Shown here: piece after piece, positions 1 through 64,000 of the stretch
How the letters are laid out: each line of letters opens with the position of its first letter
Position numbering within the stretch: the first letter of the stretch is position 1
Source: an uncultured Bacteroidales bacterium
GTDB lineage: Bacteria; Bacteroidota; Bacteroidia; Bacteroidales; Bacteroidaceae
Direction of reading: 5' to 3'
Assembly: GCA_902779845.1 (NCBI GenBank)
Contig: CACZCZ010000003.1
Location: forward strand, 124,001-188,000
DNA: 64,000 nucleotides
The notes under the pieces: generated by a model
Databases searched by the model: none
Seen by the model: only the letters and a program-made list of their open reading frames with translations
What the model was told of the DNA's origin: nothing
Made by a program: the position numbers and the translations under genes

Positions 1-482
1 ATGGGATAAATCTCGGCTTTTGGCAGAATGGCGTGCCATTCATCGACCTTCTGTGCGAGGACGGCTGTGGCCTCTCCCTTGATGCTGTCAATCTTATTAA
101 TCAGCACGAGGATAGGCACTTTCAGTTGCTGCACCTTCTCGAGGAATTCTGCATTCTTGTCAGGTGTCTCTACCATGTCGGTCACGTAGAGCAACACGTC
201 GGCATCCTGCAGGGCGCTCTCCGAGAACTGGAGCATCTGTTCCTGCAGCTTGTAGTTTGGCTTAAGGACACCGGGTGTGTCGGAGAAGCAGATTTGCATC
301 TCGGGCGTATTGAGGATGCCCATGATGCGGTGGCGCGTGGTCTGTGCCTTAAAGGTGGCAATGGAGATTCGCTCGCCCACGAGGAGATTCATGAGCGTGC
401 TCTTACCCACATTGGGGTTGCCTACGATATTGACGAAACCGGACTTAAACATAAAGTGAGAAGTCACTTTTTCATTGTTCAT
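1..482 (-). CDS. era: GTPase Era, N-terminal part (cut by window edge)
   Basis: Ribosome-associated GTPase that binds 16S rRNA and helps mature the 30S subunit. The minus-strand frame is open from the edge to an ATG at 482. It contains the P-loop GNPNVGKST, a G3-like DTPG ([12 protein letters not shown]) and the G4 motif NKID, in the spacing of Era/EngA-type GTPases. The C-terminal KH domain lies outside the window. The start overlaps the fabH stop as ATGA, which fixes the start and implies translational coupling. The gene order DUF177-rpmF-fabH-era is usual in Bacteroidales. Confidence 0.93.
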
Positions 483-1477
483 TTAGGATCATATCCCCAC
501 TTCATGTAAGCCGCGCCCCATGTGAAGCCGGCTCCGAAGGTGGTGAAGATGAGGTTGTCTCCTTTATGGAGCTGTTTCTCGTAGTCCCAGAGAGCCAGAG
601 GCAGTGTGCCGGCCGATGTGTTGCCGTACTTCTGGATGTTGACCATCACCTTCTCCATGGGCATCTCCAGACGCTTGGCGACGGCTTCAATAATTCGCAC
701 GTTGGCCTGATGAGGCACAATCCATGCGATGTTGTCTTTGTTGAGGCCGTTACGCTCGGCGATGAGAGCGGTGGAGTCGGACATATTGGTGACGGCGAAC
801 TTAAACACGGTGCGGCCCTCCTGATGCACATAGTGCAAGCGGTGCTCGAGCGTGAAGTAGGATGGCGGAGCCACGGATCCACCGGCTTTCATGACCAGGA
901 AGGGAAGGCCCTGGCCGTCGGTGCGCAGGTAGCTGTCCTGCCAACCGAGGTCCTCGGTGGTAGGCTCCACGAGCACTGCGGCAGCGCCGTCGCCGAAGAT
1001 TGGACAAGTCTGGCGGTCGGTGTAATCAATCATACTAGACATCTTGTCAGCACCGATGACGACGATTTTCTTGTAGCGTCCACTCTCAATCATGCAGGCA
1101 GCCTGTTCCATCGCATAAAGCCAGCCGGAGCAAGCGGCAGAGAGCTCAAAGGCATGAGCGTTTGTCATCCCCAGCTTCCCCAGCACGATGCTGGCCGTGG
1201 AGGGGAAGCGGTGGTCGGGCGTTGATGTGGCACAGATGACAGCATCTATCTCCAGTGGGTCGGTGTCGGTTTTCTGCAACAACTGTCGCACTGCTTTGCG
1301 TGCCATGTAGCTGGTGCCGAGTCCCTCTTGGTTCAGGATGCGGCGCTCCTTGACGCCGATGCGCGTCATAATCCACTCGTCAGTGGTATCTACCATCCGG
1401 CTGAGTTCCTCGTTGGTGAGGATATAATCGGGGACGTAACCACCTACGCCCGTGATGATAGCGTGAAGTTTTTCCAT
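479..1477 (-). CDS. fabH: 3-oxoacyl-ACP synthase III (FabH)
   Basis: Ketoacyl-ACP synthase III condenses acetyl-CoA with malonyl-ACP to begin fatty-acid synthesis in the cytoplasm. The 332-residue product has the full family length. The catalytic triad is visible: Cys in SAACSGW, His in VPHQANVRI and Asn in YGNTSAG. I chose the ATG at 1477 ([10 protein letters not shown]) because the eight codons upstream (MNCEFFFI) read into an AATTCAC repeat array and are not family-like. Translation is coupled to era by an ATGA overlap. The repeat array at 1488-1604 separates it from rpmF, an odd insertion inside a likely operon. Confidence 0.95.
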
Positions 1478-1487
1478 AATAAAAAAG

Positions 1488-1604
1488 AATTCACAATTCA
1501 CAATTCACAATTCACAATTAGGCCCTTGCTTGGACTTCCCTGCGAAGATGTTCGACAGGTCTTGTGAATTTTGAATTATGAATTGTGAACTGTTAATTGT
1601 CAAT
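1488..1604. repeat. Inverted pair of 7-bp-period arrays between rpmF and fabH
   Basis: The left half (1488-1519) is about four units of ATTCACA. The right half (1563-1604) is a degenerate series in the opposite sense (TGTGAAT, TTTGAAT, TATGAAT, TGTGAAC, TGTTAAT, TGTCAAT), also with a 7-bp period. The halves flank about 43 bp of unique sequence, and a transcript could pair them into a long imperfect stem inside the rpmF-fabH message. Confidence 0.85.
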
Positions 1605-1612
1605 GAAATGGT

Positions 1613-1795
1613 TTACGCCTCTTCTTTCTCGATAGCGACCTTGCCGCGATAGTATCCGCAGGCGGGGCATACGGTGTGGTAGATGTGGAACTCACCGCAG
1701 TTGGGGCAAACAGCCAGAGCGGGTGCTACGGCCTTGTCATGAGTTCTGCGCTTGAGAGTGCGAGTCTTTGATTGTCTTCTTTTAGGATGTGCCAT
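1613..1795 (-). CDS. rpmF: 50S ribosomal protein L32
   Basis: Small zinc-ribbon protein of the large ribosomal subunit. The 60 residues start MAHPKRRQSKTRT, the L32 signature, and contain two CxxC pairs (CPNC and CPAC) that bind zinc. It lies 39 bases after the DUF177 gene on the same strand, the conserved arrangement in most bacteria. Length and start are normal. Confidence 0.98.
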   Translation of the reverse strand: MAHPKRRQSKTRTLKRRTHDKAVAPALAVCPNCGEFHIYHTVCPACGYYRGKVAIEKEEA

Positions 1796-1834
1796 TTTAT
1801 TTGGATTTTAAAGTTTATAGTTTCGTTTCTAAAG

Positions 1835-2374
1835 TTAAGACTTGTCAAGTAGTGCTTTGAGGGCATCCCACCGTGCATCGGTAGATGGCTCTATGCTGTT
1901 GTCGCCTTCGCTGTTGTCGCAAGCGGGTTCGTCGTCCGCGACAAGATATTGGTGAACCACCTCATCGCACTCTCCATCGGGATGTGCGTGGAAGAGGGGT
2001 ATTGCCAATGCGATGGTCTCATAGAGGTTCCAGCTTACATCGAGAACCGGTTGGTCCTCGGGGAGGATAATGCGCTCGCCATCATCGTCGAAGTCTTCGC
2101 CTAAACGAATCTCGATGCAGTCCTCGGCGTCGATGGGTTGAGTCATCGGTTCGAGGCAGCGGTCACATGGAATCTCTATCAATCCCGTGGCGTGAATTTC
2201 AAGGCGGTAGCCGACAGTCTTCTTGTACACCCGAAGCGAGGCTGTAAGCTCTCCATGCTTGATTTCCTGCTGGTCCAGAGCACCGAAGAAAGAGTCGTTG
2301 AGCTGCCAAGTGAGGGTCGTTACCTCACTTTGAAGGTCGCGGAAATCAATCTCATAGTGTCCTGATGTGTCCAT
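1835..2374 (-). CDS. DUF177 (YceD-like) protein
   Basis: A 179-residue DUF177/YceD family protein, found next to rpmF across bacteria. Work on plant and bacterial relatives links the family to 23S rRNA accumulation. The sequence shows the family CxxC in IPCDRCLEPM near residue 90, followed by an acidic C-terminal half. It is first in the DUF177-rpmF-fabH-era group and has a good promoter just upstream, so it probably leads the operon. The family assignment is firm; the biochemical role is inferred from relatives. Confidence 0.88.
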   Translation of the reverse strand: MDTSGHYEIDFRDLQSEVTTLTWQLNDSFFGALDQQEIKHGELTASLRVYKKTVGYRLEIHATGLIEIPCDRCLEPMTQPIDAEDCIEIRLGEDFDDDGERIILPEDQPVLDVSWNLYETIALAIPLFHAHPDGECDEVVHQYLVADDEPACDNSEGDNSIEPSTDARWDALKALLDKS

Positions 2375-2382
2375 ACGGGCGG

Positions 2383-2413
2383 CAAAGGTAGGGCTTTTTT
2401 TTTGTGTGACAAA
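2383..2413 (-). promoter_or_regulatory. Bacteroidetes-type promoter for DUF177-rpmF-fabH-era
   Basis: On the minus strand TTTG (2413-2410) is followed by a 19-base spacer and TACCTTTG (2390-2383). This matches the -33/-7 consensus of the Bacteroidetes primary sigma factor. The predicted transcript starts only a few bases before the DUF177 ATG, so the leader is very short. Confidence 0.75.
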
Positions 2414-2485
2414 GGATTCTGCGGAAAAGTTGAAGTTTTACCGTTGAAAGTTTACGGTTTTTTACATATTTGACCTTCTTTGGCG

Positions 2486-3625
2486 TCAGTTTTTCCGTAA
2501 TTCAATGCGGAATGTGGTGCCTTTTCCGAGTTCTGAAGCCTTTACGAAAATGCGACCGTGATGGTATTCCTCAACGATGCGCTTTGCCAACGACAATCCC
2601 AGCCCCCAGCCGCGTGTCTTGGTGGTGAAACCGGGTTGGAAGACGCTGGAGAACTGGCCCTTAGGAATGCCCTTCCCCGTGTCGCTCACCTCTACGACAA
2701 ATCGTGTCGGCTCTTCGAGGGCGGAAATGGTGATTGCGCCCTTGCCCTCCATTGCATCCACGGCGTTCTTACATAAGTTCTCTACGACCCATTCAAAGAG
2801 GGGCGCAGAAAGGTTTGCGTAGATAGGTTGCTGTGGCAAACAGGTGGTAATGGTGACATTATTGGAGGTGCGACGCCCAATATAGTCTGCTACATGAGCG
2901 ATGACCTCGTTGAGGTTTTCGGGACGAACTTCGGGCAAGGAGCCGATTTTGGAAAAGCGTTCTGCAATCATCTGTAAGCGCTTCACATCCTTGTCCATCT
3001 CGGGTAGCAACTCATCGTCGGGGTAGGCTTCGTGTAGCACCTGTGTCCAAGCCATGAGTGATGAGATGGGCGTTCCCAGTTGATGGGCCGTCTCTTTGGA
3101 GAGCCCCACCCACACCTTGTTCTGTTCGGCGCGTTTACTGCTGAGGAGCGCAAAGACTGCCACGATGACAAAGACAAGGGCGATACCAAGTTGGATGTAG
3201 GGGTATTGTGCCAAACGGCGCAGCATAATGCTCTCGTCGTAGCACACCTCCATGCTTTCGTCGCCGGACAGGCTGATGCGTACCACGTTGCCTCTTTCGC
3301 GCATGGCTTGCGCTTTTTTCAGTACCTCTGCCTCAACATCTGCTGCCGTCTTGGCGCGGACATCTAGATTCCGATAGGTCTGCACCGCTCCGTCGGCGTC
3401 GAGGACGATGACCGGAATCGTGTGGTTCCCATTGATGACTTTCAGCACCAAGGCCAGGTCCGTCTGCTCGTCAGCCTGCTCCAGGGAGCGCATGGCTTCA
3501 GCCCAGACTTCCACCTTGCGCTGCTCTTCGAGAGCGAGGTCGCTCACGAGAACATGTGACCACATGAGCGACAACACGCAGATGACCACCGCGGCACAAG
3601 AAAGCAGGATTTTTACCTGTCTCAT
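2486..3625 (-). CDS. Orphan membrane sensor histidine kinase
   Basis: Two-component sensor kinase of about 379 residues. It has an N-terminal membrane segment (ILLSCAAVVICVLSLMW), an extracytoplasmic region of about 110 residues, and a second membrane segment (LGIALVFVIVAVFALL). The H-box follows (KETAHQLGTPISS, His near residue 180), then the N-box (NLCKNAVDAM) and G-boxes (DTGKGIP, GWGLGLSLA). No response regulator is adjacent, so the partner is unknown. The longest frame begins with GTG at 3652, but a TAACTTTG -7 box covers that position; ATG at 3625 (MRQVKILL) or at 3643 (near leaderless) is more likely. Confidence 0.9.
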   Translation of the reverse strand: MRQVKILLSCAAVVICVLSLMWSHVLVSDLALEEQRKVEVWAEAMRSLEQADEQTDLALVLKVINGNHTIPVIVLDADGAVQTYRNLDVRAKTAADVEAEVLKKAQAMRERGNVVRISLSGDESMEVCYDESIMLRRLAQYPYIQLGIALVFVIVAVFALLSSKRAEQNKVWVGLSKETAHQLGTPISSLMAWTQVLHEAYPDDELLPEMDKDVKRLQMIAERFSKIGSLPEVRPENLNEVIAHVADYIGRRTSNNVTITTCLPQQPIYANLSAPLFEWVVENLCKNAVDAMEGKGAITISALEEPTRFVVEVSDTGKGIPKGQFSSVFQPGFTTKTRGWGLGLSLAKRIVEEYHHGRIFVKASELGKGTTFRIELRKN

Positions 3626-3651
3626 TCGATCAGTCCATTGCATACAGGGCA

Positions 3652-3659
3652 CAAAGTTA
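3652..3659 (-). promoter_or_regulatory. -7 box (TAACTTTG) for the histidine kinase
   Basis: TAACTTTG on the minus strand fits TAnnTTTG and would start transcription near 3645. It overlaps the upstream-most possible GTG start, so that start cannot be used from this promoter. No clear -33 element at standard spacing was found. Confidence 0.55.
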
Positions 3660-3723
3660 GGCTGTTTTTCTTAAAGAAACGAAATTACCGGCCATTTAGT
3701 GTGTCTTTTTGCAGAAAATAATG

Positions 3724-3731
3724 TAATTTTG
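3724..3731 (+). promoter_or_regulatory. -7 box (TAATTTTG) for the C11 peptidase
   Basis: TAATTTTG lies seven bases before the ATG at 3738, so transcription would begin at or just before the start codon. The promoter faces away from the histidine-kinase promoter in an 85-base divergent gap. Confidence 0.55.
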
Positions 3732-3737
3732 CCGCCG

Positions 3738-4985
3738 ATGAACAGAAATTGGCTACACCTTATATATATATATATCCTCTCGACGGTCCTCGTAATGACC
3801 GTCGGAGGGTGTAATAACGACCCCGTAGAGCCGACGCCCCCTTCTCCGGGGCGGCCGTTTGTCAAGTTGCCTCGAACGCTCATTGTCTATATGTCGGCCG
3901 AGAACACCTTGTCGAGTTATGCGAGTTATGATTCTTTGGAGATAGCGCAGGGCTTGAGTAATATTGGCCAGGACCATCGGGTTGTCGTTTACATCGATGA
4001 TGTCAAGTCCAGCCGTCTGTGTGTGGGAATGCGCGAGCAGCCTTTGCAGCTCGTGAAAACTTACCAGGGTAATATCTGTAGCACAGACAGCGCTGACATG
4101 AGTCGTGTGCTGAATGAAATCGTGAAGGTCTATCCCGCAGAGCACTATGGTCTCATCCTTTGGAGCCATGCTTCGGGTTGGATTCCGTCGAGCCAGACCA
4201 CCAAAACGGTTCTCCGCAGTTTTGGCGCTGATAATGGTCACAGAAGCGACGGGAACAACAATGGTCCGAGTATGAATATTACCACGTTGACTCATGTGCT
4301 GGAAAATCTGCCCCACTTCGACTTTGTGCTTTTCGATGCCTGCTTCATGCAATGTGTTGAAGTGGCCTATCAGCTTCGCCACGTGACAGATTATGTCATC
4401 GGCTCACCCGCTGAGTTGCCTGGCGACGGCGCTGCTTACCTCAACCTCCTGCAGCCGATGTGCCAGATCCCGACGAATGTAGATCGGTTGTTGGAATACT
4501 ACGTGGATTATTATTTGAACGGTAGGGGGCGCGTCCCCTACACAGGTGCCGAGATTTCTGCCATCCGTACGGACAAGGTGGAGGCGCTGGCGGCGGCCTC
4601 GGCACCCTATCTCCAGCGAATCTTCAGTGGCCGCAGAAGCCCGGAGTGCGGGAACGTTCAAAAATACTATGTGGGACCATCTCAGAATCATTATACTGAA
4701 TTCTACGATTTCAAGAACCTGATGTTTCACCATCTCTCAGCCGAGGAATATGCAGAATGGTGTGAGGCTTATGATGCCGCTGTTCCGTTTGCACCTCTGA
4801 CCCCGACCTGGTACTCAGCCTTTAGCCCTGCTGACAATCACATCTGCAAAATTGCGGATTTGGAACACACGGGTGGTGTCTCACTCTTCGTGCCTTCCGA
4901 GGAGTATGCGCGCAAAGGATGGGTGGATAAATACCATGGGTACGACTGGTATCATGCCACGGGAATGGAGAATACAGGATGGTAG
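3738..4985 (+). CDS. Clostripain-family (C11) cysteine peptidase, lipoprotein
   Basis: Surface or periplasmic cysteine endopeptidase of the C11 family. The first 25 residues form a lipoprotein signal ending in the lipobox TVGGC. The catalytic His is in LILWSHASGW and the catalytic Cys in VLFDACFMQ, the classic C11 spacing. Asp-rich segments and a DGAAY stretch follow. The ATG at 3738 was chosen over 3699 because it directly precedes the signal peptide and a -7 box (TAATTTTG) ends at 3731, leaving an almost leaderless message. Substrate unknown. It begins a run of peptidase genes. A TATATATATATAT run near 3761 encodes part of the signal segment. Confidence 0.88.
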   Translation: MNRNWLHLIYIYILSTVLVMTVGGCNNDPVEPTPPSPGRPFVKLPRTLIVYMSAENTLSSYASYDSLEIAQGLSNIGQDHRVVVYIDDVKSSRLCVGMREQPLQLVKTYQGNICSTDSADMSRVLNEIVKVYPAEHYGLILWSHASGWIPSSQTTKTVLRSFGADNGHRSDGNNNGPSMNITTLTHVLENLPHFDFVLFDACFMQCVEVAYQLRHVTDYVIGSPAELPGDGAAYLNLLQPMCQIPTNVDRLLEYYVDYYLNGRGRVPYTGAEISAIRTDKVEALAAASAPYLQRIFSGRRSPECGNVQKYYVGPSQNHYTEFYDFKNLMFHHLSAEEYAEWCEAYDAAVPFAPLTPTWYSAFSPADNHICKIADLEHTGGVSLFVPSEEYARKGWVDKYHGYDWYHATGMENTGW

Positions 4986-5287
4986 AAAACCTCAGTAAGA
5001 TATCTATGGCAGCAAAGAATACTTGTTTCAAGAACACCTTCTCCAAGGCTGAGATAGACGCGTGTATCGACTGGTTCACCCAGCACGAGGACGCACTTCC
5101 GGCATCGATGTTGCTTGATGGCGGCATCTCTATCCCCAATCTTCCTCTTACGGTGCGTCAGATGATCGTTCACTTGAAAGATCGGGTCAAGGACTCTGCC
5201 GTCTATAGCGGTCAGTTCTCACTGCTGGAGCTCATTCGCAGCAAGATACAAAGCAGCGCTATTCAAGACAAGGATGTTACATCATAA
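4979..5287 (+). CDS. Small conserved Bacteroidetes protein (about 100 residues)
   Basis: Acidic, soluble-looking protein with no signal peptide or membrane segment. Visible sequence features are FSKAEIDACIDWFTQHED and LPLTVRQMIVHLKDRV, predicted mostly helical; it resembles small conserved Bacteroidetes proteins (possibly DUF6965-like, from memory only). It overlaps the end of the C11 gene by 7 bases if the first ATG is used; ATG at 5006 (MAAKN) is an alternative start. The compact placement between two peptidases suggests cotranscription. Function unknown. Confidence 0.7.
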   Translation: MVENLSKISMAAKNTCFKNTFSKAEIDACIDWFTQHEDALPASMLLDGGISIPNLPLTVRQMIVHLKDRVKDSAVYSGQFSLLELIRSKIQSSAIQDKDVTS

Positions 5288-5302
5288 ACCCCATCAACTA
5301 CT

Positions 5303-6703
5303 ATGCTATTCTCTAAAGAAACTTATGTTCAGCGTCGTGCCATCCTGCGGCAACGCGTTGAGAGCGGTCTGATACTGCTTTTGGGCAACAACGATGCCCC
5401 CATGAACTATCCTGCCAACACCTATAAGTTCAGGCAGGACAGCAGCTTCCTCTATTATTTTGGTCTGCATCGCGAGGGGCTGGCAGCCGTCATCGATGCC
5501 GACTCCGGCGAGGAGTGGCTCCTGGGCGATGACATCTCACTCGATGACATTGTGTGGTTCGGTGCTGTTGACAGCGTAGCTGACATGGCCAAGCAGAGTG
5601 GGGCGGGGAAGAGCGCGCCGATGTCGCAGCTGGCCGTTCTCGTGGAGCAGGCCCGCAAGCAGGGTCGCGAGCTGCATTTCCTTCCGCCCTATCGCCACGA
5701 CACCATGATTCAGCTCATGGACCTCACAGGTATCCATCCGCGCGACCAGCGCGCCAAGGCCAGCCTGAAACTCATCAAGGCTGTCATCGACCAGCGTGCA
5801 GTGAAATCTGCCGGTGAGGTGGCTGAAATTGAGAAGGCTTGTGCTATAGGCTATGAAATGCATACAACGGCGATGCGCATGTGCCGCCCGGGTGTCACCG
5901 AGCAGGAGATTGCCGGCACGCTGGCCGGCGTTGCCAATGCCAAGGGTGGTCTCAGTTTCCCCACGATTCTGTCCATGCACGGTGAGATACAGCATGGCTA
6001 TCCCTCGACCCGCCCCTTGGAGGCCGGGCGCCTGATGCTCTGCGACTGCGGTGCGGAGACCAATGAGGGCTATAGTTCTGACAACACGCGCGTTACGCCC
6101 ATCAGCGGCCGCTTCACCCAGAAGCAGCGTGATATTTACGATGCCGTTGTTGCGGCTCATGATCGCGTGCATGAGATGGCGGCTCCCGGCGTGAAATGGT
6201 GGGACTGCCACTTCGCTGCCGCTCGCGTCATCACCGAGCGCTTGAAGGACATCGGCCTCATGAAGGGCAACACGGATGATGCCCTGGCTAACGGCGCTCA
6301 TGCCATGTTCTTCGTTCACGGTCTTGGTCACATGATGGGTATGGATGTGCACGATATGGAGGGCCTCGGTCAGATCTACGTGGGCTTCGATGATGAGGTG
6401 CGCCCCAATCTGGACCAATTTGGCACCTGCTATCTGCGTTGTGGCCGTCGTCTGCAGGAGGGCTTTGTGATGACCGACGAACCCGGCATCTACTTCATCC
6501 CCGCCCTCATCGATGACTGGAAGGCCCGTGGACACAACGCCGAATTCATTAACTTCGACAAGGTAGAGGAGTATCGCGACTTCGGTGGTGTCCGCCTCGA
6601 GGACGATCTGCTGGTCACGCCCGACGGCTGCCGTTATCTTGGCGAGAAGATGATACCTTACAAGGTAGAGGATGTGGAGGCCTTCCTCGCTGCCCACGAA
6701 TAA
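5303..6703 (+). CDS. pepP: Xaa-Pro aminopeptidase (M24B, aminopeptidase P)
   Basis: Cytoplasmic metallo-aminopeptidase that removes an N-terminal residue before proline. The 466 residues comprise an aminopeptidase-P N-terminal domain (about 1-160; SSFLYYFGL) and a pita-bread M24 catalytic domain. The dinuclear metal ligands are visible in LCDCGAETNEGYSSDNTR (two Asp), HGLGHMMGMDVHD (His), TDEPGIYF (Glu) and VRLEDDLLV (Glu). Length is normal. It follows the small protein by 15 bases and precedes the C1 peptidase, suggesting a peptide-catabolism operon. Confidence 0.95.
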   Translation: MLFSKETYVQRRAILRQRVESGLILLLGNNDAPMNYPANTYKFRQDSSFLYYFGLHREGLAAVIDADSGEEWLLGDDISLDDIVWFGAVDSVADMAKQSGAGKSAPMSQLAVLVEQARKQGRELHFLPPYRHDTMIQLMDLTGIHPRDQRAKASLKLIKAVIDQRAVKSAGEVAEIEKACAIGYEMHTTAMRMCRPGVTEQEIAGTLAGVANAKGGLSFPTILSMHGEIQHGYPSTRPLEAGRLMLCDCGAETNEGYSSDNTRVTPISGRFTQKQRDIYDAVVAAHDRVHEMAAPGVKWWDCHFAAARVITERLKDIGLMKGNTDDALANGAHAMFFVHGLGHMMGMDVHDMEGLGQIYVGFDDEVRPNLDQFGTCYLRCGRRLQEGFVMTDEPGIYFIPALIDDWKARGHNAEFINFDKVEEYRDFGGVRLEDDLLVTPDGCRYLGEKMIPYKVEDVEAFLAAHE

Positions 6704-6710
6704 GCCCCAT

Positions 6711-6758
6711 GGCCTCATAAGCCCTATAAGCCCCATAAGTCCTATGGGTCCTATAAGA
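6711..6758. repeat. 9-bp-period degenerate array (CATAAGCCC type)
   Basis: Between pepP and the C1 peptidase, variants of CATAAGCCC and TATAAGCCC repeat about five times. The sequence is degenerate and contains no spacers or reading frame. Confidence 0.7.
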
Positions 6759-6787
6759 ATAATCAACCCCAAACCCAATTAATAAAT

Positions 6788-7987
6788 ATGAGAAAGTTTT
6801 TTTCGATTGCCTTATTGGCACTGTTCTGTGCCAACGGCGCACAAGCACAGGAGGAAAAGCCCTCCAACAAACCTGTTTTCACGACCGTGAAAGAACTGCC
6901 CATCACCAGTGTCAAGAACCAGAATCGCAGCGGCACATGCTGGGCTTACAGTACGCTGAGCTTCTTTGAGAGCGAAATCTTGAGGAAGACCGGAAAGACC
7001 TATGATTTGGCAGAGATGTACATTGCCAACAAGGACTATCTGGAGCGTGCTGAGCTCACCGTACGGATGCATGGTGACAGCCAGTTTGCACAGGGCGGCA
7101 GCGCAGGCGACGTGCTGATTGTCATCAAGAACCACGGTATCATCCCCGAGGATGCTATGGCCAAGCCTGGAACCATGATTGGCGACACGCTGGCTAACTT
7201 CAATGAGTTCTTCAGCGTCATGGAACCCTATGTGGCCGCTGTGTCCAAGAGCAAATCCAAGACGATTTCATCGCAGTGGAAGTGTGGCCTGCAGGGTATC
7301 CTTGATGCCTATCTCGGTGCTACTCCCGAGAAGTTCACTTATGAGGGTGTGGAATATACCCCTCAGAGCTTTGCCAAGAGCCTCGGCCTCGACTGGAACG
7401 ACTATGTCAGCATCACCAGCTACACCCATCACCCCTTCTACACAAGCTTTGCTGTCGAAGTACAGGACAACTGGCGCTGGGATCACAGCTACAATGTGCC
7501 TATGGACGAGATGATGAGGATTATCGACAATGCTATTGCCAACGGCTACACCATTGCCTGGGGCGGCGACGTCTCTGACGAAGGCTTCACCCGTCAGGGA
7601 CTCGGCATCCTCTACGACCTGCAGGCCAGCGGTGAGGGTCTCACGGGCAGCGACCAGGCCAAGTGGCTCGGCCTGAAGCCGGGTGAGCGTCGGAGTATGC
7701 TCGATGAGCTTGGTGTGAATGCCCCCGAGGCTACTCCCTCTCAGGAGCAGCGCCAGAAGGATTTCGACAACTGGACACTGACCGACGACCACGGAATGCA
7801 CATCTATGGCCTTGCCAAGGATCAGAACGGCCGTGAGTACTACATGGTGAAGAATTCATGGGGCGAGACGGGCGACTACAAGGGCTCCTGGTATATGACC
7901 AAGAACTACATCGCAGCACGCACGATGGATTTCCTCGTAAATAAGAATGCAATCCCCAAGGATATTCGTAAGAAGCTCGGTATCTGA
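6788..7987 (+). CDS. C1-family cysteine peptidase, bleomycin-hydrolase-like, exported
   Basis: Papain-like aminopeptidase of the PepC/bleomycin hydrolase branch. An N-terminal signal peptide (MRKFFSIALLALFCANGAQA) predicts export. The active site is complete: Cys in QNRSGTCWAYSTLS, His in DDHGMHIYGLA and Asn in YMVKNSWGETG. The 399-residue length fits the secreted Bacteroidetes version. It closes the run C11-small protein-pepP-C1 and is followed by a strong hairpin terminator. Confidence 0.92.
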   Translation: MRKFFSIALLALFCANGAQAQEEKPSNKPVFTTVKELPITSVKNQNRSGTCWAYSTLSFFESEILRKTGKTYDLAEMYIANKDYLERAELTVRMHGDSQFAQGGSAGDVLIVIKNHGIIPEDAMAKPGTMIGDTLANFNEFFSVMEPYVAAVSKSKSKTISSQWKCGLQGILDAYLGATPEKFTYEGVEYTPQSFAKSLGLDWNDYVSITSYTHHPFYTSFAVEVQDNWRWDHSYNVPMDEMMRIIDNAIANGYTIAWGGDVSDEGFTRQGLGILYDLQASGEGLTGSDQAKWLGLKPGERRSMLDELGVNAPEATPSQEQRQKDFDNWTLTDDHGMHIYGLAKDQNGREYYMVKNSWGETGDYKGSWYMTKNYIAARTMDFLVNKNAIPKDIRKKLGI

Positions 7988-8012
7988 CCCGCGATAGTAT
8001 AAATAAGGTGAA

Positions 8013-8052
8013 AAGCGGTCGTTTAGTGTTTATTTTCACTAAACGACCGCTT
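8013..8052 (+). terminator. Terminator hairpin after the C1 peptidase
   Basis: A perfect 16-bp inverted repeat (AAGCGGTCGTTTAGTG and its complement) encloses the 8-base loop TTTATTTT. It lies 25 bases after the peptidase stop and before the recJ promoter, consistent with termination. Confidence 0.8.
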
Positions 8053-8071
8053 CTCTTTGGAATATTTTGTG

Positions 8072-8079
8072 TACCTTTG
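8072..8079 (+). promoter_or_regulatory. -7 box (TACCTTTG) for recJ-recQ
   Basis: TACCTTTG lies about 53 bases upstream of the recJ ATG and just after the terminator of the previous operon. No convincing -33 element at 19-20 bases was seen. Confidence 0.6.
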
Positions 8080-8131
8080 GGCGCTTTATATAGGCATTCG
8101 CGAAAGAAATAGGATAAAAAATAACGTATAA

Positions 8132-9898
8132 ATGAGCTACAAATGGAATTACGAACCTCCCACACCAGAACGTCAGGAAGCGGCTAAGGCATTGGCTCAC
8201 GAGGTAGGCATACATCCTGCCTTGGGCAAATTGCTTTTAGACCGTGGCATCACGACTGCTGCGGAGGCAAAGCGTTTCTTCCGTCCTTCCATCAGCGAGT
8301 TGCTGGATCCTTTCCTCTTTCGCGATATGCGCAGAGCGGTGGACCGCCTGAATCTCGCTTTGGGACGCAAAGAACGTATTTTAGTGTATGGAGACTACGA
8401 CGTCGATGGCTGCACGGCAGTGGCCCTCGTCTATCGTTTCCTTCAACGGTTTACAACCAACATCGATTTCTACATCCCCGACCGCTACGAGGAGGGCTAT
8501 GGTGTCAGCTACAAAGGTGTTGACCACGCCCACGAGACTGGCGTGGGACTCATTATCGTGCTTGACTGCGGTATCAAGGCCAATGCCGAGATTGCCTATG
8601 CCAAGCAGCTGGGCATCGACTTCATCATCTGCGACCACCACGTTCCCGATGATGAGTTGCCGCCTGCGGTGGCCATCCTGAATGCCAAGCGCACAGATGC
8701 TACCTATCCCTATGAACACCTGTCGGGTTGTGGTGTAGGCTTTAAGCTGATGCAGGCCTTCGCAATTGACAACGGCATCCCCTTCAGCCAGCTGATGCCA
8801 CTGCTGGATTTGTGTGCCGTCAGTATCGCGTCAGACATCGTGCCTATTCTGGGCGAAAACCGTGTGCTGGCCTATCATGGTCTGCGGCAAATCAACTCCA
8901 ACGCGAGTGTTGGTCTGAAGGCCATCATTGAAATCTGCGGGTTGTTTGACCGCGAGATAACAATGAATGACATCATTTTTAAGATTGGCCCTCGCATCAA
9001 TGCGTCAGGACGAATGCAGAACGGTGGCGAGGCTGTGGCGTTGCTCGTAGAGCGCGACCCCGACCGTGCTCATCGCATGGCGTTGCAGATCAATGCCTAC
9101 AACGACCAGCGCAAGGACCTGGACAAGGAGATGACCCATGAGGCTAACGCCATTGTGGAGCGCCTCGACCCTGACCATGAGCAGAAGGCTATTGTCATCT
9201 ACAGCGAGGAATGGCACAAAGGTGTCATTGGCATCGTGGCTTCGCGTCTCACCGAGGTCTTCTGCCGCCCTTCGGTGGTGCTCACTCGCACGGATGATAT
9301 GGCTACGGGCTCGGCGCGCAGTGTGTCAGGTTTCGACATCTACAAGGCCATCGACCATTGTCGTGACCTGTTGGAGAACTTCGGTGGCCACACTTATGCT
9401 GCCGGCCTCTCCATGAAGGTGGAGAATGTTCCGGAATTCACGCGCCGCTTCGAGGAATATGTGGCAGCGAACATCCTGCCCACTCAGATTGAACCAGAGC
9501 TGAACATCGATGGCAAATTGGAATTCAAGGACATCAACATCCGCTTCTACAACGATTTGCGCAAGTTCGCTCCCTTCGGCCCTGATAACCATCGTCCGAT
9601 TTTCTGCACTGAGCGCGTCTATGACTTTGGCACCAGCAAGGTTGTGGGCCATCATCAGGAGCATATCAAGTTGGAACTGGTTGATAACAAGAGCCATAAT
9701 GTTGTAAGTGGTATCGCCTTCGGACAGAGTTCTCAGGCCCGGCTCATCAAGACGAAGCAGGCCTTCGACATCTGCTACGCCGTAGAGGAGAATACACACA
9801 AGCATGGCGAAGTTCAGCTGCAGATAGAAGATATAAGGCAGAGTGAAAGACCTATCCCCGACCCCTCCCGTGAGGGAGGGGAGGATGTTACCTTGTAA
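8132..9898 (+). CDS. recJ: Single-stranded-DNA exonuclease RecJ
   Basis: 5'-3' ssDNA exonuclease acting in RecF-pathway recombination and mismatch repair. The DHH phosphoesterase motifs are present: LVYGDYDVDG (about 85-94) and ICDHHVPDD (167-175), followed by the DHHA1 glycine motif GGHTYAAGLSM. The 588 residues are a normal length. The last dozen codons run through a GC-rich palindrome (9862-9881), giving a tail (PDPSREGG) unlike the family. recQ begins 4 bases after the stop, so the two repair enzymes are cotranscribed. Confidence 0.95.
   Translation: MSYKWNYEPPTPERQEAAKALAHEVGIHPALGKLLLDRGITTAAEAKRFFRPSISELLDPFLFRDMRRAVDRLNLALGRKERILVYGDYDVDGCTAVALVYRFLQRFTTNIDFYIPDRYEEGYGVSYKGVDHAHETGVGLIIVLDCGIKANAEIAYAKQLGIDFIICDHHVPDDELPPAVAILNAKRTDATYPYEHLSGCGVGFKLMQAFAIDNGIPFSQLMPLLDLCAVSIASDIVPILGENRVLAYHGLRQINSNASVGLKAIIEICGLFDREITMNDIIFKIGPRINASGRMQNGGEAVALLVERDPDRAHRMALQINAYNDQRKDLDKEMTHEANAIVERLDPDHEQKAIVIYSEEWHKGVIGIVASRLTEVFCRPSVVLTRTDDMATGSARSVSGFDIYKAIDHCRDLLENFGGHTYAAGLSMKVENVPEFTRRFEEYVAANILPTQIEPELNIDGKLEFKDINIRFYNDLRKFAPFGPDNHRPIFCTERVYDFGTSKVVGHHQEHIKLELVDNKSHNVVSGIAFGQSSQARLIKTKQAFDICYAVEENTHKHGEVQLQIEDIRQSERPIPDPSREGGEDVTL
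9862..9881. repeat. GC-rich palindrome CCCCTCCC-GTGA-GGGAGGGG in the recJ 3' end
   Basis: Perfect 8-bp arms with a 4-base centre, in frame in the last codons of recJ. The same arms occur in thrC at 16114-16133, and related forms at 9931-9966, 45463-45503 and 61529-61550. Confidence 0.85.
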
Positions 9899-9901
9899 AT
9901 C

Positions 9902-11836
<1,935 letters not shown>

Positions 11837-11902
11837 GCTGTAATTTGCAACCGGAAAATTCTTTTTATATCCTTTTTTTCTCGCTTTTTGAGGTTATTTT
11901 AC

Positions 11903-11910
11903 TACTTTTG
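11903..11910 (+). promoter_or_regulatory. -7 box (TACTTTTG) for the threonine operon
   Basis: TACTTTTG sits 21 bases before the thrA ATG in the 95-base gap after recQ. The leader is too short for a peptide attenuator, and no riboswitch-like fold was seen. Confidence 0.6.
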
Positions 11911-11931
11911 CGCGCAAAATATTCGTGATAC

Positions 11932-14361
11932 ATGAAAGTCCTTAAATTTGGCGGCAGCAGTGTTGGCTCCGCAGAAAGCATTCTCAGTGTCAAACGCATT
12001 GTCGAGGCACAGACGGAGCCCGTGATTGTGGTGGTCTCCGCTTTGGGCGGCATCACCGATCAACTCATCCGCACATCCCAGCTGGCGGTGAATGGTGACG
12101 TGGCCTATCTCACTTCCTATGCCGAGATGTCACAGCGACATCATTCCATGATCGATGCTGTCATTCCTGCCGGTCCCAGCCGCGAGGCACTCATCCGCAA
12201 CGTGGATGCTCACCTCGAAGAGTTGCGCTCTATCTTCCAGGGTGTCTATCTCATCCGCGACCTTTCGCCTAAGACACAGGCGGCCATCGTCAGCTATGGC
12301 GAACGCCTCAGCAGCCGCATTGTGGCCACGCTCATCGACGGTGCCCAGCTCTATGACAGCCGCGCATTCATCAAGACCGAGGTCAAGGGTGGTCGCTCGC
12401 TGCTGGCCAGTGATCTCACCAATCGTCTTGTTCGCGAGACATGGAAGACACTGCCGAAGGTGTCCCTCGTCCCGGGCTTCATCTCCACCGATGCCGAGAG
12501 CGGCGAGGTCACGAACCTCGGGCGTGGCGGCTCGGACTACACCGCCAGCATCATCGCTGCGGCGCTGGATGCCAGTGTGCTGGAGATCTGGACTGATGTC
12601 GATGGCTTCATGACCGCCGATCCACGTGTCATTTCCTCGGCTTATGTTATCCCTGAACTCTCCTATGTCGAGGCGATGGAGCTTTGCAACTTCGGTGCCA
12701 AGGTGGTCTATCCTCCCACCATCTACCCTGTATGCATCAAGAATATCCCCATCCTCATCAAGAACACCTTCAACCCCGATGCTCCCGGTACTATTATCAA
12801 GAAGGAGGTGGCCGACGACTCCCGCTCCATTAAGGGCATCAGCTCCATCAAGGGCACCACACTCATCACCGTGAGTGGTCTGTCTATGGTCGGTGTCATC
12901 GGTGTCAACCGCCGCATCTTCTCGGTCTTGGCCGAGAATGGCATCTCGGTGTTCATGGTCTCTCAGGCCTCTTCCGAGAACAGCACCAGCATCGGTGTGC
13001 GCGACGAGGACAGCGCCGAGGCCTGCCGCGTCCTCAACGAGGAGTTCGCTAAGGAAATCGAGACGGGCTCCATGTTCCGGATGCAGGCCGAGGGCAATCT
13101 GGCCACCGTGGCCGTCGTGGGTGAGAACATGAAGCACACGCCAGGCATCGCCGGTAAGCTCTTCGGCACCCTCGGCCGTTCCGGCATCAGCGTCATCGCT
13201 TGTGCCCAGGGCGCTTCGGAGACCAATATCTCGTTCGTCGTGGACTCCAAGTACTTGCGCAAGACACTCAATGTCATCCACGATGCCTTCTTCCTCTCGG
13301 AGTACCAGGTTCTGAACCTGTTCCTCTGCGGCGTCGGCACCGTGGGCGCCTCGCTCATCGAGCAGATAGCCTCGCAGCAGGAGAAACTCATGCGCGAACA
13401 GGGGCTCAAGCTGAACATCGTGGGCCTCGCCAGCAGTCGCAAGGCGCTCTTTTCGCGCGATGGCCTCGACCTGAAGAACTACCGCGAACTGCTGGATGCC
13501 GCACCGGTCAGCAACACCAAGCGCCTGCGCGACGAAGTCATCGGAATGAACATCTTCAACTCCGTCTTCGTGGATTGCACCGCCTCAGCCGAGGTGGCCG
13601 GCCTCTACAAGGAGTTCCTGGAGCATAACATCAACGTGGTGGCTGCCAACAAGGTGGCTGCCAGCAGCGACTATAAGATCTACCGCGAGCTGAAGGCCAT
13701 TGCCCAGCGCCGCGGCGTGAAATATCTCTTCGAGACCAACGTGGGAGCCGGTCTGCCCATCATCCGCACCATCAACGACCTCATCCATAGCGGCGACAAG
13801 ATCCTGCGCATCGAGGCCGTCCTCAGCGGCACCCTTAACTTCATCTTCAACAAGATCAGCGCCGATGTACCCTTCTCCCAGACTGTGCGCATGGCCAAGG
13901 AGGAGGGCTATAGTGAGCCCGACCCGCGCATCGATCTCAGCGGCAAGGATGTCATCCGCAAGCTCGTCATCCTTACCCGTGAGGCGGGCTACCAGATTGA
14001 GCAGTCCGACGTGGAGGCCAATCTCTTCATCCCCGACGACTTCTTCAGTGGCGATGTGGAGCAGTTCTGGCAGAAGTTGCCTTCGCTGGATGCCGACTTC
14101 GAGACACGCCGCCAGCGTGTCGAGGGAGAGGGCAAGCGCTGGCGCTTTGTGGCGAAGTATGAGGAAGGTCATGCCAGTGTGTCGCTGGCTGAGATTCCCG
14201 AGAGCCATCCCTTCTACCGCCTCGAAGGCAGCAACAACATCGTGATGCTCACCACTGAACGCTACCGCGAATACCCCATGCTCATCCAGGGCTATGGCGC
14301 AGGTGCCAGCGTCACTGCTGCCGGCGTGTTTGCGGATATCATGAGTATAGCTAATATATAA
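11932..14361 (+). CDS. thrA: Bifunctional aspartokinase / homoserine dehydrogenase
   Basis: Performs the first and third steps from aspartate to threonine and methionine. The aspartokinase domain (about 1-290) begins with KFGGSSVGSAESI. Regulatory ACT repeats lie at about 305-450 (VIGVNRRIFSVLAENGISV and a second copy). The homoserine dehydrogenase domain starts near 460 with the NAD(P)-binding FLCGVGTVGASL and includes NKVAASSDYKIY and EAVLSGTLNFIF. At 809 residues the fusion is full length. The stop overlaps the apgM start by one base (TAATG), so translation is coupled. ACT domains suggest allosteric feedback by threonine. Confidence 0.97.
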   Translation: MKVLKFGGSSVGSAESILSVKRIVEAQTEPVIVVVSALGGITDQLIRTSQLAVNGDVAYLTSYAEMSQRHHSMIDAVIPAGPSREALIRNVDAHLEELRSIFQGVYLIRDLSPKTQAAIVSYGERLSSRIVATLIDGAQLYDSRAFIKTEVKGGRSLLASDLTNRLVRETWKTLPKVSLVPGFISTDAESGEVTNLGRGGSDYTASIIAAALDASVLEIWTDVDGFMTADPRVISSAYVIPELSYVEAMELCNFGAKVVYPPTIYPVCIKNIPILIKNTFNPDAPGTIIKKEVADDSRSIKGISSIKGTTLITVSGLSMVGVIGVNRRIFSVLAENGISVFMVSQASSENSTSIGVRDEDSAEACRVLNEEFAKEIETGSMFRMQAEGNLATVAVVGENMKHTPGIAGKLFGTLGRSGISVIACAQGASETNISFVVDSKYLRKTLNVIHDAFFLSEYQVLNLFLCGVGTVGASLIEQIASQQEKLMREQGLKLNIVGLASSRKALFSRDGLDLKNYRELLDAAPVSNTKRLRDEVIGMNIFNSVFVDCTASAEVAGLYKEFLEHNINVVAANKVAASSDYKIYRELKAIAQRRGVKYLFETNVGAGLPIIRTINDLIHSGDKILRIEAVLSGTLNFIFNKISADVPFSQTVRMAKEEGYSEPDPRIDLSGKDVIRKLVILTREAGYQIEQSDVEANLFIPDDFFSGDVEQFWQKLPSLDADFETRRQRVEGEGKRWRFVAKYEEGHASVSLAEIPESHPFYRLEGSNNIVMLTTERYREYPMLIQGYGAGASVTAAGVFADIMSIANI

Positions 14362-15692
14362 TGAAGCATTTAATAATATTGGGCGACGGCATGGCCGACT
14401 GGCATGTGCCTTCGCTGGGCGGGAAGACCCTCCTGCAATACGCCGACACGCCTGCCATGGACTGGCTGGCGCGCAACGGGCGCAATGGCCTGCTGAAGAC
14501 GGTGCCCGACGGTTTCCATCCCGGCAGCGAAGTCGCCAACAGCAGCATCCTCGGCTATGACCAGCACCTCGTCTATGAGGGCCGCGGCCCGTTGGAGGCT
14601 GCCAGCATTGGTGTCGAGTTGGAGCCCGGCGACCTAGCGTTGCGCTGTAATCTCGTGTGCATCGAGGGCGACATCCTCAAGAACCACTCCTGCGGACGCC
14701 TTGAGACCGAGGAGGGCGACGTGCTCATCCGCTTCCTGGAAGAACAGCTGGCCAGCGACCCCCGCTACGGCGGCCGCGTACATTTCTATACCGGCGTGCA
14801 GTACCGCCATCTCCTTGTCATCAAGGGCGGCAACAAGCACATCCAGTGCACACCGCCACACGATGTGCCGGGACAGCCGTGGCGCCAGTTCGAGATACAG
14901 GCTGAAGTGCCGGAAGCTGAAGCTACGGCGGCGCTGCTGCGCGACCTCGTCCTCCACTCCCAGGAACTCCTGCCCACGCATCCTTTAAATAAGGAGCGCG
15001 CGCGTGAGGGAAAAGATATGGCATCGAGCATCTGGCCGTGGGGCGGGGGCTACCGTCCGCAGATGGTTCCCCTGACCGAGCGTTTCTCCGAGCAAATCCA
15101 TCAGGGCGCTGTCATCACAGCCGTTGATCTCATTCGCGGCATCGGTCACTATGCCGGCCTGCGCGTCATCAATGTGCCGGGTGCTACGGGTCTCTACGAC
15201 ACCAATTTCGAGGGCAAGGCACAGGCCGCCATCGACGCCTTCCGTGCCGGCGACGACTTCGTCTATCTCCACGTCGAAGCCTCCGATGAGGCGGGCCACG
15301 ATGGCTCCGTGCCTCTTAAACTTCAGACCATCGAAGACCTTGACCATCGCCTGATACAGCCGATTCTACAAGCGTTCGGAATGACGAATGACAAATCTTG
15401 CTCCGCTCGGAATGACGAATATATGTCACTGACTGGCGTTGAAAGTAATGCTGATTCGTCATTCGACATTCGACATTCGTCATTCGACAAAGGTCTTGCC
15501 ATTGGCCTCCTCCCCGACCATCCCACTCCCTGCGAGCACCGCACCCACACCGCCGACCCCATCCCCTTCTGCATCTACTACCCCGGCATCGAGCCCGACA
15601 GCGTGCAGACCTTCGACGAGGATGCGGCCCGCGACGGAGCCTACGGACTTCTCGAAGGCGATGAGTTTATCAAGCTCTTTATGAAACAATGA
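14361..15692 (+). CDS. apgM: ApgM-family phosphotransferase, probable homoserine kinase
   Basis: Member of the cofactor-independent phosphoglycerate mutase (archaeal ApgM) branch of the alkaline phosphatase superfamily. The metal site and nucleophile are visible in LGDGMAD (Asp9) and SEVANSSILGY (Ser near 61), with further ligands in ASDEAGHDG and LLPDHPTP. The operon thrA-apgM-thrC lacks a normal thrB, so it probably phosphorylates homoserine; from memory, a Bacteroides homologue has been assigned that role. Residues about 340-376 are an in-frame insertion built from ATTCGAC-type repeats. The stop overlaps the thrC start (ATGA). Confidence 0.88.
   Translation: MKHLIILGDGMADWHVPSLGGKTLLQYADTPAMDWLARNGRNGLLKTVPDGFHPGSEVANSSILGYDQHLVYEGRGPLEAASIGVELEPGDLALRCNLVCIEGDILKNHSCGRLETEEGDVLIRFLEEQLASDPRYGGRVHFYTGVQYRHLLVIKGGNKHIQCTPPHDVPGQPWRQFEIQAEVPEAEATAALLRDLVLHSQELLPTHPLNKERAREGKDMASSIWPWGGGYRPQMVPLTERFSEQIHQGAVITAVDLIRGIGHYAGLRVINVPGATGLYDTNFEGKAQAAIDAFRAGDDFVYLHVEASDEAGHDGSVPLKLQTIEDLDHRLIQPILQAFGMTNDKSCSARNDEYMSLTGVESNADSSFDIRHSSFDKGLAIGLLPDHPTPCEHRTHTADPIPFCIYYPGIEPDSVQTFDEDAARDGAYGLLEGDEFIKLFMKQ
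15378..15489. repeat. In-frame repeat insertion in apgM with inverted 7-bp-period arrays
   Basis: The left part has GAATGACGAATGAC and a second GAATGACGAAT. The right part (15452-15489) is GATTCGTCATTCGACATTCG and similar units in the opposite sense, with a 7-bp period. It adds about 37 residues in a linker where relatives run directly from the DEAGHDG region to the PDHPTP region. Confidence 0.8.
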
Positions 15693-17158
15693 AATACTAC
15701 TCCACTAACCACACCGCCGCCTGCGCCACGCTGCGCGACGCCGTTGTCCGTGGCCTCGCCGAGGACCGCGGACTCTACATGCCCGAAGTCATCAAACAGC
15801 TACCTGACACATTCTGGACAGAGATGGCCAACCTCACCTTCCAGGAGGTCGCCTACCGCGTGGCAGATGCCTTCTTCGGCGAGGATGTCCCCGCTGACGA
15901 CCTGCGCCGCATTGTCTATGACACCCTCGCCTTCGACTGTCCCATCGTGAAGGTTGAGGACAACATCTATGCCCTCGAACTCTTCCATGGCCCCACACTT
16001 GCCTTCAAGGATGTCGGCGCTAGGTTTATGGCGAGGTTGCTGCGGTGGACCCTCTCCCCGCTCTCCCGTAAGGGCGAGAGCCTTGCTTCGCTCGAGAGTT
16101 GCGCGCAGCCTCACCCCTCCCTGACGGGAGGGGGCGGGGGTGGGTCTTCCGTCAACGTCCTCGTAGCCACCTCTGGCGACACCGGCTCCGCCGTGGCCAA
16201 TGGTTTCCTCGGCGTGGACGGCATCCATGTCTATGTCCTCTATCCCAAGGGCAAGGTGTCGCCCATTCAGGAGTGCCAGTTTACGACCCTCGGTCAGAAC
16301 ATCACTGCCGTGGAGGTCGATGGCGTCTTCGACGACTGTCAGGCTCTCGTGAAGTCTGCCTTCATGGACAAGGAACTTAATGCCCACATGCGCCTCACCT
16401 CAGCCAACAGCATCAATGTGGCCCGCTTTCTGCCGCAGGCCTTCTACTACTTCTGGGCATACGCACAAATCGTAAATCGTAAATTGTCAAATCGTAAATT
16501 TGTTTGCTGTGTCCCCTCCGGCAACTTCGGCAACATCTGCTCCGCCCTCTTTGGCCATGTCATGGGTCTGCCCGTGAAGCGCTTCATCGCCGCCAACAAC
16601 GCCAACAGCGTCTTCTACGAGTACCTGCAGACTGGCGAGTACCGTCCGCGCCCCTCTGTGCAGACCATCGCCAACGCCATGGACGTCGGTGACCCCTCCA
16701 ACTTCGCCCGCATCCTTGACCTCTATGGCCGCGAGGATGTGCAGGACATCCTTGCGAGGCGTAACATTGCGCAGCCGCTCCCTTCCATCACGGCAGAGGC
16801 GCCCAACGGGCAGGGTGGGGCTACTGCAGATGCTCCTTTTATCTCCGGCGCCACCTACACCGACGACCAGATTGCCGAGACCATGCGCGACTGCTATGCC
16901 CGCACCGGCTACATTCTGGACCCCCATGGAGCGTGTGGCTACCGTGCCCTCAAAGAGCAGCTCGAGCCCGATGAAATCGGCATTTTCTTGGAGACAGCGC
17001 ATCCTGCCAAATTCAAGGACGCCGTGGATCGCATCCTCGGCATCGACCTGCCCATTCCCGAGAAGCTGCAGGCCTTCATGCGCGGCCAGAAACAGTCTGT
17101 TCCCCTCTCCAAAGACTTTGCCGCCTTCAAGGCCTTCCTCCTCTCACAAGCGCAGTAG
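15689..17158 (+). CDS. thrC: Threonine synthase
   Basis: PLP enzyme converting O-phosphohomoserine to threonine. The PLP lysine is in GPTLAFKDVGARF (Lys107), the phosphate-binding loop is LVATSGDTGSAVANG, and VPSGNFGN follows. At 489 residues it is longer than usual (about 430-440) because of two insertions. Residues about 120-153 are coded by GC-rich palindromic repeats (SPLSRKGES...LTGGGGGG), and residues 261-270 (IVNRKLSNRK) by AATCGTA repeats. Both fall in surface-loop positions and the catalytic motifs are intact, so activity is likely kept. Last gene of the operon. Confidence 0.95.
   Translation: MKYYSTNHTAACATLRDAVVRGLAEDRGLYMPEVIKQLPDTFWTEMANLTFQEVAYRVADAFFGEDVPADDLRRIVYDTLAFDCPIVKVEDNIYALELFHGPTLAFKDVGARFMARLLRWTLSPLSRKGESLASLESCAQPHPSLTGGGGGGSSVNVLVATSGDTGSAVANGFLGVDGIHVYVLYPKGKVSPIQECQFTTLGQNITAVEVDGVFDDCQALVKSAFMDKELNAHMRLTSANSINVARFLPQAFYYFWAYAQIVNRKLSNRKFVCCVPSGNFGNICSALFGHVMGLPVKRFIAANNANSVFYEYLQTGEYRPRPSVQTIANAMDVGDPSNFARILDLYGREDVQDILARRNIAQPLPSITAEAPNGQGGATADAPFISGATYTDDQIAETMRDCYARTGYILDPHGACGYRALKEQLEPDEIGIFLETAHPAKFKDAVDRILGIDLPIPEKLQAFMRGQKQSVPLSKDFAAFKAFLLSQAQ
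16056..16146. repeat. GC-rich palindromic elements inserted in thrC
   Basis: Two units: an imperfect hairpin around GCTCTCCCGTAAGGGCGAG, and the perfect CCCCTCCC-TGAC-GGGAGGGG at 16114-16133. The second has the same arms as the recJ element. The whole block is in frame. Confidence 0.85.
16467..16500. repeat. AATCGTA 7-bp-period repeat inside thrC
   Basis: Units AATCGTA, AATCGTA, AATTGTC and AATCGTA, with one extra base before the last unit, replace the variable segment just before the VPSGNFGN motif. Confidence 0.75.
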
Positions 17159-17182
17159 TCTGACACCCTATACTGAAAATGG

Positions 17183-17224
17183 CTACACCCTATGGAGCGT
17201 TTGCTTTTGCTCCATAGGGTGTAG
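17183..17224. terminator. Long hairpin between convergent thrC and the AraC gene
   Basis: Perfect 16-bp arms (CTACACCCTATGGAGC and complement) around GTTTGCTTTT. It is placed to end transcription from both sides, although no U-tract follows. The core CCCTATGGAG/CTCCATAGGG recurs in the hairpin at 44580-44625, so it is also a repeat-family member. Confidence 0.65.
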
Positions 17225-17263
17225 CGTTTGCGTCCTTACGTATAGTCTCGGGAGTCTTTACGT

Positions 17264-17629
17264 TTAGTTTTGGGAATCAGTAACTGACTTCTGGTTTCGC
17301 ACATCTCCCGGCGTGATGCCGAACTTCCTCTTGAAAGCGGCGGAGAAGTGTGAGACGTTCTTGAAGCCTACGTCGAAGCAGACGTCTGTGACGCGGCGGC
17401 GACGGCGCAGGAGGTCGTAGGCAGCCGTGAGACGACGTGCTGTGATCCAGCGCTCGGGGGATAGCTCGCTAAACTTCTTGAAGTCACGCTTGAAGGTGGA
17501 GAGGCTGCGGCCGGAGGCTTGTGCAAACTCACTCATAGACATATCGTTCTTGAAGTTCTTTTCCATAAAGTCCTTCAGCTCGATTTTCTGGGCCGGTTTG
17601 GCCTGGGAGGAAGAGTCGGTGATTGGCAT
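17264..17629 (-). CDS. Short AraC-family regulator (DNA-binding domain only)
   Basis: At 121 residues it consists almost entirely of the AraC/XylS double helix-turn-helix: MSMSEFAQASGRSLSTFKRD for the first motif and VTDVCFDVGFKNVSHFSAAF with FKRKFGITPGD for the second. The usual N-terminal ligand or dimerisation domain is absent. A TACCTTTG box about 90 bases upstream and the lack of a frame extending upstream suggest the gene is naturally short rather than frameshifted. It is divergent from rhaM, so it may regulate rhamnose use, but that is inference. Confidence 0.82.
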   Translation of the reverse strand: MPITDSSSQAKPAQKIELKDFMEKNFKNDMSMSEFAQASGRSLSTFKRDFKKFSELSPERWITARRLTAAYDLLRRRRRVTDVCFDVGFKNVSHFSAAFKRKFGITPGDVRNQKSVTDSQN

Positions 17630-17717
17630 GTAAAAAATGAATAATGTCTATTATGTGGATACTCCGTGTGTTGTTGCAGATGGGGGCCTTTCTAAAAATT
17701 TCCTTCACCTTGCGCTG

Positions 17718-17725
17718 CAAAGGTA
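17718..17725 (-). promoter_or_regulatory. -7 box (TACCTTTG) for the AraC-type regulator
   Basis: Minus-strand TACCTTTG gives a leader of roughly 80-90 bases for the regulator. It lies in the 283-base divergent region shared with rhaM; the rest of that gap is AT-rich and shows no reading frame. Confidence 0.6.
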
Positions 17726-17874
17726 CATGAAGTAAAATCAATTGTGTTTGTTTTAAGGCTCAAAGTTTGTAAATATTTCAATTATTCTTACGCCAAATAG
17801 TAAATTTTGCAATTTTAATACAAAAAATGCACGAATTCAGGCACTAATATGCACATGGATTGGAATCTTTTTGC

Positions 17875-17882
17875 TAATTTTG
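17875..17882 (+). promoter_or_regulatory. -7 box (TAATTTTG) for rhaM
   Basis: TAATTTTG lies 30 bases upstream of the rhaM ATG on the plus strand. No -33 element at usual spacing is obvious, which would fit activator dependence. Confidence 0.55.
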
Positions 17883-17912
17883 CAACCGACTAATTGACAA
17901 ATTTAAAATAAA

Positions 17913-18227
17913 ATGAAACGTTTTGCCTTTAAGATGTTCTTGAAACCAGGTTTCGAGGATGAGTATGAACGACGCCATGCAGCGCTGTGGCCTGAGCTGC
18001 AGCGTGGCATCAAGGAAGCGGGTGTAGGAAATTACAGTATTTACTGGGATCGTGACACGAATATCCTGTTCGGCTATCAGGAGATTGAGGGTGAGCAGAG
18101 TTCACAGGACATGGGTGCCGACGAGATGACGAAGCGCTGGTGGGCTTACATGGCGGATATCATGGAGACGAATGCGGACAACAGCCCTGTTACGGTGCCG
18201 TTGCGCGAGGTGTTCCACCTGAATTGA
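17913..18227 (+). CDS. rhaM: L-rhamnose mutarotase
   Basis: Interconverts alpha and beta anomers of L-rhamnose for the isomerase pathway in the cytoplasm. The 104 residues match the family length. Tyr18 and His22 in EYERRHAALWPEL are at the positions of the catalytic pair known in E. coli RhaM, and TKRWWAYMADIM gives the Trp-rich C-terminal motif. Other rhamnose genes are not in the window. Its 3' end overlaps that of the convergent ABC ATPase by 38 bases. Confidence 0.93.
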   Translation: MKRFAFKMFLKPGFEDEYERRHAALWPELQRGIKEAGVGNYSIYWDRDTNILFGYQEIEGEQSSQDMGADEMTKRWWAYMADIMETNADNSPVTVPLREVFHLN

Positions 18228-19011
18228 TGTTGAAACGGCGTGCTGCGGCATCGAAGGTGATGCCGGGTGCGTCGAAGAAGCTGGCGAGTACGCCGTTGTC
18301 AGCGAGTGTTGCCGGGGTGCCAATGACGAGTGGCGCCTCGGTGCTTTCTGTTATGGCCTTTCTCAGCAGCCACAGCAGGTCGGCTGTCTGCAGGGCCAGC
18401 TCCACGTCGTGTGTGGAGAGGAAGATGGTTTTGCCCATGTCATGGGCCAGCCGTTGCAGCAGCAGTGTGATTTCGACTTTGGAGGGGAAATCGAGAAAGG
18501 CCGTGGGCTCGTCGAGGATGATGACGGGTGTCTGCTGTGCCAGGGCTTTGGCTATCATCACCTTCTGGCGCTCTCCGTCGGAGAGGGTGTGGACGGGGCG
18601 ATGCTCGAGTTCGCGGATGCCGACTTGCTGGATGGCATCGTCGATGGCTTCCTCGTCCTCGGCATGGAGCTTGCCCCAGAAGCCTGTGTAGGGGCTGCGG
18701 CCCATCGCTATCATCTCGCGCACGCGCATACCTTTTATATTAGGGCGCTCGGTGAGCACCACGCCGATGTGCGTGGCGAGCTGCTGTGGCGTGAAGGCTT
18801 CTAACGACCGTCCCCCCAGCAGAACGTGTCCACTGAGGGGAGGTTGAAAGTGTGCGATGGTGCGCAGGAGCGTGCTCTTGCCGGCGCCGTTGGGGCCCAG
18901 CAGGCAGGTGAAGCACCCTGCCTGAAGTTGAGCGCTGATGCCGCTTGTGACTACGCGTTCGCCTTTGCTGGTTTGGTAGCCGGTGGTGAGCTCGCTTAAC
19001 TCGAATGTCAT
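18190..19011 (-). CDS. ABC transporter ATP-binding protein, FecE/BtuD type
   Basis: ATPase of an iron-siderophore, haem or cobalamin importer. Walker A is LLGPNGAGKST (37-47), the signature is TLSDGERQKVMIAKAL, Walker B is VIILDEPTAFLD, and the H-loop is STHDVE. At 273 residues it is a full FecE-like subunit. No permease or binding protein is adjacent, so it may pair with components elsewhere. The GH20 stop codon directly abuts its ATG, indicating cotranscription with the glycosidase, an unusual pairing. Confidence 0.88.
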   Translation of the reverse strand: MTFELSELTTGYQTSKGERVVTSGISAQLQAGCFTCLLGPNGAGKSTLLRTIAHFQPPLSGHVLLGGRSLEAFTPQQLATHIGVVLTERPNIKGMRVREMIAMGRSPYTGFWGKLHAEDEEAIDDAIQQVGIRELEHRPVHTLSDGERQKVMIAKALAQQTPVIILDEPTAFLDFPSKVEITLLLQRLAHDMGKTIFLSTHDVELALQTADLLWLLRKAITESTEAPLVIGTPATLADNGVLASFFDAPGITFDAAARRFNINSGGTPRATAP

Positions 19012-20676
19012 TTATTCTACCTTTCTACAGTAGTTATACCCCAGCCTGTCATAGACCTTGAGCATGTGCGGCAGTCGCTTCTGGAAGTCCTCGAAGTCCT
19101 TCTGGTCAGGACGGCACCACTGCACTTCGCTGATGGCATCAAGGCGCGGCAGGAGCATGTAGAAGATGTGCTCGGGGTAGGCGATATACTCGGTCCACAG
19201 GTTCACCTGTGCACCCAGGATGTACTGCTGCTCGTCCTCGGAGATCTGGTTGGGGATGAGTGGTTCGAAGGAGTACACTTTCGACGCGGGCAGGTAGCCG
19301 CCGATGCCAAGGGGTTGGCTCCACTGGTCTTTGAGCTGGTAGTAGTCGATGTAGCAGTATGTGGTGGGTGTCATGATGACGCGGTGATGCTGCTTGGCAG
19401 CTTCAATGCCACCATTGATGCCACGCCATGACATCACGATGCCGCCCTCTGTGAGACCGCCCTCGAGGATTTCGTCCCAGCCAATCATGTCGCGTCCGCG
19501 CTCGCGCAGGAACTGCTCCATCTCATGGTTAATCCATGTCTGCAGCTGGTTCTCGATGCTGTGCTTGCCGTCGTCCTTGAGGCCGAGTTGCTGCGCCTTA
19601 GCTTGGCACTTGGGACAAGCCTTCCAGCGTTCTTTGGGGCATTCGTCGCCACCGATGTGGATGAACTTCGATGGGAAAACATCGCAGAGCTCACCGATGA
19701 CGGTTTTCAGGAATGCCATCGTCTCGGGGTTGCCTGCGCAGAGGACTTCGCGGCTGACGCCCCAATGCGGCCACACGGGGTAAGGGCCGCTCGTGCATCC
19801 TAGATTGGGGAAGACATACAGGGCGCCCATCATGTGGCCGGGCAGGTCGATTTCAGGGATGATGTTGATGTAGCGCTCGGCAGCGTAGTTGACGAGCTCG
19901 CGGCACTGCTCCTGGGTGTAGTAGCCTCCGTAGCGCTGGCCGTCATAGACGCCAGTGTTGCGGCCGATGACGGTTTGCTCGCGGACGCTGCCTTTCTTGG
20001 CCAGCTCGGGGAGCGCCTTCACCTCGAAGCGCCAGCCCTGGTCCTCGGTGAGGTGCCAGTGGAGCTGGTTGCATCCATGCAGCGCCATGACATCGATGTA
20101 GCGCTTCAGGGTCTCTAAGGTGAAGTAGTGACGTGCGCAGTCTAGCATCGCTCCGCGGTAGCCGAAGCGTGGCTCGTCCTGAATCCTGACGAAGGGCAGC
20201 TCTATGGATGACTGCTCTGCGGCGGGGAGGGCTTTGCGTAGGGTCTGAGCAGCGCGGAAGAGGCCTACGGGCTTGCGGGCGGCAATGGTGATGCCGCTCT
20301 TGTCCACGGAGATGGTGTAGGCCTCCTGCTGTTGCTCGGTGAGTGTGGTTGCAGCGGCTCCTTTCTTGCCCTTCTTCAGCTTCTTGTCGGCATCGAGACC
20401 GATGACGAGGCGCACTGCGGCTTTCTTGTCGTTGGGCGTCATCGCCAGCTGCACACCCGTGAGTTGCTGAATCCACGTGCGCAGGAAGTGTGCGTTGCGC
20501 GAGATTTCGGGGTCTGAGGCATCAAAGGCGATGCCCATTCCCGGCTGTAGGGTGAATGCCTGGCTGTCATCAACCTGCACGCTCTTGGGCTGCGGGATGA
20601 CCCGATAGTCAGCACGTTCGGCAGCTGCGAACGTAGGAGCACAGGCGATGAAGAGGGCTAAGATGAGGTGTCGCAT
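19012..20676 (-). CDS. Beta-N-acetylhexosaminidase (GH20), exported
   Basis: Removes terminal GlcNAc or GalNAc from glycans such as mucin or host N-glycans. It has a signal peptide (MRHLILALFIACAPTFAAAE), a GH20b N-terminal domain (about 24-170), then the catalytic barrel with YRGAMLDCARHYF, HWHLTEDQGWR and the Asp-Glu pair in FIHIGGDECP (Asp344-Glu345). At 554 residues it is slightly short but complete. It sits between a lipoprotein gene 10 bases upstream and the ABC ATPase. Confidence 0.94.
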   Translation of the reverse strand: MRHLILALFIACAPTFAAAERADYRVIPQPKSVQVDDSQAFTLQPGMGIAFDASDPEISRNAHFLRTWIQQLTGVQLAMTPNDKKAAVRLVIGLDADKKLKKGKKGAAATTLTEQQQEAYTISVDKSGITIAARKPVGLFRAAQTLRKALPAAEQSSIELPFVRIQDEPRFGYRGAMLDCARHYFTLETLKRYIDVMALHGCNQLHWHLTEDQGWRFEVKALPELAKKGSVREQTVIGRNTGVYDGQRYGGYYTQEQCRELVNYAAERYINIIPEIDLPGHMMGALYVFPNLGCTSGPYPVWPHWGVSREVLCAGNPETMAFLKTVIGELCDVFPSKFIHIGGDECPKERWKACPKCQAKAQQLGLKDDGKHSIENQLQTWINHEMEQFLRERGRDMIGWDEILEGGLTEGGIVMSWRGINGGIEAAKQHHRVIMTPTTYCYIDYYQLKDQWSQPLGIGGYLPASKVYSFEPLIPNQISEDEQQYILGAQVNLWTEYIAYPEHIFYMLLPRLDAISEVQWCRPDQKDFEDFQKRLPHMLKVYDRLGYNYCRKVE

Positions 20677-20685
20677 AATGGTAGA

Positions 20686-21495
20686 TTAGTAGATGAGCTC
20701 GATGAGGGCCTGACGAGCCTCGGTGATCTGATCCTGAGCCTGACCCATCTGTTCCTTCAGCTCGGCAACGCTGGTGGCGTTGATGACGGAGAGGGGATCG
20801 ATGGCCTCAGCCACGGGCAGGAGTTCGGGGTCGTACTCGGTCAGACGGTTGATGGCGTCCTGAATGAGGATGATGCGGAGGGTGACGTTGGAAGCGGCGT
20901 CATCGTCGAAGGCAGCCAGGAACTTCTCGGTGTTCTGCGAGATGATGTAGAGCTGCTCCACGAGAGATGCAGAGACAATCTGCCAGAAGAAGTTGATACG
21001 CTCGTTCTGGTTCATGGCATCGTAGAGAGCCTGTGATGCTTCGTAGATGGAGGATTCGTTCTCGACAGCCTTGAAGGAGGGGTCGTTGATGTCAGCCATC
21101 ATCTTGGCGATGGCCTTGTCATAGTCCTCGAGTGGCAGACCATAGAGTGCCGCAATCTCTCTGTCGATTTCGAGCCCGCTGAGCACGCGGTACTTCTCGG
21201 AGAGGGTCATCGTGGTCTCGGCGATAGCGGGATCCAGGAGGTAGTGGGGACGCACCTGACGCTCCTCGTCGGTGAGGACAATGGCGCCGTCCTTCTCCAT
21301 GATGGGGAGTCTCTTGAGACGGGCGATTTCGGAAGCAAGGCTATCGAAGTTCATCTTGATGGAGGCTTCGATCTGTTGCTGTTCGAAGGTCTTAGTGCTA
21401 TCTGACTCCTCAGCGGATTGAGTGGTCTTGTTGCCTCCGCAGGCTGCGAAGGCGATGGCTGCGATAACGACAGCGGCAAAAGTGAGTTTCTTCAT
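20686..21495 (-). CDS. Unrecognised lipoprotein, helical
   Basis: A 269-residue protein with a lipoprotein signal (VVIAAIAFAAC, lipobox FAAC) followed by a Ser/Thr-rich linker and a long, mostly helical acidic domain (EQQQIEASIKMNFDSLASEI; EAIDPLSVINATSVAELKEQ). No catalytic motif is visible and I do not recognise the family. It is transcribed between the large ABC exporter and GH20, so it probably acts at the envelope. Confidence 0.75.
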   Translation of the reverse strand: MKKLTFAAVVIAAIAFAACGGNKTTQSAEESDSTKTFEQQQIEASIKMNFDSLASEIARLKRLPIMEKDGAIVLTDEERQVRPHYLLDPAIAETTMTLSEKYRVLSGLEIDREIAALYGLPLEDYDKAIAKMMADINDPSFKAVENESSIYEASQALYDAMNQNERINFFWQIVSASLVEQLYIISQNTEKFLAAFDDDAASNVTLRIILIQDAINRLTEYDPELLPVAEAIDPLSVINATSVAELKEQMGQAQDQITEARQALIELIY

Positions 21496-21546
21496 TGTTT
21501 AAATAATGTTTGGTTATGAATGAATAATGGTTTTTATGTCGGATTG

Positions 21547-24447
21547 TCAGGACGCGTTGTCCTTGCGGATGAAGCGTCCGGGGCAGTCGGTGAAGAGCAG
21601 GAGGGCCACAAAGATGCACATGATGAGCATGACGGCGGTGTTGAACCACAGGGTCTTGATGTGCCAGTCGCCGAGCCGCTTCTCACAGCTGTAGAAGGGC
21701 GCACGGCCGCAGCGGTTCTGCGGTGTGAGGAAGATGGTGCTGGTGCGGGGCACAAGGTGTGCGCTGACCACCTCTGTCATGCGGCTTTGTCCGGCGCCGA
21801 TGACGAATTCCTCGAGCTTCAGGTTGTAGTTCTCTTTCTTGAGTGTCATCACGGCTTCTTTGCCGATGGCTCGGAAGAGTTCTGTGTTGAGGCGTTCGCG
21901 CTGGAGTGTCGCGGTGTTGTTGCGGCGCGAGAGGATACGCTCGGCCTCCTTCAGGTAGTCGTGGAGCGGGGTGTAGGTTTCCTCGCCCTCGTAGGGTTCG
22001 ATGCCGCAGTAGGCCGCCAGACGCGGCATTCCGTTGCGGATGGTCAGCAGGTGATTGGGGTCGGGGGTGACGCCGCGTCGCTGCTCATCCTTCCAGGTCT
22101 CCAGCTGAGACTGCATCTCGTAGAGGTGTCCTGCGAGGTAGTACTGTGTCTCGAACTTCTCGCGGTCGGCCACGAAGAAGGGACGCTCGTAGTCGTTGTC
22201 GGTGAAGGAGGTTACGGCGAGCGCCTCGTAAGCCCATCGCGAGGGGATTACGTCGCCCACGACGGGAACGTTGCCGGTGGTGCTCTTGGGCGTGAGGTCG
22301 GAGAAATCTACCACGAGGCCGCAGAGAAGGATCTGAGGAATCAGGAGCATCGGAATGCTGATGTAGATGGCCACTACAGAGCTGAGGCATTGCGAGAGCA
22401 GCAGGCCGATGAGGTTCGAGAGAAGCGCCGTAACGAACAGGATGAGCCACCAGATGCCGAAGAGTCCATGGATGCCCATGATGGTGTTGCCGACGACGAT
22501 GAACAGGAAGGTCTGCAGCAGCGAGACGCCAGCCATGAAGATGATCTTGGACCAGATGTAGCTGTTGTAGGACAGGCGCAGGAAGCGTTCGCGCTTCAGC
22601 AGTGCGCGGTCCTTGATGATTTCCTCGGCGCTGCCGCTCATGCCGATGAAGGTGGCCACAATGACGGCCATGAAGAAGTAGCTCACCAGGTTCTTGTTGT
22701 TCATCACGCTGTAGCCCTCGGGCGGCGCATAGCGCGTCAGCAGTGCGCAGACGAGTGCCAGCACGGGAGCCTCCAGGAGCGCGATGCAGAGGTACTGCAG
22801 GTTGGTGATCTTCGTCGTGAAGTTGCGGCGCAGGAATATGAGGAACTGCTTCAGCACGCCGGGTCGCTTCTGGTCGGAGGGCGGCACAGTGCCCATGGTG
22901 GGCTGTGGCAGCTGCGGGCGGCGGCTGAGGTACAGCTCATGCCACTGCTGGGGTGTCATCTTGCGCTCGTCGGAGAACTCGCCGCTGGCGGAGAGGACTT
23001 TCTCATCAATGATGTTCAGCACGATTTCGGGGTTCACGTTGCCGCAGGTGGGGCAGGCGCTGGTCTCTGCATCGGCGTAGTTGGCCGCTTCCTTGAAATA
23101 GGTGATGGCGTCGATGGGGTTGCCGTCGAAGACGGGGTAGCCGCCTTTGTCCAACAGCCACAGGCGGTCGAAGAGCTTATAGACATCGCTGGAGGGCTGG
23201 TGGATGTTCACCACGATGAGTTTGCCTTTCAGCGTTTGTTCTTTCAGGAGGTTGATGACCTTCTCGGTGTCTGCGGAAGAGAGGCCTGATGTGGGTTCGT
23301 CGAGGAACAGCACTGCGGGTTCGCGGATGAGTTCCAGCGCAATGTTCAGGCGCTTGCGCTGTCCGCCGGAGATGAACTTGTTAATGGCAGAGCCCACCTT
23401 CAGGTCCTTGGCGGCATCGAGGCCGAGGTCCTTCAGCGTCTTCATCACACGACGGTCAAGCTCGTCGGCCGGCATCCCCTCGAAGCACAGCTTGGCGGTG
23501 TACCACAGGTTCTGATAGACCGTGAGCTCCTCGATGAGCAGGTCGTCCTGCGGCACAAAACCGATGAGGTTCTTGGCCTCGGGTTCGGCGATGGAATGGC
23601 CGTTAATGGTGATGGAGCCTTCCTGTGGCGTTACGCTGCCGTTGAGGATGGAGAGGAGCGTTGACTTACCCGTTCCGGAGCCACCCATGATGGCCAGCAG
23701 TTCGCCGCTGCGCAGGGTGAAGCTCAGGTCGTGGATGCCGTTGTCGCTCTTGGGGAATCGGAAGTTGATGTCGCGGCCGCAGAATTCCACCTGCTGGGCG
23801 CGTCTGGAGGTTCCGCTCTGCTGATGAGACTCGAGGACAGAGGAGTAATAGACGGGTTTGCCGGTCTTGCCCTTCAGCACGCTGCTCTGAATCCATACCT
23901 GATAGGAGCCGGACAGCACAGGGACATCGTTGAGCAGCACGGTGTCGGGGCCAGTGTAGGTGAAGACCATCACGCCGCTGTCGGGCATGAGCAGGGTCTT
24001 CAGCTGTCCCTCGGTGTCGGCAATCTCGTGCAGGCGCACGTGCGACGAAGGTTTCGCAGCGATGTAGGCGGAGAAGGCGCTCAGCAACTCCTTGGAGATG
24101 CCGAATTTCTCAGCCATGACGCGGAAGATGGGGTGCTCCGCGGCATCTGCTACGCCGCAGAATTCCATCAGGCGCAGCAGCAGCAGCGCTTCCTCGCGTG
24201 CGGGAATCTTCCCGTGGAGGTTTTCGCAGATGGAGGCCGCCACCGTTGACATGTCCAGATCGTCCGTCATTTCATAGACGCATCGCATGTCGCTGTAGAG
24301 GTCCAAATAGCTGTCGATGTTGCGGATGCCGAAATGGTGGCGCAGATAGCTCACAAGCATCGCGCGTGCGCGTTGCTCATCTACCTGTTCTTCTTTGCCA
24401 AACAGCGCGAACAGGCTCAGGAAAGTGGACAGTATAAGATCAGTCAT
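21547..24447 (-). CDS. Large ABC transporter, fused ATPase and ABC2-type permease (ABCG-like)
   Basis: Half-transporter of 966 residues. Residues 1-130 form a helical domain resembling TerB-like folds. Residues 130-210 include FHA-like beta strands. The ATPase is at about 220-450, with Walker A MGGSGTGKST (254-263), signature ISGGQRKRLN (359-368) and Walker B VLFLDEPTSGLSS. A linker has CPTCG, then the ABC2 membrane domain at about 580-770 with about five segments, and one segment near the C-terminus (LWFNTAVMLIMCIFVALLLF). Substrate unknown. The domain order matches fused ABCG/White-type exporters, here with an added N-terminal module. Confidence 0.88.
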   Translation of the reverse strand: MTDLILSTFLSLFALFGKEEQVDEQRARAMLVSYLRHHFGIRNIDSYLDLYSDMRCVYEMTDDLDMSTVAASICENLHGKIPAREEALLLLRLMEFCGVADAAEHPIFRVMAEKFGISKELLSAFSAYIAAKPSSHVRLHEIADTEGQLKTLLMPDSGVMVFTYTGPDTVLLNDVPVLSGSYQVWIQSSVLKGKTGKPVYYSSVLESHQQSGTSRRAQQVEFCGRDINFRFPKSDNGIHDLSFTLRSGELLAIMGGSGTGKSTLLSILNGSVTPQEGSITINGHSIAEPEAKNLIGFVPQDDLLIEELTVYQNLWYTAKLCFEGMPADELDRRVMKTLKDLGLDAAKDLKVGSAINKFISGGQRKRLNIALELIREPAVLFLDEPTSGLSSADTEKVINLLKEQTLKGKLIVVNIHQPSSDVYKLFDRLWLLDKGGYPVFDGNPIDAITYFKEAANYADAETSACPTCGNVNPEIVLNIIDEKVLSASGEFSDERKMTPQQWHELYLSRRPQLPQPTMGTVPPSDQKRPGVLKQFLIFLRRNFTTKITNLQYLCIALLEAPVLALVCALLTRYAPPEGYSVMNNKNLVSYFFMAVIVATFIGMSGSAEEIIKDRALLKRERFLRLSYNSYIWSKIIFMAGVSLLQTFLFIVVGNTIMGIHGLFGIWWLILFVTALLSNLIGLLLSQCLSSVVAIYISIPMLLIPQILLCGLVVDFSDLTPKSTTGNVPVVGDVIPSRWAYEALAVTSFTDNDYERPFFVADREKFETQYYLAGHLYEMQSQLETWKDEQRRGVTPDPNHLLTIRNGMPRLAAYCGIEPYEGEETYTPLHDYLKEAERILSRRNNTATLQRERLNTELFRAIGKEAVMTLKKENYNLKLEEFVIGAGQSRMTEVVSAHLVPRTSTIFLTPQNRCGRAPFYSCEKRLGDWHIKTLWFNTAVMLIMCIFVALLLFTDCPGRFIRKDNAS

Positions 24448-24468
24448 CTCGTGTCAAAATCGGTATGA

Positions 24469-24489
24469 AAAAGGCCTGTTCAGCCTTTT
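24469..24489 (-). terminator. Small terminator-like hairpin upstream of the ABC gene
   Basis: On the minus strand AAAAGGC, a 7-base loop and GCCTTTT are followed by further T, a weak intrinsic terminator between the membrane-protein gene and the ABC gene. The short stem limits confidence. Confidence 0.45.
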
Positions 24490-24563
24490 CTGTCTGCAAA
24501 TTAACAGAAAAAGTCTGAATCAGGCCTCTAAAAATACGTTAAAAAGGATTAACGCGCGTGTCT

Positions 24564-25271
24564 TTACTGTACTTCTACGTAGTCTGTGGCCACTTCGGGC
24601 GTTTCATCGGTGCGTAAAACGTAGTAGGCGAGGATTTCCATGAAGTCAATGATGACGGTTGCAAAGAAGATACCTACGCAGCAAGCACAGAGACCCAGGA
24701 TGGCGATTCCGAACATGGTGATGCCCAGCAGGAAGAGGCTCCAGAAGTTGCCTCTCGTGGCGTTCCAGGAGCGGCTGAAAGCTTCGCCGAAGCCGACGTT
24801 CTCAGTAGCGGCAATCAGGGGAGCGAACCACAGCCGGATTCCAAAGAAGATACCGGGCAGGATGCAGAAGCAGGTGCCTAAACCTACGATGATGGCGTAG
24901 CAAATCGTCACGCAGAAGAAAATGGCCAGCTGGTTGAAATCTACTTTCAGGGCATCCAAAAGGGTATTATAAGGCTTTCCCTCCTTGATGCAGTTGACAT
25001 ACATGCGATAGGCGATGAAGCTGATGTAGGTGGAGAGGAGTACGCCGATGAGGATCAGGAGGCTGTTTGTCTGAATGGCTTCTGTCAGGAACTTGAGTTG
25101 AAGTGTCGGGTCGGAGATGCTTTGGATTTCAGCGATTGCATCTTTGTCCACACTCACGCCCATGTCTCCAAAGAGGCTGTTGATGACGGCCAGAACGACG
25201 AAGATGGGCCAGTGTTTTACGGCGAGGTCCCACGCGCGGGAGACAACGTCTCCGATAACGAGTTTTTTCAT
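24564..25271 (-). CDS. Polytopic membrane protein of unknown function
   Basis: A 235-residue protein with about five or six hydrophobic segments (WPIFVVLAVINSLF; SLLILIGVLLSTYISFIAY; FFCVTICYAIIVGLGTCF; LLGITMFGIAILGLCACCVG). The SRSWNATRGNFWSLFLLG stretch resembles DUF975 and GDPD-membrane-domain proteins. No catalytic motif is visible. It is followed by the ABC exporter gene on the same strand. Confidence 0.72.
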   Translation of the reverse strand: MKKLVIGDVVSRAWDLAVKHWPIFVVLAVINSLFGDMGVSVDKDAIAEIQSISDPTLQLKFLTEAIQTNSLLILIGVLLSTYISFIAYRMYVNCIKEGKPYNTLLDALKVDFNQLAIFFCVTICYAIIVGLGTCFCILPGIFFGIRLWFAPLIAATENVGFGEAFSRSWNATRGNFWSLFLLGITMFGIAILGLCACCVGIFFATVIIDFMEILAYYVLRTDETPEVATDYVEVQ

Positions 25272-25366
25272 AATGATTGAATTGTTTGAATGAAAGGGTT
25301 ATATAACTTCTTGTTTTTGACGTTGTTTGTGAGGAATAAGTTGCACCGGATGAAAGAAAGGTTGCA

Positions 25367-25615
25367 TCAGAGGTGGAAAATATTTCGCGCGATGCCCCAC
25401 GCGATGCAGATGCAGAGGATGACGAAGGCTGCACGCGACGAGATCTCGCGCTTCCACAGCCACCAGAGTCCCACCAGCGGAGCGCCCACGAACAGCGCAG
25501 GATTCAGCCAGAAGGCTTCCGTCACGTGACCGTGCAACAGGGCCACGGCCATGCGCTGACCGCCGCAGAGGGGGCAGCACAGTCCTGTGATGATGTGGAA
25601 AGGGCATGGGAGCAT
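25367..25615 (-). CDS. DUF2752 membrane protein
   Basis: An 82-residue protein with the DUF2752 signature in ITGLCCPLCGGQRMAVALLHG and two hydrophobic segments (FVGAPLVGLWWLW; AFVILCICIAWGIARNIF). Function unknown in the family. The start is the only in-frame ATG; directly upstream lies a GTGAAAA repeat array. Confidence 0.8.
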   Translation of the reverse strand: MLPCPFHIITGLCCPLCGGQRMAVALLHGHVTEAFWLNPALFVGAPLVGLWWLWKREISSRAAFVILCICIAWGIARNIFHL

Positions 25616-25618
25616 GGG

Positions 25619-25715
25619 GATGAAAAGTGAAAAATGAAAAGTGAAAAGTGAAAAATGACGAAAACGATAACGAAAACTTTTAAACTCTTAAACTTCTTAA
25701 ACTCTTGAATCTTGA
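25619..25715. repeat. GTGAAAA-type 7-bp-period array and related A-rich repeats
   Basis: Units GTGAAAA, ATGAAAA, GTGAAAA, GTGAAAA and ATGA, then CTTAAACT-like units and TTGAATC units, fill the gap between the symporter gene and DUF2752. Confidence 0.8.
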
Positions 25716-25719
25716 ATCA

Positions 25720-27048
25720 TCAGTTAGAATGAATGGACTTTTTGGTCTCGGCAACGATGACGCCGGAGAGAAATAGGAGCGAGATCAGGTTCGGAATCGC
25801 CATGAGGCCGTTGAGAAGGTCAGCGAGGTTCCAGACGATGTTCAGCTGGAACACGGCACCAGCGAAGCAGACGGCGATGTAGAGGATGCGATAGGCAACC
25901 AGGAAGCGCTTGCCCGTGAGATACTCCATGGCGCGCTCGCCGTAGTAGCACCATCCGAGGATGGTGGAGAAGGCGAAGGACACGATGCCAAAGGTGAGCA
26001 GCGGTGCGCCCACCACGGGAATCTTCTCAAAAGCCATGCGCGTCATGGCGCCGCCGTTGTGGTAGTCAATGTCCGGGTAGGCGAGGATGCTGCTGACGAG
26101 CACCAGTCCCGTCATGGCGCAGATGACGACGGTGTCCCAGAATGTGCCCGTAGAGGATATCATGGCTTGGCGAACCGGGTCTTCGGTCTTCGCCGCCGCC
26201 GCCACGATGGGGGCTGAACCCATGCCGCTCTCGTTGGAGAACAGGCCACGGGCGATGCCGTAGCGGGCGGTGAGCATGATGGTGGTGCCCGCAAAGCCGC
26301 CGCCGGCAGCCGAGGGTGTGAAAGCACAGCGGCAGATGAGACACAACGCATCCCAGACGAACTCGCGGTTGACGATTAGGATGTAACAACAGCCGACGAC
26401 ATAGAGCAGTGCCATTGGTGGCACAAAGGCGGTGCAGAAGCGGCCGATGCCTTTCACGCCAAAGAGGATGACGAGGGCTGCCATAGCCGCCACGACAGCT
26501 CCCGTCAGCACCTCGGGAACGCCATAGGCGTGGTTGAAGAGCAGCGAGATGGCATTGCTCTGCACGCTGTTGCCAATGCCGAAGGCTGCAAATGCCGTGA
26601 AGACAGAGAAGGCCACGGCCAAAGGCTTCCAGCCGAGGCCGCGTTCCAGGGCATACATGGGGCCGCCGAGCATGGTTCCGTCGCTGGTTTTGACGCGATA
26701 TTTCACGGCCAGCAGGGCCTCGGAGTATTTCGTGGCGATACCTAAGATGCCCGCAATCCAGCACCAGAACACGGCACCGGGGCCGCCTAAGGCCACAGCA
26801 GTGGCCACGCCGACGATGTTGCCCGTGCCAATGGTGGCAGCGAGCGATGTGGAGAGGGCTGCAAACTGACTGATGTCGCCGTCTGTGCTCTTGTCGCGCT
26901 TCACGGACAAGCGTATGGCGCGGAAGATGTGGCGTTGGGGAAAACGCAGACGGATGGTGAGGTAAAGGTGAGTTCCCACCAACAGCAGAATCATGGGCCA
27001 CCCCCAGAACTGTGTGGCAATGTTGGCTATGAATGTATTGAAGTCCAT
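25720..27048 (-). CDS. Alanine/glycine:cation symporter (AGCS family)
   Basis: Sodium-coupled small amino-acid uptake carrier in the inner membrane. At 442 residues with about ten hydrophobic segments it shows AGCS hallmarks: SLAATIGTGNIVGVATAVALGGPGA (split here by length) near the N-terminus and GLFSNESGMGSAPIVAA in the middle. Its ATG abuts the luxS stop, so it is cotranscribed with luxS and mtnN. The linkage suggests import of an amino acid related to the activated methyl cycle, which is inference. Confidence 0.93.
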   Translation of the reverse strand: MDFNTFIANIATQFWGWPMILLLVGTHLYLTIRLRFPQRHIFRAIRLSVKRDKSTDGDISQFAALSTSLAATIGTGNIVGVATAVALGGPGAVFWCWIAGILGIATKYSEALLAVKYRVKTSDGTMLGGPMYALERGLGWKPLAVAFSVFTAFAAFGIGNSVQSNAISLLFNHAYGVPEVLTGAVVAAMAALVILFGVKGIGRFCTAFVPPMALLYVVGCCYILIVNREFVWDALCLICRCAFTPSAAGGGFAGTTIMLTARYGIARGLFSNESGMGSAPIVAAAAKTEDPVRQAMISSTGTFWDTVVICAMTGLVLVSSILAYPDIDYHNGGAMTRMAFEKIPVVGAPLLTFGIVSFAFSTILGWCYYGERAMEYLTGKRFLVAYRILYIAVCFAGAVFQLNIVWNLADLLNGLMAIPNLISLLFLSGVIVAETKKSIHSN

Positions 27049-27543
27049 TTATGCGTCTGCAAAGATTTTTCCGTCTTTTAAAGTAACTTGTAGCTTCTCG
27101 TATTCGCAATGGAAATCATTGCGCAGACGATCCAGATAGCGGCGACATTCCCAGTGGCACATTGGCAGGTCGTGGAGCAGACAGTTGCCGCATGTCTCGG
27201 GTGTCGTGGCCGGAACGGCCTGCTGGGTGAGAATCCACTCCAGGCACTGGATGGTCAGTTCGCGCATGTCGTGGACCGTGTAGCTGCCTGTCATCACAAT
27301 GTACATCCCTGTCAGACATCCCATGGGGCCTACATAGACGACATCGTCCTTGGCCGCGGAATTGCGGAACCACGTAGCCATCAGGTGTTCGATGCTATGC
27401 ATGGCCGCTGGCGCTACGGCCGGTTCCTGGTTGGGCTCTGTAATGCGCAGGTCAAACGTGGTGAAGCCTTTGTCCTGCCTTGACACATAGATGCCAGGCT
27501 TCAGCCGGGTGTGGTCGATGGTGAAACTCTGGATGACTTCCAT
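27049..27543 (-). CDS. luxS: S-ribosylhomocysteine lyase (LuxS)
   Basis: Cleaves S-ribosylhomocysteine to homocysteine and the AI-2 precursor DPD. Zinc ligands are in MHSIEHLMATWFRN (His49 and His53) and ETCGNC (Cys118); the catalytic Cys76 is in GPMGCLTG. The 164-residue length is normal. It directly follows mtnN, which makes its substrate, giving a complete SAH detoxification pair. Confidence 0.97.
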   Translation of the reverse strand: MEVIQSFTIDHTRLKPGIYVSRQDKGFTTFDLRITEPNQEPAVAPAAMHSIEHLMATWFRNSAAKDDVVYVGPMGCLTGMYIVMTGSYTVHDMRELTIQCLEWILTQQAVPATTPETCGNCLLHDLPMCHWECRRYLDRLRNDFHCEYEKLQVTLKDGKIFADA

Positions 27544-27579
27544 TCTTGAAATATGTAATTAAGGAGTAAGCGTGGAGTG

Positions 27580-28281
27580 CTAATCAGCGAAGTGCAATTG
27601 GGAGAACCGCTCGGGCAGGTTGGCAAGGAAGTTGCGTGTGATGTCGAAACTGCGGTTGGCCATCTCATCCCAGAAGTTCAGGTACTGCTGTATGTGCTCG
27701 TCGGCACCGGGTGTGTCGCTGAGGATTCGGAAGCTCACGAAGGGTGTCTGCAGCAGGAAGCAGGTCTGCGCGATGGCTGCGCTCTCCATGTCCACTGCCA
27801 GGGCCTCGGGGAAGTTGGCCTTGATGATGTCGAGCTGGGCGCGGTCGCTGATGAACTGGTCGCCGGAGCAGATGAGTCCGGCGTGTGCGCCCATGGCGCT
27901 GGCCGTCTCCACCAGTTCCTGCTCAGCACGGAAGCGTGCCGGGAGTCCCTGCACCTGTCCCTGCTCCTCGCCGGGGATGCTGACGTCGTGATAGGTGGCT
28001 TCGGTGCTCACCACCACGTCCATGACCTTCAGGCTCTCGTCGATGCCTCCGGCACAGCCTGTGGAGATGATGCAGTCGGGGGCATAGCGGCGGATGAGTG
28101 TGGCCGTGCCGACGGCGGCATTCACCTTTCCGATGCCGCATTGCAGCAGAATGAGCTCGTTCTTGCCGAGACGTCCGCTGTCGAAGGCGTAGCGGCCTTC
28201 CTGTTCAGCGTGGTGCTCGGTGAGCAGACCTGTGAGCTGTTGGTGCTCTTTGGCCATTGCGGAGAGAATTCCTATTTTCAT
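27580..28281 (-). CDS. mtnN: 5'-methylthioadenosine/S-adenosylhomocysteine nucleosidase
   Basis: Hydrolyses MTA and SAH to adenine and the ribosyl thioether. Glu12 in MAKEHQQL is the expected acid, VDMESAAIAQ carries the ribose-binding Glu, and RILSDTPGA carries the catalytic Asp. At 233 residues it is full length. It leads the mtnN-luxS-AGCS operon from a -7 box in the divergent gap. Confidence 0.96.
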   Translation of the reverse strand: MKIGILSAMAKEHQQLTGLLTEHHAEQEGRYAFDSGRLGKNELILLQCGIGKVNAAVGTATLIRRYAPDCIISTGCAGGIDESLKVMDVVVSTEATYHDVSIPGEEQGQVQGLPARFRAEQELVETASAMGAHAGLICSGDQFISDRAQLDIIKANFPEALAVDMESAAIAQTCFLLQTPFVSFRILSDTPGADEHIQQYLNFWDEMANRSFDITRNFLANLPERFSQLHFAD

Positions 28282-28306
28282 AAGAGGCTTAGTTGCTTTT
28301 TCGGTG

Positions 28307-28314
28307 CAAAATTA
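28307..28314 (-). promoter_or_regulatory. -7 box (TAATTTTG) for mtnN-luxS
   Basis: Minus-strand TAATTTTG about 26 bases upstream of the mtnN start, in the divergent gap with the kinase-like gene. Confidence 0.6.
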
Positions 28315-28397
28315 CAACTTTTTGTGGCGAATGACGAAAAAAAGTGCGTAAAAAATAAAAAAACGTGCCCTTTTGCAGGCTATTCAAGAAAAAACCT

Positions 28398-28405
28398 TAC
28401 CTTTG
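28398..28405 (+). promoter_or_regulatory. -7 box (TACCTTTG) for the TGS/uridine kinase-like gene
   Basis: TACCTTTG on the plus strand places transcription near 28411. It rules out the upstream TTG start at 28373 and decides for ATG at 28433. TTTTG at 28371-28375 may be the -33 element, with a slightly long spacer. Confidence 0.6.
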
Positions 28406-28432
28406 CGCCCATCAAAAGTCCTCAAATGCCTT

Positions 28433-30112
28433 ATGCTTCAGATTCGCTGCAAGAACAATGACACCACGAAGAGTTTCCCCGAGGGGACTTCGCTCCTTGA
28501 TGTCTATCAGGCTTTCGCCGATGAAATTGAAATGCCCTTCCCGGTGGTGTCAGCCAAGGTGAACAATGTTTCGCAGGGCCTCAAGTTCCGCCTCTTCCAG
28601 AACCGCGATGTGGAGTTCTTCCATGCCTGTTCCGGTTCGGGGCGTCGCGTGTATGTTCGCTCGCTTTGCTTTGTCCTTTACAAGGCTATCTGCGATGTCT
28701 TTGCCGGCAGTAAACTCTTCATCGAGCACCCGATTTCGAATGGCTATTACTGCAATTTCAAGAAGAAGAATGCCGAGCCCCTGACCGAAGCGGATGTCGA
28801 GGATATTCGGCAGCGGATGCAGGAGATTATCGACCAAGATATGCCATTTCATCGCTTCGAAGCTACCACGGAGGAGGCTGTGCGCATCTTCCGCGAGCAT
28901 GGATTCCAGGACAAGGTGAAACTGTTGGAGACCAGTGGCCAGATCTACACCTACTACTATATGCTCGGCGACACCGTGGATTACTACTACGGGCCGCTGG
29001 TGCCCTCAGCGGGTTATCTGCGTATATGGGGGTTGGAGCGCTATCAGGATGGTCTGCTGCTGCGTGTGCCTGACAAACATGATGCTAACCGGCTTGCCCC
29101 CTCGATGGAGCAGCCTAAGACCTACGCGATGTTTGCCGAGAAGGTCCACTGGGACATCATTATGCGCCATTCCAACGCGGGCGATGTCAACAAAGCCATC
29201 CTCAAGGGCCATGCATCGGAACTCATTCAGGTCAGTGAGGCTCTTCAGGAGAAGAAGATTGTGAAGATTGCCGAGGAGATTGAGCAGCGCTTTCGCGACC
29301 CGGCACACCCCGTGCGGCTCATCCTCATCACTGGCCCTTCCAGTTCGGGCAAGACGACCTTCTGCAAGCGCCTGTCCATTCAGCTGCTGGCGTGTGGCCT
29401 GCGTCCGATTTCGTTCTCCACCGATGACTACTTCGTGAATCGCGTAGATACCCCTCTGCTGCCCGATGGAACCTACGATTTTGACAACATCAGGTCGGTC
29501 GATTGCGCCCTCCTCGAGGACCATCTCTCGCGCCTGATGGCCGGCGAGCGTGTGGAGGTTCCCGAGTACAACTTCGTCACGGGCAAACGCGAGTACAATG
29601 GCAAGCGCCTGAAGCTGCAGGAGGAGAGCGTGCTCATCATCGAGGGCATCCATGCCCTGAACCCGCAGCTTACAGAGCGCATCGACGATGCCTTGAAATT
29701 CCGCATCTTCGTGTCGGCGCTCACCAACATCTCCTTGGATGACCACAACTGGATTCCCACGCAGGACAACCGTCTGCTGCGCCGCATCATCCGCGACTAC
29801 AACAAGGGTGCCTTCTCCGCGCAGGAGACCATCAGCCATTGGAAGAATGTCTGCGATGCTGAAGACCGATGGATTCTGCCATTTCAGGAGAATGCCGATG
29901 TCATGTTTAACTCGGCCCTCAACATCGAGTTTGCCGTTCTCCGCACCCATGCTGAAATCATTTTGGCCTCGGTGCCCAAGAACTGCAAGGAATACAGTGA
30001 GGCGCATCGTCTGCTGAAGTTCATCCACTACTTCATCCCCATCAGCGACAAGGAAATTCCGCCCACCTCCATTATGCGTGAGTTCCTTGGCGGCTCCAGC
30101 TTCAAGTACTGA
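28433..30112 (+). CDS. TGS-domain nucleoside (uridine) kinase-like protein
   Basis: About 559 residues. The N-terminus (MLQIRCKNNDTTKSFPEGTS) is a TGS/ThrRS-N-like fold, then an N2-like domain with HACSGSGRRVYVRS. The C-terminal half is a uridine-kinase/PRK-like P-loop domain: Walker A LITGPSSSGKTTFCKRL, SFSTDDYFVNR, YDFDNIRSVDC and IIEGIHALNP. This fusion is known in Bacteroidetes and Firmicutes as a nucleoside kinase; the substrate is not certain. The start was set by the promoter at 28398. Confidence 0.88.
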   Translation: MLQIRCKNNDTTKSFPEGTSLLDVYQAFADEIEMPFPVVSAKVNNVSQGLKFRLFQNRDVEFFHACSGSGRRVYVRSLCFVLYKAICDVFAGSKLFIEHPISNGYYCNFKKKNAEPLTEADVEDIRQRMQEIIDQDMPFHRFEATTEEAVRIFREHGFQDKVKLLETSGQIYTYYYMLGDTVDYYYGPLVPSAGYLRIWGLERYQDGLLLRVPDKHDANRLAPSMEQPKTYAMFAEKVHWDIIMRHSNAGDVNKAILKGHASELIQVSEALQEKKIVKIAEEIEQRFRDPAHPVRLILITGPSSSGKTTFCKRLSIQLLACGLRPISFSTDDYFVNRVDTPLLPDGTYDFDNIRSVDCALLEDHLSRLMAGERVEVPEYNFVTGKREYNGKRLKLQEESVLIIEGIHALNPQLTERIDDALKFRIFVSALTNISLDDHNWIPTQDNRLLRRIIRDYNKGAFSAQETISHWKNVCDAEDRWILPFQENADVMFNSALNIEFAVLRTHAEIILASVPKNCKEYSEAHRLLKFIHYFIPISDKEIPPTSIMREFLGGSSFKY

Positions 30113-30175
30113 GTGCTGCCTTGTCGCCGAACGCTGCCATATAATATAGGAACGCGTGTGCGCAAGGGCGAAGAA

Positions 30176-30206
30176 AAGAGGCTGTGTCAGGTTGACACAG
30201 CCTCTT
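30176..30206. terminator. Bidirectional terminator between convergent genes
   Basis: Perfect 14-bp stem AAGAGGCTGTGTCA with a 3-base loop, flanked by A-rich sequence on the left and T-rich on the right. It lies between the kinase-like gene and the oppositely directed GGGtGRT gene. Confidence 0.85.
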
Positions 30207-30225
30207 ATTCATTGTGTGATGCAAT

Positions 30226-31242
30226 TTACTTGCGGTTCAGAGCGAGGTCGATGGCCACGGCGATAGCCACGGTAGCGCCCACCATGGGGTTGTTACCGAT
30301 GCCGAGAAAGCCCATCATCTCCACGTGTGCGGGCACGCTGGAGGAGCCTGCGAACTGAGCGTCGCTGTGCATGCGGCCCATGGTGTCGGTCATGCCGTAG
30401 GAGGCGGGACCTGCTGCCATGTTATCGGGGTGCAGGGTGCGGCCTGTGCCACCGCCGGAAGCTACGCTAAAGTAGGGCTTGCCAGCGAGCACGCGCTCCT
30501 TCTTATAGGTACCGGCCACGGGGTGCTGGAAGCGTGTGGGGTTGGTGCTGTTACCGGTGATGGATACATCGACGTTCTCCTTCCACAGGATAGCCACGCC
30601 CTCGCGCACATCGTCAGCGCCATAGCAGCGCACTTTCAGGCGGCTGGGGTTGTTGCCGTAGGGCACTTCCTTCACGATCTTCAGCTCGGAGGTGTAGTAG
30701 TCGAACTGCGTCTGCACGTAGGTGAAGCCGTTGATGCGGCTGATGATCTGTGCGGCGTCCTTGCCCAGACCGTTGAGGATGACGCGGAGGGGCTTCTGGC
30801 GCACCTTGTTGGCCATCTCGGCAATCTTGATGGCGCCTTCGGCAGCGGCGAAGCTCTCGTGGCCGGCGAGGAATGCGAAGCACTCGGTCTCCTCGCGCAG
30901 CAGACGGGCTGCGAGGTTGCCGTGGCCCAGACCTACCTTGCGGTCGTCAGCTACGGAACCGGGGATGCAGAAGCTCTGCAGGCCGATGCCGATAGCCTCG
31001 GCAGCGTCGGCAGCGTTCTTCACGCCCTTCTTGATGGCGATGGCGGCGCCGCAGACGTATGCCCACTTGGCGTTCTCGAAGCAGATGCGCTGTGTGTCCT
31101 CACACATCTGGTAGGGATCTACGCCTGCCTTCTCACAAATCTCGTTGGCCTCTTCAATACTGTTGATGCCATTCTCTTTCAGAGCTGCCAGCACCTGGTT
31201 GATACGGCGTTCCTGACTCTCAAAATAAACTTTTCTAATCAT
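30226..31242 (-). CDS. GGGtGRT protein (uncharacterised)
   Basis: A 338-residue soluble protein with the namesake stretch SVASGGGTGRTLHPDNM and the strongly conserved GMTDTMGRMHSDAQFAGSSS (about 285-310). Cysteines occur at ICEKAGVD and QRICFEN. No enzymatic function is established to my knowledge. It lies 14 bases after the NifU-like scaffold gene, and the two are nearly always paired in anaerobes, implying one Fe-S- or redox-related function. Confidence 0.87.
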   Translation of the reverse strand: MIRKVYFESQERRINQVLAALKENGINSIEEANEICEKAGVDPYQMCEDTQRICFENAKWAYVCGAAIAIKKGVKNAADAAEAIGIGLQSFCIPGSVADDRKVGLGHGNLAARLLREETECFAFLAGHESFAAAEGAIKIAEMANKVRQKPLRVILNGLGKDAAQIISRINGFTYVQTQFDYYTSELKIVKEVPYGNNPSRLKVRCYGADDVREGVAILWKENVDVSITGNSTNPTRFQHPVAGTYKKERVLAGKPYFSVASGGGTGRTLHPDNMAAGPASYGMTDTMGRMHSDAQFAGSSSVPAHVEMMGFLGIGNNPMVGATVAIAVAIDLALNRK

Positions 31243-31256
31243 AGTCGTATCCTCCT

Positions 31257-31958
31257 TTATTCTTTACGTGGGTCAATAGCTTTCACAGCACCCTGCTCCT
31301 TGCTTGTGCGGCCGTAGGAACCGGTGAACTTCTTCATAGCCTCGTTGGCGTCCATGCCGCCCTTGATGGCTTCCATCATCTTGCCGAGGTGTACGTACTC
31401 GTAGCCGCAAACCTCGTTGTTCTCGTCGAGATACTGCTTGGTGATGTAGCCCTCGGTGAGCTCCAGATAGCGTGTGCCCTTGGCCACGGTGCCGTAGAGC
31501 GTACCGGTCTGTGAGCGGAGACCCTTGCCGAGGTCTTCGAGGCCGGCGCCGATGGCGAGACCGCCCTCGGAGAAGGCGCTCTGTGTGCGGCCATAGACAA
31601 TCTGCAGGAAGAGCTCGCGCATGGCGGTGTTGATAGCGTCGCACACGAGGTCGGTGTTCAGAGCTTCGAGGATGGTCTTGCCGGGGAGAATCTCGCTGGC
31701 CATAGCGGCTGAGTGGGTCATACCCGTGCAACCGATGGTCTCCACGAGTGCTTCCTGGATGACACCGTCCTTCACGTTGAGGCTGAGCTTGCAGGCGCCC
31801 TGCTGGGGAGCGCACCAGCCGATGCCGTGGGTATAGCCGGAGATGTCCTTGATTTCCTTGGCCTGAATCCACTTACCCTCCTCGGGGATGGGAGCAGGCC
31901 CATGGTATGCACCTTTGCATACGCTGCACATGTTTTTAACTTCAGTTGAGTAAATCAT
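31257..31958 (-). CDS. NifU-like iron-sulfur scaffold protein paired with GGGtGRT
   Basis: A 233-residue protein with cysteines in NMCSVCKGAYHG, GWCAPQQGACKL, ETIGCTGMTHSAAMASEI and DLVCDAI. The CTGMTHSAAMASE stretch recalls the IscU/NifU scaffold core. NCBI-style names call it an iron-sulfur assembly scaffold, but the N-terminal CxxC is unlike IscU. It precedes GGGtGRT on the same strand with its own TACCTTTG box. Cluster-binding is inferred. Confidence 0.8.
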   Translation of the reverse strand: MIYSTEVKNMCSVCKGAYHGPAPIPEEGKWIQAKEIKDISGYTHGIGWCAPQQGACKLSLNVKDGVIQEALVETIGCTGMTHSAAMASEILPGKTILEALNTDLVCDAINTAMRELFLQIVYGRTQSAFSEGGLAIGAGLEDLGKGLRSQTGTLYGTVAKGTRYLELTEGYITKQYLDENNEVCGYEYVHLGKMMEAIKGGMDANEAMKKFTGSYGRTSKEQGAVKAIDPRKE

Positions 31959-32014
31959 GCTTTAAAAAATTAAAAATGGTAGTAAATGTGGAATCTTTTA
32001 CGTTTTTTCGGCTA

Positions 32015-32022
32015 CAAAGGTA
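32015..32022 (-). promoter_or_regulatory. -7 box (TACCTTTG) for the NifU-like/GGGtGRT pair
   Basis: Minus-strand TACCTTTG 57 bases upstream of the scaffold ATG. Confidence 0.6.
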
Positions 32023-32095
32023 ACTTAATAAATGCGAGATAAGAAAAAAAATGAGAATAATCTGCATTTCTTTCACACTTTTTCGGAATTGTTTA

Positions 32096-32103
32096 TACCT
32101 TTG
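32096..32103 (+). promoter_or_regulatory. -7 box (TACCTTTG) for the C_GCAxxG_C_C gene
   Basis: TACCTTTG 27 bases upstream of the ATG at 32130. The divergent promoter pair (32015 and 32096) suggests possible shared control with the scaffold operon. Confidence 0.6.
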
Positions 32104-32129
32104 CAGGCGGAAACTGATAAAAAGACGTT

Positions 32130-32602
32130 ATGTCAACGCAAGAATTGGACAAAAGAGTGGCTTTGGCCGTCGAGAATTTCATGTCGGGCTACGGCTGCTG
32201 CCAAAGTGTGGTGGCCGCCTTTGCTGATCTCTATGGTCTGGACGAGGTGATGGCCAAGCGCGTTGCCGCCGGATTCGGCGGTGGGGTAGGGCGCCTGCGC
32301 ATGATGTGCGGTGCCGTCTCGGCCATCGTGATGCTCGTGGGCCTCGACTGCGGGCAGACCGAGGGCGACGACCGCGAGGGCAAGTCGGCCTGCTACAAGG
32401 TGGTGCAGGAGCTGCTGGCCAAGTCCAAGGAGCAGAACGGCAGCCTCATCTGCGCCGAGATTCTGGGCATCAAGGGCAACGAGAAGGCCGCGTGCAGCTA
32501 TGTGCCCTCGCCCCGCACGGCCGAGTACTACCGCACCCGTCCCTGTGCCGCCAAGGTCGAAAGCGCCGCCCGCATCTTCGCAGAGTACTTGAGTGATAAA
32601 TA

Positions 32603-32612
<10 letters not shown>
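32130..32612 (+). CDS. C_GCAxxG_C_C family protein
   Basis: A 160-residue protein of the C_GCAxxG_C_C (redox-active-cysteine-like) family: SGYGCCQSVV, GFGGGVGRLRMMCGAVSA, SACYKVV, SLICAEILG and RPCAAKV give the regular cysteine pattern. No membrane anchor is convincing. Function in the family is unknown; electron transfer has been suggested. It is divergent from the GGGtGRT/NifU-like pair, which also has conserved cysteines. Confidence 0.88.
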
Positions 32613-32829
<217 letters not shown>

Positions 32830-32830
32830 T

Positions 32831-35023
32831 ATGAACTTACCTTTAGCATTTTGGCTCGTGCCCGTGGCCTCCGTCGTGGCACTTGGCATGGCCTTCTACT
32901 TCTTCCGCTCAATGATGTCAGCGGACGAGGGCACGCCTCGTATGCGTGAAATTGCCAGCTACGTGCGTAGCGGCGCCATGTCCTATCTGAAGCAGCAGTA
33001 CAAGGTCGTCACCATTGTCTTCGTAGTGCTCGCCATCCTGTTTGCCTTCATGGCTTATGTGCTGAAATGGCAGAATCCTTGGGTGCCCTTCGCTTTCCTC
33101 ACCGGCGGCTTCTTCTCGGGCCTTGCCGGCTTCTTCGGCATGAAGACCGCCACCTACGCCAGCGCCCGCACGGCCAACGCGGCTCGCAAGAGCCTGGACG
33201 GCGGACTGAAGATTGCCTTCCGCAGCGGCGCCGTGATGGGTCTCACCGTCGTGGGCCTCGGCCTGCTTGATATTGCCATCTGGTTCTTCGCCCTTTCCTT
33301 CGTCTATCATGGCGACAATATGGCCCTCATCACCATCACCACCACAATGCTGACCTTCGGCATGGGCGCTTCCACGCAGGCGCTGTTCGCCCGTGTTGGC
33401 GGCGGCATCTACACGAAGGCAGCCGACGTGGGCGCCGACATCGTGGGCAAGGTCGAAGCTGACATCCCCGAGGACGACCCGCGCAACCCAGCCACCATCG
33501 CTGACAACGTAGGTGACAACGTAGGCGACGTGGCCGGCATGGGCGCCGACCTCTACGAGAGTTACTGCGGCAGCATCCTCTCCACGGCAGCCCTCGGCGC
33601 CACGGCCTTTGCCATGAGTGGCGAGATGCAGATGAAAGCCGTCATCGCGCCGATGCTCATCGCCGCCGTCGGCGTCTTCCTCAGCATCTTCGGCATCTAT
33701 CTCGTCCGCACGAAGGAGGGAGCCACCATGCGCGACCTGCTGCGTTCATTGGCCGTGGGCACAAATGTCTCTGCCGTGCTCATCGCTGTTGCCACCTTCG
33801 TCATTCTCTACCTCTTGGGAATTGAGAACTGGCTCGGCCTCTCCTTCTCTGTCATCACGGGCCTGGCCGCCGGTGTCATCATCGGTCAGGCCACGGAGTA
33901 CTACACCAGCCACTCCTACAAACCCACGCAGAAGATTTCCGAAGCGGGGCTCACCGGTTCGGCCACCGTTATTATTAAAGGTATAGGAACGGGCATGATC
34001 TCCACCTGCATCCCTGTGGTCACCATCGGCGTCGCCATCATGCTCAGCTACCTCTGTGCCAACGGCTTCGATATGGCTATGAGTGCTGAGGCGCTGTCCA
34101 AGGGCCTCTATGGCATCGGCATCGCTGCTGTGGGAATGCTCTCCACGCTGGGCATCACGCTTGCCACCGACGCCTATGGTCCCATCGCCGACAACGCCGG
34201 CGGCAATGCCGAGATGAGCGAGCTGGGCGAGGAGGTGCGCCATCGCACCGATGCCCTCGACGCCTTGGGCAACACCACAGCCGCCACAGGCAAAGGCTTC
34301 GCCATCGGCTCTGCCGCCCTCACGGCGCTGGCCCTGCTGGCCTCGTACATCGAAGAGGTGAAAATCGCGATGGAACGGTCGGAAATCACACTTACGAACC
34401 TCCGCGGCGAGGTCATCAGCGCCGCCCAGGCCACCATCCCCGACTTCATGAACTACTTCCAAGTGAACCTGATGAACCCGCGCGTCCTCGTCGGCGCTTT
34501 CATCGGCGCCATGGCAGCCTTCCTGTTCTGCGGTCTCACCATGGAGGCTGTGGGCCGTGCCGCCCAGAAGATGGTGGAGGAGGTGCGCCGCCAGTTCCGC
34601 GAGATCAAGGGCATCCTCGAGGGCAAGGCCACGCCCGACTACGGCTCCTGCGTAGCCATCTCCACGCGTGCTGCGCAGCATGAGATGATTTTCCCGTCGC
34701 TTCTGGCCATCGCCATCCCCATCGTGGTGGGCTTGGTGCTCGGCGTGGCCGGCGTTCTCGGTCTGCTGGTGGGCGGTCTGGCCGCTGGCTTCACGCTGGC
34801 CGTGTTCATGGCCAATGCGGGCGGCGCATGGGACAACGCCAAGAAGATGGTCGAGGAAGGCAACTTTGGCGGCAAAGGCTCCTTCGCCCACAAAGCCACC
34901 ATCGTGGGCGACACCGTGGGCGACCCGTTCAAGGACACCAGTGGCCCCTCGCTGAACATCCTCATCAAGCTGATGTCCATGGTCAGCATCGTCATGGCCG
35001 GCCTCACCATAGCATTTGCATAA
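32831..35023 (+). CDS. hppA: Membrane-bound ion-pumping pyrophosphatase
   Basis: Couples pyrophosphate hydrolysis to H+ or Na+ export. The 730 residues carry about 16 membrane segments and the hallmark catalytic stretch [20 protein letters not shown] and [30 protein letters not shown] has Ala and Thr at positions usually seen in K+-dependent enzymes, where K+-independent ones have Lys. Which ion is pumped cannot be read with confidence here. The following GPH symporter could use the gradient. Confidence 0.96.
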
Positions 35024-35054
35024 TTTAATCAAATTCAAGTTAATACAAAAACTC

Positions 35055-36464
35055 ATGAGTTCATCCTCCATTTCCGCGCCCGCCGCAGACAAGGGTTTCT
35101 ACCGTCTGTCGTGGCTTCAGCGCATCGGCTTCGGTTCCGGCGACCTGGCGCAGAACCTGATTTTCCAGACGGTAGCGTGCTACTTAATGATTTACCTCAC
35201 TACGGTGCTGACTATCAATCCGGCTTTCGTCAGCGGTCTAATTCTTACGGTCCGCCTCATTGACTGCTTCTGGAGTCCCGTAGTCGGGCGCTACATTGAC
35301 AACCACAACCCCAAGCTGGGCAAGTACCGTGCTTACCTCCTCTACGGAGGTATCCCCCTGACCGTTGCCGCGTGCCTGCTGATGCTTCCGCAGGCTGCTA
35401 CGTGGTCGGTGACCATGAAGATGGTCTATGCCACCGTCAGCTACACCGTGCTGAGCATGATCTACTCCGTGGTCAACATCCCTTACGGCTCCATCATGGC
35501 CAGTATGACGCGCGACAATGACGAGGTGCTGATTCTGACTTCCACGCGAATGGTGTGCGCCAACATCGGCCAGATTGTCGTTCAGGCCGGTTTCCCCATC
35601 GGTCTTGCCATCTGCGTGCACACCGCCATCGACTGGAATCAGGCCACCTTCATGGCCATCGGCACCATCCCGGCGTTCATCATTCTGCCCTCGATGCCCG
35701 TCTTGAAGAAGTGGCTGGGCAAGAAGGGGCTCTACTACACCCTGCTTTCCATCGGTTTCATCGGCTTCGCCATCCTCTTCTGCGTGGGTAAGTTCTTCGA
35801 TGTCGCCAGCCTCAACACCCTTGTGCAGACGGCCAAGGTGATGACGGGTGTGGGCCTTCTCGTGGGGTCGCTGATGTGGGCCTTGGTGCCCGAGGTCATC
35901 ACAGAGGCTGAGTATCGCACCGGCAACCGCCCTGCAGCCACGGTGAATGCGCTGGCAGGCGTCGCCTTCAAGGCCGGCTTCTCCATTGCCGGCTGGATCA
36001 CGCCCTTGGTGATGGGGATGATTGGCTTCAACTTCGCCAGCGAGGAGTCCGCTCTGCCCACGGAGCCCAGTGCGTGGTTCACGGTGACCTGCGTCTTCGC
36101 CCTCGTCGGTTTTGTCCTCCTGATGCTGTGCTTCATGGGCAGCCGTGAGAACATCACCACGACACCCGAGAAGCCTGTCTCCTTTGGCGAGATGTGGCGT
36201 GAGTTCAAGGCCAACAAGTGTCTGCAGCTGGTGCTGAGCATCTTTGTAGTGGTGTTCCTCGCATCCTTTATCAGCGCCCCCGTGAATGCCTACTACCCCA
36301 AACTGGCCAACTATTCCGAGATTGCCCAGAATGCCATTCTGCTGTTCACTACCATCATCCCTGCCGCACTTCTCATCATCGTTGGCTACCTGATTTACAA
36401 GTATCCCCTCACCGACGAGAAGCTCGACGAGATCAACCGCGAAATCGAGGCAAGGGCGAAGTAA
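35055..36464 (+). CDS. GPH-family sugar:cation symporter
   Basis: A 469-residue, roughly 12-segment MFS carrier of the glycoside-pentoside-hexuronide type. RLIDCFWSPVVGRYIDNHNP shows the conserved DP(V/I)xGxxxD-like cation-binding loop with substitutions, and KLGKYRAYLLYGGIPL follows. ATG at 35055 (MSSSSISA) is preferred because the upstream frame from 35016 overlaps the hppA end and is not family-like. It precedes GH43 by 45 bases, so it probably imports short xylo- or arabino-oligosaccharides. Confidence 0.88.
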   Translation: MSSSSISAPAADKGFYRLSWLQRIGFGSGDLAQNLIFQTVACYLMIYLTTVLTINPAFVSGLILTVRLIDCFWSPVVGRYIDNHNPKLGKYRAYLLYGGIPLTVAACLLMLPQAATWSVTMKMVYATVSYTVLSMIYSVVNIPYGSIMASMTRDNDEVLILTSTRMVCANIGQIVVQAGFPIGLAICVHTAIDWNQATFMAIGTIPAFIILPSMPVLKKWLGKKGLYYTLLSIGFIGFAILFCVGKFFDVASLNTLVQTAKVMTGVGLLVGSLMWALVPEVITEAEYRTGNRPAATVNALAGVAFKAGFSIAGWITPLVMGMIGFNFASEESALPTEPSAWFTVTCVFALVGFVLLMLCFMGSRENITTTPEKPVSFGEMWREFKANKCLQLVLSIFVVVFLASFISAPVNAYYPKLANYSEIAQNAILLFTTIIPAALLIIVGYLIYKYPLTDEKLDEINREIEARAK

Positions 36465-36509
36465 GTAGCGTTTTCTATTTTGTATTTCGTATTTTATATT
36501 TAATAAATC

Positions 36510-37484
36510 ATGCGTTATCTTTTTCCTTCCGACTACATGGCCGACCCTTCAGTCCATGTCTTCAACAACCGTTTGTACATCTACCCCTCTCACGACATCG
36601 AGACCGGTGCTGCCTTCGACGATGACGGCGGCCATTTCCAGATGCGCGACTACCATGTTCTCTCCCTGCAGGGCGACCCCCTGACAGCCCCTGTCACCGA
36701 TCACGGCGTGATGCTCGACGTGGACCAGGTGCCTTGGGCCGAGAAGCAGATGTGGGACAGCGATGTCGTGGAGAAGGACGGCCGCTACTACCTCATCTTC
36801 TCTGCCAAGGACTACAATGGCGTTTTCCACCTGGGCGTGGCCATCGCCGAGCGCCCCGAGGGCCCCTTCATCCCGCAGGAGCACCCCATCCGCGGCTCCT
36901 TCAGCATCGACCCCTGTGTCTTCAAGGACGACGACGGGCAGATCTACTGCTACTTCGGCGGTCTCTGGGGCGGTCAGCTCCAGTGGTACCAGTCGCCTCG
37001 CCAGCTGACGAAGGAAGGCGTTGACCTGGGCCCTGCCGGCGACCGCAAGACGCAGCTCTTCTGCCCTGCCGACGTGCCCGCGCTGCCCTCCTTTGTGGTG
37101 CGCATGAGCGACGATGTCCTGCAGTTTGCCGAGGCACCGCGCAGCGTTGTCATCCTCGATGCCGACGGCCAGCCCTTGAAGGCTAGCGACCCCCACCGCT
37201 TCTTCGAGGCCTCCTGGATGCACAAGGTCGGCAAGAAGTACTTCTTCTCCTATTCCACCGGCGACAGCCACCTGCTTTGCCTCGCCGTCGGCGACAACCC
37301 CTACGGCCCCTTCCGCTTCCAGTGCGAGCTGCTGCAGCCCGTCGTAGGATGGACCACGCACCACAGCATCGTGCAGTACGACGGCCGCTGGTGGCTGTTC
37401 CACCACGACTGCGTGCCCAGCAACGGCATCACACACCTGCGCAGCCTCAAGGTGAAGGAACTCGACCCACACCTCTTTGACTAA
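36510..37484 (+). CDS. GH43-family glycosidase, cytoplasmic
   Basis: Likely beta-xylosidase or arabinofuranosidase. The five-bladed GH43 signature acids are visible: Asp12 in YMADPSVHVF, Asp in FSIDPCVFKDD, and Glu in RFFEASWMHK. The 324 residues lack a signal peptide, so it acts inside the cell on sugar imported by the neighbouring GPH carrier. It ends 16 bases before the palindrome array. Confidence 0.9.
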   Translation: MRYLFPSDYMADPSVHVFNNRLYIYPSHDIETGAAFDDDGGHFQMRDYHVLSLQGDPLTAPVTDHGVMLDVDQVPWAEKQMWDSDVVEKDGRYYLIFSAKDYNGVFHLGVAIAERPEGPFIPQEHPIRGSFSIDPCVFKDDDGQIYCYFGGLWGGQLQWYQSPRQLTKEGVDLGPAGDRKTQLFCPADVPALPSFVVRMSDDVLQFAEAPRSVVILDADGQPLKASDPHRFFEASWMHKVGKKYFFSYSTGDSHLLCLAVGDNPYGPFRFQCELLQPVVGWTTHHSIVQYDGRWWLFHHDCVPSNGITHLRSLKVKELDPHLFD

Positions 37485-37500
37485 GCCGTAAGGCCATAGT

Positions 37501-37580
37501 CTTATTGCTTTTCTCACACATGAGAAACCTTTTTCTCACGTGTGAGAAATCTTTTTGCCACCTGTGGCAAAAACAATAAG
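37501..37580. repeat. Cluster of three perfect palindromes nested in an outer inverted repeat
   Basis: Outer arms CTTATTG (37501-37507) and CAATAAG (37574-37580). Inside are TTTCTCA-CACA-TGAGAAA (37510-37527), TTTCTCAC-GT-GTGAGAAA (37532-37549) and TTTTTGCCAC-CT-GTGGCAAAAA (37552-37573). The palindromes start 20-22 bases apart. A related array lies at 60897-61024. Confidence 0.9.
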
Positions 37581-37701
37581 ACCTTGCTCTTATGGCTGTA
37601 GGACCTTGCTCTTATGGCTGTAGGACCTTGCTCTTATGGCTGTAGGACCTTGCTCTTATGGCTGTAGGACCTTGCTCTTATGGCTGTAGGACCTTAGTCA
37701 T
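37580..37701. repeat. 22-bp perfect tandem repeat, five copies plus a partial
   Basis: The unit begins GACCTTGCTCTTATGG and ends CTGTAG. Five identical copies start at 37580, 37602, 37624, 37646 and 37668, and a broken sixth follows. There are no spacers. Two diverged copies of the unit occur at 45707-45750. The 296-base gap 37485-37780 contains no gene. Confidence 0.95.
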
Positions 37702-37707
37702 GTAATA

Positions 37708-37758
37708 AAGGATTGGGGAAACGAGGGCGGAAGACCGCTCTTCATTTCCCCAGTCCTT
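37708..37758. terminator. Nested hairpin between GH43 and the secreted-protein cluster
   Basis: AAGGATTGGGGAAA pairs with TTTCCCCAGTCCTT (one mismatch), enclosing a smaller GCGG/CCGC hairpin. Its position between convergent genes suits a bidirectional terminator. Confidence 0.6.
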
Positions 37759-37780
37759 ATGCGTTCTGCTAAAAAGGAGA

Positions 37781-39508
37781 CTATTGCGCGCGTATGCTAT
37801 TTATAAGGAATGTACCCTTTTTGCCAGAAACAGTCACCACCAGATGATGATAGTCGTGGAAAGAGACCAGCACTTTATGTTTGTCTATTGCAGAGAAGGA
37901 CAGTTCAGCAAACCATAGCGCATCAAAGTCATAATCATTGATAACTGTATCAAAACCATCAAGACCGTCATCAATTCCATGATTTACTCTTGCCTGTTCT
38001 ATACTATCACATAGCGTCTGTGTGCAGAACTGTTTACAGAGCTCCTTCCTATCTGTATCTATGGTAGCTGAATTTGTTACGTAAGAGTACACATACCTTT
38101 TATAAAACGTAGAGACAAACGTCAGGACATCTTTGCCTCTCTCTACCTCTACCTTAGGAACATCAAACATGGCATCGCCCCATTGGCGACCTCCCCACTC
38201 GGGAACGATGTAATCAATACGTGGATGACTGCCCATACCAGACTCAACCCGCAAAGGGATAAATACGGGTTCTTCATTTGGAGCAAATTGGTATGACACC
38301 TCATACCAATCGGCTCCCAGATGATGGCATTTCACGGTATTTCTCCCATAGTCGGAATAGTCTTGTGCACGAACGATTTGATCGCAGTCTGTGGCTCGTG
38401 TCGCCCTCTTCACTTTCTCGTAAGCTTCTGGTGTCAGCATCTGCCTTGTTAACGAATCCTGTTCTTTCCAAGATAGTGAGTCTGACATATATGCCTTATA
38501 TAAGGATACAATACGAGACTGGATTCTTGCTCGGATTTCAGATAAATTAAGCCCCTTATAGCAAGCATTTTTCGGTACTTGCGAGAGAAGTTTTTTGATG
38601 TTTACTTCTGTGATCTGTATATCATTTGTATCATACCCGATGAAGAACAATTTTCCTTTTCGTAAAAGTATATTATTGGTTAAATATTCTGCATTATCAG
38701 AACCAAGAGTAGAATAAGGGGTCGGCGCCACCTGCAGTTTATGCGTGAGTAATAGGTTGCCAGAGGAATCGTACACACTTATATATGCATCATCGTAGAT
38801 TCCATGGCATGCATAAATCCATAAGGAATCAACAGTTCCGATGTAATCTCCTGGAAGCTTTTGATTCATATATGTATACGGTTCTCTGGGAGGGCGCGAT
38901 AGAAGCGAATCCTTAATATGAGTAATTAACAGCCCCTCTGTCTCGCACTCAAAAGGTCTGACAAATTGCACACGTTGCTTTTCAATGTTTGGGTATTGAT
39001 ACAACAACACTGCTTCATCATAAAATGGCCATTGATTTTTCTTGGGGAAGTCTAACGGTATTCCCACAATTGTGAACTGTGGACCATCCATCGTAGATAT
39101 GTAGCCATCCCGTATCTGCAAAGGATGACTATTGATATCGCCCGTACCATCTTTCTTGATTGAAAATATACTTTTCAATTGATCGTGAAAGAGGCACAAG
39201 GAATCATCCCACAATTTGAGAGCTCCATTTGTTGTTCCAGGCAGGTCTAAACTCTTTTGGAAAACCATCTTTTCCCCATGGTAGGCCGCAAGCTTTAATG
39301 GCTCGCCGCCTACAAAATAAAAGCTCTCCATTCCGTCTGTATCAAAACCGGATAAGGCGACAAGGTTACTCACAGTATCTACGACGCAGGGGATGGCATT
39401 TTCACCCACATAGGGAAAATGCCATTTACGCACTAATGGCTCATCTGCACTGGAAACGCCTGTGCAAACTGTAAAAGCTACGCTTATAAATGATAAAAAT
39501 CTTGTCAT
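37781..39508 (-). CDS. Exported protein, propeller-like, unknown function (paralogue of 42019-43086)
   Basis: A 575-residue protein with a signal peptide (MTRFLSFISVAFTVCTGVSS) and many beta-strand-like segments. FYFVGGEPLKLAAYHGEKMV and KLFFIGYDTNDIQITEVNIK align with FYFAAGNPIMITAYH and SLYILGYNRHPTDIILSQID of the lipoprotein at 42019-43086, so the two are paralogues. The layout resembles Bacteroidetes 6-bladed propeller proteins. The last 250 residues are an extra domain absent from the paralogue. No catalytic motif recognised. AT-richer than flanking housekeeping genes. Confidence 0.75.
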   Translation of the reverse strand: MTRFLSFISVAFTVCTGVSSADEPLVRKWHFPYVGENAIPCVVDTVSNLVALSGFDTDGMESFYFVGGEPLKLAAYHGEKMVFQKSLDLPGTTNGALKLWDDSLCLFHDQLKSIFSIKKDGTGDINSHPLQIRDGYISTMDGPQFTIVGIPLDFPKKNQWPFYDEAVLLYQYPNIEKQRVQFVRPFECETEGLLITHIKDSLLSRPPREPYTYMNQKLPGDYIGTVDSLWIYACHGIYDDAYISVYDSSGNLLLTHKLQVAPTPYSTLGSDNAEYLTNNILLRKGKLFFIGYDTNDIQITEVNIKKLLSQVPKNACYKGLNLSEIRARIQSRIVSLYKAYMSDSLSWKEQDSLTRQMLTPEAYEKVKRATRATDCDQIVRAQDYSDYGRNTVKCHHLGADWYEVSYQFAPNEEPVFIPLRVESGMGSHPRIDYIVPEWGGRQWGDAMFDVPKVEVERGKDVLTFVSTFYKRYVYSYVTNSATIDTDRKELCKQFCTQTLCDSIEQARVNHGIDDGLDGFDTVINDYDFDALWFAELSFSAIDKHKVLVSFHDYHHLVVTVSGKKGTFLINSIRAQ

Positions 39509-39521
39509 GATAAATTTGATT

Positions 39522-39557
39522 TTAATCTACCATTTTCCCGTCGCGGATATAACTCAT
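39522..39557 (-). pseudogene. Relic of a T9SS C-terminal tail
   Basis: A minus-strand frame reads MSYIRDGKMVD then stop. YIRDGK matches the end of the intact T9SS tail at 41103 (GIYIRDGKKVLVK), and the DNA TTCCCGTC-n-CGGATATA is shared. No upstream gene joins it, so it looks like the remains of a lost secreted-protein gene. Confidence 0.5.
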
Positions 39558-39573
39558 AGTGGTCGAGGTTCTG

Positions 39574-40332
39574 TTAGTTGTCTTTCTCGGATTTCAAATA
39601 GACTTTGTAGTCAATATCATCTTGACTGAAACTGACATCGCCCTCATCTCTCCATTGACGTTGTTGCACTTCGAGATATCCCTCTTTTTCAATGATATAC
39701 TCTGTTTCTGTCACTTCGCATCTGCCATGATGTGGAAGTGTGTTGAGGAATGCAGAATCCACATCGAAAACAAACTGGCGGGTTACTAGGTATAATGGTG
39801 AAAGGACACTTTTAACGGCATAGAATGTACAGTTCTCTTTCTCATTCCTGCCAAGAATCTCGGAATCTATCATCCTTCTTTCCGGCATAGAGTATGTAAC
39901 CAACAGAATTTCTGTATAGTGATCAGTATATTCCTCTTTGGAATCTCCCATTCGTAACAGGGTAACGTATGCGTATGGATATTCTTGCACACAGACACCA
40001 GGATAATAAACGCAACTACTATCAGCGGAAACGGGGTATAAATCACGATATTGTTCCATCTTCTGATAAAACTCATCAGGGGAGACAAGAGAAAATCCAA
40101 ATAGCTTCGAGCCAAGGCTAGCTTCGACAGAAGCGGTGTCTTTAAACAGCTGAAGATATGATGCGAATTTGATGGAGTCCTCTTTCTCCTGATCAGACAT
40201 AACATCGTGACCTTCCGTCATTTCCACAGGTATGCTGTCTGCGCTTACATCAATGCGACCACGCTGGGAACCTGCTTGGCAAGATACAAGAAAGAGTGGA
40301 GTCAAGAGCAGTATGATAAAAGCATGTTTCAT
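39574..40332 (-). CDS. Lipoprotein of unknown function (paralogue of 41742-42026)
   Basis: About 252 residues. The start at 40332 begins the lipoprotein signal MKHAFIILLLTPLFLVSC (lipobox LVSC); the longer frame adds 14 residues without support. The mature protein is acidic and beta-rich with no recognised motif. The first 38 residues closely match the 94-residue protein at 41742-42026 (TPLFLVSCQAGSQ against TPLLLVPCHAGSQ, then DVSADSIPV in both), showing duplication. Confidence 0.75.
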   Translation of the reverse strand: MKHAFIILLLTPLFLVSCQAGSQRGRIDVSADSIPVEMTEGHDVMSDQEKEDSIKFASYLQLFKDTASVEASLGSKLFGFSLVSPDEFYQKMEQYRDLYPVSADSSCVYYPGVCVQEYPYAYVTLLRMGDSKEEYTDHYTEILLVTYSMPERRMIDSEILGRNEKENCTFYAVKSVLSPLYLVTRQFVFDVDSAFLNTLPHHGRCEVTETEYIIEKEGYLEVQQRQWRDEGDVSFSQDDIDYKVYLKSEKDN

Positions 40333-40374
40333 ATACCTAATTTGTTTCATTTGCAAAGGCACAGAGCAAAACAC

Positions 40375-40899
40375 TTATGGTTCCCATGCATCATGTGTAT
40401 CTCGGTCTAAACAGCTGAGGATTATACTATCCGTTAAATCCCTAAACAGATGTTGTATAACCTCCTTGTCTCTGCCTTCTAGGGTATTTTCTATTGAATC
40501 CAATTGATGCTGATATGCATCATCACCCTGAAGTATAAGAATACATGACGCTCTGTTAATGGCATCATTTATGTTTGGCCGAATTGCCAATAAGGAATCA
40601 TAGATGAAGGCTGACCGCTGGAAGGCTTGTGTCGCGGAGTCTGTCTTACCCAGTTTATGCCATATAACGCCTTTCATAAAGGGAATCTGAGGATCATCCG
40701 TCCTCATGGGTTCCAACTCGATAATTAAGCGCAGAGCATCATCTAGACTGTCGTGAGCGACCATTTTTGATACTCTGGTTTTTCCTTTCGTGGCCTCCCA
40801 TTCAGAGATTTTCTGCTGAGGGATGTTGTCATGCCTATTCATGCATGACAACAACATAAGTGCCAAAGCCACAGGCAGAAATAACACAAGTTTTTTCAT
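40375..40899 (-). CDS. Small TPR-like lipoprotein
   Basis: About 174 residues from ATG 40899. The lipoprotein signal MKKLVLFLPVALALMLLSC is followed by a helical domain (HDSLDDALRLIIELEPMRTD; FMKGVIWHKLGKTDSATQAF) typical of tetratricopeptide pairs. The same signal sequence heads the unrelated protein at 43925-44350. A well-formed promoter lies about 90 bases upstream. Function unknown. Confidence 0.75.
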   Translation of the reverse strand: MKKLVLFLPVALALMLLSCMNRHDNIPQQKISEWEATKGKTRVSKMVAHDSLDDALRLIIELEPMRTDDPQIPFMKGVIWHKLGKTDSATQAFQRSAFIYDSLLAIRPNINDAINRASCILILQGDDAYQHQLDSIENTLEGRDKEVIQHLFRDLTDSIILSCLDRDTHDAWEP

Positions 40900-40989
40900 C
40901 TCAGTTCTTTTTCTTAATGTTTTTGAAAACCACAGCAAAGTATCGGCTTTTTCTGTTGATAGCCTACATCTATTTGTGAACTTCTGCTG

Positions 40990-41021
40990 CAAAGGTACTC
41001 CATTTCTTCCTTGCGCCCAAA
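40990..41021 (-). promoter_or_regulatory. Promoter for the TPR-like lipoprotein
   Basis: Minus-strand TTTG (41021-41018), a 20-base spacer and TACCTTTG (40997-40990). Confidence 0.7.
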
Positions 41022-41102
41022 TTTTTGAGTATGATTTATGGACTCATTGTTTGATTATCGGCTGAATTTCTTCATTCCACAATCTTTCAATTTCTCAATC
41101 TC

Positions 41103-41714
41103 TCACTTAACCAGAACCTTCTTCCCGTCACGGATATAGATACCCTTGGGCAAGTGACGAGTGTCAAATGACGAATGACGAATCTGACGGCCGGAGAGGT
41201 CGTAGAGATGGAGAGGACGGTTGGGAGATGCCGCTTTGGGAGTTACCACAGGCGCTGTCCATTGCTCAATGTCTTTTAAGAGTGCTTCATTGTGAAGATA
41301 GTCTTTGATGCAGAATGGTCGTGTGTCAAAGCGATGTGTGGGTCCATCATGCCCATTACCACACACAAACGTCACATGAAGGCACTCGTTAAATCCAAAT
41401 TCATAGCCTGGCAGACGGATACTCACAGAGTCCTTGAACATCTCAACGATATTGCTCTCATGAAACTGCGTGATGTCTGGATAAATGTCACCTTCATAAT
41501 ATGTCTCTATGAACAATAAGGTATCTGGATGGATGGGAAGCGTGACAATAATTTCTGAATTAACAAGCCAGATACCGGATTTGTCTATCTCATACTCATC
41601 ATCGTTGACAGAGTTGATTGTCATCGCCATCTCTCCTACGTAATCGCAGTTGGCATGAGCTGGGAGAACAAAGAAGATTAATAGAATGAATAAAGTGCAT
41701 GAATGATTGTTCAT
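41103..41714 (-). CDS. Secreted protein with type IX sorting tail
   Basis: About 203 residues from ATG 41714. A signal peptide (LFILLIFFVLPAHA) is followed by a beta-rich body, then a C-terminal T9SS sorting domain: LHLYDLSGRQIRHSS and LPKGIYIRDGKKVLVK. The linker RHSSFDTRH is coded by ATGACGA repeats (41154-41188). The product would be exported through the type IX machinery and anchored at the surface. Body function unknown. Confidence 0.8.
   Translation of the reverse strand: MNNHSCTLFILLIFFVLPAHANCDYVGEMAMTINSVNDDEYEIDKSGIWLVNSEIIVTLPIHPDTLLFIETYYEGDIYPDITQFHESNIVEMFKDSVSIRLPGYEFGFNECLHVTFVCGNGHDGPTHRFDTRPFCIKDYLHNEALLKDIEQWTAPVVTPKAASPNRPLHLYDLSGRQIRHSSFDTRHLPKGIYIRDGKKVLVK
41154..41188. 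repeat. ATGACGA 7-bp-period array inside the T9SS gene
   Basis: Units GTGACGA, GTGTCAA, ATGACGA, ATGACGA and ATCTGAC lie inside the T9SS tail. They resemble the GAATGAC array in apgM. Confidence 0.75.
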
Positions 41715-41741
41715 ATTTAAAACGATCACAATGTTTAGGGA

Positions 41742-42026
41742 TTATTGTATAATTTGCTTCAAAGGGCTCTTTCTAAGAACTTTTATGGAGGCAGATTTAC
41801 CATTGGGGTGCGTTACCTTCACAATACTTAAGCCTGCATTTAATTCAGACAAGGGAATCATCCCGTTCAGACACTTCTTCTCAACTTCGGACATAATCTC
41901 GCAGGTTTCCACCATTTTCACTGGAATACTGTCTGCGCTTACATCCTTTTGGCCATGCTGGGAACCGGCATGGCAAGGCACAAGGAGGAGTGGAGTCAAG
42001 AGCGGGATGATAATAGACTTACTCAT
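41742..42026 (-). CDS. Small secreted protein, shortened duplicate of 39574-40332
   Basis: A 94-residue protein whose first 38 residues match the lipoprotein at 39574, but the lipobox reads LVPCHAG (Pro instead of Ser), so lipidation is doubtful. The mature part is only about 75 residues and ends KSPLKQIIQ. It overlaps the end of the upstream 355-residue gene by 8 bases. It could be functional or a decaying copy. Confidence 0.6.
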   Translation of the reverse strand: MSKSIIIPLLTPLLLVPCHAGSQHGQKDVSADSIPVKMVETCEIMSEVEKKCLNGMIPLSELNAGLSIVKVTHPNGKSASIKVLRKSPLKQIIQ

Positions 42027-43086
42027 GATTATTCAATGTGGTGGTTTTTGAAACGGGGTTCAATGAGCCTTCGGCCGCAATCTGCTGAATCAGTTGATGG
42101 ATATCTATCTGACTTAGGATAATGTCTGTAGGATGTCTGTTATAGCCCAGGATATAAAGGCTTCCATTGCAAAGGATGTCGTAATCCCTATTGATGACAG
42201 GCAAGCTCTCGGTGGGGCTGACGCAGACGTTAAGCATTGGCATATCTTGAACAGGAAAGAGATGGATTTGCTTCTCGTTATCTGGAACGATGATGACGGT
42301 ACAATCCCCGTAGAAACGGGAGGTATAAATATGATAACCATCAGTCGAACCATTATAAGCGCAGTCTCCTACGTGGAGGTCACGAAGTTGGCTCGCCAGA
42401 TCCGTCTCCATCTTCAACCTCGTTGGGAAATCATGGATTGTAGCAGGTGCCTTTTCTCTTAATAAGTGATTAGGATATTCGAAGGTTCGTAGTGTGCAAT
42501 ACCTTCGATGTCCCGAAACATCCTTCCTCCATTCAACTGAGTCCCACAGGAAATACTGGTTATCAAGACAACGGCCGCCAGTGATGCGCTTAAGTGGAAG
42601 TCGCAATGTGTCTGTCGCGCCAATGCCAGAGGTTGCCATACGGATAATCTGCGCAGGCTCCTCCTCAAAGAGGTATAGGGAATCTCTTATCAGCTTAAAG
42701 AGCCCAAGTACAGATGTACGCTCGCTGACAACATGTTGCCATTCCAACACATCCCGATGATATGCCGTAATCATTATGGGATTCCCGGCAGCAAAATAGA
42801 AATGCTCTTGATCATCTGCAGCGAAGCCGGAAATATACAGCTCTCCCCGACTTTCACTATAGATGGCACCCATATCGTTGAAGCTAAAAGAATAGTGATT
42901 ATTGGGAGGCAAAGAATCGTGCTCGATGATTTCCAAGCTCTTCCGGGAGCTCTCTCTGATGAGTGTATCCGCTGTGCTCTCGGGCTCCTCTTGTCTTACG
43001 GGCTGTTTCTTTCCATTAGAATCACAACCGCAGAATAGGATGCTGAGGAAGGAGATGACAAACAACAAGGGACAGTCTTTTTCCAT
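42019..43086 (-). CDS. Propeller-like lipoprotein (paralogue of 37781-39508)
   Basis: A 355-residue protein with a lipoprotein signal (LLFVISFLSILFCGC) and a charged linker (RQEEPESTADTLIRESSRK). The repeat-like beta segments ELYISGFAADDQEHFYFAAG, RDSLYLFEEEP and GSLYILGYNRHPTD suggest a beta-propeller. It is the shorter relative of the 575-residue protein and lacks its C-terminal domain. Function unknown. Confidence 0.75.
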   Translation of the reverse strand: MEKDCPLLFVISFLSILFCGCDSNGKKQPVRQEEPESTADTLIRESSRKSLEIIEHDSLPPNNHYSFSFNDMGAIYSESRGELYISGFAADDQEHFYFAAGNPIMITAYHRDVLEWQHVVSERTSVLGLFKLIRDSLYLFEEEPAQIIRMATSGIGATDTLRLPLKRITGGRCLDNQYFLWDSVEWRKDVSGHRRYCTLRTFEYPNHLLREKAPATIHDFPTRLKMETDLASQLRDLHVGDCAYNGSTDGYHIYTSRFYGDCTVIIVPDNEKQIHLFPVQDMPMLNVCVSPTESLPVINRDYDILCNGSLYILGYNRHPTDIILSQIDIHQLIQQIAAEGSLNPVSKTTTLNNHE

Positions 43087-43090
43087 ATCA

Positions 43091-43186
43091 TTAATGAATC
43101 ATAGATGAAGGCTGGATGCTTTTATGCTTATTCATGCATGACATGAGTAAAAGCGACGAAATTGTTATGAGCGCTGTTTTCTTCAT
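43091..43186 (-). pseudogene. 31-codon lipoprotein relic
   Basis: The frame MKKTALITISSLLLMSCMNK continues for 11 residues and stops five bases before the next ATG. Its lipobox region MSCMNKH resembles LSCMNRH of the TPR-like lipoprotein, and the 19-base string GAATCATAGATGAAGGCTG at 43096-43114 is identical to sequence inside that gene (about 40596-40614). This looks like an internally deleted copy of it. Confidence 0.6.
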
Positions 43187-43204
43187 GATTACTACAGCCT
43201 TCGC

Positions 43205-43909
43205 TTATCTCTTGACCTTGCCCAAGTAGCAGCTGACACCAGCTGTGAGGACGGCTGCGGAGCCGTAGCCGATTTCGCTGAAGAAGCGGACGGGGCCTTT
43301 GCCGAAGTTGATGCCGATGGGTGTCACTTGAAAGCCCAGACGGAAGTTGACCTTGTTGTGGGCACCAACACGGGCGCCATCGAAGCGGAACCACTCGATA
43401 TCACCTCCAATGCCAGCCTTAGAATAAAGCGTGATGTGTTTGCCGATGAGCCACGTGTATTTCACCGTGGGCATCACGCTGAAGTAGTTACCATTGATGC
43501 TGCCGCGCCACGTTTCTAACAGGCGCCAATGGCCCTGCGGGGTGGTGGGGGCTTCATACTCAGAGTGTGTGACGCTGAAGCCGTCTGTCATCGTCCAGCT
43601 CACAAGGGCGCCCACGGCTATGCGGTCGTTGAAATGGTACAAATAATGGCCGCCAAGCGTGAAGCTGAAGCGGTTAAAGAATCTATCCTTGTCAAGAAGA
43701 TAACGTGCCTGTTGGTCCCTGGCATAATCCTCGAATCTGTCGAATCTGTCCACACGTGTAAAGAGTCCTGCTGTGAGGCCGAACTCATGACGCTGGAAGA
43801 AGCTGCGGTGGTATTTGAAACGATTGATGTGTCCGTTCTCTGTGTCCTGTGCTGCCAGCGGACATGCGAGGATGGTCAGGAAACTGAGCGTAAGAAGTAT
43901 CTTGTTCAT
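43205..43909 (-). CDS. Outer-membrane beta-barrel-like protein
   Basis: A 234-residue protein with a signal peptide (MNKILLTLSFLTILACPLAA). It contains alternating amphipathic strands such as RFSFTLGGHYLYHFNDRIAV, YFSVMPTVKYTWLIGKHITL and KVNFRLGFQVTPIGINFGKG, ending in a strand with aromatic/hydrophobic alternation. This suits a small porin-like barrel of eight to ten strands. It follows the 142-residue lipoprotein gene by 15 bases. Ligand unknown. Confidence 0.78.
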   Translation of the reverse strand: MNKILLTLSFLTILACPLAAQDTENGHINRFKYHRSFFQRHEFGLTAGLFTRVDRFDRFEDYARDQQARYLLDKDRFFNRFSFTLGGHYLYHFNDRIAVGALVSWTMTDGFSVTHSEYEAPTTPQGHWRLLETWRGSINGNYFSVMPTVKYTWLIGKHITLYSKAGIGGDIEWFRFDGARVGAHNKVNFRLGFQVTPIGINFGKGPVRFFSEIGYGSAAVLTAGVSCYLGKVKR

Positions 43910-43924
43910 GATGCAGTTCTGTTT

Positions 43925-44350
43925 TTAGGGGTTCTCAGGTTGGGTGGCGGGTGTCGGTGAGTATGTGACAATCCATTTTTGATTGCGCAGCAGCTCTTTG
44001 GTCAGCTCGTAGCGCGCCAGCTCTGCATGGTGCTTGCGCAGGAATACGCCCAGGGGCACATTCTTGTCATAGACGAACACCTGAAGCACTGAGCTCTTGT
44101 CAAACCAGCTTCGTAGGCTGTATTCTCCAATTCTCACGTTGCGGTTCGGCAGAATATAGTCGTACGTGACATCCGGTTCAAAGGGATATAGCGTATCTGG
44201 GTATTCGTGGCTTACGACTATGCAGACGGTGTCGTTGCTCACGTTCTGGAAAATGAAGCCGTCCTTCAGTTCTTCGTAGTCATTCGAGCACATGCTGGAC
44301 GACAGCAAAAGCGCCAAAGCGACTGGTAGAAACAATACGAGTTTTTTCAT
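43925..44350 (-). CDS. Small exported protein with the MKKLVLFLPVALAL signal
   Basis: About 141 residues from ATG 44350, the codon that opens the signal peptide; the longer frame from 44422 crosses the promoter. The signal MKKLVLFLPVALALLLSSSM is nearly identical to that of the TPR-like lipoprotein, though the mature proteins are unrelated. The body (FIFQNVSNDTVCIVVSHEYP) is beta-rich. Function unknown. It is the first gene of the minus-strand secreted-protein cluster. Confidence 0.75.
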   Translation of the reverse strand: MKKLVLFLPVALALLLSSSMCSNDYEELKDGFIFQNVSNDTVCIVVSHEYPDTLYPFEPDVTYDYILPNRNVRIGEYSLRSWFDKSSVLQVFVYDKNVPLGVFLRKHHAELARYELTKELLRNQKWIVTYSPTPATQPENP

Positions 44351-44391
44351 TTTAAATCCTTTCTTTTCTTTATCATTCATGAATACTGCCG

Positions 44392-44423
44392 CAAAGATAT
44401 GCTCTTTTAATAAATCCACCAAA
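44392..44423 (-). promoter_or_regulatory. Promoter for the secreted-protein cluster
   Basis: Minus-strand TTTG (44423-44420), a 20-base spacer and TATCTTTG (44399-44392), 42 bases upstream of the ATG. Confidence 0.7.
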
Positions 44424-44579
44424 TTTTCTTAGCAGAAATTTCGCCAAAAGTTCACCATATCCGAGGTAAACACTTCATATCATCATAGTTACATTTGGCA
44501 TCTCCAGCGTCTGGAACCTTGCGCGATAGGCTTCTGCTTTCTTGGAGAAGGACGGGGGGGGGTAGGCGCGGGAGAAACA

Positions 44580-44625
44580 GCGATGCCCTATAGAGAGCGC
44601 TGGCGTTTTCTCCATAGGGCATCGC
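44580..44625. repeat. Long hairpin related to 17183-17224
   Basis: GCGATGCCCTATAGAGA pairs with TCTCCATAGGGCATCGC (one mismatch) around a 12-base loop containing GGCGTTT. The CCCTAT(G/A)GAG arms and GTTT loop are shared with the post-thrC hairpin. The rest of the 336-base gap 44351-44686 holds the promoter at 44392 and no gene; a G-tract lies at 44554-44562. Confidence 0.8.
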
Positions 44626-44686
44626 GGAAAGAATAAAGGGTGTTTCGAGGGGTTGCCGACCGTATCGGGAGCTTCGAGGTAATAGA

Positions 44687-45163
44687 TTAGGCTGTGGCGG
44701 TGCGCCAGAAGCGGGGTGTGATGTCTTCGAAGGTGCCGTCGGCGGACTGGCGGTAGAGTCGCTGGTTGGTGGTAGGACTGTTCAGGGGACCAAGGTGGCG
44801 GATGTAGGGGCCGATCTTGATGTAGTCGAAATCAGTCTTGCTGACGCCTGCCGGAATCCGGAGCCGCCCGCTGTACCACGCCACGTGGTACTGCGGATGG
44901 TTCTCGTGGATATACAGCGCCAGCTGCTGCACGCCCACGGGGTCGTTGTCACCGCCCATCATGGCGATGCAGGTGATGTCATGGCCGTAGCGCTCGACGA
45001 AGGCGTCGATGGCATCGGTGTTCAACGGCAGGCCGATGTCCTCCCACAGATAGTGGCTGTGGCAACCGGGACAGCGGCAGGGACAGTTGGAGATGTTGAT
45101 GGCCAGCGTGACCTCGTCGGGTATTTCCTGAAAAACAATTCCAGTGTTGACGTACTTCAACAT
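44687..45163 (-). CDS. nrdG: Anaerobic ribonucleotide reductase activating protein (radical SAM)
   Basis: Activates NrdD by generating its glycyl radical with S-adenosylmethionine and a 4Fe-4S cluster. The CxxxCxxC motif is in NCPCRCPGCHS (Cys27, Cys31, Cys34). MMGGDNDP and WYSGR are family stretches. At 158 residues it is a normal length. The start at 45163 (MLKYVNTG) was preferred over TTG at 45175. nrdD is not in the window, so the pair is split, or NrdD lies beyond the edges. Confidence 0.92.
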   Translation of the reverse strand: MLKYVNTGIVFQEIPDEVTLAINISNCPCRCPGCHSHYLWEDIGLPLNTDAIDAFVERYGHDITCIAMMGGDNDPVGVQQLALYIHENHPQYHVAWYSGRLRIPAGVSKTDFDYIKIGPYIRHLGPLNSPTTNQRLYRQSADGTFEDITPRFWRTATA

Positions 45164-45179
45164 GTTAGTTGACAAGTGA

Positions 45180-45230
45180 CCAATTATTTATTCTTCACTT
45201 TTCACTTTTCGCTTTTCATTCTTCATTAAC
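45180..45230. repeat. TTCACTT 7-bp-period array
   Basis: Units TTCACTT, TTCACTT, TTCGCTT, TTCATTC and TTCATTA just upstream of nrdG. Confidence 0.75.
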
Positions 45231-45462
45231 CTTGTCCTCGAGTTTTTCTAACAATGAATTTTACGAATTAGACGAATCTTGGCTGGCGCATAGATATATA
45301 TACACATCAATTTTCAAACTACAGGACATGAATAATTCGTGGAATTCATGAAGTGTCAAGCGTCACCCTTCGGGATGCCGAGCGCGACTAATTCGTTGTC
45401 CAAAATAAATCTGTGTCATCCGCGTAATCTGTGGCGCTTTTTCGGTTTTTGTCAAGGATGGC

Positions 45463-45503
45463 TGCCCCCCAGCCCCCTCTCCCCTCCCTCTTTATGGGGA
45501 GGA
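45463..45503. repeat. GC-rich palindromic element, intergenic copy
   Basis: C-rich run, then CCTCCC-n-GGGGAGG. It is related to the elements inside recJ, recQ, thrC and the GH2 gene. Confidence 0.65.
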
Positions 45504-45706
45504 TGGTTACTTTTGACAATGAGGAGGATTTGGTCGAATCGCGGAAATTTGCTAACACCGTAGAAAGATTATTTTGTGTTTGTGGGCCCTCTCTAAACTC
45601 CTCGCGTGGAGAACTCGTAACGAGCCAAAGTTTTACATCCGGATGCATATTATATTTTGTATTTTGTCTTTTATCTTCTTTTTTTCTCTTTTACTTTTTG
45701 TTTGAA

Positions 45707-45763
45707 GACCTTGCTCTTATGGCCGTAAGACCTTGCTCTTACGCCTCGAAGACCAAGGTCTTC
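45707..45763. repeat. Second locus of the 22-bp unit, ending in a hairpin
   Basis: Two 22-base units beginning GACCTTGCTCTTATGG and GACCTTGCTCTTACGC are followed by GAAGACC-AA-GGTCTTC and a T-run, so the array ends in a terminator-like hairpin. Unit length and sequence match the array at 37580. Confidence 0.85.
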
Positions 45764-45922
45764 TTTTTTCTTTCTTTTGACAGTGTAAAGGTATGAAAAA
45801 TATTGACGTACTCCAAATATTTCTCGAATTATTTTTACAAAATTTTCATAGCGTCCCATGATGCGTTGCGCGTTGCAGCGTTGCAGTTGAAAACACAGAG
45901 TAGGGTAGGTCAAAATTTCGCC

Positions 45923-45966
45923 CTACTTTATATTATAATATATATATATATTATAATATAAAGTAG
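45923..45966. repeat. Perfect 44-bp AT-rich palindrome
   Basis: CTACTTTATATTATAATATA, then TA, meets its exact complement with no loop. It is flanked by oppositely oriented GCGTTGCA-type (left) and TGCAACGG-type (right) tandem repeats, giving a nested inverted structure of about 170 bp. Confidence 0.9.
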
Positions 45967-46336
45967 AACCATTTTTCACCCCTTGCAATCCCTTCTCATG
46001 GACTGCAACGGTGCAACGGTGCAACGCCATTATTTGCAGCGTGTCTTTTCCTGAATTTGGTTGACTCCTTTTAGGCCCTGTTTTTTAACCTTTTCCTATC
46101 CATAAGGAAAAGGTTGACACTCTCCTCCGGCATTGGTTGACCGTTTTCCTGAAAAGGTAGTCTCTTTTCCTAAGAACGTGTAAATAGTAATTGAAAAGTA
46201 TACCACCATAATAATTGAAAAGGGTACCACGCAGACCAGAGTCTTTTGATTGATTTCTGCCGCAAAGGTAATGATTATTTACGATTGGACGATGTGCAAT
46301 GTACAATATTCTGCACTTACGCATGCCGCGGGAGCC

Positions 46337-48049
46337 TCAGACGATGCTGTAGAGGAGCAGGATGATGAGCTGGGCGGTGAGGATGCGCAGGAACATGCAC
46401 AGGGGATATACGGTGCTGTAGCCCACGGCGGGGGCGTCGTTGTTGGCCGTCTGGTTGGCATAGGCCAGGGCAGGGGGGTCGGTGGTGGCACCGGCGATGA
46501 GGCCCATGAGGGTGAAGTAGTTGAGCTTGTACTTCAGGCGCGCCAGCGTTCCGATGATGAGGATGGGGATGATGGTGATGAGGAAGCCGGCCCAGACGTA
46601 GGTGAGGCCGTCGCCCTCGGTGACGGTGTTCCAGAAGGTGGCTCCAGCCTTGATGCCTACGGAGGCGAGGAAGAGTACGAGTCCGAACTCGCGCAGCATC
46701 AGGTTGGCGGAGTTGGTGGTGTAGCTGACGAGGTGGAGCTTGTAGCCGAAGCGGCCGATGAGGATGGCGATGATGAGTGGGCCACCGGCGAGGCCGAGCT
46801 TCACGGGCGTGGGCACGCCGGGCAGGGCGATGGGCATCATGCCGAAGATGATGCCGACGACGATGCCGATGAAGATGGCGCTGAGGTTGGGGTGGTCCAG
46901 GCGCTTCACCTCGTTGCCGAGCATTCCGGCGACGCGGGCGATGGCGTCCTCGGGGCCTACGCATACGAGCTTGTCGCCAATCTGGATGCGCAGGTTGCGG
47001 TCGGCGAAGAGGTTCATGCCGTTGCGGTGGATGCGGGTGACGTTGACGCCATAAACGCTGGAGAAGTGGAGCTGTCCGAAGGTCTTGCCGTTGACATTGG
47101 GCTGGGTGACGAGGACGTTCTTGGAGACCATCTTCACGTCTTGCTCGTCCCATTCCACATGATCCACCGGCCCGATGAAGGCTGAGATGGCTTCCCAGTC
47201 GTCCTCGGCGCAGGTGATGTACATCAGGTCGCCCGTGGTGATGATGCTGTCGCGGTTGGGGATGATGACGTGGCCCTCATGGAGGATGCGCGAGCACACG
47301 AAGTTGCGGCCCAGAAACTCACGAATCTGCAGGATGCTGCGTCCGCTCAGGGCCGGGTTGTTGGCGCGCAGTGTCATGCGGTGGGGCTTGGCGTGGGGAT
47401 TCTCGCTCATCTCCTTCTCTATCTGCTCAGATTCGCTCTTGAGGCTGATGCGACAGATGTAGCGGAGGGCGATGGTGGCACCGATGATGCCAACGACGCC
47501 GAGGGGGTAGGCGCAGGCGTAGCCCGAGGCTATCTGCGGTATCTGGGCAGCACCCTTATAGATGCTGTTCACAGCTTCGGAGGCAGCACCCAGGCCGGGC
47601 GTATTGGTGATGGCGCCACAGAGCACACCCGTCATCATAGAGAGGTTCCACACGTTGGCACCACCATGGATGGAGGGGTTGTAGAAAAGGATGAAGTAGA
47701 GCGCCAGCATCGTGACCACGTTGAGACCTACGATGCCCATGGCCAGCATATTGGCCGTGATGCCGCCCTTGGCAAAGCTCTCGAAGAAGCCGGGGCCTAC
47801 CTGCAGACCGATGCAATAGACGAAGAGGATGAGACCGAAGTCCTGCACGTAGTTGAGCACCTCGGGCGTGCCCGTGAAGCCGATGTGGCCGGCCAGGATG
47901 CCGGCGAAGAGGACAAAGGTGACACCCAGTGAGATGCCGAAAATCTTGAAGCGGCCAAGGGAGATGCCGATGGCGATGACCAATGCATAGAGCACCACGA
48001 TGTGTGCGATGGAATCGGTGTTGGTGAAAAGGTTGATGAGCCAGTCCAT
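46337..48049 (-). CDS. AspT/YidE-type transporter with TrkA-C domains
   Basis: Putative aspartate:alanine exchanger-family carrier of 570 residues. An N-terminal membrane half (about 1-190; [39 protein letters not shown]) leads to two RCK/TrkA-C-like regulatory domains (about 210-370). A second membrane half follows ([31 protein letters not shown]). The GCxxTNTPGL-like stretch ([15 protein letters not shown]) is typical. Substrate unknown. Two minus-strand -7 boxes lie upstream. Confidence 0.88.
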
Positions 48050-48082
48050 TTATTTTGATGATTGATGAATGACAAAAGTCAA

Positions 48083-48090
48083 CAAAGTTA
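48083..48090 (-). promoter_or_regulatory. -7 box (TAACTTTG), proximal, for the AspT-type gene
   Basis: TAACTTTG 34 bases upstream of the transporter ATG on the minus strand. Confidence 0.5.
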
Positions 48091-48122
48091 ATGAAGGATA
48101 ACGCTCAGCGTTTAGATTCCTC

Positions 48123-48155
48123 ATTAAACTTTCAACTATAAACTTTCAACTTAAA
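48123..48155. repeat. AACTTTC 7-bp-period array
   Basis: Units AACTTTC, AACTATA, AACTTTC and AACTTAA between the two minus-strand promoter boxes. Confidence 0.75.
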
Positions 48156-48163
48156 TTCGGCCG

Positions 48164-48171
48164 CAAAGGTA
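48164..48171 (-). promoter_or_regulatory. -7 box (TACCTTTG), distal, for the AspT-type gene
   Basis: TACCTTTG on the minus strand, a better match than the proximal box. The 7-bp array lies between this box and the gene, so it would sit in the leader RNA. Confidence 0.55.
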
Positions 48172-48268
48172 GTGAAGATTTGTGAATGTAGCATGAATGT
48201 TTTCGTTTTTCTGCCTTGTCCTGCGGAAAATATTGCCCTAAAAGGATGGCGGCATCGCAAATTATGCG

Positions 48269-48276
48269 TACTTTTG
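48269..48276 (+). promoter_or_regulatory. -7 box (TACTTTTG) for xseA
   Basis: TACTTTTG 21 bases before the chosen xseA ATG at 48298; it excludes the longer frame from 48172. Confidence 0.6.
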
Positions 48277-48297
48277 CAGCGCAAGTCAACAACAGCG

Positions 48298-49650
48298 ATG
48301 ACAAAAGACAGCGTTACACTCTTAGAACTGAACAGTCTGGTGCGCTCTGTCGTGGAGCAGAGCCTCGACGGCGAATACTGGCTGGAAGCGGAGCTCAGCG
48401 AGGCGCGGCTGGCACAGAACGGCCATTTCTATGTGGAGTTCGTGCAGAAGGATGCCTCGGGGCGAAGCTTCGTTGCTCGCGCGCGCGGGACCGTGTGGGC
48501 GCGAACCTATAATATGATAGCCCCCCTCTTCGAGCGTGCCACAGGCGAACGGCTGCGGGCAGGCATGAAGGTGAGGGTTCTGGTGACCGTAGCCTTCCAC
48601 GAGCTCTACGGTTACTCGCTGAATGTCGTCAACATCGACCCCTCGTTCACGCTGGGCGACTTGGCCCAGCGGCGCCGCGAGATTCTGGCGCAGCTGGAGG
48701 CCGACGGCATTCTGGAGGACAACCGCCAGCTGCCGCTGCCGTTGCTGCTGAAGCGCATTGCGGTGGTCTCGTCGGCAGGTGCGGCGGGCTACGGTGACTT
48801 CTGCGACCAACTGGCAAACAACGACTACGGCCTCTGCTTCCACGTGCAGCTCTTCCCTGCCGTGATGCAGGGCGCCAATGTGGAAGAGAGCGTACTGGCG
48901 GCCTTGGCTGCCATCGCCGACGAGGCTGAGCGGTGGGACTGCGTCGTGGTCATCCGTGGTGGAGGCGCCACCAGCGACCTGGCCGATTTCGACTCCTACC
49001 CGCTCGCAGCGGCTGTGGCACAGATGCCGTTGCCCGTGCTCGTCGGCATCGGCCATGAGCGCGACGAGACTGTGCTGGACTTCGTGGCGCACACCCGCGT
49101 GAAGACCCCCACTGCCGCTGCCGCCTTCATCATCGACCATGGCGCACAGCAGCTGGCCCTGCTCGACGAACTGCAAGGCCGCATCACCCAAGGCGTGGCG
49201 ATGCGCGTGGAGAACTTGCGACTGCAGTTGGCGCGCTTGGGGCTGAGCTTTGTGCAAAGTGCGAAGTTCAAAGTTCAAAGTTCAAAGTTGAAGGTGGAGG
49301 GCCTGGAACAACGCTTTGTGCAAGGTTCAAAGTTCAAAGTTCAAAGTTCAAAGTTGAAATTGGAGAGCCTGGAACAACGCTTTGGTCAAAGTTCAAAGCT
49401 CAAAGTTCAAAGCTCAAAGTTGAAATTGGAGAATCTGCAGGCGCGGCTGGCTGCCCTCGACCCTGTGCTGCAGCTGCAACGTGGCTACACACTGACCTTC
49501 ACCGCCGACGGACGGTTGGTGCATTCCGCAGCCGACGTGCATCGCGGCGAGCGCCTCACCACACGGTTTGCCGACGGCAGTGTGGAGAGCGTGGCAGACA
49601 ATGTACTACAGCGCAACGACGACCTCGACAGGACAATGGTCGGAGCCTAA
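48298..49650 (+). CDS. xseA: Exodeoxyribonuclease VII large subunit, with 66-bp tandem repeats
   Basis: Catalytic subunit of an ssDNA nuclease. An OB-fold N-terminus (about 1-100; [20 protein letters not shown]) precedes the nuclease domain ([43 protein letters not shown]). Residues 318-383 are three exact 22-residue units whose DNA is a GTTCAAA 7-bp array; the region is where XseA normally forms a long coiled coil. The C-terminal [10 protein letters not shown] strand is intact. At 450 residues it is normal to slightly long. No xseB follows; the 3' end overlaps xth. Confidence 0.93.
49249..49446. repeat. Three 66-bp tandem units inside xseA
   Basis: Units 49249-49314, 49315-49380 and 49381-49446 are in frame. 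Each starts with a Phe codon and GTGCAA- or GGTCAA-like sequence, then GTTCAAA repeats, and ends in a sequence coding LEQR or LQAR. Their 7-bp sub-period yields FKVQSSK-type heptads. Confidence 0.95.
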
Positions 49651-50361
49651 GATGTCGGTGTGGATGGCGGCGTCGCGAACCTGCGACGCGAGGCGGTTGG
49701 ACACGAGCCAATAGTCGATGCGCCAGCCCACATTCTTCTGGCGGGCTTGGAAACGATAGCTCCACCAGGAATAGACATCGCGCACATCGGGATTGCGCGA
49801 ACGCCACGTGTCGGTGAAACCTGCGGCCAAAAGGGCCGAGAACTTTGCACGCTCCTCGTCGGTGAAGCCGGCATTCATGTGGTTGGTCTTTGGATTCTTC
49901 AAGTCGATTTCCTCATGCGCCACGTTCATGTCACCGCACACCAACACCGGCTTGCGTGCATCCAGCGCCAGAAGATAGCCGCGGAAAGCATCCTCCCAAC
50001 TCATGCGGTAGTCCAGACGTTTGAGACCGTCCTGTGAGTTGGGCGTATAGACCGTGACAACGTAGAAATCATTGTATTCCAGTGTGATGACGCGGCCCTC
50101 GTGGTCGTGCTCCGCGATGCCCATGCCGTAGGCCACGCTCAGCGGGTGGTGCTTGGTGAAGATAGCGGTGCCGCTGTAGCCCTTCTTCTCGGCGTAATTC
50201 CAATAGCTCTCGTAGCCCTCGAAGGCGATGTCCAGCTGGCCCGCCTGCATCTTGGTCTCCTGCAGACAGAAGAAATCGGCGTCCAGAGCGCGGAAGATGT
50301 CCCGGAAGCCTTTGCCGTCGCAGGCACGCAGGCCATTGACGTTCCATGAGATGAATTTCAT
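49606..50361 (-). CDS. xth: Exodeoxyribonuclease III / AP endonuclease
   Basis: Cuts DNA at abasic sites and removes 3' blocks in base-excision repair. The 251 residues start [20 protein letters not shown] carries the metal-binding Glu, and [12 protein letters not shown] and [10 protein letters not shown] carry the catalytic Asp/Asn and Asp-His. ATG 50361 has AGAAAGGA directly upstream and matches the family start. Its last 45 bases overlap the end of xseA on the opposite strand. Confidence 0.95.
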
Positions 50362-50415
50362 TCCTTTCTGATGTAAAAAAGTGATGTTGAGAATGCGAAA
50401 AACGCTTTTCCGCGG

Positions 50416-50423
50416 CAAAGATA
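50416..50423 (-). promoter_or_regulatory. -7 box (TATCTTTG) for xth
   Basis: Minus-strand TATCTTTG 54 bases upstream of the xth ATG, divergent from the Smr-gene promoter. Confidence 0.5.
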
Positions 50424-50467
50424 GCAACTTATTCGTAAATCATCGCTCTCAATTCACATTTTTTACC

Positions 50468-50475
50468 TACCTTTG
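50468..50475 (+). promoter_or_regulatory. -7 box (TACCTTTG) for the DUF2027/Smr gene
   Basis: TACCTTTG 23 bases upstream of ATG 50499, which supports that start rather than the frame opening at 50475. Confidence 0.6.
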
Positions 50476-50498
50476 TGCCCAAATTTAAAATTACGACG

Positions 50499-51758
50499 AT
50501 GAAAATAGGAGATAAAGTACGATTCCTGAACGAAGTGGGCGGCGGCATCGTCGCCGGCTTCGAGGGCAAGAATGTCGTCCTGGTCACCGATGAGGACGGC
50601 TTCGATGTGCCCATGCTCCGTTCGCAGGTGGTGGTGATTGAGACCAACGAGAACAACAGGGTCATCAAGCCTCAGACAACGCCACAGGCACCTTCCAAAG
50701 TGCGTTTCCTGGAGGATGGCGTAGAGGACGATCCCGCGGCTCGCCCGGTGAGCTACCAGCCGAAAGCCGCTGAGCGCAAGGGCGGCGACCTGCTGAACGT
50801 GTGTCTGGCCTTTGTGCCCGAGAACTCCCGTGAACTTTCGGGCACTCGCTTCGAGGGCTACCTTATCAATGATTCCAACTACTACGTCAGCGCCGTCTTC
50901 GCCAACAACGAGGGCGCGGCATGGCACCTGCGTTGGCAGGGCATCATCGAGCCCAACACGAAACAACTATTGGAAACTTTCGACCGCTCGGTGCTCAACG
51001 ACCTGGAGCGCCTCAGCGTGCAGCTGGTGGCATGGAAGCAGGACAAACCCTATCAGATGAAGCCTGCCGTGGGCGTGGAGCTGCGCCTTGACACCGTGAA
51101 GTTCTACAAGCTGCATGTGTTCCAGCCATCGCCTTTTTTCCGCGAACCCGCATTGGTGTATGACATCGTGCGCGACGACCGCCCCATCAAGCAGGTGTTC
51201 GTGGAGGCTGAGGAGGTCCTGGATGCCATGCGAGGCATGGAACATGCCGAGGCACACGAGCCCGAACAAACGGACGAATCCGCTGAAACACAGCAGACAG
51301 AGATACCCGTGACCACTGAGATTCCGCAGCGCACACGAGCCGAAGAGCGCGAAGCACTGAAAGCCGCCAAACGGGCTTTGAAGGAGGAAATACGCGCGCA
51401 GCGGGCCAAAGAGCAGGCCGAGAAGGCACTGCGCAGCCCCTTGTTTTCCAAAAAAACGCAACAGCCGCACACAGACAACGTCATCGAAGTGGATCTGCAC
51501 ATCGATGCACTGCTGGACCACACCGAAGGCCTTTCGCCATCGGTGCTGATGAACACGCAGCTGACAGAATTCCGCATCATCATGGAGCGCAATATCCGCA
51601 AACACGGACAGCGCATCGTCTTCATCCACGGAAAAGGAGATGGAACATTGCGCGAGGCTCTGATTAAGGAACTGCGCTACCGCTATCGTACCTGCACCTA
51701 CGAGGATGCCCCCTTCCAGAAGTACGGACATGGGGCCACAATGGTGACGATAGGGTGA
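50499..51758 (+). CDS. DUF2027 and Smr-domain protein
   Basis: About 419 residues. The N-terminal part (MKIGDKVRFLNEVGGGIVAG) and the central beta-rich part are DUF2027. A charged Ala/Lys/Glu helix (about 285-330) leads to a C-terminal Smr domain with EVDLHIDALLD and IHGKGDGTLREALIKEL. Smr domains are DNA or RNA endonucleases related to MutS2 tails and ribosome-rescue nucleases. The substrate here is unknown. Confidence 0.87.
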   Translation: MKIGDKVRFLNEVGGGIVAGFEGKNVVLVTDEDGFDVPMLRSQVVVIETNENNRVIKPQTTPQAPSKVRFLEDGVEDDPAARPVSYQPKAAERKGGDLLNVCLAFVPENSRELSGTRFEGYLINDSNYYVSAVFANNEGAAWHLRWQGIIEPNTKQLLETFDRSVLNDLERLSVQLVAWKQDKPYQMKPAVGVELRLDTVKFYKLHVFQPSPFFREPALVYDIVRDDRPIKQVFVEAEEVLDAMRGMEHAEAHEPEQTDESAETQQTEIPVTTEIPQRTRAEEREALKAAKRALKEEIRAQRAKEQAEKALRSPLFSKKTQQPHTDNVIEVDLHIDALLDHTEGLSPSVLMNTQLTEFRIIMERNIRKHGQRIVFIHGKGDGTLREALIKELRYRYRTCTYEDAPFQKYGHGATMVTIG

Positions 51759-51806
51759 CGTTGGTTCAGGGATTATTGATTCATTCGTAATTCGGAAAAA
51801 ACAAAA

Positions 51807-53063
51807 GTGCCAAGTCCTAAAGATATACATATTTCAGACTTCGCCTACGAACTGCCGGATGAGCGCATCGCCAAGTACCCGCTGGCGGAGCGCGATGCAT
51901 CGAAGCTTCTAATATATGACCACGGCAACATCTGTCATCGCCATTTCCGCGACCTGCCCGAGCTGCTGCCCGAGGGTTCGCTGCTGGTGATGAACAACAC
52001 CCGTGTCATCCAGGCACGTCTGCATTTCCGTAAGGAGACAGGGGCGCTCATTGAGGTATTCTGTCTGGAACCTGCCGAACCCCACGACTATGTCCTCATG
52101 TTTCAGCAGACGAGGTCGTGCACATGGCATTGTCTCGTCGGCAACAGCAAGAAGTGGAAGGAGGGCGCACTGCAGCGGCAGATTGCCGTGGAGGGGCGCG
52201 AGCTGACGCTGACAGCCACACGCCACACAGACCCGCAGCTGACAGGAAAGCCCGGCGAGTCGGTCATCACCTTCGCGTGGGATGATGACGACGTGACGTG
52301 GGCACAGGTGCTCGACGCCTGCGGCGAACTGCCCATCCCGCCGTACCTCAACCGCAAGACCGAGGCCAGCGACCTGAAGACCTACCAGACCGTCTATTCC
52401 AAAGTGAAAGGCAGTGTCGCCGCTCCCACAGCAGGCCTGCATTTTACCCCCAACGTTCTCGAGGCCATCGACAGCCGAGGCATAGAGCGAGCCGAGCTGA
52501 CGCTGCACGTGGGCGCCGGCACCTTCAAGCCCGTAAAAAGCGAACGCATCGAGGGCCACGAGATGCACTCGGAATGGATTTATGTGCCTCGTAAAGTGGT
52601 GGAGGCGCTACTTCGCCACGGCGGCGAGTGCACGGCTGTAGGGACCACCAGCGTACGTACACTTGAGTCCCTGTATTATATCGGTCTGAAGATTATGGCT
52701 AAGCCTGAAATCACAGAGGACGAACTGAAGGTGGGACAATGGGAACCGTATGGCGAAGCGCAAGGTGACGAGGTGAACGATAAGGGCATGACAAGTGAAG
52801 AATCCTTGAGGGCTATCTTGGATTGGATGGAACGTAACCACCTGAATGCCCTGCACACCGCCACACAGATCATCATAGCCCCAGGTTATCACTACCACAT
52901 CGTCAGGCGAATGGTGACCAACTTCCACCAACCCCAGTCCACGCTCCTGCTGCTTGTGTCGGCCTTCGTGGGCGGCGAGCGCTGGGAGGACATCTATCGC
53001 TATGCTTTGGACAACGACTTCCGTTTCCTCAGCTATGGTGATAGCTCGCTGTTGATACCGTAG
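51807..53063 (+). CDS. queA: S-adenosylmethionine:tRNA ribosyltransferase-isomerase (QueA)
   Basis: Transfers the ribosyl part of SAM to preQ1 in tRNA to make epoxyqueuosine. Family segments are FAYELPDERIAKYPL, LLVMNNTRVIQARL, VAAPTAGLHFTP and HVGAGTFKPVKSERIEGH. At 418 residues it has the longer Bacteroidetes length. The start is GTG at 51807; no in-frame ATG lies upstream. Other queuosine genes are not in the window. Confidence 0.94.
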   Translation: MPSPKDIHISDFAYELPDERIAKYPLAERDASKLLIYDHGNICHRHFRDLPELLPEGSLLVMNNTRVIQARLHFRKETGALIEVFCLEPAEPHDYVLMFQQTRSCTWHCLVGNSKKWKEGALQRQIAVEGRELTLTATRHTDPQLTGKPGESVITFAWDDDDVTWAQVLDACGELPIPPYLNRKTEASDLKTYQTVYSKVKGSVAAPTAGLHFTPNVLEAIDSRGIERAELTLHVGAGTFKPVKSERIEGHEMHSEWIYVPRKVVEALLRHGGECTAVGTTSVRTLESLYYIGLKIMAKPEITEDELKVGQWEPYGEAQGDEVNDKGMTSEESLRAILDWMERNHLNALHTATQIIIAPGYHYHIVRRMVTNFHQPQSTLLLLVSAFVGGERWEDIYRYALDNDFRFLSYGDSSLLIP

Positions 53064-53084
53064 TATCTTTTTTTGTTATTTTCT

Positions 53085-53115
53085 TTTGTGGCGCTGAAAA
53101 AATTATGTACTTTTG
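53085..53115 (+). promoter_or_regulatory. Promoter for the C10 peptidase
   Basis: TTTG (53085-53088), a 19-base spacer and TACTTTTG (53108-53115), 25 bases before ATG 53141. One of the best consensus matches in the window. Confidence 0.75.
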
Positions 53116-53140
53116 CAGCGCCATAAACAATGTATTTCCT

Positions 53141-55498
53141 ATGAATCACACGAAATTCCTGCTTCTTCTTTGGCTCGTGACCCTGCTGCCCGGCAAGGTC
53201 GTGGCCGAGGACATCACCGTGGCTGAGGCCACACGCATCGCACAATCCTTTGACAGCAACCACAACCGCAAGGTGAAGCGCGCGAGTGGGGCACCGGCCG
53301 GGAACACGGTGAAGTGGGTCAGCTCGCGCTTCGAGAACGGAGCTCCCCTGTACCATGTCTTCTCGCGCGGCGAACAAGGATTCGTCATCGTAGGCGGCGA
53401 CGATGCCGTGCGGCCCGTGCTGGCCTACTCCGACAAGAGCACGATCACCGCGCTGGACGAACTTCCACCAGCCATGCAGGAATTGCTGGACCTCTATGCT
53501 GTCAGCATGACGCAGCTGAAACAACTGCGCGCAAGGGGCTATGTCATCGATGACACCGACGTCCCCGAACCAACAAAGGCCGTCAGACCCATGCTCGTCA
53601 CCCAGTGGGGGCAAGGTGAACCCTACAACTTGTTATGTCCATACAGCGGCAGTGCACGATGCATCTCGGGTTGCGTGGCAACGGCCATGGCACAGCTGAT
53701 GTACTTCTACAAACATCCCATGCGTGGAACTGATGATCACTCCTACGTGTGGAATGGGAAGGAACTGTATTCAGACTTCTCCAGCCATTACTATGACTGG
53801 GACAACATGTTCACGGTTTACACAGCCTCCTGCACGAACACACAGAAGCAGGCCGTGGCTCAATTGATATACGACTGCGGTGTTTCCGTGGAGGCCCGCT
53901 ATGGCGCCAACCTCACCGAGGCAAACATCTACCGTCAGTTCGTCAATTACTTCGGCTATGACTCTAGCAGCGCATGGATTTATAAGTCGAGTCGCAGCAA
54001 CGTCTTCTGGGAAAAGACCATCAATGACGAACTGCTGGCAGGGCGGCCCGTCTATTACCGGGGCGCGAACGAGAACGGCGCCGGGCACTTGTATGTCATC
54101 GACGGTTGCGACGATAATAACTACTATCACATCAACTGGGGATGGGACGGGCGCGAAGACGGCTTCTTCACCATCACCTTCCCTTACCACATGGGGACTT
54201 ACTGGGACGGTGCTTGCTGCATCATCGGGCTGCGACCGGCTGAGGAGACAGAGGCCGAGGACTTCACCTCTGCCACGCCTTATGCCTTGGAGTTTCCTGT
54301 GTGCGGAATGACAGCTGATGCCAGATACAACTATTTCATTGGCAACTTCTCGAATCACTCCACCAGTTCCTATCTCGTCGAGCACGGAGCCCGCTTCACC
54401 AACGTCGCTACAGGCGAAAGCTTCGAATGCGCCAACTGGACAGATCAGTGGGCTCCAAAGGCAGAGTTCGAATGGATGTCCTTTAACTTCTACGATCTCG
54501 ATCTGACACCGGGAACCTATGAGGTGGAACCGCTCTACCGCGTTGACGGGGAGGGCGAATGGAAACAATACCACTCGCTGAGCGAGGGCATCCGTCCGCC
54601 GCGACTTGAAGTCTTAGGCAACGTGCCCAAGGGCAAAAACCGCTGCTATCTCGGCAATAAGCCAGAAGTCTTCGGCAATTTGACCATGAGCCGCAACGGA
54701 GAGGATTATGTTTCCTTCGGCATCAACCTTGCCACCAGGAACCTGGAGCCGCAAGTGCTTATCATGGGCGTACAGCTCACCGACACGAAAACACGGGAGG
54801 TGGAATATGTCCCTTGCTACCGCATCCTGCTTACCAGCCAGGGACTGAATCTCAACTACGACCTGCATGCGAGGAAGATATCTCATGCCGGCACATTCAA
54901 GGCCGTGCTGGCCTGCCGTGATGCGCACTACGGCAGCGAGTGGCAGACGCTGAGGTATGGCACGACGCTCGCCAACGTGGGAAACATCACCGTCACCGAC
55001 GACAGCGACATGAAGTTTCTCGTTGAGGATATGGGCGTGGGCGACGACACGGGCATCACCAGCATGCCACTAACAGCACGCTTCCGCGTGCGTGCACTGG
55101 AAGACGCTGAGGGCGTTCTCCAGTTCTCATGGGGACTGGGATGGACGGAGGAGACCGTCAGCATGAAACAGGGCGAGGTGCGAGAGTTTACCTACACCAA
55201 CAGGTATCCCGATGCAGAACTCGACAAAGCCTATTACCTCTATTCGTTCGTCAACGTGGATGGAAACGGGTTCTATAACAACCTTTCCACCTGCTACTTC
55301 ATCGACGACGCGACACAGGTGGAGAATGTGCCTCAAGATGCCGACGAACTCTACTCCGACACACCAGCAGATGTCTTCACGCTTTCGGGCGTGCAACTCC
55401 GCAGCGCAGCGCCCGCAGCCTCCGCATTACGCTCACTCCCGCGTGGAACATATATTGTTAAGCAGGGTACGAAAGCACGAAAAGTACAGCTAAAATAA
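53141..55498 (+). CDS. C10 (streptopain-like) cysteine protease with type IX sorting tail
   Basis: Secreted protease of about 785 residues. A signal peptide (FLLLLWLVTLLPGKVVA) is followed by a SpeB-like inhibitory pro-domain (about 25-150) and the catalytic domain, with Cys in CISGCVATAMAQ, His in GAGHLYVIDG and the NWGWDG motif. Beta-sandwich domains follow. The C-terminus (VFTLSGVQLRSAA and LPRGTYIVKQGTKARKVQLK) is a T9SS sorting tail. It probably degrades host or dietary protein at the cell surface. Confidence 0.92.
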   Translation: MNHTKFLLLLWLVTLLPGKVVAEDITVAEATRIAQSFDSNHNRKVKRASGAPAGNTVKWVSSRFENGAPLYHVFSRGEQGFVIVGGDDAVRPVLAYSDKSTITALDELPPAMQELLDLYAVSMTQLKQLRARGYVIDDTDVPEPTKAVRPMLVTQWGQGEPYNLLCPYSGSARCISGCVATAMAQLMYFYKHPMRGTDDHSYVWNGKELYSDFSSHYYDWDNMFTVYTASCTNTQKQAVAQLIYDCGVSVEARYGANLTEANIYRQFVNYFGYDSSSAWIYKSSRSNVFWEKTINDELLAGRPVYYRGANENGAGHLYVIDGCDDNNYYHINWGWDGREDGFFTITFPYHMGTYWDGACCIIGLRPAEETEAEDFTSATPYALEFPVCGMTADARYNYFIGNFSNHSTSSYLVEHGARFTNVATGESFECANWTDQWAPKAEFEWMSFNFYDLDLTPGTYEVEPLYRVDGEGEWKQYHSLSEGIRPPRLEVLGNVPKGKNRCYLGNKPEVFGNLTMSRNGEDYVSFGINLATRNLEPQVLIMGVQLTDTKTREVEYVPCYRILLTSQGLNLNYDLHARKISHAGTFKAVLACRDAHYGSEWQTLRYGTTLANVGNITVTDDSDMKFLVEDMGVGDDTGITSMPLTARFRVRALEDAEGVLQFSWGLGWTEETVSMKQGEVREFTYTNRYPDAELDKAYYLYSFVNVDGNGFYNNLSTCYFIDDATQVENVPQDADELYSDTPADVFTLSGVQLRSAAPAASALRSLPRGTYIVKQGTKARKVQLK

Positions 55499-55539
55499 GA
55501 AAAAAAGTTAATATTTATGGCCGTTCGGGAACTTTTGTG

Positions 55540-55547
55540 TACTTTTG
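55540..55547 (+). promoter_or_regulatory. -7 box (TACTTTTG) for ndk
   Basis: TACTTTTG 60 bases upstream of the ndk ATG. Confidence 0.55.
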
Positions 55548-55606
55548 CGGCCGAAAAGTGGAGTAGGACAAACTCTATTAACGAAAACGACACGTAAAGT
55601 ATAAAT

Positions 55607-56068
55607 ATGGAAACTACGCTCGTTTTGCTCAAACCAAGCTGTGTTCAACGCCAACTTATCGGTGAAATCGTACATCGCTTTGAGCGCCGAGGCCTGCGCA
55701 TCGCAGGCATGAAAATGATGCAGTTGGATGAATCCATCTTGCGTGCTCACTACGCTCACCTCGTGGATCGTCCCTTCTTCCCGCTTCTGGCAAAGTCGAT
55801 GATGGCATCGCCGATTGTGGCAATGGCCATCAGTGGCGTGGAAGCCGTGCAGGTGGTGCGTGCCATGACAGGTTTTACCAACGGTCGCGCTGCTGATCCC
55901 GGTACGATTCGCGGTGACTACGCCATGAGCAACCAGCAGAACATTGTCCACGCCTCGGACTCTATTGAGAATGCCGCCATCGAACTGGCCCGCTTCTTCC
56001 GTCCTGAAGAAATCTTCGACTACCGCAGCGGAGTGCAGGACTACATCTACGCTACGAATGAAATCTGA
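55607..56068 (+). CDS. ndk: Nucleoside diphosphate kinase
   Basis: Balances NTP pools by phosphate transfer through a phosphohistidine. The start METTLVLLKPSCVQR, the TNGRAADPGTIRGDY segment and the active-site His115 in NIVHASDS are all standard. At 153 residues it is full length. Confidence 0.97.
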   Translation: METTLVLLKPSCVQRQLIGEIVHRFERRGLRIAGMKMMQLDESILRAHYAHLVDRPFFPLLAKSMMASPIVAMAISGVEAVQVVRAMTGFTNGRAADPGTIRGDYAMSNQQNIVHASDSIENAAIELARFFRPEEIFDYRSGVQDYIYATNEI

Positions 56069-56108
56069 GCGTTTCCCTAACACAAAAACTTTTACCTTCT
56101 AACAAAAG

Positions 56109-57083
56109 ATGATTCATATTCTCAGACATACAATCGCTGCCTTCGTGCTCTCAGCAGCCTCGCTCCCCATGATGGGACAGGACATGATAGCACGTCAGGC
56201 TCCTATTGACCGAAAGATGCGCGCCGTTGACAGCGTGGAGATTCAGCGCCTGATTCAACAGGAGTACCTGGATAACCCCGCAGAAGACCTCTATCCCAGT
56301 TGGGAGGATGACTACATCAATATGTACGGCAACGTGCAGCTCCCCAGCGAGTACAAGATAGACTTGCGTGGCTTCTGCATGCCGACAACAAACCGCATCG
56401 TCACCTCTCACTACGGCTATCGTCCCCGTTTCCGCCGTCAGCATAAAGGCATAGATATCAACGCTTATAAGGGTGACACCATCCGTGCTGCTTTCGATGG
56501 CAAGGTACGAGTCGTGACCTTCCAGAGGGGCGGCTACGGCAATGTCGTCGTTATTCGTCACCCCAACGGATTGGAGACCATCTACGGTCACCTCTCCAAG
56601 CATCTGGCCCAACCTGACCAGACCGTGAAGGCTGGACAACCCATTGGACTCGCAGGCAGCACCGGACGCAGTACGGGTACGCACCTCCACTTCGAGACAC
56701 GCCTTTTGGGAGAATACATTGATCCCGCCAAGCTCTTCGACTTTGAGCACCAGGATGTCACGGGCGACTTTTATGTCTTCAAGGGCCGCGGTCGCGGAAT
56801 CCTGTTGGGCAAGCATGATGTTAATGGCGCATCACAGACTGCCGAAGGTGATCTGGCACAGGCTGATGAAGGCGTTGAGGTCACTTACAATTCGGCAGAG
56901 ACAGCACGCAACAGCCGCAGTCAGCGTGCTGCACGCAACTCGCGTATTCACAAAGTCCGCAGGGGCGAGACTCTGGGGAGCATTGCCCGCAAGCATAGAA
57001 CCACCGTGGCCAAACTCTGCCGCGCCAATGGCATCAGCGCGAAGACCACCTTGCGCGTAGGACAAATCCTGAAGTATTCATAA
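56109..57083 (+). CDS. M23 peptidase with C-terminal LysM domain
   Basis: Envelope murein endopeptidase or division-site activator. After a signal peptide (FVLSAASLPMMG) the M23 domain shows HKGIDI (His112, Asp116) and THLHFE (His194), so the zinc site is complete, unlike degenerate EnvC types. A low-complexity linker with NSRSQRAARNS leads to a LysM repeat (HKVRRGETLGSIARKHRTTV). At 324 residues it probably trims peptidoglycan during growth. Confidence 0.93.
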   Translation: MIHILRHTIAAFVLSAASLPMMGQDMIARQAPIDRKMRAVDSVEIQRLIQQEYLDNPAEDLYPSWEDDYINMYGNVQLPSEYKIDLRGFCMPTTNRIVTSHYGYRPRFRRQHKGIDINAYKGDTIRAAFDGKVRVVTFQRGGYGNVVVIRHPNGLETIYGHLSKHLAQPDQTVKAGQPIGLAGSTGRSTGTHLHFETRLLGEYIDPAKLFDFEHQDVTGDFYVFKGRGRGILLGKHDVNGASQTAEGDLAQADEGVEVTYNSAETARNSRSQRAARNSRIHKVRRGETLGSIARKHRTTVAKLCRANGISAKTTLRVGQILKYS

Positions 57084-57106
57084 AACATCACCTATTTCTC
57101 TGAACG

Positions 57107-57649
57107 ATGAATACTGAGGAGCAGTTCCGTGCGGTCATGAAGGAATGCCGCGAAGTCTTCGTCAAGAAACTACACGACTACGGTGCTGCGTGGCGCATCC
57201 TTCGCATACCATCGCTGACCGACCAGCTCTACATCAAGGCCAACCGCATCCGCTCATTGGAGATGAAAGGTGAGTCCAAGGTGGGAGAGGGCATTCGCCC
57301 CGAATTCATCGCTATCGTCAACTACTCCATCATCGGACTGATCCAACTGGAACATGGCATCGCGGAGAAACCCGACGACATGACCACCGAGGCTGCCATC
57401 GCAGAATACGACCGCTTGGCAGAAGACTCCCTGCAGCTGATGCTCCGCAAAAATCACGACTACGACGAGGCATGGCGGGGAATGCGCGTAAGCAGCTACA
57501 CGGATATCATCCTCCAGAAAATATTCCGAACCAAGCAAATCGAAGAACTCGGCGGGGCCACGCTCATCAGCGAAGGGATTGACGCCAACTACATGGACAT
57601 GATGAATTACGCCGTCTTCGGACTCATCAAACTGACCTTCGGAGAATGA
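57107..57649 (+). CDS. DUF1599 (Nmad1) protein with internal duplication
   Basis: A 180-residue cytoplasmic protein with two copies of the DUF1599 motif: KLHDYGAAWRILRIPSLTDQ (about 21-40) and KNHDYDEAWRGMRVSSYTDI (about 115-134). The domain has been named nucleotide-modification-associated domain 1; a role in nucleotide metabolism is inferred from that. Its stop overlaps the next ATG (ATGA), so translation is coupled to the BT_3928-type gene. Confidence 0.87.
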   Translation: MNTEEQFRAVMKECREVFVKKLHDYGAAWRILRIPSLTDQLYIKANRIRSLEMKGESKVGEGIRPEFIAIVNYSIIGLIQLEHGIAEKPDDMTTEAAIAEYDRLAEDSLQLMLRKNHDYDEAWRGMRVSSYTDIILQKIFRTKQIEELGGATLISEGIDANYMDMMNYAVFGLIKLTFGE

Positions 57650-58827
57650 ACAGCAAATTACAATGGACTGTGGTGAACACATGCCGCCTGGTAGTGTCCG
57701 CCACTTTCGTTTTTTCGGGGCTTGTCAAACTCATCGACCCCCACGGCACGGCTTACAAGATTCATGACTATCTTGTAGCACTACAGCTCATCGACCTCTT
57801 CTCGGCAGACTACCTGACGCTCATCATGTCCATCGCGCTCGGCGTGATGGAGTTCACATTGGGGATTCTGCTTTTCTGCAGCATCCGACGCCGCAGCACC
57901 ATTGTCCTCATGGCCCTCTTGACGTCATTCTACACACCCCTCACGCTGTGGCTGGCCATCACCGATGCCGTGACAGACTGCGGCTGTTTTGGTGATGCCG
58001 TGCATCTTTCCAACTGGCAGACTTTCGGTAAAAACGTCGTATTGCTGGCCATGCTGGCATTGCTGTGGTGGCAACGCAACCGGCTCTCGCGTCTTGTCTC
58101 ACAGCCACTCCAGTGGTTGGTGTCACTGTACTCTGTCCTATATGCGCTCTTCTTGGCCGGCTTGTGCCTCTATGGCGAGCCGATTATAGACTTCCGCCCG
58201 TTCCACATCATGCAACACATCCCCACTGCGATGCAGTGGCCTGAAGACCCCAAGGCGCTGCCCGAGATTCTGGATTTCAATGTGGAACCCCTTGACGGCA
58301 ATGCCGACAACACCACGGAGGCCATTCTCGCGGATTCCTCCTACACGTTCCTACTCACGGCACCGCATCTGGAGCAGGCAGACGACAGCAACCTGGAGAC
58401 CATCAACGCACTATGCGACTATGCCCAAAAATATGGCTATCGGTTCCTCTGCCTCACAGCTTCCGGCGACAGCGCCATTCATCGCTGGCAGGACATGACG
58501 GGGGCCGAATACCCCTTTGCTTTCACCGATGAGCTGACCCTGAAGACCATGGCGCGAAGCAATCCGGCTCTGCTGTTGCTGCACAACGGAACCATCGTTG
58601 GCAAATGGAGCAATCGCACGATGCCCAGGGAAGAGGTGCTGACGCGCTCACTTGCGAAGCTGGATATCGCACATCCACGCTTTGAGGACTACCGGCGAAT
58701 CCTGCTCACACTGCTGTTGTGGTACGTCGTGCCGCTGGCAATTCTCATCCTGATCGACCGAGCCTATGCCAGCATCCGATGGTGGCATCGGAAACAAAAG
58801 CGAACTGACGCAAGCGTGAAAAAATAG
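57646..58827 (+). CDS. BT_3928-type DoxX-like membrane protein with thioredoxin-like part
   Basis: A 393-residue membrane protein. The first half has about four or five segments of the DoxX/MauE type ([37 protein letters not shown]) with TDCGCFGD between segments, a likely redox CxC. The soluble part has [10 protein letters not shown] and a thioredoxin-like [17 protein letters not shown]-type fold (here [10 protein letters not shown]). A last membrane segment ends it. A disulfide or quinone redox role is inferred. Confidence 0.85.
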
Positions 58828-58879
58828 CTCCAAGTGCGAAAAACTTACATTCTGTGCACATTCTCCCATCAAAAAGCAC

Positions 58880-58887
58880 TATATTTG
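58880..58887 (+). promoter_or_regulatory. -7 box (TATATTTG) for tpiA
   Basis: TATATTTG 50 bases upstream of the tpiA ATG. Confidence 0.55.
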
Positions 58888-58936
58888 CACCCGAAAAAGC
58901 GAAGTATTTAATTCAACCTATAAAAATATTAAGAAC

Positions 58937-59695
58937 ATGAGAAAGAAAATCGTAGCAGGAAACTGGAAAATGAACCTCAACCTGCAAGAAGGTATGGCAC
59001 TCGCCAACGAACTCAAGGCTGCCCTCGCTGCCGAGAAGCCTAACTGCGATGTCATCATCTGCACGCCCTTCATCCACCTTGCAAAGGTTGCTGACATCGT
59101 GGCCGGCACCGTTATAGGTCTGGGCGCTGAGAACTGCGCTGACAAAGAGAAGGGCGCTTACACCGGTGAGGTGAGTGCTGCACAGGTCAAGAGCACCGGT
59201 GCACAGTATGTCATCCTCGGCCACAGCGAGCGTCGCGCCTACTATGGCGAGACCGCTGAAATCCTGAAGGAGAAGGTGAACCTCGCTCTCGCCAACGGCC
59301 TGAAGGTCATCTTCTGCATCGGCGAAGTGCTGGAGGAGCGCGAGGCCGGCAAGCAGAACGAAGTCGTCGGCAGCCAGCTCGCTGACAGCCTCTTCGACCT
59401 CACCGAGGAGCAGCTCGCCAACATCATCCTCGCCTACGAGCCCGTGTGGGCCATCGGCACCGGCAGGACCGCTACCGCTGAGCAGGCTGAAGACATGCAC
59501 GCCTTCATCCGTGGTGTCATCGCAGGCCGCTTCGGCGAAGCCGCTGCAGAGAACATCAGCATCCTCTATGGTGGCAGCTGCAAGCCCAGCAACGCCAAGG
59601 AAATCTTCTCGAAGCCCGACGTGGATGGCGGCCTCATCGGTGGCGCTGCCCTCAAGTGCGCCGACTTCAAGGGCATCATCGATGCCTGGAACTAA
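58937..59695 (+). CDS. tpiA: Triosephosphate isomerase
   Basis: Interconverts dihydroxyacetone phosphate and glyceraldehyde-3-phosphate in glycolysis. Catalytic residues are in AGNWKMN (Asn9, Lys11), LGHSERR (His96) and [10 protein letters not shown] (Glu168), and the phosphate loop is [10 protein letters not shown]. At 252 residues it is normal, and codon use is strongly biased, as in highly expressed genes. Confidence 0.98.
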
Positions 59696-59737
59696 AGCAG
59701 GAGAAATAATCATCACCGGAATAAAAGGTAATTGTAA

Positions 59738-60283
59738 ATGATAAAGAATTATTATTTATTATTTATTATTTGTTTATTCCCCTTAGGGGCTTTCGCTCAA
59801 GAAACATTTACCCAGCACCTCACCCGTCAAGTAACGGGTGAGGGCCGGGTAGTGCTTCATCAAGACGCTGAGATCGATGCCCTGGTCAATTCCCCCGCTG
59901 CTCATACTGCTAATCATAGCGGCATCGTAAAGCCCGTTCATCAGGGTCATACCGAAACGGACAGCACATCTCTCGCTGCCGAGCCCGTGCGCGAGTTGCA
60001 CAGCGGGCACCGCTCTCAGATGGTTGGCTACCGCATTCAGGTCTATGCCGGCGGTAATAGCCGCAAGTCGAAGTCCGAGGCCCATTACATGGGTAATCTC
60101 GTACGTTCAAACTTCGGTAATGAGATGGCTGTTTACACCAGCTTCATTTCTCCACGATGGGTTTGCCGTGTCGGTGATTTCAAAAGTCGTGAGGAAGCAG
60201 CTGAACAGCTACGTAAAATGCGTGCTACGCAGAAATTCAGCGAGGCGAGCATCGTGAAGAGTAAAATATATGTCTATTACTAA
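59738..60283 (+). CDS. SPOR-domain exported protein
   Basis: A 181-residue protein with a signal peptide ([16 protein letters not shown]), a low-complexity linker and a C-terminal SPOR domain ([36 protein letters not shown]). SPOR domains bind denuded peptidoglycan at division sites. The reading frame overlaps folE by 14 bases. Division-site role inferred. Confidence 0.88.
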
Positions 60284-60845
60284 GCAGCAACAACAGGACG
60301 CTCTCGCTGAGCATTATTCCGACATCCTACAACTCTTGGGAGAAGATCCTTCACGTGAAGGGCTCCTCAAGACACCCATCCGCGTAGCCCGAGCTTGGAT
60401 GGAACTTACGCGCGGCTACGATGAAGATCCCATAGCCATCCTGCGCTCCGCCCTCTTCAAGGAGAGCTACCACAACATGGTGGTTGTGCGCGACATCGAG
60501 TTCTACTCCCTCTGTGAACACCACCTCCTACCCTTCTTTGGTCACGTACACATCGCCTACATCCCCAACGGCGAAATTACAGGACTCTCCAAACTCGCAC
60601 GCATCGTCAACACCTTCAGCCATCGCCTGCAGGTGCAGGAACGCATGACCGAAGAGATTGCCCACTGTATCCAGGAAGCCCTCAGCCCGCAGGGCGTCAT
60701 GGTTGTCGTCGAAGCCCGCCACCTCTGCATGCAGATGCGCGGCGTCGCCAAGCAGGATGCCAACACCACTACCATGCACTACATCGGCGCCTTCGAACAC
60801 GCCGAGACACGTCAAGAGTTCCTCGACCAGCTCTTCAAGGAGTAA
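60270..60845 (+). CDS. folE: GTP cyclohydrolase I
   Basis: Makes dihydroneopterin triphosphate from GTP for folate. Zinc ligands are Cys82 and His85 in [10 protein letters not shown] and Cys153 in [26 protein letters not shown] is a family motif. At 191 residues it is full length. The last 21 bases including the stop are duplicated just downstream at 60852-60872. Confidence 0.97.
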
Positions 60846-60872
60846 ACAGAAGACCAGCTCTTCAAGGAGTAA
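60825..60872. repeat. Duplicated folE 3' end
   Basis: GACCAGCTCTTCAAGGAGTA plus A occurs at 60825-60845 (the end of folE) and again at 60852-60872, 6 bases apart, so the final codons and stop have been copied. Confidence 0.9.
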
Positions 60873-60896
60873 GCTGAAGGCCATGGTCCTCAAGCG

Positions 60897-61024
60897 AGTT
60901 CCACGCATGGAACTCCCCATAAGAGTTTACTCTTATTGCTTTTGCCACCAGTGGCAAAACCATTTGCCACTGGTGGCAAATCTATTTATCATGTGTGATA
61001 AAACGTTTTATTACATGTGATAAA
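60897..61024. repeat. Array of six palindromes at about 22-base spacing
   Basis: In order: AGTTCCA-CGCA-TGGAACT (60897), ATAAGAG-TTTA-CTCTTAT (60919), TTTTGCCAC-CA-GTGGCAAAA (60940), ATTTGCCAC-TG-GTGGCAAAT (60962), TTTATCA-TGTG-TGATAAA (60985), and TTTATTACATGTGATAAA (61007, one mismatch). Start-to-start distances are 22, 21, 22, 23 and 22. The third and fourth resemble the last palindrome at 37552, and both loci share TCTTATTGCTTTT. Confidence 0.92.
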
Positions 61025-61093
61025 TCCGCGCGCGCTGTACTTTTATAGGCATATTTGCACATGAAATTTACATTATCTCCACCTTTTTATGAC

Positions 61094-61152
61094 TATCTCC
61101 ACCTGCTTAACATCTTATCATTAAATGAAATAGCTGCAAGCAGGTGGAGATA
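61094..61152. repeat. Long inverted repeat TATCTCCACCTGCTT
   Basis: Perfect 15-bp arms at 61094-61108 and 61138-61152, with 29 bases between. A partial direct copy, ATCTCCACCT, lies at about 61074. Confidence 0.85.
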
Positions 61153-61194
61153 TATGCAATTTTTGATTATAAGGAGATAGGTAATTGGCTTGGT

Positions 61195-61342
61195 GAGTTA
61201 ATAGGTTAACAAGTTAACAGGTTAACAGGTTAACAGGTTGGCAAGTTAACGGGTTAAAGGGTTAACAGGTTAACAGGTTGGCAAGTTAACGGGTTAAAGG
61301 GTTAACAGGTTGGCAAATTAACAGGTTAACAGGTTAATAGGT
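61195..61342. repeat. GTTAACAG 8-bp-period array
   Basis: More than fifteen units such as GTTAACAG, GTTGGCAA, GTTAACGG and GTTAAAGG reach into the last codons of the GH2 gene. No unique spacers, so not CRISPR. Confidence 0.9.
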
Positions 61343-63862
61343 TCGAAGGGTGAGTTTGGCAGGCTTCAAGTCCTCGGCGGTAGCGGTGAGGGTGACGGTG
61401 GCGGGGGTGGTGCCGGCACGGAGGATGGCGAGGGCGCGACCTTCGTAGAGGCAGCGGTGGTTCACGAGCTGGGTGAGTTCGTCGCTATAGTGGTCGCCGG
61501 AAGAGACGGCTACCAGCCTCACCCCTAACCCCTCTCCCGTGGGCGAGGGGGACTTTGAGGGTTGGGACTCCACGGTGAAGGTGACGTCAAGGTTGGCGGT
61601 TGGGACGACCCTTCCTTTCTTGTCAATGGCTTCTACGCGGATGTGCTGGAGGTCAATGCCGTCGGCGCGCCAGAAGGTGGCCCCCCCTACGGCCCCCAAG
61701 GGGGCTTCTTTACCTTTGTGAACAGAGGATGAAGGTGTTGTGGTCCCCTTAGAGTTGAGGGTTGGGGGAAGGTCGGGGACAAGGCGCAAGGCAACGGCTG
61801 GGCCAGCGGTTTCGGCGCGGTGGCGGGCGACGATCTTACCGTCGGTGCGGGCGATGGCTTCGATATAGCCGGGCTCGTAGGTGAACTTGTCCCAACGAAT
61901 CTGGTTGCGGGCCTTGGGGTTCTTTCGGTCGTTCTGCTTGCGGCCAAGGCTCTTGCCGTTCATGACGAGTTCCACTTCGTCGGCGTTCGTGTAGATGGTG
62001 AGGTTGAGTTCATCGCCGGGCGTGCGTGTCCAATGGTCGGTGAGGCGGCGGATGCGCTGCTTGACACCATTCCAGTCGATGTCCTGACTCTGCTCCTGAA
62101 AGCAGAGGTGCACGACGGGTTCATCGGAGAAGATGCTCTTGGCGAGATAGGCGTTGGGCTTCGTGGTGAGGTCGATGTAGAAGACGCCCTGCGCCCAGCC
62201 CTTGGCGGGCCAGCCCTGGCTCTCGCCGAGGTAGTCGATGGCTCCCCAGTAGGCGAGGCCGATGACCTTTGAGAGATCCATCTCGTAGTAGTTGGGTCCC
62301 ATGGCGGCGGTGGTGGCCTCGCTCTGGTAGAACATCATCCAGGGGAACTTCTGGCCGTCGCCAGGGAAATACATATACCTATAATTATATGCGGCGATAT
62401 CGGTCTCCATCACGAGGGGTGCCGGCAGGGAGTCGGTCTCGAGGGAACGGCCACGGGGGTGCATAGCAACGGTGATGAGGCGCGAATCGTCGTAACGCAG
62501 CAGCAGCTGTTTCTGCATGCGGTAAGGCGTCACGCCCCAGTCGGCGTAGGGGATATTCCAATAGGTCTGCAGCTCGTTGCCGAGGCTCCAGAAGACGATG
62601 CTGGGGTGGTTGCGGTCGCGCCGTATCCACTCTGGGATGTCGTGCTGCCAGAGCGCAGTCCACTCTGCACGGCCACCGCAGTACTGCGTCAGCCATTTGT
62701 CGTAGAGCTCATCCACCACGAGGATGCCGAGGGAGTCGCAAAGGTCGAGGAGACTCTCGCTGTAGGGGTTGTGGGAGGTGCGGATATGGTTGAAGCCGAA
62801 CTCCTTGAGCAGGCGCAGACGTTTCTCTATGGCACGCGGATAGGCGGCAGCGCCGAGGGCGCCGAGGGTGTGGTGGTTGGCGATGCCCTTGAGGATGACC
62901 TTACGGCCGTTGAGTTTCATACCGAACTCGGGCGAGAACTCCAGCTGGCGGATGCCGAAGCGCGACGAAGTGACATCTATGACTGCACCGTCGGCGTTGA
63001 GAAGTTCCACGTGCAGCGTGTAGAGGAAGGGGTCGTCGATGTCCCAACGATGGGCGCCGGGCAGTACGATGGCAGGCAGATCATACTCGCGTGTCTTCTG
63101 GTTGCTGCGGAAACGCTGCTCGGAAGTCTGCTCCGCCACGCAGACACCTTTATTATCTGTCACACGCGCACGAAGGGTGACGGTCTTCAATCCCTTCTCG
63201 TTGGCTGTCAGTTCCACGCGAGCGAAGATGCTGTCTATACCGTTAGTAGTGATACGCAGGGGATGACGCGTGAAGAAGTTGACAGGGTCGGTGGTGATGA
63301 TGTGGACATCGCGGTAGAGGCCGGCACCGGTGTACCAACGGCTGTTGTTGGCGGCACGAGTGTCAGCGCGCACGGCAAGCACATTCTTCTCGCCCCACTT
63401 CAGGAGCCTCGTGATGTCGGCCTCGAAGCCCAGGTAACCATAGTCTGTTTTGCCGATGAAATGGCCGTTTAAGTAGGCATCACCCACATATAGGATGCCC
63501 TCGAAATCGATAAGCACACGACGGCCACGCCAAGATTCATCCGGTGTGAAAGTCTTGCGGTACCAGCCGATGCCCATCTCCTTGAAGCCACGGGGGGATA
63601 GGCGGCTCTTCACGTTGGCGCCGGGGTCGCTGGTATCAGGGCGCTCGTCCTCGCCGGGAGCTACCCATGGCTGCTCGATTTGGAAGTCATGGGGGAGGTC
63701 CACGGATCGCCAGCCGCTGTCGTCAAGGGTAAGGCTGGCCCCGTCGGCGATGTCGCCGGCATGGAAGCGCCAGCCAAAGTTCCATAGCAAGGATGTACGA
63801 GGTGCAGCCTGTACCACTACGGTCAGCATCAGCGCTGCAAGAAACAGTTTGAGCGTTCTCAT
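61334..63862 (-). CDS. Beta-galactosidase (GH2), exported, with repeat insertions
   Basis: An 842-residue glycosidase with a signal peptide ([15 protein letters not shown]), a jelly-roll N-terminal domain, an Ig-like domain and a TIM barrel. The acid/base Glu430 is in [11 protein letters not shown] and the nucleophile is probably Glu515 in [12 protein letters not shown]. The C-terminal region carries two repeat-coded insertions (about 710-735 [10 protein letters not shown], and about 768-780 [10 protein letters not shown]). Probably hydrolyses beta-galactosides in the periplasm. ATG 63862 overlaps the ispD stop (ATGA). Confidence 0.92.
61529..61550. repeat. GC-rich palindromic element in the GH2 gene
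   Basis: CCCCTCTCCC-GT-GGGCGAGGGG (one mismatch), in frame, coding PTGEG on the minus strand. It is related to the recJ and thrC elements. Confidence 0.8.
61683..61770. repeat. Second GC-rich insertion in the GH2 gene
   Basis: GCCCCC-AA-GGGGGC at 61692-61705 and adjoining repeat-like DNA encode [20 protein letters not shown], an insert not expected in the GH2 fold. Confidence 0.6.
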
Positions 63863-64000
63863 CGTTCTGAAAGTAATGCCTCTGCAATCTTTAAATCGAA
63901 AGGCGTGGTGATTTTAATGTTTTCGCGGTTGCCGTCCACGAGGGTGACAGGATGGCCGAGGGCTTCGACGACGGAGGCGTCATCGGTGAAGGCCTCGGTA
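63859..64000 (-). CDS. ispD: MEP cytidylyltransferase IspD, C-terminal end (cut by window edge)
   Basis: Makes CDP-methylerythritol in the non-mevalonate isoprenoid pathway. The visible 46 residues read [20 protein letters not shown], then [20 protein letters not shown], the conserved IspD C-terminus. The stop overlaps the GH2 start. The N-terminal nucleotide-binding part is outside the window. Confidence 0.93.

Follow-up and report, generated by a model that had tools for sequence, protein, structure and literature searches.

The window, i.e., the whole 64,000-nucleotide stretch of DNA that was analysed, comes from an uncultured Bacteroidales bacterium. Towards its right end, a folE-like ORF is followed by seven dyad-symmetric units at 60873-61026 whose centres are exactly 22 bp apart, and these are followed by a convergent ORF. 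The features of this locus are as follows.

60270..60845, + strand: folE-like ORF (GTP cyclohydrolase I), immediately upstream of the array; its sequence is FolE-like and relatives were found
60825..60878, + strand: duplication of the folE 3' end in 27-bp copies (GACCAGCTCTTCAAGGAG...), resembling an AAGACC/AAGAGC unit
60873..60894, unstranded: unit 0, imperfect, GCTGAAGGCCA^TGGTCCTCAAG, score 5/7
60895..60916, unstranded: unit 1, CGAGTTCCACG^CATGGAACTCC, GTTCCAC family
60917..60938, unstranded: unit 2, CCATAAGAGTT^TACTCTTATTG, AAG family
60939..60960, unstranded: unit 3, CTTTTGCCACC^AGTGGCAAAAC, T family, with the 18-mer pattern TTTGCCACNNGTGGCAAA
60961..60982, unstranded: unit 4, CATTTGCCACT^GGTGGCAAATC, T family
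60983..61004, unstranded: unit 5, TATTTATCATG^TGTGATAAAAC, T family
61005..61026, unstranded: unit 6, GTTTTATTACA^TGTGATAAATC, T family, one T/G pair in the arm
61334..63862, − strand: convergent ORF of 842 aa, which we take from its sequence to be glycoside hydrolase family 2-like

The first-pass annotation had described six evenly spaced palindromes at 60897..61024, the last of them imperfect. All six were found, the imperfection being the single T/G pair of unit 6, but a seventh, imperfect unit (60873-60894) stands ahead of them and the phased stretch is thus 60873-61026. The even spacing is exact when measured by centres; the start-to-start values of 21-23 given earlier are not a real spread, since they result from unequal arm lengths. 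The phased array begins inside a third, partial copy of the 27-bp segment duplicated from the 3' end of folE, and the duplicated coding text GACCAGCTCTTC is already similar to an AAG-type unit. The closest named match of FolE was "uncultured Prevotellaceae bacterium isolate RUG192" (91% identity). Six relatives had no array directly behind folE, but the use of this locus as an empty-site test was dropped because their downstream genes differ, which leaves the folE site with no clean empty counterpart.

Other repeats are found in the same region. An 8-bp unit, GTTAACAG, forms a tandem array of 18 copies (61197-61343) that adjoins the palindrome array, and 7-bp tandem arrays occur elsewhere in the window, e.g., at 49255-49289 and 32685-32807. 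The sequence TATCTCCACCT is repeated and inverted at 61074-61152 as a separate hairpin, with arms at 61094-61108 and 61138-61152 that are complementary at 15 of 15 positions and 29 nt apart. GC-rich palindromic stretches (61512-61560 and 61683-61720) lie in frame within the GH2-like ORF; a similar reading, PSLxGRAGGES, was seen in a purM-like ORF (L044:13425-14705) as well as in the proA loop of the relatives G110 and G270 (L233, L236), the same loop that carries a phased array in this genome and in the relatives G238 and G237.

Two further phased arrays were found within the window.

37486..37705, unstranded: second window array, 10 units, one AAG-type and three T-family followed by AAG-type
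45701..45766, unstranded: third window array, three AAG-family units

The former contains, behind its three T-family palindromes, a perfect 5.3-fold 22-bp repeat (37580-37695), a recent expansion of units. The latter fails a stricter detector filter, having fewer than four units and one perfect unit only.

Whether such phasing exceeds the rate expected by chance, a point raised by the first-pass annotation, was addressed by scanning stretches of this genome. Pairs of strong palindromes were analysed in 464 kb of this genome (the window and 20 other stretches, 12 of them chosen for a clear BLAST hit). Among the 52 pairs no more than 60 bp apart, 48 were spaced by a multiple of 11 bp, including 15 spaced by 22 bp and 12 by 44 bp, and a Markov shuffle contained zero such pairs. 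The summed palindrome scores were maximal at 22 bp when compared with 19-26 bp. A single array detector was applied at each of nine pitches (18-26 bp) to a total of 852 kb made up partly of chosen stretches, and reported 27 arrays at 22 bp versus 4 at the other eight pitches together, and 0 arrays at 22 bp in a Markov-shuffled copy. In the 16 stretches (320 kb) that had not been chosen by a hit, three arrays were detected at 22 bp, one of which (L036) held a very weak BLAST match (E = 3), and none at the other eight pitches. A proportional estimate from these 320 kb gives roughly 27 arrays per genome, and 27 were already seen in the partly chosen 29% of the genome. Chance is thus excluded, and the observation withstood the refutation test that the first-pass annotation had set for it. 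The array pattern is real, genome-wide, and genus-level. When 201 genomes of the family were searched for the 18-mer pattern TTTGCCACNNGTGGCAAA alone, two matched, the present genome with 21 sites and G127 with one.

The same detector was applied to relatives, comparing arrays at 22 bp with the sum of the other eight pitches, and reported 12 versus 4 in G238, 5 versus 1 in G010, and 2 versus 1 in G060. In 159 kb of G110, where T-family matches are present, one array was found at 22 bp versus two at other pitches (at 19 bp). No array of any of the nine pitches was detected in 80 kb of G038, and 80 kb of G078 contained none at 22 bp and one at the other eight; RAYT-like genes, discussed below, are present in both genomes. 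No 22-bp array was found in 1.43 Mb of other Bacteroidota. Loci centred on FolE were also taken from 80 named genomes; neither L072 nor L073 contained an array, and 79 of the loci (L073-L151) gave 0 arrays at 22 bp versus 9 at the other eight pitches. In congeners, the pitch is kept and the palindromes are partly different; the words of G010 and G060 differ, as in TTTCCCAC..GTGGGAAA, TTTATCAC..GTGATAAA, and TCAACA^CGTTGA. A word search for two phased T-family units matched 13 of 139 genomes of the genus versus one of 139 for the reversed control, the highest counts being those of G010 (41), G314 (30), and the present genome (29). Within the order, the present genome was the only one of 393 to match the phased T-family pattern, a search that genomes with other palindrome words would escape. 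Searches by exact pattern or by blastn gave no match in phages, plasmids, or viral contigs.

The arrays are dispersed, and matching loci of sister species may have or lack them. Two arrays of this genome (C11, 18 units, and C18, 15 units) and one of G238 (C22, 16 units) align over 333-408 bp, and the available flanks show no match to each other; between C18 and C22, the order of units is kept and the differences are whole units. A comparison with orthologous loci lacking arrays had been proposed in the first-pass annotation and was carried out. Between matching flanks, arrays are present at L042 and L043 and absent from the corresponding G238 loci (L281 and L284, respectively), and an array of G238 (L282) is absent from the matching L312 of this genome. 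The L043 array begins at the stop codon; in G238, the initial half-site, AATAAGACCT, is retained and the sequences diverge after it. Some arrays are part of longer repeats, since the 303 bp (75% identity) shared by the C1 and C4 arrays (L013/L014) extend past the array; arrays at L208 and L312 likewise lie within longer repeats that go past them. A segment of ~1.7 kb with a thioesterase-like gene (named by eye) and an array (L037:2520-4236) is missing at the matching G238 site, and this difference is uninformative on arrays alone because it takes in a gene.

With regard to gene context, 37 of 40 arrays (this genome and G238) were located outside called genes longer than 150 codons. A crude ORF caller assigned both neighbours for 35 of the 40: 15 arrays lie between convergent, 16 between co-directional, and 4 between divergent genes, and the convergent arrangement is over-represented when compared to the background gaps of this genome (15/35 versus 27/173, p = 0.0008). 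Array edges facing a gene 3' end were within 20 bp of it in 13 of 47 cases, and edges facing a 5' end within 30 bp in 1 of 25. The arrays thus prefer gene 3' ends and are found mostly behind genes.

The anatomy of the unit was analysed in 251 distinct units from 44 arrays in DNA of this genome, G238, and G237. Offset 1 is free, 70% of the units have C..G at offset 2, and 80% have an A/T pair at offset 7; C also dominates at offset 2 in G010 and G060, and less so in G110. The half-sites fall into families, including TTTnyCAC, AAGnnC, and GTTCCAC, plus others, and only 2 of 214 units in the stretches from this genome and G238 combine halves from two of these three families. In this genome, agreement was 0.75 between the two halves of a unit, 0.52 between adjacent halves over the linker, and 0.35 between halves of different arrays. 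T-family halves match each other above what half-site frequencies predict at position 5 (0.95 versus 0.59) and position 6 (0.68 versus 0.39), as do AAG halves at position 4 (0.79 versus 0.41). Symmetry is not kept everywhere: position 3 of the AAG family is mismatched in many copies, and agreement between the halves there is at the chance level (0.29 versus 0.28). Asymmetry of the central dinucleotide was considered as a recombinase-like crossover mark and dropped because position 1 was inconsistent between sets: halves matched below expectation in this genome (AAG 0.18 versus 0.43; T 0.21 versus 0.30) and above it for the T family in other species (0.57 versus 0.29) and for AAG in G238 (0.47 versus 0.34).

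The proA gene provides a natural experiment, with one place, three species, three spellings, and one geometry. The proA ORF of this genome contains three T-family units in frame (L050:7225-7290). At the same place and in the same register, without a stop codon, G238 has 66 bp reading TTTTGCCATGCGTGATAAAA / TTTTCCCACTGGTGGGAAGA / TGTCCCACGCGTGGGACA and G237 has 66 bp reading TGTTCCACTAGTGGGACG / TGTTCCACCGGTGGAACG / TGTTCCACTAGTGGAACA, and in nine other relatives proA is shorter there. Among the 24 dyad pairs compared between this genome and G237, 16 are unchanged, 5 are compensated on both sides, and 3 are mismatched in one species; the compensated and mismatched pairs numbered 3 and 4 for this genome and G238, and 4 and 5 for G238 and G237. 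Identity between this genome and G237 drops from 0.88 in each of the two flanks to 0.65 within the insert, and the flanks shared with G238 are 86.9% and 81.7% identical by BLAST. The protein sequence of the loop is not conserved, whereas the dyad geometry is.

The first-pass annotation had proposed three explanations, namely a mobile palindromic element inserting next to itself, dimer-binding sites on one DNA face, or a chain of RNA hairpins. The first is best supported, in outline, by the unrelated flanks, the sites with and without arrays, and the whole-unit differences; dimer sites also fit, and RNA hairpins are disfavoured, for reasons given below. Our best reading is that the units are REP-like in behaviour, mobile, and acting as DNA rather than RNA, and we consider it somewhat better than an even bet that the array belongs to a family of short palindromic DNA elements which are dispersed through the genome and continue to evolve. 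A unit comprises 22 bp, with mirror half-sites around a free central dinucleotide and a linker of ~4 bp, and pairing within a unit involves half-sites of one family and almost never two. Arrays may grow by tandem copying of 22-bp units and may spread to new sites as single units or multi-unit blocks, mostly behind stop codons, with in-frame replacement of a dispensable gene loop, as in proA, also possible. Dyad symmetry would persist because units are acted on at the DNA level, with a symmetric dimer binding the duplex or with the single strand folded into a hairpin. In this reading, the pitch, the dispersal, the half-site families, the sites with and without arrays, the symmetric change in proA, and the preference for 3' ends are observed, and movement by an enzyme, the nature of that enzyme, and the cause of the pitch are inferred.

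A bolder proposal, which we regard as doubtful but worth stating, is a genus-specific system of paralogous DNA-handling proteins. Each would recognise one half-site family, the 22-bp sites would be stacked in mixed chromosomal arrays, and specificities and sites would co-evolve, so that palindromes are respelled symmetrically even in a coding gene.

Operator-like sites are another possibility, albeit an unlikely one, in which each duplex unit would bind a homodimer, the 22-bp pitch would pack the dimers on one face of the helix, and the arrays would serve chromosome organisation or insulation behind genes, with spread being secondary. The free central dinucleotide, the preferences at offsets 2 and 7, the dominance of C at offset 2 in other species, the exact pitch in several species, and the tolerance of mixed halves inside a family but hardly between families are all consistent with protein binding. 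The earlier remark on helical turns carries little weight: with 11 bp to a turn, 22 bp makes two turns, but copying of 22-bp units would yield an exact pitch as well. If helical phase alone mattered, pitches of 21 or 23 should turn up occasionally. Moreover, these sites are without a known binding protein, the several unrelated half-site families of one genome would call for either several proteins or one of loose specificity, and the block copies in unrelated flanks and the in-frame placement in proA look mobile.

A neutral satellite is, in our estimation, quite improbable. Slipped-strand duplication would set the 22-bp period and hairpin-templated (quasipalindrome) correction would keep the symmetry, with no function involved. 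The perfect recent expansion at 37580-37695, the symmetry in proA without a conserved protein sequence, and the onset of the array in the duplicated, half-palindromic end of folE are in line with such a process. However, the same T-family words occur at dozens of unlinked loci (21 exact and 29 phased matches), and dispersal is therefore needed; in addition, position 3 of the AAG family stays mismatched in many copies and cross-family hybrids are nearly absent, neither of which favours such correction.

A chain of RNA hairpins, for instance transcript stabilisers behind genes, is very unlikely. The arrays do favour gene 3' ends and their units can form stems of 7-9 bp, but the non-Watson-Crick cells at offsets 3-9 (459 in total: 85 GU, 77 AC, 297 other) show no G-U excess, and when co-directional or intragenic arrays were read on the sense strand, GU was rather less frequent than AC (19 versus 34, p = 0.053). 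The arrays occur in all gene orientations, including between divergent genes (4/35) and within proA, an RNA does not need an exact 22-nt pitch, and the window gave 0 matches to Rfam at gathering scores. TTTT followed the stem in 26 of 396 unit-strands of this genome and preceded it in 34 of 396, and followed it in 3 of 170 in G238. Because GU is not favoured and TTTT is rarely found after the stem, a role at the DNA level is suggested.

Chance or a row of intrinsic terminators hardly deserves credence in spite of the position behind a gene and the partly AT-rich arms, and is already refuted as far as the data go, by the pitch statistics and by TTTT being commoner before the stem than after it, where a terminator wants it. 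The first-pass annotation had set the array apart from terminators, plain tandem repeats, and CRISPR arrays, and the unit listing, the tandem repeats, and the TTTT counts agree with this judgement.

RAYT-like HUH proteins are our preferred candidate for the agent that acts on the units, as a lead and not a result. A 434-aa protein (L152:1261-2565) resembles RAYTs, with scores of 22.8 bits for Y1_Tnp (cut-off 23; 24.1 in the genome search) and 33.6 bits for REP_Tyr_transpos (cut-off 80). Searches with this protein matched eight loci in this genome, one of them broken (C12), and 89 of 139 genomes of the genus. The RAYT-like loci read were the following.

L152:1261-2565
L036:17220-18404
L352:1486-2580
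L044:14714-16165
L358:1077-2381

In all five copies, the best NCBIfam name was REP_Tyr_transpos, with every score under the cut-off (14-34 bits versus 80). All five have an H-x-H motif and four also have Y...NP; we assume the usual meaning for both motifs. The family is diverse, with at least eight loci in one genome and a common C-terminal region, which no Pfam model convincingly fits; the central part of some copies is a long stretch of low complexity.

One RAYT-like copy of this genome (C2) ends where a 12-unit array begins, and in G238 arrays adjoin two of three copies (C30 and C13). Over 24 inspected RAYT-like loci, some with partial flanks (C1 of this genome downstream only; C4 and C6 ~1 kb per side), an array was found within ~1.5 kb at 5, versus ~3 expected from array density, and G060 has two arrays and no RAYT-like match; the RAYT-like proteins are thus a lead only. 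Of the 13 genomes with T-family arrays, 11 also had RAYT-like genes, compared with 78 of the 126 genomes in which these arrays are absent (p = 0.13). At the foot of the unit, GT[AG]G was found in 10 of 396 unit-strands of this genome and 4 of 170 of G238, where chance predicts ~3.9%, and CGTC in 4 of 396 and 2 of 170, respectively. With the low protein scores, the locus count, G060, the p-value, and no GT[AG]G enrichment, RAYT as a proven agent is not upheld. Should a RAYT-like protein be the agent, the units would be REP-like mobile elements with a strict pitch.

Several known systems share features with these arrays. CRISPR arrays also have a regular pitch, but the palindrome arrays repeat symmetry and not sequence, and a CRISPR array was rejected in the absence of a constant repeat and unique spacers. 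Plasmid iterons are near-identical direct repeats of ~22 bp in a row at a replication origin; the likeness lies in successive repeats of ~22 bp, whereas the units described here are palindromic, diverse, and spread over chromosome contigs, with no plasmid match. Rickettsia palindromic elements and similar repeats are palindromes that occur in frame inside genes, as the array does here in a housekeeping gene (proA), but the present arrays consist of phased 22-bp units and are mainly intergenic.

The closest resemblance is to REP/BIME sequences and their RAYTs (TnpA_REP), which share short, high-copy, mostly extragenic palindromes, species variants, and clusters; RAYT-like genes, all scoring below the NCBIfam cut-off and missing from array-bearing G060, are also present in this genome. 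As in REPs, short palindromes are many and mainly intergenic (27 arrays in 852 kb; 37/40 extragenic). The differences are that the GTAG/GTGG or CGTC foot tag of REPs is missing here as an enriched feature, that the 22-bp arrays have an exact head-to-tail pitch and several unrelated palindrome families per array, and that the RAYT genes are flanked by arrays not clearly above chance. Because the tag was looked for and is not enriched, the arrays are classified as REP-like and not as REPs. One study names a Bacteroidetes RAYT subclass, 2.6, with atypical structures on its flanks, and further subclasses that lack REPs but have a large C-terminal domain (PMC6006769); in another, clustered REPs are described and Rickettsia palindromic elements (RPE) are named (PMC3733652). 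A literature search, with subscription journals and preprints outside its reach, found no description of phased palindrome arrays, and as far as it shows, the arrays are best regarded as a new sort of mobile palindromic element with REP-like behaviour. To our knowledge, a fixed 22-bp pitch with changing symmetric words is not a property of REP, BIME, iterons, or CRISPR. This combination of a fixed pitch and free symmetric spelling distinguishes selection for symmetry from selection for a given sequence, and were an enzyme or dimer found that enforces the geometry, it would be a new means by which bacteria establish and maintain ordered DNA sites.
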